From: a virus
Virus record (IMG/VR): IMGVR_UViG_3300037296_000261
Location: 1-37,712 of that record
DNA length: 37,712 bases
Strand: one strand, 5' to 3'
Program-made: the position numbers and the translations under genes
Notes under the pieces: generated by a model
Seen by the model: only the letters and a program-made list of their open reading frames with translations
The model's database searches: none
Told to the model about the DNA's origin: nothing
Part shown: positions 1-37,712 of the stretch, piece by piece
How positions within the stretch are numbered: the first letter of the stretch is position 1
Layout: each line of letters starts with the position of its first letter

Positions 1-84
1 GCATAAGTTTATCTCCTTGATATAGGAAGATAATACCAGAGGTGCAGAAGAAACTAAGTTTTTAATTTTTTTTCAAAAAAACTA

Positions 85-112
85 TTGACCCGTAAAAAGG
101 TTTCTCTATAAT
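85..112 (+). promoter_or_regulatory. Promoter of host tRNA-Phe
   Basis: TTGACC at 85-90 and TATAAT at 107-112 with a 16-bp spacer form a near-consensus sigma70 promoter. It lies 12 bp before the tRNA. It is host DNA left of attL, so the tRNA keeps its own promoter after integration. Confidence 0.85.
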
Positions 113-123
113 ACGCCCCACTT

Positions 124-199
124 GCCCAGATAGCTCAGTCGGTAGAGCAGAGGATTGAAAATCCTCGTGTCGGCGGTTCGATTCCGTCTCTGGGCACCA
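124..199 (+). tRNA. tRNA-Phe (GAA), integration target
   Basis: The 76-nt sequence folds as a cloverleaf with acceptor arm GCCCAGA/TCTGGGC, an anticodon loop TTGAAAA giving anticodon GAA, a T-loop GGTTCGATTCC and an encoded CCA at 197-199. The 5' part is host DNA. From position 154 onward the sequence belongs to the att repeat, so the 3' half was supplied by the phage and restores an intact gene. The T-arm resembles that of Pseudomonas/Oceanospirillales tRNA-Phe more than the E. coli version, a weak hint on the host. Confidence 0.98.
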
Positions 200-247
200 T
201 GATTAAAGAAAACCTGCTTTTATAGCAGGTTTTTTTTTGCCTAAAAT
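154..247. repeat. attL: left att repeat
   Basis: This 94-bp stretch runs from the anticodon stem of tRNA-Phe through the CCA end and the tRNA terminator. It is repeated at 37537-37630 with a single mismatch (A202 versus T37585). Identity stops abruptly at both ends (153 versus 37536 and 248 versus 37631). Such a repeat is the expected product of tyrosine-recombinase integration into a tRNA 3' end; crossover within the anticodon-stem/loop region is likely but cannot be placed exactly. Confidence 0.95.
209..238 (+). terminator. Rho-independent terminator of tRNA-Phe
   Basis: AACCTGC (211-217) pairs with GCAGGTT (225-231), followed by an unbroken run of T to 238. It lies inside the att repeat and is duplicated at 37592-37621, so the phage attP carries the terminator as well as the tRNA end. 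Confidence 0.9.
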
Positions 248-264
248 GTGCCTAAATAGGCACA
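247..264. promoter_or_regulatory. Candidate integrase arm-type sites at attL
   Basis: Two copies of the octamer TAGGCACA face each other (TGTGCCTA at 247-254 and TAGGCACA at 257-264), separated by two bases. Two further exact copies lie near attR (37433-37440 and 37486-37493). Repeats of this kind on both sides of the att core are typical of arm-type integrase or excisionase binding sites. The assignment is inferred from position and repetition. Confidence 0.6.
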
Positions 265-268
265 AAGG

Positions 269-1384
269 CTACCTTGCTGCTTTATGCCTTTCTATTTTCG
301 TCTTGTATTTATTTCTCATACTTTCTGTTTTGTGACCAGCGATGTGATCGCTTTCTGCGTCAGATACACCTTTTGATTTAAGAAGGTGCAAACTCCAAAA
401 GTTATCTTTCAAGTCACGCTCTGCCATTGTTTCTTTTAAGCGGTGCATGGCGGTTCGTAAGCCAGACATGCTGAGCTTGTATCCTGTTGAGCTAATGATT
501 AATGGTACGTCTTTGCCGTTGGCCTTGTGCTTTTCTAGTATTGAGACAGCGGCCTGATAAGCCTTGTACAGTCTATCTGACCATTCTATGAAGTTGTTTT
601 TGCTCCCTTTGCGACGAGTGACATAAATTCCACCATTAATGGGATCAGGATCAATGTGTGACGTTCTTAGGTCTAACGTTTCAACACCTCTAGATGCGAT
701 TAGGTAAGTGAGCTCAAAAAAGAGGGGAAGGTATTCAGATAGCTCGGCGGCAATCTGGTATTGAATATCATATTCTTCGTCGGTTACGTAGCGTTCGTTT
801 TCATCGACTTTGAATTTTTTCACTTTAAATGGGCTGTCTGTAATGCCTAGGTCATCTATGTGTTCAATGGCCCATCTGGTAGCGGAGTGAAGCAATGATA
901 CTTCTTGGTTGATGGTTGATGTGCCTTTTAGCCCTTCGGCTATCATGTTATCTAGTCGTTTGTCTGCTAGTCGTCTTACCATGGGTTTCGTGATGGTAAT
1001 GATGGGCAAGTCACCGAATGTGATGTCTTTTCCATTAGCGGCAATAGGGTGCTCTAACACTTTCACTAGAGATTTGGTTCTATGATGTGTTGTCGACGCG
1101 AGAGCTCTGAATTGGCTAGAGTTAAGGTATTGATCAATAATCCATTTCAATGTGTGCTTATCTGCCCCTGTGCGTGCTGTGAGGCTGGTTTTGGCTGACA
1201 GGTATGCAGATAGAATTCTTTCTTCAGAATCTTTAACAGAACCTAATCGAACAGGCGGCTTCAAAAAACCATAGCTGTCTACGTCGATAACCGTTCTGTC
1301 TTCTGCAGTAATTCTTGGTCGCCAAACAATACGCCCATTCACTTCACGGACGTATTTTGGCCATTTGTTGTTTTTTTTAGGCAT
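269..1384 (-). CDS. int: Phage integrase, tyrosine recombinase
   Basis: This 371-aa protein catalyses site-specific integration and excision at tRNA-Phe. An N-terminal arm-binding part (about 1-75) and a SAM-like core-binding part (about 75-185) precede the catalytic domain. Visible catalytic residues are R232 (in IASRGVETLDLR), H333, H351 (in AGHKTES) and the nucleophile Y360 (in RNKYKTK). The second arginine of the usual HxxR box is a lysine here: HLLK, 333-336. Lysine at this place is, to my recollection, seen in some phage integrases, so activity is not ruled out. The gene ends 22 bp inside the phage from the att repeat, its 3' end pointing at attL. It starts 4 bp after the stop of the preceding small gene, so int is probably the last gene of the early minus-strand operon. 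Confidence 0.95.
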   Translation of the reverse strand: MPKKNNKWPKYVREVNGRIVWRPRITAEDRTVIDVDSYGFLKPPVRLGSVKDSEERILSAYLSAKTSLTARTGADKHTLKWIIDQYLNSSQFRALASTTHHRTKSLVKVLEHPIAANGKDITFGDLPIITITKPMVRRLADKRLDNMIAEGLKGTSTINQEVSLLHSATRWAIEHIDDLGITDSPFKVKKFKVDENERYVTDEEYDIQYQIAAELSEYLPLFFELTYLIASRGVETLDLRTSHIDPDPINGGIYVTRRKGSKNNFIEWSDRLYKAYQAAVSILEKHKANGKDVPLIISSTGYKLSMSGLRTAMHRLKETMAERDLKDNFWSLHLLKSKGVSDAESDHIAGHKTESMRNKYKTKIERHKAAR

Positions 1385-1388
1385 TGTA

Positions 1389-1595
1389 TCAGCGTATTTC
1401 TATTGTCATTTTTTCGGTTTGAGGGAGTGCGGTTCTGCTTAACCCCATGGTGTGGTTTAGCGCATCTTCTGTTGTAAATGGTCTGCCGCGCTTACCGATG
1501 ATATAAGGAATACCAGCTCGACTTAGGCGAACCACTACATCCTCGATCGACACTCCGCCAACGACTTCTTTCAGCTTTTCGTATTCAACAATCAT
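1389..1595 (-). CDS. Small DUF4224-like protein, excisionase candidate
   Basis: This 68-aa protein contains the segment AGIPYIIGKRGRPFTTEDAL, which resembles the short DUF4224-type or excisionase-type DNA-binding proteins often encoded just upstream of phage integrases. Its start overlaps the stop of the preceding gene in an ATGA, so translation is probably coupled, and it ends 4 bp before int. Position and size suggest a recombination directionality factor or a regulator of int. The family call is from memory of the motif; the excisionase role is inferred from context. Confidence 0.6.
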   Translation of the reverse strand: MIVEYEKLKEVVGGVSIEDVVVRLSRAGIPYIIGKRGRPFTTEDALNHTMGLSRTALPQTEKMTIEIR

Positions 1596-1831
1596 TGTTT
1601 AGCCCTCCTGTTAGCGAGTAAAAAGTCGCATGTTTCTTTGTTAAGAAATACCGCATTTCTATCGCCTTTCGGTGTATCTACTGGAAATGAATTCTTCAGT
1701 GATTTAGGCGTGTTTCTTAATGTTGATCCGCTCCAGGTCACTCTAAGCCGCTTATAAATATCTTTAGCGCAAAACCAGAGTTGCCCATTTTTGTCTCTAT
1801 GGCTTCTGATGTTTAAGTATTGATCATCCAT
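1592..1831 (-). CDS. Truncated BRO-N-like antirepressor domain protein
   Basis: The start at 1831 gives 79 aa beginning MDDQYLNIRSHRDKNG, preceded by a weak GGAAA ribosome site. A longer in-frame reading to 1996 exists, but its first 55 codons lie over the next gene in another frame and look like low-complexity out-of-frame sequence. The pattern IRSHRDKNGQLWFCAKDIYK, followed by a late FLNKETCDFLL, is like the BRO-N/KilA-type domain of phage antirepressors (wF.a.DI.k.L...inE...L), but the protein is shorter than a usual BRO-N domain and has no C-terminal domain. It is likely a small DNA-binding regulator. It overlaps the next gene by 4 nt. Confidence 0.6.
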   Translation of the reverse strand: MDDQYLNIRSHRDKNGQLWFCAKDIYKRLRVTWSGSTLRNTPKSLKNSFPVDTPKGDRNAVFLNKETCDFLLANRRAKQ

Positions 1832-1856
1832 AATATGTTTCCATTCGTTGTCGTTA

Positions 1857-2048
1857 TTAACCGTTTTCGTATTCGTAGTCTTTGACTTCTTGCTCGAGCA
1901 GTTCGATTTTTGCTTCGAGTCGGTCGCGTTCTTCGAATACGTTGTAGTTAGCAATTTCAACGACTTTGAGACTTTTGGTTTCAACCAAGGTGTCAAAGGG
2001 AGGCGTATCCCCTTGGTATTTAATCACCAGAGTTTGGTATTGGGACAT
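1857..2048 (-). CDS. Small coiled-coil phage protein
   Basis: This 63-aa protein starts at an ATG preceded by GGAGAATAACCC, a strong ribosome site. The N-terminal half has a beta-like pattern (QYQTLVIKYQGDTPPFDTLV), and residues about 37-60 (NVFEERDRLEAKIELLEQEV) form a heptad-rich coiled coil. It lies between the palindrome at 2084-2109 and the BRO-N-like gene in the early operon. I do not recognise a family. Small coiled-coil proteins at this place in P2-like phages are usually uncharacterised. Confidence 0.7.
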   Translation of the reverse strand: MSQYQTLVIKYQGDTPPFDTLVETKSLKVVEIANYNVFEERDRLEAKIELLEQEVKDYEYENG

Positions 2049-2083
2049 GGGTTATTCTCCTAGTTTTTTGTTGGAATAGGTGT

Positions 2084-2109
2084 TTTTGGTACCCCTAGGG
2101 GTACCAAAA
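2084..2109. repeat. Perfect 26-bp palindrome
   Basis: The two 13-bp halves (TTTTGGTACCCCT at 2084-2096 and its exact reverse complement at 2097-2109) abut with no spacer. It sits 17 bp downstream of the antirepressor-like gene and 35 bp upstream of the 63-aa gene. A degenerate copy lies inside the antirepressor gene at 2443-2468. It lacks the loop and T-run of a good terminator, so an operator or recombination site is more likely. Confidence 0.85.
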
Positions 2110-2125
2110 CTATGTATCAATGTGC

Positions 2126-2686
2126 TTAAACTTCTAGTGATTGCTGTTTTCCAATAGGAATGTTGATACCAAACTTTTCATTAAGCTGTTCAGCGTAGAC
2201 TTTCTTTAATTCAAGGTTACGAACGCTATCCAGTTTAGATATGAGGCCAAACATGTCTTTGTCTCGTTGTTGAGTTTTAAAAGCTATTCCATTGGTTTCG
2301 TAGTTATGAAGTGCTTCAGCCCATTCGATTTGTAGTTTTAGCAGTGCGTCGGCTGCATTTTCTTTTCCGTTGGCTCTCATTTGAGCGGTATTTACTCTCG
2401 CAAGAAACATGGTTGAGCGATCTAAGCGAATATAAACCGCTGTTTTGGTATCCCTAGGTATGCCAAAACCATCAAAAATAGGCATATTTAGCTCCTTGGT
2501 GGCGTAAAGTATGGCGTTATCGTCCGAAAACAGTGTTTTTCTGGCTCTTGTCCACTGTATGCCGGTTAGGTCAACAAGGGGTTTTGCGGCGATATATTCA
2601 ATACTTTCATGTTCAACAACGGCCAAGGTAAGGCCATGAAAGTTGATAAGTCGGGTGGCAGTAGTCTCTAGATTGTTGGCATTCAT
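2126..2686 (-). CDS. P22-type antirepressor N-terminal domain protein
   Basis: The protein is 186 aa from the ATG at 2686. That start has AAGGA seven bases upstream, whereas the ATG at 2692 is too close to the same ribosome site. LINFHGLTLAVVEHESIEYI and AAKPLVDLTGIQWTRAR match the pattern of the P22 AR N-terminal domain. The later LKLQIEWAEALHNYET corresponds to the end of that domain, and the C-terminal part (about 140-186) is short and charged. Known relatives inactivate a CI-type repressor, so the likely partner is the repressor at 6135-6584. The gene carries at 2443-2468 a near-copy of the palindrome found just downstream of it, encoding GFGIPRDTK. Confidence 0.8.
   Translation of the reverse strand: MNANNLETTATRLINFHGLTLAVVEHESIEYIAAKPLVDLTGIQWTRARKTLFSDDNAILYATKELNMPIFDGFGIPRDTKTAVYIRLDRSTMFLARVNTAQMRANGKENAADALLKLQIEWAEALHNYETNGIAFKTQQRDKDMFGLISKLDSVRNLELKKVYAEQLNEKFGINIPIGKQQSLEV
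2443..2468. repeat. Degenerate intragenic copy of the 2084-2109 palindrome
   Basis: The 26-bp stretch is itself nearly palindromic (11 of 13 half-site pairs) around CCTAGG and shares TTTTGGTA, CCCTAGG and CCAAAA with the perfect palindrome. It lies within the antirepressor-like coding sequence, so it is either a conserved coding element that was copied downstream or a second protein-binding site. Confidence 0.65.
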
Positions 2687-2709
2687 TTTCATTTCCTTTT
2701 TGGGTGGTT

Positions 2710-5418
2710 TTATCGATTAAAGATCCAGCATCGAACGGTTCGTTCCTCGATACGGGATTTGACGGGTTTGTTTTCGACGTACTCGCGTTTTTTGCTTGTT
2801 GTGAGCTGTCTACGTAGTTCCTTTGGATCCATGAAAGGTAAGTTGTGCACTTTGCACTGGCTATGGAAGTGCTCTAAGTTGATAGCGAATTGTCTGTCTG
2901 GATTGGCTGAATGGTTCATTTGGTTCTCGATATTAAGTCCATAACCGCCCGATCCCGGCTTGGTGTCTAGGTAGTCGAATTGCGCCCAGAACTGCTGTAC
3001 GACTTGGCTATCTTCGTTGAGTGATTGTTGTCGTTGTGCCGCCATGTTTATTAGCATTCTATGAACGCTGGCGATGTCGTGTTCTGTGATCTGTGGATAG
3101 AGCACGGCTAGGCAATCTGCAAAGGCCATGACTTTTGCGTGGTTGTCGACGATACGGTTTAGCTTTATGTCTGGGTTGCTGGTGAGTATTTTTTGATGAC
3201 GAGCAAAGCTTTCTTTGAATGCTTTCAGGATTTGTTCTGCGTATTGAACGGCACCAAGAATGAAGCCGTTTACCTCTGATATGGGCATTCTGTTTAGTCG
3301 TCCAGCGGCAGAGTAACCTTGTGGACTGTGGTGGCTAGTATCAAAGATTAGGCTGGTGATACGTGTCATGATGGCCTCGGAGGCCATAACATGGATGTTC
3401 TGTACAATCATTAATCCCGCTTTAAAGGCCGGTTTTTTCGTGCTGTTGTCTTGGGATTTAATGCCCGTTACTCGCCCAAATTCCCCTTCAAAAAGATCTT
3501 TCTGTTCATCCCAGTTAAAGCGCTTAACGTGGTTGTTCTTATCGTCGTTCTCGTTGTCTGTTTCGTTGAATACGACGGGCAAATTGCTCACTTCGGCCAT
3601 CTTGCGTGTGCGGCCAGCAAGGGTAGATGAGCTCGGATTAAACGATTCGCCATCTTTGCCGTATAGCTTCCACATGAAGTCGACCAAGCTGGATTTACCT
3701 GAGGCCGCTTCACCAACCAATTCAAAGAATGGGTAGGAACTGGTTTCTTCTCGTACCTGTTCGACAAACAAGCAACCAAACCACCAAGAAAGCGCGACCA
3801 ACCCTTTGGTGCCGAATGCGGTTTTAAAGTCTGGTACCCAGTCTGTATTTTCTTTTTGCGATAGGGTTTGTTTAATGTCTACGGTGGTTTTTATGCCCTG
3901 TTTTTTCAATTCAAAGAAAGACTGATTATTGAGTTTTAGTACCTTTTTTCCTTCCACTGCGAAGTTGTTGAATACATAGGTTTTGCTCGGCTTGTCATAG
4001 CCAACAAAGTCCAATGTTCGAACTTCTTTGATGTTGTAACGTGTCCATTCACGGTAAAGCCAATCAAGGTCTGCAGCGGTACCAGTAAACAATGCACCAG
4101 GTATGCGCATGGCGGATTTTTTGAAGTCGCTCGCCGCGCTTATGGTTTTATGTGTGAAGGCTATTTGGCGTTCTTGGCCGTGGTTGGCGAGCATGAAGCG
4201 AAAGAAGTACTGGCCGTCTTCACCGTTGTCTGGCTGCTGGAAGTAAAGATAATCCATACCAAATGTGGCCACTTCACGCATTTTTACAGATTGGCTAAAG
4301 GCGGTTTTATCACACTCTTTGCGGATGTTATCGGTGGATTTTTCTCGTAACTCTTCTACGGCTTTTTGGTTTAAATCCATAGGATCTAAACCTTCACGAG
4401 CGGCCCAATAAGCTAACGCGACTTTGCCATGCTCTTCTTTATTTATTGATGCAGCATAGGTGCGGTTTTTGAAGGTAAAAATAAAATAACCGCGCTCTGG
4501 GTTACGTTCCCACATGAGTTGGGCTTTTTCATTGGCACTTTGCGCTAGGGCTAAATTGCCAAGGTAACGGTATTTGTTTAGATGTTGTTCTGTGAGTTTT
4601 CCTACTTTGTGTAGGTCGTTCCAATCGGCTTTTTGGTCATTGTCGCTAGACAGTGCTGCCGCAACATTCTCGCCCAACTCGCGTAATGTTTGATTGTGTT
4701 TTTCTAAGGCTTTTCGACCTGCGTAATCGTTATCAGTGGCAATTACCCATGTGATGTCTTTGTTTAGGTGCGGCTTTATGGATTCGCTTGGCCATGTCCC
4801 AGACGACATAATAGCGACGGCTTTAATGCCGTTTTGATTAAGGGCGATAGCGTCAAAGATGCCTTCAACGAGCCAGACTTCGTCGCATACTTCAATTTTA
4901 AGAGTGGGAGGTTGCCACCAATAGCCTTTAAAGGTGCCTTTGAAGTTCTTGTTTCTGGTTTCTTTGCTGTCATCTTCGTTGGTGATGGTTACGTCATCTA
5001 TTAGACGTTCCCACATCATGGTTTTGGCTTCGTCTAAATAGAAACGAACCGTGGCCGTACCTTTGTTGCCATGAGGGTGCCAGTATTTCCCTTGCTCGAA
5101 TAGGCCACTTAGTTGTGAAAGCTCAAAACCACGAATAAGCGAAAGGTACGCTTTGGCTGTGGCGTTTGGGTCTTGTTCTGTTGGCGGGTGTTTTTCATTT
5201 AGCTTTTCAAAAAGATCTGGAAATATCTCAAATGAAGGTTCGGAGTAGCCACATTTATTGACCCGATCACATTGGACGTTGCCAGGATTGTTTAGCCAGG
5301 TCCATAACGATTTTTTACCGCAATCAGGGCAGTAGCCACGCAAATAGTCGCCTTGTTCGGTCATTCTAAATTCATGCTGCAGGCGGTTAACGATTTGTGG
5401 TGTTAAGTCGTATTCCAT
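2710..5418 (-). CDS. Phage primase-helicase (zinc finger, Toprim, DUF927-type helicase)
   Basis: This 902-aa protein is the main replication protein. Residues 30-56 form a zinc ribbon (C30, C33, C50, C56). The Toprim primase core has E185 in VWLVEGIFDA and the DxD residues D229/D231 in ATDNDYAGRKA. The C-terminal half is a DUF927/superfamily-III-like helicase with Walker A GEAASGKSS (569-577), a Walker B-like LPVVFNETDN (613-622) and an arginine-finger candidate R686. This zinc-Toprim-helicase order recalls the satellite P4 alpha protein, although the domain families differ in detail. It probably unwinds and primes at the phage origin, and the repeats at 6636-6983 are the best origin candidate. 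It follows the LuxR-like gene by 3 bp. Confidence 0.92.
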   Translation of the reverse strand: MEYDLTPQIVNRLQHEFRMTEQGDYLRGYCPDCGKKSLWTWLNNPGNVQCDRVNKCGYSEPSFEIFPDLFEKLNEKHPPTEQDPNATAKAYLSLIRGFELSQLSGLFEQGKYWHPHGNKGTATVRFYLDEAKTMMWERLIDDVTITNEDDSKETRNKNFKGTFKGYWWQPPTLKIEVCDEVWLVEGIFDAIALNQNGIKAVAIMSSGTWPSESIKPHLNKDITWVIATDNDYAGRKALEKHNQTLRELGENVAAALSSDNDQKADWNDLHKVGKLTEQHLNKYRYLGNLALAQSANEKAQLMWERNPERGYFIFTFKNRTYAASINKEEHGKVALAYWAAREGLDPMDLNQKAVEELREKSTDNIRKECDKTAFSQSVKMREVATFGMDYLYFQQPDNGEDGQYFFRFMLANHGQERQIAFTHKTISAASDFKKSAMRIPGALFTGTAADLDWLYREWTRYNIKEVRTLDFVGYDKPSKTYVFNNFAVEGKKVLKLNNQSFFELKKQGIKTTVDIKQTLSQKENTDWVPDFKTAFGTKGLVALSWWFGCLFVEQVREETSSYPFFELVGEAASGKSSLVDFMWKLYGKDGESFNPSSSTLAGRTRKMAEVSNLPVVFNETDNENDDKNNHVKRFNWDEQKDLFEGEFGRVTGIKSQDNSTKKPAFKAGLMIVQNIHVMASEAIMTRITSLIFDTSHHSPQGYSAAGRLNRMPISEVNGFILGAVQYAEQILKAFKESFARHQKILTSNPDIKLNRIVDNHAKVMAFADCLAVLYPQITEHDIASVHRMLINMAAQRQQSLNEDSQVVQQFWAQFDYLDTKPGSGGYGLNIENQMNHSANPDRQFAINLEHFHSQCKVHNLPFMDPKELRRQLTTSKKREYVENKPVKSRIEERTVRCWIFNR

Positions 5419-5421
5419 TGG

Positions 5422-5802
5422 TTATGACTCTCTGTTGGTGCGTATTGTTTGGCTTGCTCGTACTGTTCTTATAGGGCGTGGAGGTCGACGGCTTCCTGCT
5501 TGTGGAATCATCATGTGAAACATTAAGAGGAACAGTAGGGCTTTAACGGAAGTGCTAGTGCCTTCGCGTATTTCTACTTTGATCAAACCCATGGCGACCG
5601 AGGTTGAGACGATTTCAGCGGCACAGTGGCAGTCTAGTTTTCGAGAAATACTTTCTAGGTGCTTACCGACGGTGCTGTGGCTTCTAAAAAGCTTTAGGGC
5701 TATTTGTTTTTGCAAATAGCCCTCGCACAAATAACGCAATACAGCAGCTTCTTTAGCGGTAAGGGGTCCTTTCTCTATGATGCTTGCGTGTATTTTTTTC
5801 AT
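5422..5802 (-). CDS. LuxR-type helix-turn-helix protein
   Basis: Residues about 10-70 form a GerE/LuxR-type DNA-binding domain (GPLTAKEAAVLRYLCEGYLQ, then KLFRSHSTVGKHLESISRKL). No receiver or autoinducer domain is present. After the HTH comes a hydrophobic patch (ALLFLLMFHMM, about 85-95) and a basic tail rich in R and P. The ribosome site before 5802 is weak. It sits directly upstream of the primase gene and co-directional with it, so it is likely an early regulator in the CII/Cox position rather than a quorum-sensing regulator. The hydrophobic patch could place it at the membrane or drive dimerisation. The specific target is unknown. Confidence 0.75.
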   Translation of the reverse strand: MKKIHASIIEKGPLTAKEAAVLRYLCEGYLQKQIALKLFRSHSTVGKHLESISRKLDCHCAAEIVSTSVAMGLIKVEIREGTSTSVKALLFLLMFHMMIPQAGSRRPPRPIRTVRASQTIRTNRES

Positions 5803-5876
5803 TTGTTCTGTTCGCTTTTTAGGTGTTTAACCAGTATTTAGGTGGTTTTAATTGGGTGATACTCTTTAAATCGAAA

Positions 5877-6092
5877 TTATTCGACGACTTTATTTCCTCG
5901 AACGATAACGCCAAAACGAGCTTTTAATCCTTCGTTGAAAATCAGTCTACTCATGTCAGCAATACCTAGGTTTTGGTCTTCAGATAGCTCCATAAGCTTG
6001 ATTTTTACTGACTCACTGCAACGAAAGCTGATTTGTTCTGATATGCAGTTTTGACCTTTTCTATTGGTGCTTTTTACTGTTGGTTTAGACAT
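5877..6092 (-). CDS. Ribbon-helix-helix-like early regulator (Cro/Cox position)
   Basis: This 71-aa protein has a short beta-like strand (SEQISFRCS) followed by two helices (ESVKIKLMELSEDQ and IADMSRLIFNEGLKAR), the layout of Arc/CopG ribbon-helix-helix proteins. The ATG at 6092 has AGGAAA six bases upstream. It is divergent from the CI-like repressor with only 42 bp between the two starts. As the first gene of the early minus-strand operon it most likely plays the Cro or Cox role, repressing the repressor promoter and its own. The fold is inferred from pattern only. Confidence 0.65.
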   Translation of the reverse strand: MSKPTVKSTNRKGQNCISEQISFRCSESVKIKLMELSEDQNLGIADMSRLIFNEGLKARFGVIVRGNKVVE

Positions 6093-6134
6093 TGCGCTTT
6101 CCTGTTATACTTAGTTTTCAGAAGGGGATATGTA
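6093..6134. promoter_or_regulatory. Divergent early control region
   Basis: The 42-bp gap between the RHH-like gene and the repressor gene contains an extended -10 element for the plus strand (TGTTATACT, 6103-6111). The repressor ribosome site AAGGGG is at 6122-6127, seven bases before the ATG. The gap is too short to hold an early promoter for the minus strand entirely, so that promoter probably extends into the repressor gene and is therefore controlled by local binding. Confidence 0.6.
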
Positions 6135-6584
6135 ATGACAAATGAAAATTTAACACCTAAAAAATGGATAGGCAAGAAAAAAGAAGGTGAAATATATCGC
6201 TTTCAATTATTCCTATCTGAAAAAAATATAAATCCTGAGCAAATACAAAAGGATACAGGTGTGACTGTGCGCACTGTGACAAACAGTATTTATGAAGGAA
6301 AACCACTTGGTGCGAAATTATTACGTGAATTAAACGCGAAATATGGAGTTTCTATTGATTGGTTAGTAAGCGGAAAAGGGCAAATGTTTGTCGATACGCC
6401 TGTTTCTCACCTCGAAATTTCTGTACCGCGCTCTGATTATACAAATGATGACCCTCGTTTTAATCGAATCGTTGGTCTCGTTCAGGAATTCATGGCAAAT
6501 GCTGATGAAGATGAGAAGGCGTGGTTAGAGACTCAGATGAAGTTCAATATTGCTCAGTTCAAGCAATTTTTGAATGATAAATAA
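6135..6584 (+). CDS. CI-like phage repressor (HTH, no peptidase)
   Basis: The start at 6135 gives 149 aa beginning MTNENLTPKKWIGKKKEGE, with AAGGGG seven bases upstream. A longer in-frame reading from 6051 runs across the divergent gene and lacks a ribosome site. The N-terminal part resembles the phage CI/Bacteriophage CI-repressor HTH: FLSEKNINPEQIQKDTGVTV, then SIYEGKPLGAKLLRELNAKY and the characteristic GVSIDWLVSGKG. Residues about 100-149 are acidic and helical and probably form an oligomerisation domain. There is no S24 LexA-like peptidase domain, so induction through RecA-driven self-cleavage is unlikely. Inactivation by an antirepressor (2126-2686) is the more likely route. Confidence 0.85.
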   Translation: MTNENLTPKKWIGKKKEGEIYRFQLFLSEKNINPEQIQKDTGVTVRTVTNSIYEGKPLGAKLLRELNAKYGVSIDWLVSGKGQMFVDTPVSHLEISVPRSDYTNDDPRFNRIVGLVQEFMANADEDEKAWLETQMKFNIAQFKQFLNDK

Positions 6585-7080
6585 GCCTTAAAAACTCAGT
6601 TTTAAAAGTGCTCTCACTATACTAATTCTCGGAAGCATAGAGGGAAAAGCGTAACTTTTGTAATCGACTATCTTGTAGTGTTATTTTTTACCTATATTTC
6701 AATGGGTTAGGGCTTTTTAGGAATTGTAATTTTCTTGTGATTCAGCGTAACCGTCTTTTTTTAAAAAGTGCTTCAAAGCTTGAGCGATAAAGGGATTGAG
6801 GCTGGTTACACTAGTATGATTTTATGTAATTTTTAAGTGTCCAAAAAATGTAATTCGGTCACATCAAAATTACGCAAAAGTAACATTTTATTAACTTCAT
6901 AAAACCTCTTTAAATCCATGATAAATAAAGAAATATAAAAATATATAGTTTAAGGTTACAAAAGTTACGCATTTCCCTCTATGACCCTGAGATATTAGAA
7001 AATCTAAAGCCTCTATACTCAAAACTCGCTTATAAATTTACCTAACTTATTGTATATAAAAGATAAAATGCCAATTATCT
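6585..7080. other. Gene-free AT-rich region, candidate replication origin
   Basis: No reading frame on either strand has a plausible length and ribosome site. The stretch is strongly AT-rich and holds a long inverted repeat (6636-6663 with 6956-6983) plus related short motifs: GCGTAAC at 6650-6656 and again at about 6747, and TTACGCAAAAGTAAC at 6870-6884. Repeated short motifs flanking an AT-rich core next to a primase-helicase operon are what a phage origin looks like. Nothing in the sequence proves origin function. Confidence 0.5.
6636..6983. repeat. Long-range inverted repeat, 28-nt arms
   Basis: The left arm 6636-6663 starts CATAGAGGGAAA and ends GCGTAACTTTTGTAA. The right arm 6956-6983 is its reverse complement with one mismatch. 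The 292 bp between are AT-rich and include a third, rearranged version of the arm motif at 6870-6884. There is no transposase nor a target-site duplication that I can see. Confidence 0.85.
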
Positions 7081-7321
7081 GGCGAAACCTTTAAGACGCA
7101 CTCTCCGCACTTTGGGAATTGGTGTGACATAGAAGGAACCCTGACCTTCTTGCGCATGAGTGGCCATTCATTCTCAAGAGGTCATGCCTAAAACTTATAT
7201 CGGTCGTTGCCACGTTATGAAAGGCAGTCTTACTCGTTTCAATCGTCTGTAAACCTTTAACCATGGGCGCTCAATGGTAATAAGCCGTGAAGCAAATGCG
7301 TTGCTTCTTGTTCGCTGATGG

Positions 7322-7348
7322 AAATAGGTTTTTACCTGTCTATTTTTT
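7322..7348 (+). terminator. Possible Rho-independent terminator in gene-free region
   Basis: AAATAG (7322-7327) pairs with CTATTT (7340-7345), with an inner GGT/ACC pair, followed by T to 7348. The stem is AT-rich and bulged, so this is a moderate call. It would end a plus-strand transcript from the 7050-7320 stretch. Confidence 0.4.
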
Positions 7349-7666
7349 AAAGCCCTGATGTATAAGCGTTTGAGTCAACGATCGCTATTTATAGGGGTGC
7401 AAATGGGGCTCTATTGCTGTCCAAACGCTTCAAAATCTTACATACCACGAAATTCTACTAACCAATTATTAAGTACTGAACCCCTTATGTGTCTTAGCTT
7501 TGACGGATACTCATTGGCACTTGGGTGCTTCAATGCACTAAAAAAATGCAAATACCCTGCAGGCAAGGAGGAGTGAATTTTGTGGCGCGGGAATCCTGTT
7601 TGGATCTTTTCTGTGAGGCTGGCTGAGTTCTGGTTGAGTAGTGCGGATATTAGGAGGGTTATGTAA

Positions 7667-7697
7667 TGCGTTTATGATAATGATTACCATAAACGCA
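7667..7697. repeat. Perfect 10-bp inverted repeat, Fur-box-like centre
   Basis: TGCGTTTATG (7667-7676) is the exact inverse of CATAAACGCA (7688-7697) around an 11-nt loop. The loop region reads GATAATGATTACCAT, which resembles the left and centre of a Fur box. It lies 21 bp downstream of the methyltransferase stop. On neither strand is it followed by a T-run, so it is a poor terminator. Confidence 0.6.
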
Positions 7698-7718
7698 ATT
7701 TGACATAATAAAAGGGTA

Positions 7719-8669
7719 CTACAGGTTTGCGGAAATTCTTCGGACTGCCATGTCGAATTCATCGTCACCTATTTCGCTACCAATGAACGATCGCTTAGTT
7801 TCTATGCAGCTTATCGCTGTTGAACCTGAACCGGTGAATGCATCGAACACAACATCGCCAGGTAAGGAACTGGTCTTGATGATGTGGTCCATTAGATCGA
7901 GCGGTTTCTCGCATGGGTGTTTGCCTGCGTATGGATGCACCGGCTTAAAATCCCAGATGTTCGTGAATGGTACGTCTTTGGTTACGTTGAAGGTGCGACG
8001 TGAGCGATTGAAGCCATCACGCAGTGCTACAAACTCGGCTTTAAATTCTTTATACGGTTTTAATGTGCCGTCGAATAGTCTGCCCATCGTGTTGTAATGA
8101 TCTTCACTTGGTATGCTGAATTGCGATCGTCCAAACCAATGGCTAGACATTTGACAGCCACACGCAGCTTCAACTTCTTTACGTGTTTTGTTGGCATCTC
8201 GACGAGCGTTATCTAGATACGATCGGATAGGCTCATAAGGAAAAGCGATCGTCTTTTTGCTTTCAGCAAAGATGATGTGCTCTGTCTGAGGGAAGAAACG
8301 TCGAAGGCTCTCTTTGTTGCATCCACTGTGCCGGCCACTGGGCTTTCGCCAAATGATTTGGTTTAACACATTGAAACGCTTGGCAACTGCTTGCTCAACT
8401 TCGTTTGCCAAGTGAGGGCCAGCGAATAAATATAGGGAACCGGTTGGTTTTAGTACGCGGTGTAATTCGATTAACACAGAATCTAACCAGGTAAAGAAGT
8501 CATCTTTGTTCTTCCACTGGTTGTCCCATGCGTCACCTTTAACCTTAAAATAAGGTGGATCGGTGGCGATTAAATCTATGCTGTTATCTTCTAGCGTTGC
8601 TAATAAATCTAAGCAGTCTGATTTACATAATTTGATGTTTGCTTCTTGGAATGTGTTCACGAGTATCAT
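7719..8669 (-). CDS. DNA methyltransferase, beta-class (N6-adenine or N4-cytosine)
   Basis: This 316-aa enzyme transfers a methyl group from S-adenosylmethionine to an exocyclic amino group in DNA. The catalytic motif IV, ATDPPYF (37-40 for DPPY), precedes the target-recognition region, and the S-adenosylmethionine-binding motif VFDAFTGSGST (about 274-284) is near the C-terminus. That order defines the beta class. No restriction enzyme gene is adjacent, so it is an orphan enzyme that probably protects phage DNA. It is the last gene of the late operon, directly after com and overlapping it by 47 nt, in the place that mom holds in phage Mu. Its start codon lies in the loop of a hairpin (8658-8688). 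Confidence 0.93.
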   Translation of the reverse strand: MILVNTFQEANIKLCKSDCLDLLATLEDNSIDLIATDPPYFKVKGDAWDNQWKNKDDFFTWLDSVLIELHRVLKPTGSLYLFAGPHLANEVEQAVAKRFNVLNQIIWRKPSGRHSGCNKESLRRFFPQTEHIIFAESKKTIAFPYEPIRSYLDNARRDANKTRKEVEAACGCQMSSHWFGRSQFSIPSEDHYNTMGRLFDGTLKPYKEFKAEFVALRDGFNRSRRTFNVTKDVPFTNIWDFKPVHPYAGKHPCEKPLDLMDHIIKTSSLPGDVVFDAFTGSGSTAISCIETKRSFIGSEIGDDEFDMAVRRISANL

Positions 8670-8817
8670 CCATTGTCTGACACTCGTGGTGTTCTTGTTT
8701 GGCGTTCGAGACGCTCAAAAAATTCATGGTTTTGCATCGGCTACATTTGATATGCAGCTCGACAAATATTCCGGTACCTAACTTGCGACCACAACCGCCG
8801 CATCGTATGTCTTTCAT
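8623..8817 (-). CDS. com: Com-like zinc-finger translational regulator
   Basis: This 64-aa protein matches the Mu Com family. MKDIRCGGCGRKLGTG is followed by IKCSRCKTMNF, giving a four-cysteine zinc site (C6, C9, C25, C28). In Mu, Com binds the mom mRNA and opens a stem-loop that blocks the mom start. Here the following gene encodes a DNA methyltransferase whose start codon is in a hairpin loop, so the same control is likely. The C-terminal half (about 36-64) is hydrophilic and is encoded over the methyltransferase start. It begins in a TAATG overlap with the spike gene, so its own translation is coupled to the late structural genes. Confidence 0.88.
   Translation of the reverse strand: MKDIRCGGCGRKLGTGIFVELHIKCSRCKTMNFLSVSNAKQEHHECQTMDDTREHIPRSKHQIM
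8658..8688 (-). promoter_or_regulatory. Hairpin around the methyltransferase start codon
   Basis: In the mRNA, CACGAGT (8688-8682) pairs perfectly with ACTCGTG (8664-8658). The 17-nt loop contains the methyltransferase ATG (8669-8667), which has no good ribosome site of its own. This parallels the translation-inhibitor stem-loop that Mu Com acts on at mom. The pairing is seen directly; the Com dependence is inferred. Confidence 0.65.
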
Positions 8818-9944
8818 TATCCTGCCACCTTATCTACATTGGCTTTTACCGCTTCAACTTTTGTTTGCACGGCTGTTATTGCTCCGCCTTGGCTTACTGG
8901 CCCGACGGTGTTGTTACTAAACGGATGGGTGTGAGTGGCGACGATTTCCGCCAAATCGGCAACGAGTTGAGCGGTTTCTCCTGCTAGCGCAACAAGGTTG
9001 AGCGCTGGCGTTCCGACCCACACGCTTGGCGCCTTAATCGCTACACTGGCTTGGCCGGTTACTTCGGTTGTTTGTCCACTGATTGCCATCGCGCCGGTTG
9101 CGGTTTCTGTTATGTCGCCACTAGCTGTATTGTTTATATTACTGGCCGTGTTGCTAATATCGCCGCCTGCCGTATTGTCGATATTTGCGCCGGCATTCGA
9201 CGTAATGTTGCTACCCGCTTGGTGCTCGATGTTGTCCGCAGCGTCTGTTTGGATGTTGGCTAATGCTTTGATAATGGCGTTGGCTTTGGTCGTGATGCGT
9301 ACATGATCGACTGCAGATAAATCCATTACACCACCGGACTGAACAATCACCGCGCCAAAGGCTTCTATGCGTTTGATTGCGCCAATCACTTCTGTGTCAT
9401 TCGCTTTAGTGTTCTTGGTGCTTTGGTGAAAAGTTTCGATCACGTCTAACGCTTCGATGACTCGAGTCAGGCTTTTGTCGTGGATTTCTAAATCTGTTAC
9501 CCGCTCTTGATTGCCGTCTTTGTCGATACGTTGAAAAGACGCTGCGCTGTGTTGCCATTTTTGTTCACCACGCTCAATGCCTGGCATAGTTAAACGATGA
9601 GGTAAAATAGAACGAATAAAAGGGCGGTTTGGTGAACCATAGGCGAAGGCAATTTCGCACCATGTACCGTTTTCTGGATACGCAAAATGCCCCATCTCAT
9701 GACCCGCAACCGGCACAGACAAAATTACATCTTTTAACACCGGCCATTTGGTGTCTGGCTCGCCGTATTCATTAAGAATTTGAACATCGACAGCATAACG
9801 TGGTCGGAATTCATCGCATAAATCACCTTCTTTTGGTGTCTCTCGAACGCCAACGACTTCGGCAAAAATAGGCAAGTGATAACCTGCTGATATTTCAGGA
9901 AATAGATTGTTCACAATGCGTTTGATGGTTTTAACTATGTCCAT
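8817..9944 (-). CDS. Baseplate spike / assembly protein V-like
   Basis: This 375-aa protein has an N-terminal OB-fold-like part (about 20-130), with the typical DVILSVPVAGHEMGHFAYPE and GTWCEIAFAYGSPNRPFI segments of gpV/gp5-type spike proteins. The central part (about 230-300) is a repetitive run of short units (NITSNAGANIDNTAGGDISN), as expected for a trimeric beta-helix needle. The C-terminus has HTHPF, a likely metal-binding tip or fold-closing motif. It would form the membrane-piercing tip under the baseplate. It overlaps the upstream hub gene by 10 nt. Confidence 0.85.
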   Translation of the reverse strand: MDIVKTIKRIVNNLFPEISAGYHLPIFAEVVGVRETPKEGDLCDEFRPRYAVDVQILNEYGEPDTKWPVLKDVILSVPVAGHEMGHFAYPENGTWCEIAFAYGSPNRPFIRSILPHRLTMPGIERGEQKWQHSAASFQRIDKDGNQERVTDLEIHDKSLTRVIEALDVIETFHQSTKNTKANDTEVIGAIKRIEAFGAVIVQSGGVMDLSAVDHVRITTKANAIIKALANIQTDAADNIEHQAGSNITSNAGANIDNTAGGDISNTASNINNTASGDITETATGAMAISGQTTEVTGQASVAIKAPSVWVGTPALNLVALAGETAQLVADLAEIVATHTHPFSNNTVGPVSQGGAITAVQTKVEAVKANVDKVAG

Positions 9945-10627
9945 TTCAGCACCATGTGATTGCCAGAAAATTCGATAATATTGATGCGCTTACCGTTAAT
10001 GCGAATGCCTGGTCTATACGATGGAAACGCGGCCACTTTAGCGCTGTTTTGTGCGGAATGTTCGACGAATAGATTTTCAGGTAATAGCATATTTTTCACG
10101 TTGGCCCAGCGGGAATCCGCCCATGATCCAACGTAAATCACACCGCTTTGTTGTTGCCAAATGAAGTCGGGAATATTGAACACGTTCTCGAGCGCGGCCA
10201 TGGCTTGGTAGCCAGTGCCAAGGTTGTAAAAGTTCGCCACTTTACGAGTGGTATAGTCTTGGTCTGGCGTGGAGAAATTAAGTCCGGTCATAGTATTTAT
10301 GGCTTTCAAAACATCGCGCAAACTTACATGACGTAAGTTCAGAGGCAAGGTGTGAGACAGAACACTAGACAACTCGCGGCAGAATATTTTTACCCGCTTA
10401 TCGGCCGTTTGAACGATTTGTTCTGTGATACCAATGAACCATCGCTGCAGCGTGTCTTGTGAGCTGTAGCCTAAATCAAAGGTGACCAGTTGGTTTTGCA
10501 AAATAGTATTGTCATCCCCAACGATCGTGAATTCAGCACGACCAGGCGCAGCCAAATCCAGCACGCTACGTTCGTCGACTAGGTCACGTTTGATGTTATT
10601 GATGGTCAATACACGGTTTAGGCGCAT
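9935..10627 (-). CDS. Baseplate hub protein, gpD-like
   Basis: This 230-aa protein resembles the hub/late-control D family. An N-terminal beta-rich region has FTIVGDDNTILQNQLVTFDL and WFIGITEQIVQTADKRVKIF. It is followed by a segment like the hub tail-fold (LRDVLKAINTMTGLNF) and GSWADSRWANVKNMLLPENL. It lies directly before the spike gene, where the hub gene is found in Mu and HP1-like phages, and the two overlap by 10 nt. It is shorter than P2 gpD (about 390 aa), so the call is by position and pattern. Confidence 0.65.
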   Translation of the reverse strand: MRLNRVLTINNIKRDLVDERSVLDLAAPGRAEFTIVGDDNTILQNQLVTFDLGYSSQDTLQRWFIGITEQIVQTADKRVKIFCRELSSVLSHTLPLNLRHVSLRDVLKAINTMTGLNFSTPDQDYTTRKVANFYNLGTGYQAMAALENVFNIPDFIWQQQSGVIYVGSWADSRWANVKNMLLPENLFVEHSAQNSAKVAAFPSYRPGIRINGKRINIIEFSGNHMVLKWT

Positions 10628-10629
10628 AA

Positions 10630-11169
10630 CTACTGCACCTCGCCACTTGTGCCAGCGATTTGCGAGTCAGTCCATTTCATAACTTTCTCAAAACTTGATA
10701 GTTCTTCTACAGTCGGAGCCACATCGTCTGACACCGTTGTGCCTGTTGATGTTTGATCAGTTACTTTATTGGCTTCTTGTCTTGATTCTGTGATTTCAGC
10801 GACGGATCGTTGTTCAACAAGTTTGAATGAGATTTTCCACAGTTCGTAAGACGCGTCTTCGCGTACGCTGATATCGCCTTGAAAGCGAACTTGGCGAATG
10901 GCCATCGCGGCGGCGGTGTCATTGATTACGTCATAAGTGACTCGTTCGCCTTTGTCCGTTTTGGCTTTTGCCAAATTCAGCAAATCAGTTAAGTCCTTTG
11001 CGTTGTCGTATTTAATTTCCATATTGACCGCCAGCGCTTGCGGTTTATCACCTGTTTCCGCTTGTGCAGACATACTCGAACTGCCGCTCAAGTCTTCACC
11101 CGCGAGTGATAATGTTGCAGATAGCTTGAGTTCCGAACCTTTTATTTTTTGACCATTAAGTGCGAGCAT
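10630..11169 (-). CDS. Baseplate-associated protein (gpU-like or hub-connecting)
   Basis: This 179-aa protein has an N-terminal beta-rich part beginning MLALNGQKIKGSELKLSATL, with the later KAKTDKGERVTYDVINDTAA and VRFQGDISVREDASYELWKI, resembling tail-terminator or baseplate-complex proteins that contact the hub. The last 45 residues are S/T- and E-rich, probably flexible. It starts at a TAATG overlap with the preceding gene and is followed 2 bp later by the hub gene, so it belongs to the baseplate block. HP1/K139-type phages have a gene annotated as a baseplate complex protein at this place. I cannot assign it further. Confidence 0.55.
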   Translation of the reverse strand: MLALNGQKIKGSELKLSATLSLAGEDLSGSSSMSAQAETGDKPQALAVNMEIKYDNAKDLTDLLNLAKAKTDKGERVTYDVINDTAAAMAIRQVRFQGDISVREDASYELWKISFKLVEQRSVAEITESRQEANKVTDQTSTGTTVSDDVAPTVEELSSFEKVMKWTDSQIAGTSGEVQ

Positions 11170-11843
11170 TAGGGCATCAACTCCCGTAAATAAGACAATT
11201 CAGAAGGCGAACCAGAAAAAACCACCATGGCTGTGATTGTGTAAGCATGGTCTCGTTGATTAATACGCAGCGCGTTCTTAATGTCTGCCTCGGCATAGAA
11301 ACGCCAGCCATTACCACCGGAAAAAACTGGGGCCGATAGTGAAGAAGGCTTTCTGGATTCAAAGGCGGTTAAATTGGCTAAAGGATCGGAACCGGCTAAC
11401 GCATTGGCTTCATTTAACGCCGCTTCACTGATCACGTATTTTGATTGATCACTGATTGATGGAATGGCATTAATAGCGATCGTTTGCTGGCTTTCTACAG
11501 CGTCGACTAAATCGAATTTATCCGACTCTAACGTGATTAACGCCTGTGCGTGTCGCTGCCACTTTGCGAACTCTTTGAACGGGAATGCCGCCTTTAATGC
11601 TGCTGCTTGCTGTGCAAAATCCGTCATGCTTGCTGCTGTAATAGCAATGGCAAATACGGCTTTTGAAACGTCCACTTTAGCCGCCACTGCATCCACAGCA
11701 TTAGGAAACGACAACCACGTATGATTGCCATTTCCCTCTTTAACGCCATGAGTCCACGGAGACACAGTAAAAACCGTTACGCTTTCACTGAGTGCCGGCA
11801 CACTTGATGCTGGAGTGGTTAAAGACAGCTGCGACCAGGACAT
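11169..11843 (-). CDS. Uncharacterised tail protein of HP1-like phages
   Basis: This 224-aa protein has no motif I recognise. It is rich in alanine and serine with few charged residues. A helical central part (VDVSKAVFAIAITAASMTDF and AAALKAAFPFKEFAKWQRHA) is followed by a beta-like C-terminal end (GWRFYAEADIKNALR... YTITAMVVFSG). No signal peptide is present. It overlaps both neighbours by a TAATG junction, between the tail-fibre chaperone and a baseplate gene, so it is almost certainly a virion or virion-assembly protein of the distal tail. Confidence 0.55.
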   Translation of the reverse strand: MSWSQLSLTTPASSVPALSESVTVFTVSPWTHGVKEGNGNHTWLSFPNAVDAVAAKVDVSKAVFAIAITAASMTDFAQQAAALKAAFPFKEFAKWQRHAQALITLESDKFDLVDAVESQQTIAINAIPSISDQSKYVISEAALNEANALAGSDPLANLTAFESRKPSSLSAPVFSGGNGWRFYAEADIKNALRINQRDHAYTITAMVVFSGSPSELSYLRELMP

Positions 11844-12379
11844 TAATTGGAGCCTTCAAAGACCGGCCAATATTGGTCGTCAGTCACATCAATTTCCAAC
11901 AAATCTTCACGGGCTAACAACGCAATCAAAGCCGTTCGATTTAATGAAATCCACTCCGCACAATTTGCTTTGCCTTCTTCGCCGTACACACCCAAAGACG
12001 CGTTCATTTGGCCTATTTGATTCCAGTGGGTATTAATACGCTTTGAGCATTCAGCGTTTGCTAATGCTGTTTGTTTTTCTAGCGTTGTCGGAATCTCTGG
12101 TTCTTCTAATAAAACACCTTCTGGTACTTCTTCACCCAGCTCTTTTATTTCGTGCTTAGAACCATCCGATATCCAGTACGTTTTGCCGATATTATCGACA
12201 ACATAATGCCAAGCGTCGTCTTTGAAATAACGTTGATGGCCTGCTTTTTCGGGGATTAATTCAATGTCTGTTGTGTAAGCCGGTATCATCCATTTTTCGC
12301 TAACTGGATCTTTTTTTGCTGCGATTTGCTTGGTGAAAACAGGGTGTTTAGCCCCTAGTTTGAATGCGTTTAAATTCAT
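11843..12379 (-). CDS. Tail fibre assembly chaperone
   Basis: The start at 12379 (MNLNAFKLGAKHPVF) is preceded by AGGAG eight bases upstream and gives 178 aa. A longer frame from 12442 overlaps the fibre gene and lacks a ribosome site. The layout of a variable N-terminal part followed by QTALANAECSKRINTHWNQI and later a short C-terminal end is like Mu gpU/lambda Tfa-type chaperones, which fold the fibre tip. It follows the tail fibre gene by 11 bp, the usual place. The pair likely determines host range and would be exchanged as a unit. Confidence 0.7.
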   Translation of the reverse strand: MNLNAFKLGAKHPVFTKQIAAKKDPVSEKWMIPAYTTDIELIPEKAGHQRYFKDDAWHYVVDNIGKTYWISDGSKHEIKELGEEVPEGVLLEEPEIPTTLEKQTALANAECSKRINTHWNQIGQMNASLGVYGEEGKANCAEWISLNRTALIALLAREDLLEIDVTDDQYWPVFEGSN

Positions 12380-12390
12380 TTCAGAGACTC

Positions 12391-14145
12391 CTATAAACGG
12401 GTTTTTCCATAATAAGCGATAGAGCGAGGGCGAGAGTCCCATCTCAATATATGAGACGTATCCACCGTATTGACACCTGTTATCTCCCCGGCTCCTTCAC
12501 CTTGTGCGTTTAGAACCGCTGAATCCACCAAGTTTTCATCTTTAACAGCTTGAGTAAACAACTTATCAGCCCATGCAGCACCAAAGTATCCACCGCCGCG
12601 CCTTGCTATTTGTATTGTTGTTGCATCTTGGTGACTACCAAAAACACGCCCGCTGTCCACGCCATGCCCATCGTCGAACATGCGGATAAATTCACCGCCG
12701 ACTATGGGTAGAGATACAGTTGTCGAACCATCCGACTCATCAACAAAACCGTAAAAACCGCCGTATTCAATCGGGTCGGTATCTTTTGTTGCTTGCGCTA
12801 TATAGTTTGATGATGCCGCCGCTTTCGCGCAGGCAATGGGATGGTCAATACTACTGATAGTCGATCCGTCTAGCGCATATTCTCCAGGGCTTAATACATC
12901 AACAGTATCTGTATAGAGTTTTGCTATATCTAAGACATTATTACCTGTTTTGGGATTTACTTGTTCAACGATGTAGAACGATCCGGCGATGTATCGCACT
13001 GTGAGAAATGCAGTTTCAAATATCTGTGTATCACTGCTAATGCCAGATAATGCAACCGCATCTAATTCATCAATTTTTATCGTCACAGTGGATAATGTAT
13101 TTATTGCAGAAATGATGAACGAAAACACGTCGAAGTCGTTTAGCTCTGTGATTGGTGTAATGCCTTCTTTGCTGCTTAGAACAATTGCATCAGCTGTACC
13201 GGCAACATTCATCATGCTTGTACTCGTAAAGCGCGAGTCAGCATAAACTTTGAGTTCATTGATATCGTCATCAATTGCATACTGAGAGTGAGGGTCAGTA
13301 GCGTCGATATGTTTTTGCATAGCATCAAAACTGCGCCCATCTATAACTTCACCCACTGCATCAATATCCGCAATTTTCGTTAGATAATGTTCAATTCCAT
13401 TCCCATCGACATAATCGGCAAACGGCCCTGTATCAATGACGAATTCGCCCACGGCGGTCATGTCTGAAATATCACCCTGCAGACTCACGTTAAGCCAAAT
13501 TTCATTCGGGAAAACGGCGGTTGTTATTTGCTGTGGTGCTGTGTTTTTGGCGCGAACGCCACCCACGTAACCAATGCCAGCGGCTACGCTGTAGGTTCCC
13601 GCTGATCCAGTTACTTTCCAGCCATCATCAAGAAAACCTTCATGTCCATAAATGTCTAGATTCGCTAAGCGTTCGCGTTCGTCGATGCCATTTAAACGAT
13701 TACCAAAATCAATCTGCCATGTCTCAACGGGAACCGTTGTAGCGGTAATTTCTTGAATACCGGTGTATTTCAAAAGGAAGTTACGGGTGATCGTATTGCC
13801 TGGTATACCGCCTACGTTTTTACGTTTCTGAATAGTCGGAATATGAGAAACAGCGACAAGTACTCCATCTGCATCAATTAGACCAATCCAGTTAAAATCG
13901 TAATCACCGACGTTTGACCCCATAACAAGCGAATAGACCACCTGATTCGGGTTCACATAGCCGCGTTTTGTGAAGGGTAGGGTGTCCACAATTAATGAAG
14001 GATCGGGCAGAACGGCGATGCGATCGGCAGGTTCAGCGCCCAAGTTAGGTACATTGGTCAGCACAAAGCTTACGATGTTTAAGCCACCGCTAACGCTTTG
14101 GTTCTGAGCAAGTTTGTTTTCGCCTGCTATGGTTAAAAAAGGCAT
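12391..14145 (-). CDS. Tail fibre protein
   Basis: This 584-aa receptor-binding fibre has an N-terminal part (about 1-200) of the DUF3751-like type that attaches to the baseplate (MPFLTIAGENKLAQNQ, then FVLTNVPNLGAEPADRI and VVYSLVMGSNVGDYDFNWIG). The middle is a beta-rich shaft. The C-terminal end carries a collar-like tip with FYGFVDESDG, FIRMFDDGHGVDSGRVFGSH and a final SRPRSIAYYGKTRL, similar to other phage-fibre ends. It follows the gpI-like gene by 28 bp and is followed by its chaperone. It is shorter than P2 gpH, and the tip sequence determines which host receptor is used. Confidence 0.85.
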   Translation of the reverse strand: MPFLTIAGENKLAQNQSVSGGLNIVSFVLTNVPNLGAEPADRIAVLPDPSLIVDTLPFTKRGYVNPNQVVYSLVMGSNVGDYDFNWIGLIDADGVLVAVSHIPTIQKRKNVGGIPGNTITRNFLLKYTGIQEITATTVPVETWQIDFGNRLNGIDERERLANLDIYGHEGFLDDGWKVTGSAGTYSVAAGIGYVGGVRAKNTAPQQITTAVFPNEIWLNVSLQGDISDMTAVGEFVIDTGPFADYVDGNGIEHYLTKIADIDAVGEVIDGRSFDAMQKHIDATDPHSQYAIDDDINELKVYADSRFTSTSMMNVAGTADAIVLSSKEGITPITELNDFDVFSFIISAINTLSTVTIKIDELDAVALSGISSDTQIFETAFLTVRYIAGSFYIVEQVNPKTGNNVLDIAKLYTDTVDVLSPGEYALDGSTISSIDHPIACAKAAASSNYIAQATKDTDPIEYGGFYGFVDESDGSTTVSLPIVGGEFIRMFDDGHGVDSGRVFGSHQDATTIQIARRGGGYFGAAWADKLFTQAVKDENLVDSAVLNAQGEGAGEITGVNTVDTSHILRWDSRPRSIAYYGKTRL

Positions 14146-14173
14146 AGTTACTCTCTCTAAAAGTTTCTCTAAA

Positions 14174-14779
14174 TTAATTGCTTGCGATATCTAACGACCA
14201 ACTATGGCCAATGTCTGAACCAACCACGCCAGACTCGGCAACCATTGGCTCTATCTTTTGTTCAGCTACATCGAGCGACCAACTATGACCTAGTTCAACA
14301 AGGCCAACATTGATTGCAATAGGCGTGATGACTTCCAATCTATAGCGGCGGCATGTACGCCCGTATTTCTGAATAATTAGATCAAGCAGGGCGGTATTTT
14401 CTGAAAGTTGTGAGTCAGATAGACGCAACGTAATGACATCCCATTCGACCTCATCAATGCGCTCTTCTAGCTCTACATAACCAATGCCCAACCGTTCAAA
14501 AATAGAGACAAAGCCTGTCTTTGAGCCAGCGTCTTTTGCATTGATCAAAGCGTACTTCACCCGCTTGCGGTAAAGGTTTTCAGGCTCACTGGGAAAGCGT
14601 TGAATGTCGCGCTGATAAGCCAACAAGTTAACGATACCGATGGATGCAGTTAACGCATCCATTTGCGTAAGCGGCCAGCGCACCCAAGACTCAGCACGTT
14701 CCCACCAAGTCTTTGCGGCTTTAATTAGCTTGCTGGACTCGTCAGCGGTAAACCAAAAAACCAACTTAATATCGATCAT
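14174..14779 (-). CDS. Tail protein I-like baseplate component
   Basis: The start at 14779 (MIDIKLVFWFTADESS) overlaps the baseplate J stop in an ATGA and gives 201 aa. A longer frame from 14827 only runs over gene J. The N-terminal part (about 1-110) has LLAYQRDIQRFPSEPENLYR and KRVKYALINAKDAGSKTGFV, in line with gpI-type wedge proteins that lie between J and the fibre. The C-terminal end carries two copies of the seven-residue GHSWSLD, about 35 residues apart (LGHSWSLDVAEQ and IGHSWSLDIASN), perhaps a fibre-attachment repeat. Position after J supports the assignment. Confidence 0.7.
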   Translation of the reverse strand: MIDIKLVFWFTADESSKLIKAAKTWWERAESWVRWPLTQMDALTASIGIVNLLAYQRDIQRFPSEPENLYRKRVKYALINAKDAGSKTGFVSIFERLGIGYVELEERIDEVEWDVITLRLSDSQLSENTALLDLIIQKYGRTCRRYRLEVITPIAINVGLVELGHSWSLDVAEQKIEPMVAESGVVGSDIGHSWSLDIASN

Positions 14780-15957
14780 GCAGCTGCCCTCATAGTTACA
14801 TTCAGCGAATCCACAATCGGTACCCACAATTCGGACGTGATCGCATCGGCTGCAAAATCCGCACTATTCAAGCCGTCTATTTCAAATTGGTTTTGCAATT
14901 CCTTACTAAGTTTGGAAAAGCTAAAGCGGCTAAACGGCTGAGTGAGCGTTGGCAAATAGCTTTTATTGCCACGAAAGGCCGCATTGATCATCGCCTCAAC
15001 ATTCATTTTTAAGTTGGCAATATCATCTTCAGATAAAAAGGCTTCGTGCCACACATCAACCACCACCACGGCCGGTTGTGTTGGTAACTGATAAACCTGA
15101 AAATCATCCCCATGGCCATGATGGCCTTGGTCTGTGATGTAGGCATTAATATTGGTTAGGTAGGTATTAACCGGTGCTGAAAAATCAAAAAGTACATAAG
15201 CGTTTGCTGTGCCTGGTCCACGCGGTGCATCGTGAACGATAGAAATAGCGTCGACCGATACACCAGGGAATTCTGCGATAAGTGATTTATAAACGCTGTC
15301 CGTATGAAACGATGACGCGGTACCAAATTGATTACGAATACGGGCGCGTAATGAATCGTCTGTTTCTATGTCGGTGCCTGGCAATGTTAGCCAGCCATCC
15401 CCATTTGCTACGCTAGCAATATTAGCGATCGGAACGGGTAATATTGAAAAGTAGCCAGTCGATAGATTAAAAGCCGAGCCGGCTTCCACTGCTTCTACTT
15501 GTACGTCTGTGCTCATAGCGCCAGCCGAAAAGGTTGATTCTGTCAGCGTTTTAACTTGATAAATTTTGCCATTCAACGTCGCTGTTTGAATAATAGTACC
15601 AGCGGGAATGGTCACCGCCGAGGCGACATCGGCACGGGTAAAAGTCACCACGCCTTGTGCTTTTACTGCCGCTTTCCGAGTCAAATTTACTGCATCCGCG
15701 AGCAGCTCTAAAAATGCGCCGGTTGCGTATTTAACAAACGAGTTTGGCATCACAGTCGTTATCATTAACTGTATTAGCCAAAGCGCTGGTTTAGTGATTA
15801 GCGCGGTAACAGCTTTCCAGTAGGGCGAGTATTTGCTGTCATTGTTAATCGTGCTGCCGCTTGCTTTTACGTCAGCTTTCCATTGCGCATCTAAGGCTTC
15901 CTGTGTTGTCGGAATACCTGCATCGTCTAGTATTTTTTTGAATTCAGCGTTAGACAT
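14776..15957 (-). CDS. J: Baseplate wedge protein J
   Basis: This 393-aa protein matches the Baseplate_J family: the N-terminal part has KYSPYWKAVTALITKPALWL and ATGAFLELLADAVNLTRKAA, a beta domain follows (GVVTFTRADVASAVTIPAGT), then the typical WLTLPGTDIETDDSLRARIR and GPGTANAYVLF. J-type proteins link the wedge to the tail tube and sheath in contractile tails. It starts in a TAATG overlap with the DUF2590 gene and ends in an ATGA overlap with the gpI-like gene, so the three wedge genes are translationally coupled. Confidence 0.93.
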   Translation of the reverse strand: MSNAEFKKILDDAGIPTTQEALDAQWKADVKASGSTINNDSKYSPYWKAVTALITKPALWLIQLMITTVMPNSFVKYATGAFLELLADAVNLTRKAAVKAQGVVTFTRADVASAVTIPAGTIIQTATLNGKIYQVKTLTESTFSAGAMSTDVQVEAVEAGSAFNLSTGYFSILPVPIANIASVANGDGWLTLPGTDIETDDSLRARIRNQFGTASSFHTDSVYKSLIAEFPGVSVDAISIVHDAPRGPGTANAYVLFDFSAPVNTYLTNINAYITDQGHHGHGDDFQVYQLPTQPAVVVVDVWHEAFLSEDDIANLKMNVEAMINAAFRGNKSYLPTLTQPFSRFSFSKLSKELQNQFEIDGLNSADFAADAITSELWVPIVDSLNVTMRAAA

Positions 15958-16280
15958 TAGCTATTCACCGTTAAGTTAATCGCGCCATATTTATAGGTTG
16001 TGGCCGTCACGTAAAACGTTTCTATTTCAATCTGAGTGATCTTGATCGTGCCTGGCACCAAGCGAATATCGTCTTCAATCATTCGCTCAAGTTTCTGCAA
16101 ATTGCCCTGTACTTTGATGTTGTCGCGCTGCCCAATAATCTCCACCATCAAGCCGCTTTCACGGATCAAATGCTTAATGTCTTGGGCTATGCAATCTGCG
16201 TCATAAACGAGCATCGGTTCGCCCGCTACGTCTAGCGTAAAGTCATCGTTAGTGATTAATAGATCAACATAATCAGCCAT
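15957..16280 (-). CDS. DUF2590 baseplate protein (gpW/gp25-like)
   Basis: This 107-aa protein matches DUF2590, a gpW/gp25-like lysozyme-fold wedge component: YVDLLITNDDFTLDVAGEPM, LVYDADCIAQDIKHLIRESG and then RMIEDDIRLVPGTIKITQIE. The gp25-like family sits at the centre of the wedge together with J. It lies 2 bp after the tape-measure stop and overlaps J. DUF2590 is typical of HP1/K139-type rather than P2-type phages, which helps place this phage. Confidence 0.85.
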   Translation of the reverse strand: MADYVDLLITNDDFTLDVAGEPMLVYDADCIAQDIKHLIRESGLMVEIIGQRDNIKVQGNLQKLERMIEDDIRLVPGTIKITQIEIETFYVTATTYKYGAINLTVNS

Positions 16281-16282
16281 GG

Positions 16283-18271
16283 TTAAGGCGCCGCGAACGC
16301 GAGTTCGTCCATTAGTGATTGGCCGCTCATGGCCTGGCCATAATTATTGATATGCACGTCGCCTACGTTTCGAGAGTTGTTGTTTGATGTCGCGTTACTG
16401 ATCTGATTCATCAATCCACCGCCAGCCATTTTGGGCGCTGCATTGGATAAACTCGCAGGTGCCGCCACGGGTTTTGGCATGTCTGTTGTGGTATCAATAT
16501 TGATGCCCGGGATCATATTTATTTTATCGATTAACCAATCAATCGAATCGCCCACGAATGAAAAGACGTTCATCCCGCTCAAGTAGTTTTTGAATGAAGC
16601 CCACCACTCAGGAAGCTTATTCCAAAGGGCTAATACGCCATCGACAAAATCGAACACGCCAATAAATTCAGCAAATGCGGTACTCCATTCGCCAAGTTTG
16701 GCAGTCCATGTGTCCCAATAGACCACAGCGGCCACGACAGCAGCAGTCAGGGCAATAACGCCCACAACGATCCACGTAATCGGGTTCGCCCATAAAGCAG
16801 CCGCCATCGCGCTTAAACCGCCGTTAAAGATCCAAATAGTTGCCGCGGCTAACTTAGACTGCAGCATCATCATTTTCATACTGCCTAACATGCCAAGTAA
16901 GCCGAATTTGGCGGTGGCCATAATGCCGTTACCTAACGCAATAGAAAGGTTCATCGCTGCAAAGCCGACTTTCGTGGCTGTGAGTAAAGGGCCAAAGGGG
17001 AGTAGAGCGAACTTCATTAAGGTTGTTGTGGCTACCCAACCGACCATCACAAATTTACTGAGTCCAACCACGATGGATAGGGCAGACAAACTACCCACTA
17101 AAATACCAATCCCAATCACGCCTTTAATAACCGCGCCGGTAAGATGTGGAAACATATCCATCCACTTAGTGAGCGTTGTCATAGTGAGCGTAATTTGGTC
17201 ATAAACAGGCGAGAACACTTTCAATAAGCGTTCGCCAAATTCCATGCGAAAGTTTTTAACAGCGGCGGCGGATTGATCCCAAGGGTCAGCAATGGCCATG
17301 GCCATCGCAGTTACATCATCAAGTCCTTTGACAGACTTAATGCTTTCTAGATTGCCTTTGAACGTGTCTAAACTTCCCGCCATCGCAGCAAGTACTTGTT
17401 GCCCTCGTTTACCAAACGCTTTTTGCAACATTTGTTGGTCGCCGGCTTTACTCAAGTCGCCAAACTTGCCCTGTAACTTGGTAATGATGTCTACCATAGG
17501 AAGGGCTTTGTTTTGCGAGTCAGTAAATTTCATACCTAGCGTCGTTTCAGCCTTACTGATATTCGCTAGAAATGATGAATACGCGTTACCGGACCGGCCA
17601 CCCTCGACCATTGTGTTCTGTAAGAACCCCATGACCGCCAGCTGCTCCTCGAGCGGCACCTTCATCGCCGTAGCTTGCTTGCCGATGTTCTTCATGGCTT
17701 CACCCATTTGAGTACCATCGGTATTAAAAAGCTGAACGGCTTTGGCTGTTTTACTGATTAACTTATCCATAAACGCGGTTTTGCCGATCGCATCGGCTTC
17801 CACGGCATGAATATTAAACATCTGGCCAACGTAGGCATTGGTCGACTCCAAACCGCCTTTAGTGGCGGTTGCAAGCATGGCGGACTTATTCGCCAGCATG
17901 CTTAACTCGTTGCCTTTTAATCCACTAATCGCACTTTGTAACTTGTACGACGCATTGACGATCTCAGTGGCATCGCTACCGTATTGAACGGCCGTCGCCA
18001 TACTGGTTTTACGCAAGTGCTCCAGCGCGGAATTCTCGACGCCCAAGCTGGAAATAGTACCCAACGCGGTGCGCATCTCTTTTGCCGGTGCTAGCATCTT
18101 GTCAAACGCATAGCCCACAGAAAACAAACCAGCCACACCGTAACCAATCTTTTGGTATCCGGTTTGGATGTTGCTTGTCACTGTGTCCATCGTTTTCATC
18201 ATCTTGTTTGCAGGGCCAGAAACTTGGTCCATTAAACTGACAATAAAATCGAGACGTGCTGCGTTAGACAT
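16283..18271 (-). CDS. Tape measure protein (TP901 type)
   Basis: This 662-aa protein sets tail length. The N-terminal part (about 1-350) has the TP901-type pattern MSNAARLDFIVSLMDQVSGP and, later, LNTDGTQMGEAMKNIGKQAT-like helices with AFGKRGQQVLAAMAG, as in phage tail tape measure proteins. From about 370 to 540 there are several hydrophobic segments (TGAVIKGVIGIGILVGSLSA, NPITWIVVGVIALTAAVVAA) that can insert in the host inner membrane on injection. The C-terminal end is polar. The start has AAGG seven bases upstream. It is directly preceded by the frameshifted tail-chaperone gene, the universal order. Confidence 0.93.
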   Translation of the reverse strand: MSNAARLDFIVSLMDQVSGPANKMMKTMDTVTSNIQTGYQKIGYGVAGLFSVGYAFDKMLAPAKEMRTALGTISSLGVENSALEHLRKTSMATAVQYGSDATEIVNASYKLQSAISGLKGNELSMLANKSAMLATATKGGLESTNAYVGQMFNIHAVEADAIGKTAFMDKLISKTAKAVQLFNTDGTQMGEAMKNIGKQATAMKVPLEEQLAVMGFLQNTMVEGGRSGNAYSSFLANISKAETTLGMKFTDSQNKALPMVDIITKLQGKFGDLSKAGDQQMLQKAFGKRGQQVLAAMAGSLDTFKGNLESIKSVKGLDDVTAMAMAIADPWDQSAAAVKNFRMEFGERLLKVFSPVYDQITLTMTTLTKWMDMFPHLTGAVIKGVIGIGILVGSLSALSIVVGLSKFVMVGWVATTTLMKFALLPFGPLLTATKVGFAAMNLSIALGNGIMATAKFGLLGMLGSMKMMMLQSKLAAATIWIFNGGLSAMAAALWANPITWIVVGVIALTAAVVAAVVYWDTWTAKLGEWSTAFAEFIGVFDFVDGVLALWNKLPEWWASFKNYLSGMNVFSFVGDSIDWLIDKINMIPGINIDTTTDMPKPVAAPASLSNAAPKMAGGGLMNQISNATSNNNSRNVGDVHINNYGQAMSGQSLMDELAFAAP

Positions 18272-18280
18272 AGATCAACC

Positions 18281-18463
18281 TTATAAAACTTTGTTGATGC
18301 CGCTTGCCACGGCATTGCTCATGTTTTCCCAGTAGCGCTCGTCTAAGTAGAGCGCTTCGGCCATCGTCGTTTCGTTAAACTCTTGACCAGGTAACCAATG
18401 CTTAACCAGACACATCATCTGGCCAAGCCCGTTATTTCTTATTTGCTTGGCAATGCTTTCGGC
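18281..18463 (-). CDS. -1 frame extension of the tail assembly chaperone (DUF6890-like)
   Basis: Codon 18463-18461 (GCC) to a TAA at 18281 encode 60 aa beginning AESIAKQIRNNGLGQM and ending NAVASGINKVL. There is no own ribosome site. The frame is open exactly from the slippery site at 18469-18463 on, so a -1 shift gives a 155-aa fusion of 95 residues from the zero frame and these 60. The segment LVKHWLPGQEF...ALYLDERYWENM resembles DUF6890, a short protein class that I associate with this position in K139-like phages. G/GT-type frameshift products link the tape measure to the tail-tube protein in assembly. Confidence 0.75.
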   Translation of the reverse strand, partial: AESIAKQIRNNGLGQMMCLVKHWLPGQEFNETTMAEALYLDERYWENMSNAVASGINKVL

Positions 18464-18747
18464 TTTTTTATCTTCACAGCCACATCACCGACCACTTCGG
18501 CAGTGACTTCGTTAATCATCAACATCACCAACATACCGTTAGGTGTTTTGCCGTCGATGAGTACGCGCTCTTTAAACGTTGCCTTGTCTTCTTGATGGAC
18601 ATGACTCACCAGAAAGTTATAGCCAGGGCCAACTTTGTCATTGGGCATTTGGTTGTTTAAATGCTCGTTGTAGTCTTCCATAGTGACTTCAAAGCGTAAG
18701 TCTTGCTCTTCTTCACCTTCGCCCAATGTGATTGTAATTAATGGCAT
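18439..18747 (-). CDS. Phage tail assembly chaperone, zero-frame product
   Basis: This 102-aa protein resembles the tail assembly chaperone of P2/HP1-like phages (TAC_10 type), with EGEEEQDLRFEVTMEDYNEH and NQMPNDKVGPGYNFLV and HVHQEDKATF. Such proteins bind the tape measure before tube polymerisation. The ATG at 18747 has AAGGGG ten bases upstream. Near its end a slippery heptamer lets some ribosomes enter the -1 frame and read to 18281, so this is the short product of two. It follows the holin gene by 10 bp and precedes the tape measure. Confidence 0.85.
   Translation of the reverse strand: MPLITITLGEGEEEQDLRFEVTMEDYNEHLNNQMPNDKVGPGYNFLVSHVHQEDKATFKERVLIDGKTPNGMLVMLMINEVTAEVVGDVAVKIKKPKALPSK
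18463..18469 (-). promoter_or_regulatory. A AAA AAG -1 ribosomal frameshift site
   Basis: In the mRNA the heptamer A AAA AAG is in the zero frame of the chaperone (codons ATA AAA AAG). It is the classic efficient -1 slip site in bacteria (known from dnaX). After slipping, the next codon is GCC, which begins the 60-codon open extension. I did not identify an unequivocal stimulatory stem downstream. Confidence 0.85.
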
Positions 18748-18757
18748 GTATTACCCC

Positions 18758-19066
18758 TTATTTGGTTAGTTTGTTTTGTAGATATTTTTCGAACATGAAA
18801 ATGGCTCTCGCCCCCATGTGGCCTGAAATGGCAATCAATGCTGCCGACAACATAGGGTCAAGGTTTGCCCCTTCGCACAAAAAGAAAGTGACCAAGCCAG
18901 CAAAAGCCGACGTCATGATTTCCCCGACAAACTCCGTAATCGAATAGCGTGGAATACTGCCATCGCGTCGCTTGCGTAAATAGTTCACAACTCCTCCATA
19001 CATCGCTATAACGAACACCCATGAATAAGTGATCAATGAATAGGTCGTTGGGTCTTTTTCCGGCAT
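18758..19066 (-). CDS. LydA-type holin
   Basis: This 102-aa membrane protein has three hydrophobic segments (about 12-30, 46-67 and 71-93), namely LITYSWVFVIAMYGGVVNYL, VGEIMTSAFAGLVTFFLCEG and MLSAALIAISGHMGARAIFM. A basic loop RKRRDGS lies between the first and second and a basic end (KYLQNKLTK) follows the third. This is the pattern of the LydA/holin superfamily III proteins. It would form the timed hole that gives the lysis enzyme access to the cell wall. A second holin-like gene lies 19 bp upstream. Confidence 0.85.
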   Translation of the reverse strand: MPEKDPTTYSLITYSWVFVIAMYGGVVNYLRKRRDGSIPRYSITEFVGEIMTSAFAGLVTFFLCEGANLDPMLSAALIAISGHMGARAIFMFEKYLQNKLTK

Positions 19067-19085
19067 GGTCTTATCCTTCTTCTAG

Positions 19086-19565
19086 CTACTTTGCTTTCGC
19101 TTCAAATAGCTTGGTGATCAGCGGCATGACGTTCTTGATGGCACGTTCGCCAAACAGAAAACCCAACACCAAAATGTTAATGGCCATCAAAGCGCTTTCT
19201 TGTTTACTGGTGAGCGTTGTCCATTCCGAGAACCACATGTAGTCCATAAATAAAGTGGCATAGCCCCACAATGGACGCTGTAAACCACGTAAGAACAAAA
19301 CCAACGGTCCCACAAAAGGAATGCCTTTTAAGTCGCTGGCTGTGCCTTCTAACTGAGCAATTCGGTTTGTTAAAACCTCTTCAGCAGTAATGGCCGCGTC
19401 ATCCATTTGTTGCTGGATGTTGGCTTCAAGCTGCTTGGTTTTTAATGCCAAATCGGCTTTTTGCTCTGGCGACATATCGGCAGGAAAATACTCTTTAAAC
19501 GTATCTACCGCTGTAGAAACAAAGCCACCGGTTACGCCATTCAAAAGTTTCTTGAAAATGCTCAT
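19086..19565 (-). CDS. Holin-like membrane protein (3TM holin family)
   Basis: This 159-aa protein begins MSIFKKLLNGVTGGFVSTAV and has an amphipathic first part (1-75) rich in charged helices (PEQKADLALKTKQLEANIQQ). Two or three hydrophobic segments follow, in about 82-115 (IPFVGPLVLFLRGLQRPLWG, then YATLFMDYMWF) and 125-147. It matches the GTA_holin_3TM pattern. It overlaps the endolysin-like gene stop in an ATGA. Along with the second holin it forms the lysis block. One may act as antiholin or pinholin; the sequence does not show which. Confidence 0.75.
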   Translation of the reverse strand: MSIFKKLLNGVTGGFVSTAVDTFKEYFPADMSPEQKADLALKTKQLEANIQQQMDDAAITAEEVLTNRIAQLEGTASDLKGIPFVGPLVLFLRGLQRPLWGYATLFMDYMWFSEWTTLTSKQESALMAINILVLGFLFGERAIKNVMPLITKLFEAKAK

Positions 19566-20143
19566 AACTGATCCTCGGTTAACAGCGTGTAGCTATATTT
19601 AATGCCGTATGTCTGAGCCGATTTATTGAGCAAAGCCATCAGCAAAGCAAAATCAACAGGGTCGGCTAAGACCTGGCAACCGGCAGACCACTTGTCTACC
19701 TGAACGCTCAATGTGTTTGGGTTGGCGTGGTGACAGTTAATGCCGAAATAGCCTGTTTCTTTGTTCGCTTTTTCGTCTAACGTTGCATCGCCATCGTTGT
19801 CTCGGTACACGGTCATTTCGCCCCGTTGCACCAGTGCTTTGTATTTGCCTTGGTGATAGCCGATTTCCCAACAACCAGAATGGTGACCAGGCATAAGCCA
19901 CGCCGTACCATCCACATTGATAGGATGTTCTCGGTAATACACACCAGGATCGGTCGTGCACGCAAAGTCATACGCATGCTGCTTGCCGTCCACGGTGAAC
20001 AAAACAAAAAAGCGATCGTTAAAGGTGTTTGCATCGGTATTGCTAGAACGCACACCAACCAGCGTGATATTCCAATCACCCTTGAATACTGGGTAATCAT
20101 GCTTTTTTAGCGCGTCTAAAACGGCTTTCGTTGTGATTTCCAT
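19562..20143 (-). CDS. Putative lysis peptidase or L,D-transpeptidase-like enzyme
   Basis: This 193-aa protein sits where the endolysin is found in HP1-type phages, directly before two holin genes. Residues 131-158 read GYFGINCHHANPNT followed by VDKWSAGCQV, giving an H138/H139 pair and a serine-ala-gly-cysteine (S153-C156). This resembles the HxxSxGC pattern of YkuD-type L,D-transpeptidases, although here SAGC instead of SHGC. The cysteine could be the catalytic nucleophile in peptidoglycan cleavage or exchange. There is no signal peptide, so export depends on a holin. The enzyme class is inferred; a lysozyme or M15 peptidase pattern is not visible. Confidence 0.65.
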   Translation of the reverse strand: MEITTKAVLDALKKHDYPVFKGDWNITLVGVRSSNTDANTFNDRFFVLFTVDGKQHAYDFACTTDPGVYYREHPINVDGTAWLMPGHHSGCWEIGYHQGKYKALVQRGEMTVYRDNDGDATLDEKANKETGYFGINCHHANPNTLSVQVDKWSAGCQVLADPVDFALLMALLNKSAQTYGIKYSYTLLTEDQL

Positions 20144-20155
20144 CAGTACGGCTCC

Positions 20156-20599
20156 TTATAGGTCACGTATATCGTGGGCGCTTAAATACGTAGTCCCATC
20201 GATGGTCACAAAGTCAGGGCCAGTTACATCAAACGGTAGTTTGACCTTCATTTGGTCGTTGCTGTTCGGATCAATATTGATCAAATCAGAAATGCGCAAT
20301 AGGCATTTATCAAGTTCGATGCTTTGCTCCTCGCCCGATACTTTGCCATTGATACCAATATCAAACGGTTTCAGCTCTCGCCAAGAACCAGCACTTTTAG
20401 CCGCCGCTGAAATCAACTTGAAGTTTTTAATATTCAGTTCAATTTCACCGGAACATTCCACATCGCCGTTGGTGTAATCAACAGGGATGCCGTTCTCTTT
20501 GACGACTTTACGATTGTCTGTAATTGATGCGCTCATAGACTCGACACGCACTTGGTAATCACCAATCATCAGGGTGAAATCTTTGCCTGTTAATCTCAT
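20156..20599 (-). CDS. Tail tube protein (DUF2597)
   Basis: This 147-aa protein matches DUF2597, the HP1-type tail tube: MRLTGKDFTLMIGDYQVRVE, SMSASITDNRKVVKENGIPV and DVECSGEIELNIKNFKLISA. It forms the inner channel through which DNA passes. It follows the sheath gene by 9 bp, as in all contractile-tail operons. The acidic and basic residues in a small beta-barrel with an N-terminal helix fit the family. It is not the P2 FII type, one of the reasons the phage is placed with HP1/K139. Confidence 0.88.
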   Translation of the reverse strand: MRLTGKDFTLMIGDYQVRVESMSASITDNRKVVKENGIPVDYTNGDVECSGEIELNIKNFKLISAAAKSAGSWRELKPFDIGINGKVSGEEQSIELDKCLLRISDLINIDPNSNDQMKVKLPFDVTGPDFVTIDGTTYLSAHDIRDL

Positions 20600-20608
20600 G
20601 TTCTTCTC

Positions 20609-21736
20609 CTAAACAGGGTCTGATAGATCCAACATAATGTTGGCAGTAATGTCTTTCGGAATGGAGTAAGGGCGAGCCACCATATAGATCTCGACTTTCT
20701 CGCGAGTGATCCAATTAATAACGATGTCACCGTCCTGGTATGGCTTGATTTCCGCAGGGAAGGTCATGCCGTTAAACTCGGTAGACTTGCTCATATTTTT
20801 CAATGGACGGCTTAGTTTTCGAATCGCCCAGGCTTCACCACTGGATGTGCTGTTAAAGCGACGGTCACCAATTAACTGAATCAAAATGATTCGAACCATA
20901 CGTGCCGCTTTGTCGATCACCCGTAGGTTTTCAACCACGGTAAAGTCACCGCCCACCGCATCCAATAATTGGCCATCAGACCAATAAACGCCTTCGTAAT
21001 CGGCATAGAACGCCGGCACAGAAAAACGCTGATTGTTTAGCGCAATCGCATGAGCGTTGGAGTAAATGATGCCGTTTTTGTCAGTGGGAAGAGTGCTTTG
21101 GTCTTGGCCGATAATAGAACCAGTCGCCACGCGCATAGGCGTATCTGCAACACTGATTTGAGCGTTACACAAACGCCCTGCATAAATACCCACCGCATCG
21201 TCGTAAATGTACGGAACGGGAGACACACGAAATGCGCTTAACGTCTCGGTTAAGTTTTTAATGTCGTTGATGTATTCAGACCAGCTTTCGCCTGTGCCAG
21301 CGGTACCGTCGATCATACGAGCGCCAGCGATAAAGAAAGCGCGACGACCATACGTGGTATTCAAATCCATGGCTTTTGCGTGCATAGCGGTAAGTTGTGA
21401 TTGTTCAGTGACGGGCGTACACACCACGATAGCTTCGACCTTGATGTTGTTGTTCATAGCGAAATCAACCGCCGCATCCCATAGCGCACCGTCGGCCACC
21501 GGAATAGCGGCTGCAGCCCAGTTTTGCCCCGCATTGGCTTTGGCCGCGACTACGTTGCGTTTCAATTCTGAATCCGCTTCGCCTAGCTCAACGTCCAAAT
21601 CACTGTCCGTGTTCAAATAGATAATTTGATCCACATTCGTTGCGCCAACACCGATAAAGAGAAAGTATTTCTCGACGGTCGGGAATGGCCCCTGCATTAA
21701 ATTCAGTGCATTGACTGCAATTCTACCTACGGCCAT
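20609..21736 (-). CDS. Contractile tail sheath protein (DUF2586)
   Basis: This 375-aa protein matches DUF2586, the HP1-type sheath: an N-terminal part MAVGRIAVNALNLMQGPFPT and FLFIGVGATNVDQIIYLNTD, the middle AFRVSPVPYIYDDAVGIYAG and a C-terminal handshake-type end with IKPYQDGDIVINWITREKVE. It assembles around the tube and contracts on infection. It overlaps the preceding gpS-like gene by 14 nt and is followed by the tube gene. Its length (375) agrees with this family and not with longer P2-FI sheaths. Confidence 0.9.
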   Translation of the reverse strand: MAVGRIAVNALNLMQGPFPTVEKYFLFIGVGATNVDQIIYLNTDSDLDVELGEADSELKRNVVAAKANAGQNWAAAAIPVADGALWDAAVDFAMNNNIKVEAIVVCTPVTEQSQLTAMHAKAMDLNTTYGRRAFFIAGARMIDGTAGTGESWSEYINDIKNLTETLSAFRVSPVPYIYDDAVGIYAGRLCNAQISVADTPMRVATGSIIGQDQSTLPTDKNGIIYSNAHAIALNNQRFSVPAFYADYEGVYWSDGQLLDAVGGDFTVVENLRVIDKAARMVRIILIQLIGDRRFNSTSSGEAWAIRKLSRPLKNMSKSTEFNGMTFPAEIKPYQDGDIVINWITREKVEIYMVARPYSIPKDITANIMLDLSDPV

Positions 21737-22394
21737 TGACGACCTCCTGTTTCATTTGATTCATAATATTTTCAACGTAACGAGTAATGTCGGCTGGGCT
21801 AGCCCCTAAAAACGAACGGGCAGGTAGCTTCACTTTCCAACTGTTTTTTGCTGTCTCGTCTTGATCTCGTAACCAGCGCAAAATAGCGCCGGCCTTTCCA
21901 ACACTTAGGTTGTCCATAATCCATTTTTGAGACGGCTTCTTTGTGCCTTTGCCGCCTTTTCTGGGTATCTTGTAACCCGCTTCAATTAACGCCTTGGCCT
22001 GACGCCTTGTCGCATCGCCATCTTTTGCAGTGTTGTTCTTTGGCAAACTCGACGCCGACACCGTCTGTTCATTACCGTATTGATGCATGGCGGCAATACG
22101 GGCATCGTTCGATTTACCAAAACCTATTTTTGCCTCCGCTCCCGTGTTTTGGAGTACCTTTTCGCGCTTCACTAAGCCAGACAGCATTTTTCGTCTACGT
22201 TTTCGCTGGCGTTTTTCGAATGGGTTGCCATCCAAATCCACCTGATTACGCACACGTTTTTTACTGTCTCGAATCACCTCTTTAGCAGTACGAGACAACA
22301 ATCGACGGCGCATAGAGGTAGGCATTCTCAGCACTTCCAATTGCTTCTGAACAGACAGCAATCCTCTAACGTCGACGCTAATAAACTGACTCAT
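21723..22394 (-). CDS. S: Virion morphogenesis / tail completion protein S
   Basis: This 223-aa protein matches the Phage_tail_S family: MSQFISVDVRGLLSVQKQLE, then MRRRLLSRTAKEVIRDSKKR, and a basic part (EKRQRKRRRKML) with later QNTGAEAKIGFGKSNDARIA. gpS acts with gpR in joining the tail to the head in P2. It starts in a TGATG overlap with gene R and overlaps the sheath start by 14 nt. It is longer than P2 gpS (150 aa) through an insertion in about 115-190. Confidence 0.82.
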   Translation of the reverse strand: MSQFISVDVRGLLSVQKQLEVLRMPTSMRRRLLSRTAKEVIRDSKKRVRNQVDLDGNPFEKRQRKRRRKMLSGLVKREKVLQNTGAEAKIGFGKSNDARIAAMHQYGNEQTVSASSLPKNNTAKDGDATRRQAKALIEAGYKIPRKGGKGTKKPSQKWIMDNLSVGKAGAILRWLRDQDETAKNSWKVKLPARSFLGASPADITRYVENIMNQMKQEVVNGRR

Positions 22395-22846
22395 CAGCTT
22401 TTCATCTCGCCTTCTTTCACGTACGTGATCGTCGTGTCGTCTAGTCGGTAGTGTTGGCCATCGATGACGATAGGGCCGTTCTCGTCAGCCACCGCAGTAA
22501 TGTCTTCTTCAAACGTGATCATGATGTCGATATCGGCCGTTTTACTGTCCAGAATGTCCACGTCAGTGACGGGCATCGGCAGCTCTTTTTCAAAGCGGTC
22601 TTCGTCGTTCTCGATTAGCCAAACACTCACCTGAGCGAACAACAATTCGGCAGGGTGTCGAGTGTGTGGATACCGTTCGATTGAGATCATGGCGTCGTAG
22701 GTTTGTGTGTAGACAATCACCTGACCGTCATCAATGATGCTGCAGCGCGGCACGATCCGTGGGTTCTCTACCCATGAATCGATGTTCTCTGCGGCAACCA
22801 AATTAAGGCCGACTAAAAACGCGGTAATTTGCTGCAATTTGAGCAT
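22394..22846 (-). CDS. R: Tail completion protein R
   Basis: This 150-aa protein matches P2 GpR: MLKLQQITAFLVGLNLVAAE, DDGQVIVYTQTYDAMISIER and HPAELLFAQVSVWLIENDED. The C-terminal end is acidic and beta-rich. It is probably the terminator or joining protein at the head-proximal end of the tail. It starts one base after the TAG stop of gene L, without a clear own ribosome site, so translation is probably coupled. It ends in a TGATG overlap with S. Confidence 0.85.
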   Translation of the reverse strand: MLKLQQITAFLVGLNLVAAENIDSWVENPRIVPRCSIIDDGQVIVYTQTYDAMISIERYPHTRHPAELLFAQVSVWLIENDEDRFEKELPMPVTDVDILDSKTADIDIMITFEEDITAVADENGPIVIDGQHYRLDDTTITYVKEGEMKS

Positions 22847-23344
22847 CTACATCAGCTCCACATAAAAATTGGCCTTGGTGCTGTGTTCTTCCCCTGGGAA
22901 GAATTTACGCATAATAGCCGCGACACTTTTTTTACTTTCGTCCAGCCAGTACTGTTCGGTTTCAGCGGATTCTTTCGCTTCGTTCACGGCTTCTTTACGG
23001 CGGTTCATGGTAGAAAACTGCTGCAGCAAAAACGCCTTCGCATAGCTGTACACCGCATGTTCGTAATGCACGGTTAAAGCAGGCTTACCGTACAAAATGG
23101 TCATCGACTCTAAATAAGCGTCGAACGTTTCAAACGGCATGGTCAAAACGTTGTTTTTAGCGCGGTCTAGCTGTTCATTCACTCGAACCAAGGCAAGAGA
23201 CAACCCCCACGAAATCGTGTCGTTTGCGTACTCTGACGGGATACGGTATCGGTCCATCAAATCCGACAAAGACAAATCTGGCCAAAAGCCATCATTGGCA
23301 ACCGGTGCTGCTGTCGTAAGTGACGGTTTTCCAGTAAGTGACAT
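22847..23344 (-). CDS. L: Head completion protein L
   Basis: This 165-aa protein matches P2 GpL: DGFWPDLSLSDLMDRYRIPS and ISWGLSLALVRVNEQLDRAK, with the helical end KAFLLQQFSTMNRRKEAVNE. gpL closes the filled head so that the tail can be joined. It is separated from the small terminase gene by 111 bp in which I see no gene and no clear terminator. Downstream it is coupled to R. Confidence 0.88.
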   Translation of the reverse strand: MSLTGKPSLTTAAPVANDGFWPDLSLSDLMDRYRIPSEYANDTISWGLSLALVRVNEQLDRAKNNVLTMPFETFDAYLESMTILYGKPALTVHYEHAVYSYAKAFLLQQFSTMNRRKEAVNEAKESAETEQYWLDESKKSVAAIMRKFFPGEEHSTKANFYVELM

Positions 23345-23455
23345 GTCCGCATACCTATCAAAATCGCGTTAAATTAGGGTGCAAGAGCAAGACACTAAAC
23401 AAAATTGGCTAAAAGCCGCTTTGCCTCGTGCATGCCGAGCTCCTGCAGGTGGAGC

Positions 23456-24346
23456 CTATTCTTTTATTTCTTCGTCGCTGTTTTCTGCTGTTTTCTCAAG
23501 TGCCTTCTGAACACGATCTTTCATCGTCTTTACGCCAGCGCCCGTTGGGTTTGCGGCTTCGGCACGATCACACAGAGTCACGCACTCGGCTAACTTGCCT
23601 TCACGTTCTTTGTGCTTAGCCAACATGGCCATGTTTTTACTGAGAACCAGCGGATGTAAATCCCACTCTTCAATCACCTGTTCGTTATCAATGAAACTGA
23701 CCAGATCGTCTAAATACGGGCTGGCGGTTTGTTCTGCTTTAAGTTGTGCATTTGCCCATTCGTAGACTTCGTCAGCGATAAAAGTGAGTAAGTTACGAGC
23801 AAATTTAGCGGGTAATTCGTTGGTGTTAGTGGCGACAAGATACGCGCCAATTTTTAAGGCGTTATCGATGTCGTTCACATCGAACAACCACACCATGACC
23901 TGTACGGCCACATCGTTCGGGTAGTTGTGGCCATCGGCCACATAGGCTTGTACAAAGGGCAAGTAGTTAGGTAAAAGGTCGAGCTTTAGTGCTTGTTTGT
24001 CTTCGATCACAGGCTTGGTTTTGATGCGTGCAACGTCCGTCGCCATCGCCGCTTGCAGTTGCTCAAATAAGTGTTTGCCAGCGCCAGGAATAGTCATGGT
24101 TGCGGTGCTGTCGTCACCACTCGCCATGTCTACACCAATCAGCGTTGGCTTTACGCCATACGCGTCTGGGTCGGCTTCTAACTGCTTGGCTTTTAGCACT
24201 GCGAGTTTGCCCATCTGTTTGCCTGCTACCAATATTTGCTTGGCGGCTTTAACCACGGGCTTTTCTGTTTTCGCATACGGGCTTGGCTTTCCAGCCTCTT
24301 TAGCCGCGTCAATCTGCGCTTGTTTAATCTGTTGTAGTGTTGCCAT
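23456..24346 (-). CDS. M: Terminase small subunit M
   Basis: The start at ATG 24346 (MATLQQIKQAQIDAAKEAGK) has GGAG seven bases upstream and gives 296 aa. A GTG at 24358 is in frame but has no ribosome site. The protein matches P2 GpM: the N-terminal KQAQIDAAKE... followed by ADGHNYPNDVAVQVMVWLFD, NAQLKAEQTASPYLDDLVSF and the C-terminal DRAEAANPTGAGVKTMKDRV. gpM recognises the packaging site and hands DNA to the large subunit P. It is separated from the capsid gene by a terminator-like hairpin. The C-terminal end is acidic. Confidence 0.9.
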   Translation of the reverse strand: MATLQQIKQAQIDAAKEAGKPSPYAKTEKPVVKAAKQILVAGKQMGKLAVLKAKQLEADPDAYGVKPTLIGVDMASGDDSTATMTIPGAGKHLFEQLQAAMATDVARIKTKPVIEDKQALKLDLLPNYLPFVQAYVADGHNYPNDVAVQVMVWLFDVNDIDNALKIGAYLVATNTNELPAKFARNLLTFIADEVYEWANAQLKAEQTASPYLDDLVSFIDNEQVIEEWDLHPLVLSKNMAMLAKHKEREGKLAECVTLCDRAEAANPTGAGVKTMKDRVQKALEKTAENSDEEIKE

Positions 24347-24366
24347 GTTGGTCTCCACCGATGTTT

Positions 24367-24398
24367 AAAAAAGACCCTAGCCAAAGGCGGGTAGGGTC
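24367..24398 (-). terminator. Terminator-like hairpin between capsid and small terminase
   Basis: On the minus strand GACCCTA (24398-24392) pairs with TAGGGTC (24379-24373), with an additional GCC/GGC inside, and a run of T (24372-24367) follows. It would stop part of transcription after the major capsid gene, so that capsid mRNA exceeds mRNA of the later genes. Confidence 0.65.
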
Positions 24399-24425
24399 AA
24401 AGGCATGTCCGTATGCGGCTTCTGC

Positions 24426-25460
24426 TTACGCCAAAGTGATACCTTCAATAAACGCCGCCATCTCTTCGTCTTCCACGACATAACCTTGGTTGGCGGAATT
24501 GAAGTCTTGAACCTCATTCAGTTCTGGCTTGTCTTTCTGTAATCGACGAACCGATGTGTCTTGGAAGTAAATAGACAGGTTATTCAGCGGTGTGACGAGC
24601 AATGAGCCATCAGGGAAAAACGGTGCGTACACGATCGGTAAATTGCCATACGCCTTAGTAATACGATTGGCCAACAGCGCTTTTTCAGTCGGTGTGTCGC
24701 CGTTCACTTCAAAATAGGTTTCTTCTTGTGAACTCAGAATGTCATCACCCACAATCACCACGAGGTCTTTGCGTTTGCGGTGGTAAATTGGCAGCATTTG
24801 CTTGGCTTGATGAACCAAAACATCCAAGTTCTTAATGCTGTCGCTACCCAATACGATAGGCACTTCTGCAGTGGCTTTTAGGTATTGCTGGCCATCTTCG
24901 AATTCACGTAGGAGTTGCAACCAGCCTTTGTTCAAGTCTTGAAGAAGCGGGTTCGCTTCTAAGTCAGTGAATGTCTCGGCACTAATGCCCGTCCAGCCGG
25001 TTTGCAGCATGTCGTCGCCAATAGAAGCGCGCACCATTTTCATGTATTTATCAGCAAAGTCTTTGAACTTAGACCAAGCATCGATTCTCGAATACTTCAG
25101 CGCCACATCAAATTCCGTATGGAAAAGCTCAAAACCTTTCGAATCGGTTTTAATTAGATGCTTAGGTTTACGTTCAACACCGCCATCGGTGTTGGTTCGG
25201 CCTGCAGATCGACCGCTTAGGCTCATACCGACTTTTTCGCCTTTGATGTCTCGAACACCAATGACATTGATTAGCGTCAAGAAGCTGTCGCCATGCTCAA
25301 CGATCTTTTCATACACGGTTTGCGCCACACTTGGCGTCGCGGAAAAATGCTGACCAACTGAAGGGTCGCGAGGTGTGACATTGAATGCTTCAGCTGTATC
25401 AGCAAAATGCTGATCCAGACGAGCACGGGATTCTGCACTTAAATGAGTGGGTGCGGACAT
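24426..25460 (-). CDS. N: Major capsid protein N
   Basis: This 344-aa protein matches P2 GpN (Phage_cap_P2): MSAPTHLSAESRARLDQHFA, VAQTVYEKIVEHGDSFLTLI, with the typical FHTEFDVALKYSRIDAWSKF and SIGDDMLQTGWTGISAETFT. It has an HK97-like fold. The scaffolding protease O, encoded 48 bp upstream, is expected to trim its N-terminus (about 30 residues in P2). A terminator-like hairpin follows the gene. Confidence 0.95.
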   Translation of the reverse strand: MSAPTHLSAESRARLDQHFADTAEAFNVTPRDPSVGQHFSATPSVAQTVYEKIVEHGDSFLTLINVIGVRDIKGEKVGMSLSGRSAGRTNTDGGVERKPKHLIKTDSKGFELFHTEFDVALKYSRIDAWSKFKDFADKYMKMVRASIGDDMLQTGWTGISAETFTDLEANPLLQDLNKGWLQLLREFEDGQQYLKATAEVPIVLGSDSIKNLDVLVHQAKQMLPIYHRKRKDLVVIVGDDILSSQEETYFEVNGDTPTEKALLANRITKAYGNLPIVYAPFFPDGSLLVTPLNNLSIYFQDTSVRRLQKDKPELNEVQDFNSANQGYVVEDEEMAAFIEGITLA

Positions 25461-25508
25461 GATCTTGTTCCTTTTAAAATGTGATGTCGTAAACGAAAAA
25501 GATGTGCC

Positions 25509-26414
25509 TTAAATACAGGCGCTTAGGTCTTTCCCGTCGCCGTCGTGTTCTCCACCGTTCGTGCCTAGTTGTTCTTTTGTTGCCGCTGTGAACTGTTCTG
25601 TCAGCGTGGTGAGTGCTGTTTGAAGTTGCGAAAACTCTTCTTTCGAAACACCGTTTTCCGGTTCATCTTTTGGCGGCGTACCTTGCTTATCCGTCAGCTC
25701 TTTCACTTTCGCTGTCAGTGCGATCACTTGCTCTTCCATCGTTGGCGCTTCGTTGCCTGCTGGCGCTTGTTCGCCTTCTGGGAAAGCGGTATTGAATCGT
25801 TTCGTTAGTGCCGTTAGGCCGTTTTGTAGTGCTTCAAATTGTTCTTTAGTCATCTCGGTTTCTTCCTGTGAGTCGTCAGAATCATCGTCGGGTTGGGTTT
25901 GGGATTTGAAAAAGCGGGCAATGGCCGCGAGTACGTTTTTCGCATCGCCTTCTTGCGCATCAAAGTAATGCGGGACTTGTTCGACGGTCTCTCCGACGAT
26001 CACCTCTTTTTCAACACGGGATAAATGGATCTCACTGGTCGCAACCGAAGCAGGCTCGTCTGTCGCGCCTAAGCCGCTAAGATAGGTCTTGCCCGATTTA
26101 CGGAAGTCAGGCCAAAGCTCCATCGAGAAAAACAGGCGTTGGCCCATCTTATTCATGTCTTTGTAATACTCATTGGCTTCAACTTGGCCATACATATCGG
26201 TACCGCCTTCGTCGTTCTTTTCAGCGCGAATGGCTATTACCTTGCCCAAGTTGAACCAACGCTTATGGTCTGGCCAAATCATCGTCGGGTAAAAGCCGGA
26301 ATTGAATGTCTCAACTGCATCAAGGATGTCTTGCTCCTTGATGATGCGACCATCAACCGTGTCGCCGCTGCGACCAAATCGATACCACTTTTCTTCTTTC
26401 TTGGGCTTCGCCAT
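25509..26414 (-). CDS. O: Capsid scaffolding protein and protease O
   Basis: This 301-aa protein matches P2 GpO. The N-terminal serine protease domain has the expected triad D21 (GDTVDGR), H50 (WPDHKRW) and S97 (LFFSMEL), close to P2 D19/H48/S107. The C-terminal scaffold part (about 170-290) is a charged, coiled-coil-rich stretch with two similar segments (KEQFEALQNGLTALTKRFN and KEEFSQLQTALTTLTEQFT). In P2 it directs N assembly and then cleaves itself and N. It is the first gene of the long late operon and is divergent from the large terminase gene. Confidence 0.93.
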   Translation of the reverse strand: MAKPKKEEKWYRFGRSGDTVDGRIIKEQDILDAVETFNSGFYPTMIWPDHKRWFNLGKVIAIRAEKNDEGGTDMYGQVEANEYYKDMNKMGQRLFFSMELWPDFRKSGKTYLSGLGATDEPASVATSEIHLSRVEKEVIVGETVEQVPHYFDAQEGDAKNVLAAIARFFKSQTQPDDDSDDSQEETEMTKEQFEALQNGLTALTKRFNTAFPEGEQAPAGNEAPTMEEQVIALTAKVKELTDKQGTPPKDEPENGVSKEEFSQLQTALTTLTEQFTAATKEQLGTNGGEHDGDGKDLSACI

Positions 26415-26624
26415 CGTTCAACCTTTTTGAGTTTATAAATCACCTAAAAAATGGTGCTTCTGTCTCTAATGTTGAAAATTCTAGGTGTTGAAAGGCGACG
26501 AATCAACGTCATGTTTTCCTTAAAATTCCTATATAAAACAAAAGGAAATTCACGGCATAGCAACACGTTAATTATGGAATTTTAACCCCTAAAATAGCGT
26601 CAAATGTAAAAATTAGGGGTTGGT
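26415..26624. promoter_or_regulatory. Divergent late promoter region (O/P)
   Basis: This 210-bp AT-rich gap separates the two late transcripts. It holds an inverted repeat TTTCCTT/AAGGAAA (26515-26521 and 26542-26548), which could be an activator site. A second one, AACCCCTAA/TTAGGGGTT (26584-26592 and 26613-26621), includes the terminase ribosome site. A weak -10 TATAAA for the minus strand lies about 25 bp before gene O. I found no exact TGT-N12-ACA box of the P2 Ogr type, so the site used here is unknown. Confidence 0.6.
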
Positions 26625-28430
26625 GTGGCAAAGACGTATTCGCCAGAAGTGAAAGAAGCCGCGAAACGGCTCTATATAAAAGGCTGGGCTATACAGGAAA
26701 TATCCAACGACACAGGGGTAGAGGTTCGCACGCTCTACAACTGGCGTGACGCTGGCACATGGGACCTATTTGCCCCACCCGACACCGTCGAGCAGGGTAT
26801 GGCTCGGCGTATAAACCTATTGGTAGAGAAAGACGACAAAACCAAAGCGGAAGTAGACGAGCTGGCGAAGCTTATCTCGGTGTTTGGGGATTTTCGTATC
26901 AAAACCGCGACAGCAGACAAGCTACAAGCCGAGGCCAAAGCCATTGCCAGTGGTGGGTATGCGTCGCCTGAATTGCCAAGTAGTGAAGGGAAATCACAAG
27001 GAGATAAAAAATCACGCGGTCGAGGCCGCAAAAAGACCGTAAAAAACGACATATCCAGCATCACCACAGACATGCTCGATGACGTGCGCAATAAGCTGTT
27101 TTTCCCATACCAAGAATATTGGTACCAGCGCAAAGAAGATCCACTTACCCGTCGTACTCGCATGATTCTAAAATCGCGGCAAATAGGTGCGACCTGGTAC
27201 TTTGCATTCGAAGCCCTAGACGACGCAATTCGTACCGGCGATAACCAGCTTTTTCTATCATCATCCCGTGACCAAGCCGAAGTCTTCAAAGCCTACATTA
27301 TTGCCTTTGCCATGGATCACTTTGAGGTCGAGTTAAAAGGTCAAGGCGTGATAACCCTGTCAAACGGTGCAGAACTACGCTTTTTATCCACAAACAGCCG
27401 CACGGCCAACTCGTACCACGGTCATCTTTATTGTGATGAAGTGTTCTGGATGCCCGACTTTGTGAAGCTATGGGACATGGCGTCTGGCATGTCGTCACAC
27501 AAGAAATGGCGACGCACCTTGTTCTCAGTACCATCGGCCACGTCTCACCCCGCTTACGAGATGTGGAATGGCAACAACTACAACGCCAAACTCGCAGAAT
27601 CCAAACGCATCAAATTCGACATAACGCACAAAAATTTAAAAGGCGGGTGTTTGGGTGCGGACAGGATGTGGCGTCAGATCGTCACCATAGAAGACGCAGA
27701 AGAAGGCGGTTGTGACCTGTTCGACATTGACGAATTAAGAGACGAAAACAGCACGCAGGCATTCGATAACAAATTTCTGTGCAAATGGATAGACGACGCC
27801 AACAGCGTGTTTACCCTCGCCACACTGCTTAAATGCATGGTCGACACCGAAACATGGACCGACTACCACAAAGACGCAGGCCAACCCTTTGGTAACCGAC
27901 CAGTGGCGATTGGCTACGACCCGTCGCGTACCACAGACAACGCCAGCCTCGCCTTATTGTCCATACCACTTGGTGCAAGTGATCCGTGGCGATTACTGAA
28001 AAAAGACTCATGGCGTGGGGTAAATTTCCAATGGCAAGCCGCGCGAATCAAAGAAGAATATGAGAAGCACAACGTCAAACACATAGGTATCGACGTGTCC
28101 GGCATTGGCCGAGGCGTGTTTGAACTTGTCGAGCAGTTTTACCGCCGTGTGACGCCCATAACCTACAGCGTGCAAACAAAAACCGAACTCGTCTTAAAAG
28201 CACTCGACCTCATTGAAAACGGGCGATTCAAATTCAGCGCAGGCGATAAAGAAGTCGCTCAGGCGTTCATGATGATCACCCAAACCGTAACAAAAACCGG
28301 ACAAATAACGTATGTGGCCAACCGATCCAACGCCACCGGCCATGCCGATGTCGCGTGGGCCATCATGCACGCATTCAACTACGAACCACTAGCACCCAGA
28401 CGCGGCACCACCGTGGCCTTTAGTGATTAA
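26625..28430 (+). CDS. P: Terminase large subunit P (ATPase and nuclease)
   Basis: This 601-aa packaging motor starts at GTG, with AGGGG five bases upstream. An N-terminal HTH (about 15-45: GWAIQEISNDTGVEVRTLYN) is typical of P2 GpP. The ATPase has a variant Walker A SRQIGAT (184-190) and a Walker B HGHLYCDEVFW (about 265-275). The nuclease part begins with PVAIGYDPSRTTDNASL (about 422-438) and later IGIDVSGIGRG. It is divergent from O and 30 bp before the portal gene. The ribosome site lies in the right arm of a 9-bp inverted repeat. Confidence 0.95.
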   Translation: MAKTYSPEVKEAAKRLYIKGWAIQEISNDTGVEVRTLYNWRDAGTWDLFAPPDTVEQGMARRINLLVEKDDKTKAEVDELAKLISVFGDFRIKTATADKLQAEAKAIASGGYASPELPSSEGKSQGDKKSRGRGRKKTVKNDISSITTDMLDDVRNKLFFPYQEYWYQRKEDPLTRRTRMILKSRQIGATWYFAFEALDDAIRTGDNQLFLSSSRDQAEVFKAYIIAFAMDHFEVELKGQGVITLSNGAELRFLSTNSRTANSYHGHLYCDEVFWMPDFVKLWDMASGMSSHKKWRRTLFSVPSATSHPAYEMWNGNNYNAKLAESKRIKFDITHKNLKGGCLGADRMWRQIVTIEDAEEGGCDLFDIDELRDENSTQAFDNKFLCKWIDDANSVFTLATLLKCMVDTETWTDYHKDAGQPFGNRPVAIGYDPSRTTDNASLALLSIPLGASDPWRLLKKDSWRGVNFQWQAARIKEEYEKHNVKHIGIDVSGIGRGVFELVEQFYRRVTPITYSVQTKTELVLKALDLIENGRFKFSAGDKEVAQAFMMITQTVTKTGQITYVANRSNATGHADVAWAIMHAFNYEPLAPRRGTTVAFSD

Positions 28431-28460
28431 AACAAGTCTAAATTAAAGGAAAATACCGAG

Positions 28461-29468
28461 ATGACAAAAGCAGCAGAAACCAAGGCCACAAAAAGCGCGA
28501 CTCACCTATTTGAATTTGGTGCACCAGAGCCAGTGCTCGGCAACCATGTCTCTGAATATTTAGGCGTGTACTTAGATACCATGGGTGAATACTACCGACC
28601 ACCAGTTTCCCTTACCGGCCTTGCCGATTTGATGAACGCCAACCCACACCACAACTCTATTCTGCATTTCAAAAAGAACATGGTGCTCAAATGGTTCAAG
28701 CCGTCGCCACTCATGACATACAACACCATGCAACGCCTCGCGTTAGACTACGCCGTGACAGGCATGATGTACTTTCAAGTGTTTCGTAATGGCTTTGGTA
28801 AAATCGTCCGTACCGCATGGCTACCTTCGCTCACCATGCGCCGTGGCCGTGAACAAGGTGTGTTCTTTCAGCTCAACAAAGACGGCAGTAAAACCGAGTT
28901 CAAAAAGGGGGAAGTGTTTCAGATAAACGAACCAGACTTAAAGCAATCCATCTATGGTGTACCAGAATATTTGGGTGGTATTCAGTCGGTGTTACTCAGC
29001 GAAGAGGCAGGGCTATTTCGTCGAAAATACTACTCAAACGGCGCACACATGGGTTACATACTCGTTACCAACGACGCAGATTTAGACGAAGAAACCGCCA
29101 AAGTCATACAGACAAAAGTACAGTCTTCAAAAGGACCAGGTAACTTCCGATCGCTGTTTTTAAACATCGGTAAATCCACCGCCAAAGAACCGGTGCAAAT
29201 CATCCCCGTGGGCGACATCGGCACCAAAGACGAATTCGAGCGGATAAAGAACATCACAAGAGACGAGATCCTTTCCATGCACCGCATGCAACCTGGCCTA
29301 TCCGGCATCATGCCAGAAACCAACGGCGGTTTTGGCGACATAGAAAAGATAATGCGGGTTTACCATGAACTGGAAGTCAGCGCCCTACAGCAACCGTTTT
29401 TAGAGATCAACCAGCACATAGGTGCTGGCGTGGTTAGCTTTAGAGAGCCTGTGTGGCTAAACCCTTAA
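28461..29468 (+). CDS. Q: Portal protein Q
   Basis: This 335-aa protein matches P2 GpQ (PBSX/HP1-type portal): PPVSLTGLADLMNANPHHNS, GMMYFQVFRNGFGKIVRTAW, QINEPDLKQSIYGVPEYLGG and DEILSMHRMQPGLSGIMPET. Twelve copies would form the entry vertex for DNA. The ribosome site AAAGGA is somewhat far from the ATG. Its last 29 nt overlap the end of a convergent accessory gene (29440-30006), which suggests that cargo was inserted directly behind it. Confidence 0.95.
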   Translation: MTKAAETKATKSATHLFEFGAPEPVLGNHVSEYLGVYLDTMGEYYRPPVSLTGLADLMNANPHHNSILHFKKNMVLKWFKPSPLMTYNTMQRLALDYAVTGMMYFQVFRNGFGKIVRTAWLPSLTMRRGREQGVFFQLNKDGSKTEFKKGEVFQINEPDLKQSIYGVPEYLGGIQSVLLSEEAGLFRRKYYSNGAHMGYILVTNDADLDEETAKVIQTKVQSSKGPGNFRSLFLNIGKSTAKEPVQIIPVGDIGTKDEFERIKNITRDEILSMHRMQPGLSGIMPETNGGFGDIEKIMRVYHELEVSALQQPFLEINQHIGAGVVSFREPVWLNP

Positions 29469-30006
29469 GCTTTCTGGTGTCTATGCTTTTTTGCGGGTTG
29501 CCATACATGTCTTGATATTCAATAAGAAGATCGATTCGGTCTAAATTTTTTTGAGTTACCTCTCTATTCTCTATAGGAGTATTAATAGATATTAGGCAAA
29601 TTGAATTGTTAGCACTGAGCATTATCGTATCTAAAAATGTAAAGTTCTCAATTATATTGCACAGTGTTAGACCAATTTTTTCAAGTGGTGCTGTTGAAGA
29701 CCCTTCACATAATTCCCCATCAATAAAATAATGAACTTTGTGTATTTGGGCTGGGCCTAAACCCATGTTTCGAATATTGGTTTCAAATTTAAAATCTCTA
29801 GAACCGAGATCTGGATTATTTACAGGTATCAGATTGATAAATGGTCTTACACTAATGATTGAATGTTGCCGAGTAAACCAAGCTTGCCAAAGTGTTATAA
29901 AAAAAACACACAAGGCTATGACAACACTTGATAATGCAATCCAATCTGAGGCTTGAAAGCTTTTGAAAAAGCATTCATAGACTACTGCGGCAGTCGTTTC
30001 AGGCAT
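29440..30006 (-). CDS. Membrane-anchored accessory protein of unknown function
   Basis: This 188-aa protein has one N-terminal membrane segment (about 20-42: DWIALSSVVIALCVFFITLW), a short basic linker (QAWFTRQHS) and a soluble beta-rich domain (about 50-188) with NIRNMGLGPAQIHKVHYFID and LIEYQDMYGNPQ. It is AT-richer than the phage structural genes and read against the portal gene, with which it overlaps by 29 nt at the 3' ends. AAGGAA precedes the ATG. Position directly after the portal, where related phages carry conversion or exclusion genes, suggests a moron. I do not recognise the family. Confidence 0.65.
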   Translation of the reverse strand: MPETTAAVVYECFFKSFQASDWIALSSVVIALCVFFITLWQAWFTRQHSIISVRPFINLIPVNNPDLGSRDFKFETNIRNMGLGPAQIHKVHYFIDGELCEGSSTAPLEKIGLTLCNIIENFTFLDTIMLSANNSICLISINTPIENREVTQKNLDRIDLLIEYQDMYGNPQKSIDTRKLKGLATQAL

Positions 30007-30024
30007 ATTTAATTCCTTTTAACT

Positions 30025-30054
30025 AAAAAAAACAGCCCTCTAAAAAAGGGGCTG
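30025..30054 (-). terminator. Rho-independent terminator after the 30061-30423 gene
   Basis: On the minus strand CAGCCC (30054-30049) pairs with GGGCTG (30038-30033), followed by eight T (30032-30025). It separates transcription of the 120-aa gene from the membrane-protein gene, so each of these accessory genes is an independent unit. Confidence 0.85.
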
Positions 30055-30060
30055 ATTTCA

Positions 30061-30423
30061 TTATTTTTTCAAATGGTCATAGAAAATAAGATCGTAATCT
30101 AGTTCTTTTTCAATGTAGTTGTAAAAGTCAGATCGGCTTCTAGGGTTAGTCAAATCGAAACAAGCTTTACACATGGCCTCAAGAGCTTTTTTCTTAGTTG
30201 TGTTTGGATCACCTTCTATAAACGGAGCTAAGTATTTATCGTAAATATATCGAAGTTCGTTGTAGTCTCCATTCTGGCCACAAGAAACACGAGGGCCGTC
30301 ATATTGTCCATTTGGCTTGTCATCTTTGTAATCGAAATAACTATTTATGTCTTCAATTGAGTTTACCGCCTTTATCTTGTCTTTAATCTCTTCCTTTTTT
30401 AAGTATTCTGGGAACGAATCCAT
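30061..30423 (-). CDS. Small accessory protein of unknown function
   Basis: This 120-aa protein is acidic, lysine-rich and soluble (MDSFPEYLKKEEIKDKIKAV, later LEAMCKACFDLTNPRSRSDF). The start has AAGGAAA six bases upstream and the gene has its own terminator, so it is an autonomous single-gene unit in the accessory region. The second half is helical. I do not recognise a family and see no catalytic pattern. It is a candidate moron, such as a host-interaction or anti-defence protein, by position only. Confidence 0.6.
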   Translation of the reverse strand: MDSFPEYLKKEEIKDKIKAVNSIEDINSYFDYKDDKPNGQYDGPRVSCGQNGDYNELRYIYDKYLAPFIEGDPNTTKKKALEAMCKACFDLTNPRSRSDFYNYIEKELDYDLIFYDHLKK

Positions 30424-30549
30424 AGCGGTTTCCTTATTTAAAATTAGAGTTTAAAAGTAGCAATAGATCTTCTGGAAGGCGAATCATTTTATAAACTATT
30501 TCATCCCCCTATTTTTTGCTAAAATATCCAAAACTTAGGGGATAACGCC

Positions 30550-30804
30550 ATGCGAGTCATTTGTCCACACTGCTACAGTAAAGCCTTGATCACGTCGTCG
30601 AACGTATTGTGTGAGACAGTGAAAGACTTGTATTGCCAATGTACCAACACCAAAGACTGTGGCGCCAGCTTTGTTTACAAGCTGAGCCATTCCCACGATC
30701 TAAACCCACCTCGACAAACTACCGTACAAATTGCCAGCGCCCTAATAAAAAGCCTGCCCCTCGAAGAAAGGCAGGCTCTGCAGCGCGATATGTTTGCTAG
30801 TTAA
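30550..30804 (+). CDS. ogr: Ogr/Delta-type zinc-finger late gene activator
   Basis: This 84-aa protein matches the Ogr/Delta family: MRVICPHCYSKALITSS with C5 and C8, then YCQCTNTKDCGASFVY with C31 and C37 forming the zinc site. In P2, Ogr turns on the four late promoters and contacts the RNA polymerase alpha subunit. Here it would act on the divergent O/P region. The 3' end overlaps the convergent gene by 4 nt and contains that gene's terminator. It lies beside the C4-like RNA-controlled operon, which may link immunity to late activation. Confidence 0.9.
   Translation: MRVICPHCYSKALITSSNVLCETVKDLYCQCTNTKDCGASFVYKLSHSHDLNPPRQTTVQIASALIKSLPLEERQALQRDMFAS
30747..30777 (-). terminator. Terminator of the RNA-controlled operon, inside ogr
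   Basis: On the minus strand AGCCTGCC (30777-30770) pairs perfectly with GGCAGGCT (30758-30751), followed by TTTTATT. It lies within the 3' coding end of ogr and 24 bp after the stop of the 30801-31088 gene. Its stem is GC-rich, so it should work well. Confidence 0.75.
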
Positions 30805-31088
30805 TGGCGTTCTTTATCGCTTGCATCTAACGCCGCGATGATCTTCCTTTGAGTCGACAATAAGCTGTATTCCACGCACTTCAACAAGCTACCAATCTGT
30901 TCGCCTGTTACACCTATATCGTCATCAATGGCATGGGCCGCCATCATTCCAAGCCCATCCAACGCATCGATCCCAAACGACATGTGGTGCATTTGGCGCT
31001 TAATCTCGTCGGAGGTGGTCATGTCCAAATTAACGCGGTCAAATTCCACGTCACCAGCCTCAATAGCATTATTGTTTGAATTATCCAT
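30801..31088 (-). CDS. Small acidic phage protein, second gene of RNA-controlled operon
   Basis: The start at 31088 (MDNSNNNAIEAGDVEFDRVN) has GAGGAG six bases upstream and gives 95 aa. A longer frame to 31157 overlaps the preceding gene. The protein is acidic, with two helical parts (SDEIKRQMHHMSFGIDALDG and GSLLKCVEYSLLSTQRKIIA). It starts 8 nt before the end of the 128-aa gene, so translation is coupled. It ends convergent with ogr (stops share four bases) and a terminator follows. I recognise no family. Similar small acidic genes occur near ogr in P2-like phages. Confidence 0.7.
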   Translation of the reverse strand: MDNSNNNAIEAGDVEFDRVNLDMTTSDEIKRQMHHMSFGIDALDGLGMMAAHAIDDDIGVTGEQIGSLLKCVEYSLLSTQRKIIAALDASDKERH

Positions 31089-31467
31089 GCTGTACTCCTC
31101 GCACGTTGTTAAATCCATTATTAGACACGATATGGCTAGCGCGTTGGCGGCTATCACCTTGTATTAACAGGGTTTTAAACCGAGGGTTAATCATTTGACC
31201 AGCGGAATCAATATCGTAATGGAACCAAACAGGAGCGTTGATCAGGTCGGGCAATAGGGTTGTGAGCTGTTGTGTTTGTCGGTCGGATAAACCGCCTAAG
31301 TGAAATGTCGTGCCATTGGCTAAGCGAACCAACAAAGGGTCTGCATCGTGCAGGTTAACCGCGACAATATGGCCAAGGCCAACTTGTGGAGAGGGTAAAG
31401 CGGAAAAGGTGCCGTTGGACGGAAAAAGGGCGTGGTGGTGCAGTGAACGAACAATAGCGTTATTCAT
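31081..31467 (-). CDS. Target gene of the C4-like RNA, unknown function
   Basis: This 128-aa protein (MNNAIVRSLHHHALFPSNGT) has no motif that I recognise. The central part HIVAVNLHDADPLLVRLANG and LPDLINAPVWFHYDIDSAGQ has a beta/alpha pattern. The leader directly before its ATG (TCAAAGAGA at 31485-31477, then AACCT) is complementary to the loop of the C4-like RNA upstream, and this leader also holds the only ribosome-site-like purines. By analogy with P1 c4/ant, the product would be something the prophage must keep silent, such as an antirepressor or lytic switch protein. That role is inferred from the control only. Confidence 0.7.
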   Translation of the reverse strand: MNNAIVRSLHHHALFPSNGTFSALPSPQVGLGHIVAVNLHDADPLLVRLANGTTFHLGGLSDRQTQQLTTLLPDLINAPVWFHYDIDSAGQMINPRFKTLLIQGDSRQRASHIVSNNGFNNVRGVQHG

Positions 31468-31485
31468 AGGTTTAAATCTCTTTGA
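31468..31485 (-). promoter_or_regulatory. Antisense target in the leader of the 128-aa gene
   Basis: TCAAAGAGA (31485-31477) is the exact reverse complement of TCTCTTTGA in the C4-like RNA loop (31561-31553). After a 4-nt bulge, AACCT (31472-31468) pairs with AGGTT at 31565-31561, which overlaps the first pairing by one base. Pairing would cover the purine-rich ribosome site nine bases before the ATG. Confidence 0.7.
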
Positions 31486-31504
31486 AAGAAGTTAAACCAC
31501 TACT

Positions 31505-31520
31505 CATGCTTCCAAACATG
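31505..31520 (-). promoter_or_regulatory. seqC-like hairpin, loop TTTGGAAG
   Basis: CATG (31520-31517) and CATG (31508-31505) enclose the loop TTTGGAAG (31516-31509). The same eight-base loop occurs at 31671-31664. Both are complementary over seven bases to CTTCCAA of the C4-like RNA (31547-31541). This is the geometry of seqA/seqB/seqC in phage P4 immunity. Confidence 0.7.
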
Positions 31521-31523
31521 GGT

Positions 31524-31597
31524 GGTGGCTGCGCACAGGGTTGGAAGACCAGTCAAAGAGAACCTGGTAGGCCGAAGCCTCCCCACGCACAGCCACC
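31524..31597 (-). ncRNA. C4/P4-CI-like antisense immunity RNA
   Basis: The minus-strand RNA closes with a 17-bp stem (31597-31581 with 31540-31524; four G-U wobbles). Inside are a hairpin AGGC-UUCG-GCCU (31580-31569) and a second hairpin ACCAG/CTGGT (31568-31564 with 31552-31548) with an 11-nt loop, then single-stranded CTTCCAA (31547-31541). The UUCG tetraloop fixes the strand. The fold agrees with the C4 antisense RNA of P1/P7 and the CI RNA of P4. CTTCCAA is complementary to the loops at 31509-31516 and 31664-31671. The 11-nt loop is complementary to the leader of the next gene. It likely keeps the operon 31467-30801 silent in the lysogen. Confidence 0.88.
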
Positions 31598-31618
31598 ATA
31601 ACGCAAGCATTATGGCAC

Positions 31619-31636
31619 AAAAAAACCGCAACGCGG
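31619..31636 (-). terminator. Attenuator-like hairpin upstream of the C4-like RNA
   Basis: On the minus strand CCGC-GTT-GCGG (31636-31626) is followed by seven T (31625-31619). The stem has only four base pairs but is all G-C. It lies between the leader promoter and the RNA core and may be an attenuator or a processing point. Confidence 0.5.
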
Positions 31637-31659
31637 CGGTATGTGCGTCTCAATGAATC

Positions 31660-31675
31660 AGGGCTTCCAAACCCT
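31660..31675 (-). promoter_or_regulatory. seqA-like hairpin, loop TTTGGAAG
   Basis: AGGG (31675-31672) and CCCT (31663-31660) enclose the loop TTTGGAAG (31671-31664), identical to that of the hairpin at 31505-31520. It lies upstream of the C4-like RNA in the same transcript, matching the position of seqA in P4. Confidence 0.7.
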
Positions 31676-31702
31676 CATGTTAGATTTTGCCAACACCCGT
31701 AA

Positions 31703-31762
31703 ACCATAGGATGGTAGGAAAAAGAAGTCAATAAAAATGTTTTCAAATAGGGGCAAATGAAA
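31703..31762 (-). promoter_or_regulatory. Promoter of the C4-like RNA operon with upstream conserved block
   Basis: TTGACT (31731-31726) and TATGGT (31708-31703) with a 17-bp spacer form a promoter on the minus strand. Upstream of it (31762-31732) is a block with TTCATTTG and ATTTGAAAACATTTTTA, which recurs almost unchanged at 35112-35140 in front of another operon. The block is likely a regulator site. Confidence 0.65.
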
Positions 31763-31805
31763 CATAGTAAAGTAATTGTCAGTTTAGCTAGAGGGAGATA
31801 AGGGA

Positions 31806-32180
31806 ATGGCATCAGGGTTTCAAGATATATCAGACATACTGCAGAGGTGTGAAACAGCAGAGGTTCGTGACTTCATTACTTCTATGCGAGAAATAATATC
31901 TAATCTTCGAGAGGAAAATTCTGAGTTAAAGGATGAGGTAAAAGCTCTCAAGGTAACTTTAGAAGATAATACTAAGCTTAAATATGAAGATCCTTTTTAT
32001 TGGATGATAGAAGGTGATAATAAAGATGGGCCGTTTTGTCCGCAGTGTTTTGATAGCTCCGGAAAAAAAATCAGGTTACAAACCACCTATAAGGATGGTT
32101 GGTGGAATTGTACAAACTGCAAAAATAATTTTGGCCTCAAACATGCGCAATCTAGAGACACATTATCTTTTAGTGATTGA
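31806..32180 (+). CDS. Coiled-coil zinc-ribbon accessory protein
   Basis: This 124-aa protein starts with a coiled coil (about 24-57: FITSMREIISNLREENSELK and following) and ends with a zinc ribbon (C78, C81, C102, C105 in PFCPQCFDSSGKK and WWNCTNCKNNF). GAGGGAG precedes the ATG at a workable distance. Similar short coiled-coil plus CxxC-CxxC proteins are widespread in bacteria and mobile elements and have no firm function. It is the first of three plus-strand genes (to 33520) with short gaps (18 and 17 bp), read divergently from the C4-like RNA promoter. It may bind nucleic acid or dimerise via the coiled coil. Confidence 0.75.
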   Translation: MASGFQDISDILQRCETAEVRDFITSMREIISNLREENSELKDEVKALKVTLEDNTKLKYEDPFYWMIEGDNKDGPFCPQCFDSSGKKIRLQTTYKDGWWNCTNCKNNFGLKHAQSRDTLSFSD

Positions 32181-32198
32181 TTTTAAAGGGATTGTTAA

Positions 32199-32723
32199 AT
32201 GAATATAGATCAAAAGTACTTATCGAATCTTCTTAAGCCACTAGAGAATGAGAGTGTTCTTACTTTAAATGAATACCTAGCTGAAATTGAAAGTTTAGGC
32301 GTCGTAGTAAGCGATGACAATAAGAAGCCAACTGAAATGTTTGATATTCATTTGAATTATATGAGTGCAAAAAAAATGATTTCAAACATGGCAGGTCAAA
32401 GTGATCTAAAGTCGTTAGGCTTTCGATCTACTTTGTCAGGATCGTTATTAGTTGTTGGAAATATGAAAATCATGAAAGTGGAAAAAGATGAAGTGCCTTC
32501 AAATAGTACTATTAATTTCAATGCGCCAGTAACCAATCAGCAAGCCCAATTTGGTAACGGAAATACTCAGAACGTCACCATCAACATGCAAGAACTCGTC
32601 GAAAAAGTAGCAGCTTCCGGCGATAAAGAAGCGAAAGGGATACTAATGAAACTCCTTGAAAATCCAACGATTAGCGGTGTGATTGGTGCGAGTGTGACAG
32701 GGTTGATTGGGATGTTGGGATAA
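32199..32723 (+). CDS. Accessory protein with N/Q-rich segment and glycine-zipper end
   Basis: This 174-aa protein has a helical N-terminal domain (about 1-90). A beta-prone N/Q-rich stretch at about 103-130 (INFNAPVTNQQAQFGNGNTQ, then NVTINM) resembles bacterial amyloid or RHIM-like signalling motifs. A helix (VEKVAASGDKEAKGILMKLL) and a hydrophobic glycine-spaced end (G160, G163, G168, G171) follow and could insert in a membrane. The start has AAGGG seven bases upstream. It is the middle gene of the 31806-33520 set. The motif combination is suggestive of a signalling or pore-forming effector, but this is inference from composition. Confidence 0.65.
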   Translation: MNIDQKYLSNLLKPLENESVLTLNEYLAEIESLGVVVSDDNKKPTEMFDIHLNYMSAKKMISNMAGQSDLKSLGFRSTLSGSLLVVGNMKIMKVEKDEVPSNSTINFNAPVTNQQAQFGNGNTQNVTINMQELVEKVAASGDKEAKGILMKLLENPTISGVIGASVTGLIGMLG

Positions 32724-32740
32724 GTAGATTAAGGAATGAA

Positions 32741-33520
32741 ATGAGACCCAAAAGCTTTTATAAATATTGTCCGATTTATAGTGATGACTTTGAAAATGAA
32801 CGATCAATAGAAAACCTAATTAATAGTCATGCAGTATTCTCTAATAGAAAAAATTTTAATGACTTGTTCGACTCAAAGATAAACTTCATCAAGCCCACTA
32901 AAGAAAAGCTTAAAGTTTTGGCAAAAAATATGAGTGCTAAAAATAGGTTTAATTTCAAAATAGTCTTTCTAGAAGACGATTGGAGGAGTAAGTGCCAGTC
33001 GGTTGAAGATGAAGTTTCTAAGGTATTTGATAAGTACCTATATTACTGCTTAACTGATCAGCCTGATAATAATTTAATGTGGTCTCACTATGCAAACTCC
33101 CACAGAGGTTTTTGTATCGAATGGGGCTCTGAATATATTAATGCAGATAAAGTTAAATATTCTGATGATATAGCAAGTTTTGATATATTTGATGTTGTTA
33201 AATCTAATTATGGTTTACCTGTTGCCGACACAGCTGGTGATCAAATATGGAGGGCATTGAGGCAGAAATTAAAAGAATGGGAATATGAGTCTGAATATAG
33301 GCTTCAATTAAGCAACGAAGCGATGAAAATCAACACAGTAAAGCAGTTTGATAATTTCTCTCTTGTGAAGTACGAGTCTGGATGGGTCAAATCTATCATT
33401 TTTGGTTGCCGAATGTCTGAAGAAGCGAAAGATTATATACGAAAAAACCTTCCGTTCAATGTCTCTTTTAAACAAGCCCAAGAGGGTGTTTCTAGTATCA
33501 AGATAAAAGATATAAATTGA
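32741..33520 (+). CDS. DUF2971 family protein
   Basis: This 259-aa protein matches DUF2971: it begins MRPKSFYKYCPIYSDDFENE, then AVFSNRKNFNDLFDSKINF (family pattern l.fs.p..FNDpfD), YYCLTDQPDNNLMWSHYANS and HRGFCIEWGSEYINADKV, all hallmark segments of the family. The ribosome site AAGGA is five bases before the ATG. The molecular function of the family is not established to my knowledge. DUF2971 genes are often found in accessory and mobile regions. It is the last gene of a three-gene set and is convergent with a HEPN-like gene, 11 bp apart. Confidence 0.85.
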   Translation: MRPKSFYKYCPIYSDDFENERSIENLINSHAVFSNRKNFNDLFDSKINFIKPTKEKLKVLAKNMSAKNRFNFKIVFLEDDWRSKCQSVEDEVSKVFDKYLYYCLTDQPDNNLMWSHYANSHRGFCIEWGSEYINADKVKYSDDIASFDIFDVVKSNYGLPVADTAGDQIWRALRQKLKEWEYESEYRLQLSNEAMKINTVKQFDNFSLVKYESGWVKSIIFGCRMSEEAKDYIRKNLPFNVSFKQAQEGVSSIKIKDIN

Positions 33521-33531
33521 TTGCTAAATGA

Positions 33532-34377
33532 CTATTTTAATGGAGGAAATGGACCTTTATATTCCCAGTCCTTTAATAAGTCTATTTTTTTAATTTTTAG
33601 GTCTGTATCTAATGCTTCTATAGGGACTAAATATATTACTTCATTTATATCGAAAATAAAGTCTATATTTTTATATTCATGTGATACCTTGTTGTTATAA
33701 GTTATTTCTATTACATTATTATTTGATTTGTGCTCAAAGTTTGTGGTGATAACTCTATGACTTAAACCTATTTTTAATCCGTCAGATGGTTTTTTTAATG
33801 ATCCTTCGAATTCATCAGAAAAATCTATTATTCCATCGAGAAAGATACTGTAGATAGATCTCATCATTCCAATAAAATAGTTCCCGCTTCCCAGATCACC
33901 TTTTGTAAATATAATTAGAGCTAGATAAAAATAATTCAATGAGTCTAATTTTATGATTGTGCGAAATTCTCTCTTATGAAAGGTGTAATTCACCTTAATC
34001 CTATCGTCTTTAATTTCAAATGAAGACGGACTGTGTATCAGTGCATTTCGTAATATCTTAGAAAATCGAAATAATTCTCGAAGTATTATTTCTTCATCAA
34101 TTTCAGAAGGAAGGTTTGTGTATTTTTTTGAAAATGAACAGCCTTCTAATTCTGGATTTTTTGTATCGATATATAAATCTAATATTGAAAATAAAATAAT
34201 AAACTTCATTTTTAGATTGTCTTCAATACTTACTCTATTACCCATTCTACCGATGAATCCCATATTGATGTCTGTTATGCCGTTATCAGAAGGATTTTCG
34301 TGCTGAATTCTTGGATATCTTATAGGCATACCCATGTCTTCTAACATCATGATAGTGTGATTAATAAATGAATTCAT
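33532..34377 (-). CDS. HEPN-like accessory protein, possible RNase
   Basis: This 281-aa protein is strongly AT-rich in coding and predicted helical in its first half. The segment ELFRFSKILRNALIHSPSSF carries R110-NALI-H115, the Rx4H pattern of HEPN ribonuclease domains, preceded by a long helical stretch (KMKFIILFSILDLYIDTKN), as in HEPN four-helix bundles. The C-terminal half (about 150-281) is beta-rich, with ITYNNKVSHEYKNIDFIFDI. Its ATG overlaps the end of a 29-codon frame in an ATGA and has GGGAA upstream. HEPN proteins often act in toxin or abortive-infection systems; here the enzyme activity is inferred from a short motif only. Confidence 0.6.
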   Translation of the reverse strand: MNSFINHTIMMLEDMGMPIRYPRIQHENPSDNGITDINMGFIGRMGNRVSIEDNLKMKFIILFSILDLYIDTKNPELEGCSFSKKYTNLPSEIDEEIILRELFRFSKILRNALIHSPSSFEIKDDRIKVNYTFHKREFRTIIKLDSLNYFYLALIIFTKGDLGSGNYFIGMMRSIYSIFLDGIIDFSDEFEGSLKKPSDGLKIGLSHRVITTNFEHKSNNNVIEITYNNKVSHEYKNIDFIFDINEVIYLVPIEALDTDLKIKKIDLLKDWEYKGPFPPLK

Positions 34378-34463
34378 ATAGCTTCCCAGTCGTAGCTCTC
34401 TTTTTTAACCGCCTCGTCAGCGATCTCACAGCGAATGTCAGACCTGCTTTTTCTTTGCTTCAA
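34374..34463 (-). CDS. Possible 29-aa linker peptide gene (TTG start)
   Basis: A TTG at 34463 overlaps the stop of the membrane-protein gene (TTGA), and the frame ends in a TGA that overlaps the ATG of the HEPN-like gene (ATGA). The 29 residues begin MKQRKSRSDIRCEIADEAV and end in KKESYDWEAI. There is no good ribosome site. The chained overlaps argue that it is translated, or that it is the remnant of a once longer membrane protein now read in another frame. It could be a small antitoxin-like partner of the HEPN-like protein. Existence as a protein is uncertain. Confidence 0.35.
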   Translation of the reverse strand: MKQRKSRSDIRCEIADEAVKKESYDWEAI

Positions 34464-34984
34464 TCAACAGGCTTTTCTATAGGCTCTGCTTTTTTTTCAT
34501 GAGAAGTTACCTGTGAATACTGAGGGATCATCTCTGATGTAACGGCTTCTAGTTTTTCTTTATTAATGTGTTTTATCGAATCATCTGTACTAGAGTCCTT
34601 CACCCAGTTTCGAGCTTCAAACATGCAATTAAAAGCGCACCAAGCTCCAGCAACATATAGCCACTTTCCATCGAGTAGGGCTTGAACTCCAAAGACAAAA
34701 ATGAGACATAAAAAAGATGCGATGATGAAACGAGAAGCAATTAAAAGCGCTATCGATGAGCCATAACTTGCCAACTGAATGTTTTTAGAGCGAACATAAT
34801 GTTTGTGTAAAATGTGTTTTTGTATTTCTAATGTTATGTATGAATCCAAAAAAGTAGAACTGCTTGTCTTCGCTTTTTTAAACACTTTTTGTACTAGCCA
34901 GGATGATAACGAGAATACAGCTGCCCCTAAAAGAGATTGATAAAATGGATTGAGTTGAATAATCCAGTCAAGAATAAAGTTCAT
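34460..34984 (-). CDS. Membrane protein of the HEPN-like operon
   Basis: This 174-aa protein has membrane segments at about 15-34 (YQSLLGAAVFSLSSWLVQKV), 73-103 (SYGSSIALLIASRFIIASFL and following, possibly two) and 108-124. It has a polar, lysine- and glutamate-rich C-terminal tail (about 130-174). The ATG at 34984 has AAAGGG with six bases to the start. It is the first larger gene of an operon with the HEPN-like gene. Membrane proteins paired with HEPN or other effectors are common in exclusion systems; the function here is not known. The ATG overlaps an 18-codon leader frame in an ATGA. Confidence 0.65.
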   Translation of the reverse strand: MNFILDWIIQLNPFYQSLLGAAVFSLSSWLVQKVFKKAKTSSSTFLDSYITLEIQKHILHKHYVRSKNIQLASYGSSIALLIASRFIIASFLCLIFVFGVQALLDGKWLYVAGAWCAFNCMFEARNWVKDSSTDDSIKHINKEKLEAVTSEMIPQYSQVTSHEKKAEPIEKPVD

Positions 34985-35037
34985 CTTACGCCCTTTGATC
35001 CATAAGTTTTATCGTCTTGAACGTGCTTGAAGTGCAT
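34981..35037 (-). CDS. Possible 18-aa leader peptide
   Basis: An ATG at 35037 has AAGG seven bases upstream, and the frame MHFKHVQDDKTYGSKGVR ends in a TGA overlapping the next ATG (ATGA). Another tiny frame (11 codons from 35044, MTDALQARSRR) starts directly after the antisense target. Either could serve as a leader whose translation is coupled to the membrane-protein gene, so that RNA pairing at 35051-35059 affects the whole operon. Confidence 0.4.
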   Translation of the reverse strand: MHFKHVQDDKTYGSKGVR

Positions 35038-35041
35038 CAGT

Positions 35042-35141
35042 CATCCTTAGTCTCTTTGAAGAGGTTGTCGCGGTTTACCAATCTTAACCGTATTTGCCGG
35101 CTTTTAGTCAATAAAATGTTTTCAAATGATGACAAATGAAC
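35042..35141 (-). promoter_or_regulatory. Second leader: conserved promoter block plus antisense target
   Basis: On the minus strand, a block (35140-35106) repeats that at 31762-31726: TTCATTTG, then ATTTGAAAACATTTTA and TTGACT. A -10 TTAAGA (35087-35082; 18-bp spacer) is plausible. Downstream, TCAAAGAGA (35059-35051) is the same nine-base target of the C4-like RNA loop as at 31485-31477, again 6-9 bases before an ATG. No copy of the C4-like RNA itself is present here. Confidence 0.65.
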
Positions 35142-35330
35142 CATTATAAATGCAGTAAAAGAGTGTATGAAGTTTTTCTGAAGTGACTCACTTTAGCCAA
35201 AAAAAAATTTATGCATGGCTTCTGTGGTGGTTTTTTATGCAGTGGCTAACCCTAACTTAAGGCAGATAAAGCTGTATTAAATAAAGAGATTTTTGATTAA
35301 TTCTCTTTATTATAAACATAAGGATATAAT
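35142..35330. promoter_or_regulatory. Upstream region of the two-gene module, with 10-bp inverted repeat
   Basis: No gene is seen. AATAAAGAGA (35280-35289) and TCTCTTTATT (35302-35311) form a perfect inverted repeat with a 12-nt loop, 19 bp before the GTG start at 35331. A smaller palindrome AAGTGACTCACTT lies at 35181-35193. The first could be an operator or a leader hairpin of the two-gene module. Confidence 0.55.
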
Positions 35331-36356
35331 GTGAAATTTACAAAAAAACTTGAGTTTGGGAATTACACCCTTAATTTTGGTTCCGAAAAGGTTTTACTTG
35401 ATTTATTTGAAGATATAGTAATGCCTTCATTTGAAGAAAAAAGATATAAAAGAATAATACAGGGTAAAAGTGATTATTTTTTTATTGATACGAAATTAGT
35501 GGTGTTGGATGAAAATGCTAAAGAACCTGTTTTAGGTATTTCTGGGAAAATAATAAAGAACTCAAAATTGAAAAGAGATCAGGTATACAGAGATGATGAG
35601 GGTATTGTTGAAGATATTGATGAACTTGAAACTGCTCCAAGTTCAGTTTTCTTATTGATTCTTAATACGCATAGACTTGTTTTTTGTAAGGAGGTACAAG
35701 GTGCACCAACTATTCAAAATTTCAAAACTACTAGTGAAAATTTTTTAAAGAAAAGATATAAAGAGTTTATAAGAGAAAAGTTTGATGATAATAAAATCAA
35801 AAAAACCATTCTTCCTGGTCAAAAGCGAATAACACTAAAGAGTCTTGTAGAAGAAACACCTCCTCCTGTTTTACGAATAACCACGTTATCTGATGAAAAA
35901 TCGCTTAAAACTTTTATCAATATGCTCAAGACTATAGATAGAGTTTCTATCAAGCTACTACAGACTAATAATGAAGAGTTAGATAACGATGATTTTTGGA
36001 CTGATGCTGAGAAAATCAAGGAAGAAATGAATAGTGATGCTGTGAAAGTTGAATTTTCTAATTTTAAAGATGGCTTAGACAAAGAAAGAGTTTTTCAACA
36101 AACTAATTTAGCATCTTCTCTTGCAAATTCGGAAATAAAAATGAGAGGCTATGATAATCAAGGCGATACTATTAAAGGGAGTCATGATGATTTTAGTTTA
36201 ACATTGGAATTGGAAGAGCTTCCAAAAAATGCAGAAACAGCGTCTAAAATACAGTATAATCAATTTATGCACTTGGTTAATAATGGAATTGTGAAAATTC
36301 CAAAGCTAGCAGAATCTACAATTAAAAAAATCATAAGAATATTCGGAATAAAATGA
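35331..36356 (+). CDS. Soluble protein of a two-gene accessory module
   Basis: This 341-aa protein starts at GTG with AGGA six bases upstream; the overlapping ATG at 35329 is followed directly by a stop. It is lysine- and glutamate-rich and has no membrane segment. Recognisable segments are SSVFLLILNTHRLVFCKEVQ, then GAPTIQNFKTTSENFLKKRY, suggesting an alpha/beta core, and a long helical C-terminal half (VSIKLLQTNNEELDNDDFW and following). The codon use is far more AT-rich than that of the tail genes. It is followed by a four-TM protein gene one base later. I do not recognise the family with confidence. A cytosolic effector or sensor next to a membrane partner is a frequent layout of phage-defence pairs. 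Confidence 0.65.
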   Translation: MKFTKKLEFGNYTLNFGSEKVLLDLFEDIVMPSFEEKRYKRIIQGKSDYFFIDTKLVVLDENAKEPVLGISGKIIKNSKLKRDQVYRDDEGIVEDIDELETAPSSVFLLILNTHRLVFCKEVQGAPTIQNFKTTSENFLKKRYKEFIREKFDDNKIKKTILPGQKRITLKSLVEETPPPVLRITTLSDEKSLKTFINMLKTIDRVSIKLLQTNNEELDNDDFWTDAEKIKEEMNSDAVKVEFSNFKDGLDKERVFQQTNLASSLANSEIKMRGYDNQGDTIKGSHDDFSLTLELEELPKNAETASKIQYNQFMHLVNNGIVKIPKLAESTIKKIIRIFGIK

Positions 36357-36357
36357 A

Positions 36358-36987
36358 ATGTCATATGAATTTGAAGGGTCTGAATTAACAAAAGAAAAAT
36401 CACTATGGGAAATTTATAAGCTCTCTAGAAGTATTCGTCCTAATAAATTTCAGTTTTTTATAGTTTCTATTTCTATAGTTCTTTTGACTGTAAATGCTTT
36501 TGTTTTGAACGTTAATACTTCTGATCTACTATCTGATGTTAGGTTGTGGGCAGATAAAGGATTTGATTTTTCTATTACCACTCTTGGTTTTTTGATTGCG
36601 GGATTTGCAATTTTTTCAACATTGTCCAAGCCAGAAATGTTACTAAAAATGATGGCACACAAAAATAAAGCAACAAATCTTCCAACATTAAAATATAATT
36701 TTTTTGTTTTTATGAAGGTTTTTATTTTTTATATATTTTACTCAGTCGTTTATCTTTCAATTATACTTTTTGGGCAGAAAGGTGGCTTTTTTGGAAACTT
36801 TATTAACCTTTTACCAGAGTCGCATTGTATTAAAATAGTTTTGATAAAAATCTCTTACGTTGTGGTTGGTGGTAGTTTTGTTTATCTTCTTTTTTTATTG
36901 AAATCTTTCGTCTTTAATATTTACGCTATAGTGATGACCTTTTTAAGATGGGAGCACTTGAATAGAGATCAAAACAATTTAGAGTGA
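36358..36987 (+). CDS. Four-TM membrane protein of a two-gene accessory module
   Basis: This 209-aa protein has membrane segments at about 31-50 (FQFFIVSISIVLLTVNAFVL), 70-90 (FSITTLGFLIAGFAIFSTLS), 114-138 (NFFVFMKVFIFYIFYSVVYL) and 158-195. The polar loop between the second and third (KPEMLLKMMAHKNKATNLPT) is probably cytosolic. It starts one base after the TGA of the upstream gene and has no good ribosome site, so its translation is most likely coupled. Strong AT bias and position near attR mark it as cargo. The GFLIAGFAIFSTL segment occurs, to my recollection, in uncharacterised membrane proteins of accessory regions. Function is unknown. Confidence 0.65.
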   Translation: MSYEFEGSELTKEKSLWEIYKLSRSIRPNKFQFFIVSISIVLLTVNAFVLNVNTSDLLSDVRLWADKGFDFSITTLGFLIAGFAIFSTLSKPEMLLKMMAHKNKATNLPTLKYNFFVFMKVFIFYIFYSVVYLSIILFGQKGGFFGNFINLLPESHCIKIVLIKISYVVVGGSFVYLLFLLKSFVFNIYAIVMTFLRWEHLNRDQNNLE

Positions 36988-37067
36988 TATGCAAGGTTAA
37001 ATTTTCATTTAGCGGATGGATAGTATCGCTCTCTAGGCTTTTTTTCTTTATTAGTTTTTGAGGGAAG

Positions 37068-37340
37068 TTATTTATGAATAGCCTGTTTAGCTAATATCGT
37101 GCCGCGTCCATTTGTGAATTGAACAAAGGCATGCATTAGTTGGTTTGTATGTGGCTGTTCTATTACTGGAGTAAGTGGGATAAGGGCATTGGCTATTTTG
37201 CCAAAGGTTTCTAGGTCGACACCAAAGCGTTCTTTAAGCGGTGTGTCATAATCTTCCCCGTTATCGATCAGTGCGTCTGCTTGGTCTGGCGTGAGTCCGA
37301 GGGCTTGTTCTGCGAGTAGTTGTATCTCGACTGTGTTCAT
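37068..37340 (-). CDS. Small acidic phage protein near attR
   Basis: This 90-aa protein starts at an ATG with AAGGA upstream and lies alone between the two-gene module and attR, read towards the inside. MNTVEIQLLAEQALGLTPDQ, ADALIDNGEDYDTPLKERFG and VDLETFGKIANALIPLTPVI form a helical acidic protein. I recall similar small proteins in P2-like prophages but no function. Its base composition resembles the phage core more than the neighbouring cargo, so it is likely an ancestral early gene. It is read alone and not with other genes. Confidence 0.65.
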   Translation of the reverse strand: MNTVEIQLLAEQALGLTPDQADALIDNGEDYDTPLKERFGVDLETFGKIANALIPLTPVIEQPHTNQLMHAFVQFTNGRGTILAKQAIHK

Positions 37341-37432
37341 AAGTGCGTCCTTTCACTGTGTTAGAAGTAGCAATCCTTGCTGGCTGTAGATTAGCAATCT
37401 TATTGTGGTGGTTCAATAGCCTTTAAAAAGCC

Positions 37433-37493
37433 TAGGCACATAAGTTTCTAAGTTATTGATATGTATAGATATTTATTTGAATTTCTAGGCACA
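37433..37493 (+). promoter_or_regulatory. Candidate integrase arm-type sites at attR
   Basis: Two direct copies of TAGGCACA lie at 37433-37440 and 37486-37493, each preceded by C. Each is followed at a short distance by a TTATTGA. They match the inverted pair at attL (247-264). No gene lies in 37341-37536, so this stretch is available for integrase, excisionase and IHF binding. Confidence 0.6.
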
Positions 37494-37536
37494 GAAAAAA
37501 CACTTAACTTATTGAATTTATTAGATTAAATACAGA

Positions 37537-37630
37537 ATTGAAAATCCTCGTGTCGGCGGTTCGATTCCGTCTCTGGGCACCATGTTTAAAGAAAACCTGC
37601 TTTTATAGCAGGTTTTTTTTTGCCTAAAAT
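37537..37630. repeat. attR: right att repeat with 3' tRNA-Phe fragment
   Basis: Positions 37537-37582 repeat the tRNA-Phe from the anticodon loop to CCA, and 37583-37630 repeat the terminator and following bases of attL, with one mismatch (T37585). The fragment has no 5' half and no promoter, so it is not a functional tRNA. The 82 bases after it are host DNA in which I see no gene. Confidence 0.95.
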
Positions 37631-37712
37631 TTATCTATCTCTCTCCTGTTTACTGTGAAATGAGCGGCTCTCTGACTCACTTTCAAACCCTCCTATCTAG
37701 CCAATGCCTATT

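Follow-up and report, generated by a model that had tools for sequence, protein, structure and literature searches.

A P1/P7-type C4 antisense RNA locus upstream of a two-gene operon in a P2/HP1-like prophage, and the covariation of its pairing words across Marinomonas

The C4 antisense RNA of phages P1 and P7, for which Citron and Schuster (1990) is reportedly the reference, acts within an immunity locus. In the annotated P1 record the promoters are followed by a1, b1, c4, a2, b2, icd and ant1, the last two of which share 4 nt; the a′ segment of C4 (CTGTCAA) pairs with both a1 and a2, while the b′ segment (TCACTAAC) pairs with both b1 and b2. The CI RNA of satellite P4 is also a processed RNA that pairs, through seqB, with sites on both its sides (seqA and seqC). 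From the literature as cited in a study of Gifsy-1, P4 appears to use one pairing word and transcription termination (PMC4825925). The same study likens the Gifsy-1 isrK locus to P4 SeqA/CI, with IsrK compared to SeqA, and describes STnc1160 as a stable RNA of the region; a text search of that paper returned no phrase naming P1 or C4. By RNA-seq, STnc1160 and IsrK are highly transcribed in lysogens (PMC7067206).

The DNA analysed here (the window, WIN below) is the whole 37,712-bp virus record IMGVR_UViG_3300037296_000261. The original prediction had called its prophage HP1-like, and a P2-family capsid, a gpP-type terminase, a DUF2586 protein and an Ogr late-gene activator uphold a P2/HP1-like assignment. 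Part of a tRNA gene near position 154 is repeated at 37537, marking the two attachment sites. A comparison of the window with known phages gave no DNA-similarity match. In gene content the window is related to a Marinomonas genome and to virus records, which makes Marinomonas the probable host. The interval between the C4 locus and the right attachment site (31806-37000) is partly exchanged among relatives, with other genes in G003, G004 and L002, and resembles a cargo hotspot.

With P1/P7 the window shares the C4 fold, the UUCG hairpin AGGCTTCGGCCT and the order promoter-a1-b1-C4-a2-b2-ORF-overlapping ORF (Table 1). It differs in its pairing words and in belonging to a P2/HP1-like phage with ogr. 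Where the P1 operon encodes Icd and Ant, that of the window encodes ORF1 and ORF2, which have no detectable similarity to Ant-type families. In contrast to P4, with its single word and termination, the window C4 pairs through two words and would mask a ribosome-binding site.

Table 1. Features of the C4 locus and associated genes in the window, by position
Feature	Coordinates	Strand	Remarks
Prophage protein repressor, presumed target of relief	6135..6584	+	phage repressors matched in PHROG, weakly (best E 4e-6)
Ogr/Delta late-gene activator	30550..30804	+	PF04606, E 8.5e-13; convergent with the ORF1-ORF2 operon
ORF2, 95 aa, predicted helical hairpin, candidate antirepressor	30801..31088	-	ATG overlaps ORF1 stop
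ORF1, 128 aa, start region predicted to be masked by C4	31081..31467	-	in no known family
b2 target TCAAAGAGA, over ORF1 Shine-Dalgarno region	31477..31485	-	9-nt complement of b′
a2 target TTTGGAAG, hairpin loop	31509..31516	-	complement of a′; covaries
C4 antisense RNA	31518..31603	-	RF01695 67.9 bits, E 2.8e-11; fold z -4.1
a′ segment CTTCCAA, unpaired, between apical hairpin and closing stem	31541..31547	-	7-nt complement of a1, a2
b′ segment TCTCTTTGA, within the 11-nt apical loop of C4	31553..31561	-	9-nt complement of b2
Leader RNA, isrK / c4-a1b1 type	31619..31696	-	Rfam isrK and c4-a1b1, both below curated cut-offs
Intrinsic terminator, leader/C4 boundary	31625..31640	-	
b1 target TCATTGAGA	31648..31656	-	7/9 complementary to b′
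a1 target TTTGGAAG, hairpin loop	31664..31671	-	complement of a′; covaries across loci
Sigma-70-like promoter TTGACT-17-TATGGT, serving whole locus	31703..31731	-	9/12 matches

Running the Rfam C4 model on the minus strand, the check that had been proposed for this locus, gave a significant match at 31603-31518 that covers the model end to end (1-87/87) and scores well above the gathering threshold of 45 bits. Judged by its sequence, this RNA is a C4 antisense RNA, a type already known from P1/P7. Its minimum free energy is -42.3 kcal/mol, and none of 200 shuffles folded equally well. The fold contains the predicted UUCG hairpin and second hairpin, the latter with an 11-nt loop (31563-31553), and a closing stem that comes to 18 computed pairs rather than the 17 bp first given. 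We also aligned 18 C4 RNAs; covariation within the stems is already scored by the Rfam model.

Perfect complements are found in the window for a′/a1, a′/a2 and b′/b2, and the weaker b1/b′ match is better in relatives. The original coordinates were right for CTTCCAA and the two identical loops complementary to it, and equally for the 9-nt pairing of TCTCTTTGA in the apical loop (31561-31553) with TCAAAGAGA (31485-31477) ahead of the start codon at 31467. A proposed extension of five further pairs after a bulge did not hold up, as it draws on nucleotides of the apical stem and, on visual inspection, is not conserved in relatives. Nor do the pairings divide into one of P4 style and one of P1 style: both belong to the classical P1 set, in which a′ pairs with a1/a2 and b′ with b1/b2, and because the annotated P1 record holds both, the window layout is simply that of P1/P7. 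The b1 site, the intrinsic terminator and the promoter-like site had all been overlooked. The b2 site lies 9 nt ahead of the ORF1 ATG and, when paired, masks the region of its ribosome-binding site.

To compare pairing words across loci, we searched 49 genomes from the genus that includes Marinomonas shanghaiensis; 22 of them have C4 above the cut-off, with 50 matches in 23 genomes and up to six C4 loci in a single genome. These 50 and five loci from virus records (that of the window and four in three further records) make up the 55 loci compared. Each C4 segment was set against the targets of its own locus and of all the others, and the longest perfect complement was measured in every case. 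Complements of at least 7 nt were found in 95% of cognate against 7% of non-cognate pairs for a′/a2, 87% against 9% for a′/a1, 84% against 10% for b′/b2, and 25% against 4% for b′/b1. When C4s were re-paired 20,000 times with the targets of other loci, the observed complementarity sums were never reached; this control ignores the relatedness of the loci and therefore does not yield an exact p-value. With segments delimited by length and ORF starts set by rule, and with loci related, these figures should be read as strong contrasts and not as exact probabilities. The excess of cognate pairing bears out the antisense pairing first proposed between the window C4 and the leader of the operon starting at 31467.

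Pairing words thus differ between the 55 loci yet remain complementary to their own targets, and within the group to which the window belongs they change as sets. The best-match strings number 24 for a′ and 36 for b′, including a few short ones from mismatched loci. No two loci in the same genome share both words, though identical pairs are rare overall and avoidance of shared words is not claimed. At G024:C1:2012989, G044:C1:2119153, G013:C1:633286 and G022:C65:97172 and 35066, at least one word is mismatched to its target; these loci are likely decayed or recombined. A C4 variant at 5736-5990 of L098 (about 9.2-9.7 kb in G003) has no UUCG hairpin and is missed by Rfam, and keeps all four pairings.

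Upstream of C4, the promoter-like site is weak taken alone, since shuffles are expected to give 0.9 sites with 9/12 matches; by eye, its position and hexamers are alike in relatives. At permissive thresholds the leader matches isrK (RF01394) with 49.6 bits (E 1.1e-9), narrowly missing the gathering threshold of 50, and c4-a1b1 at 31656-31709 with 35.0 bits (E 3.8e-7; gathering 46.7). The string TTTGAAAACATTT, upstream of the C4 promoter, was considered as a shared repressor operator and rejected, being absent near the repressor gene, where the repeats are dissimilar. It has a second exact copy at 35114-35126 on the minus strand, intergenic among the cargo genes, a count no higher than chance.

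The same order of matches is found in Phage Gifsy-1 (NC_010392), where isrK scores 79.3, C4 69.0 and c4-a1b1 48.1 bits. Here the isrK-orf45 region (34131-34316, minus strand) appears as a complete C4 locus, with the full C4 match standing between isrK and anrP and orf45 starting inside C4. Counting from 34316, an ATG within the C4 match has its A at position 107, in agreement with the published first AUG of orf45, and the published compensatory pairing mutants G28/C162 and G31/C159 map to a1 and a′. Gifsy-1 is an experimental precedent for the promoter-leader-C4-operon layout, differing in its downstream gene, the antirepressor-like anrP in place of ORF1-ORF2. In our own reading IsrK would serve as a decoy for C4 in Gifsy-1. 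Co-expression of STnc1160 made growth arrest stronger (PMC4825925), which is not what a simple decoy reading predicts.

ORF2 begins with an ATG at 31088, before ORF1 has ended (stop at 31081), a leader/effector overlap arranged for translational coupling, which we infer for this pair. Neither protein found a convincing family, and no recognisable Ant protein emerged, in Pfam, PHROG or NCBIfam, where searches with loosened limits turned up nothing but hits that were implausible or no better than chance. A search of the ORF2 protein against phages also gave no match. The structure model of ORF2 consists of two helices (pLDDT 77), with nothing at E below 0.001 among solved and viral folds, as expected for a simple hairpin; the ORF1 model is poor (pLDDT 63). 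Homologues of ORF1 exist among the relatives of the window. In L096, however, ORF1 is cut down to about 27 codons, its stop still overlapping the ORF2 start, and in G003 at 331 an ORF2 relative comes directly after C4 without ORF1, so that the constant element is ORF2 rather than ORF1. KilA-N, Rha and AntA are the usual antirepressor domains, and most other Marinomonas C4 loci, read by eye, precede KilA-N-, Rha- or AntA-like genes. Near 9.2 kb in G003 an ORF2 relative stands between an isrK match (52 bits, above the cut-off) and a KilA-N gene, and in L098 Pfam confirms the KilA-N domain of the gene after the ORF2 relative. Distant ORF2-like genes in L102-L105 have no C4 match; those at 1498-1713 in L102 and 2721-2921 in L103 encode 66-71-aa relatives beside a 90-aa gene resembling window 37068-37340.

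The coexisting protein repressor that had been placed at 6135-6584 is supported by its PHROG matches and has orthologues in G003 and G004. Repressor type divides six phages into two sets, WIN/G003/G004 and G002/L094/L096. Identity of the ORF2 core is 93-100% within the former, 83-95% within the latter and 66-72% between them. The G002 phage has an ORF2 core that is 83% like those of L094/L096 vs 71-72% like those of WIN/G003/G004, while its portal is 88-89% like those of WIN/G003/G004 (87-91% among themselves) and 81-83% like those of L094/L096. ORF2 type in these six phages thus tracks repressor type and not the portal, which fits an antirepressor having to match its own repressor. In the G002/L094/L096 type the repressor and the C4 locus are close, so linkage may explain their co-inheritance. 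Since ORF2 is kept, ORF1 is reduced or absent in two relatives and ORF2 type follows repressor type, ORF2 is our candidate antirepressor.

Very probably, then, a C4 switch of P1/P7 type silences the ORF1-ORF2 operon. A single promoter would transcribe the minus strand of the whole locus, with much of the RNA stopping at the terminator to give a short IsrK-like leader bearing a1 and b1, and the read-through RNA would be processed to C4, as P1 and Gifsy-1 suggest. C4 would then pair through a′ with a2 and, covering the ORF1 ribosome-binding site, through b′ with b2; the covariation speaks for the pairing itself, and silencing would be its consequence. With ORF1 untranslated, ORF2 would not be reached, its start overlapping the ORF1 stop. 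In a cell that does not contain this C4, as on infection, both would be translated, and the a1/b1 leader may be a decoy for C4. It is unlikely that C4 acts mainly as in P4, with a1 or a2 pairing causing premature termination of operon transcription rather than a translation block, even though a1/b1 and C4 are separated by an intrinsic terminator, a′/a1 complementarity of at least 7 nt is maintained in most loci, and IsrK has been compared to P4 SeqA (PMC4825925). The Rfam match is to C4, and in 45 of the 46 loci with at least 7-nt pairing b2 stops 5-11 nt short of the start codon, overlapping a Shine-Dalgarno-like string, a placement that would be needless for pure termination and therefore favours blocked translation, as in P1. 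That the window C4 is a decayed relic is most improbable: clearly mismatched loci do occur in the genus (e.g. G044:2119153, G022:35066), but in the window all three main pairings are perfect and the ORFs open, and relatives at about 50-90% protein identity retain the arrangement with altered words.

What the operon does is a separate matter. ORF2 most likely plays the part that Ant has in P1, countering the protein repressor of the prophage, and we regard this step by itself as slightly favoured; it rests on position and analogy, since ORF1 and ORF2 have no convincing family and ORF2 no significant fold match. A lesser yet appreciable chance goes to a real RNA switch that controls an Icd-like inhibitor of host growth, a host-takeover gene or another early function. 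This alternative concerns the last step only and is compatible with the C4 switch. It would agree with ORF1 and ORF2 matching no Ant domain and with P1 C4 also controlling icd, whose annotation is that of a cell-division inhibitor; the ORF2 relative of L098 precedes a KilA-N gene, so ORF2 could hold the place of Icd. In the window and its closest relatives, however, no Ant-like gene follows ORF2, so that an Icd-only operon would leave C4 without an immunity role, and the tracking of repressor type by ORF2 also argues against it.

There are wider implications for P2-family phages. Although we put it at not quite an even chance, the C4 of these phages may control small antirepressors of a new, helical-hairpin class (ORF2), with immunity type set by two short, freely varying RNA words among coexisting prophages of the same genus, and IsrK-type leaders, that of Gifsy-1 included, acting as C4 decoys. 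The studied Gifsy-1 IsrK/orf45 system is suggested to be a C4 locus, and if so its data would allow an alternative reading, in which IsrK in trans activates anrP by titrating C4. For P2-type phages, ORF2 would add a new family of candidate antirepressors, and the Marinomonas set, with about two dozen a′ and three dozen b′ words, makes C4 specificity, heteroimmunity and prophage coexistence testable.
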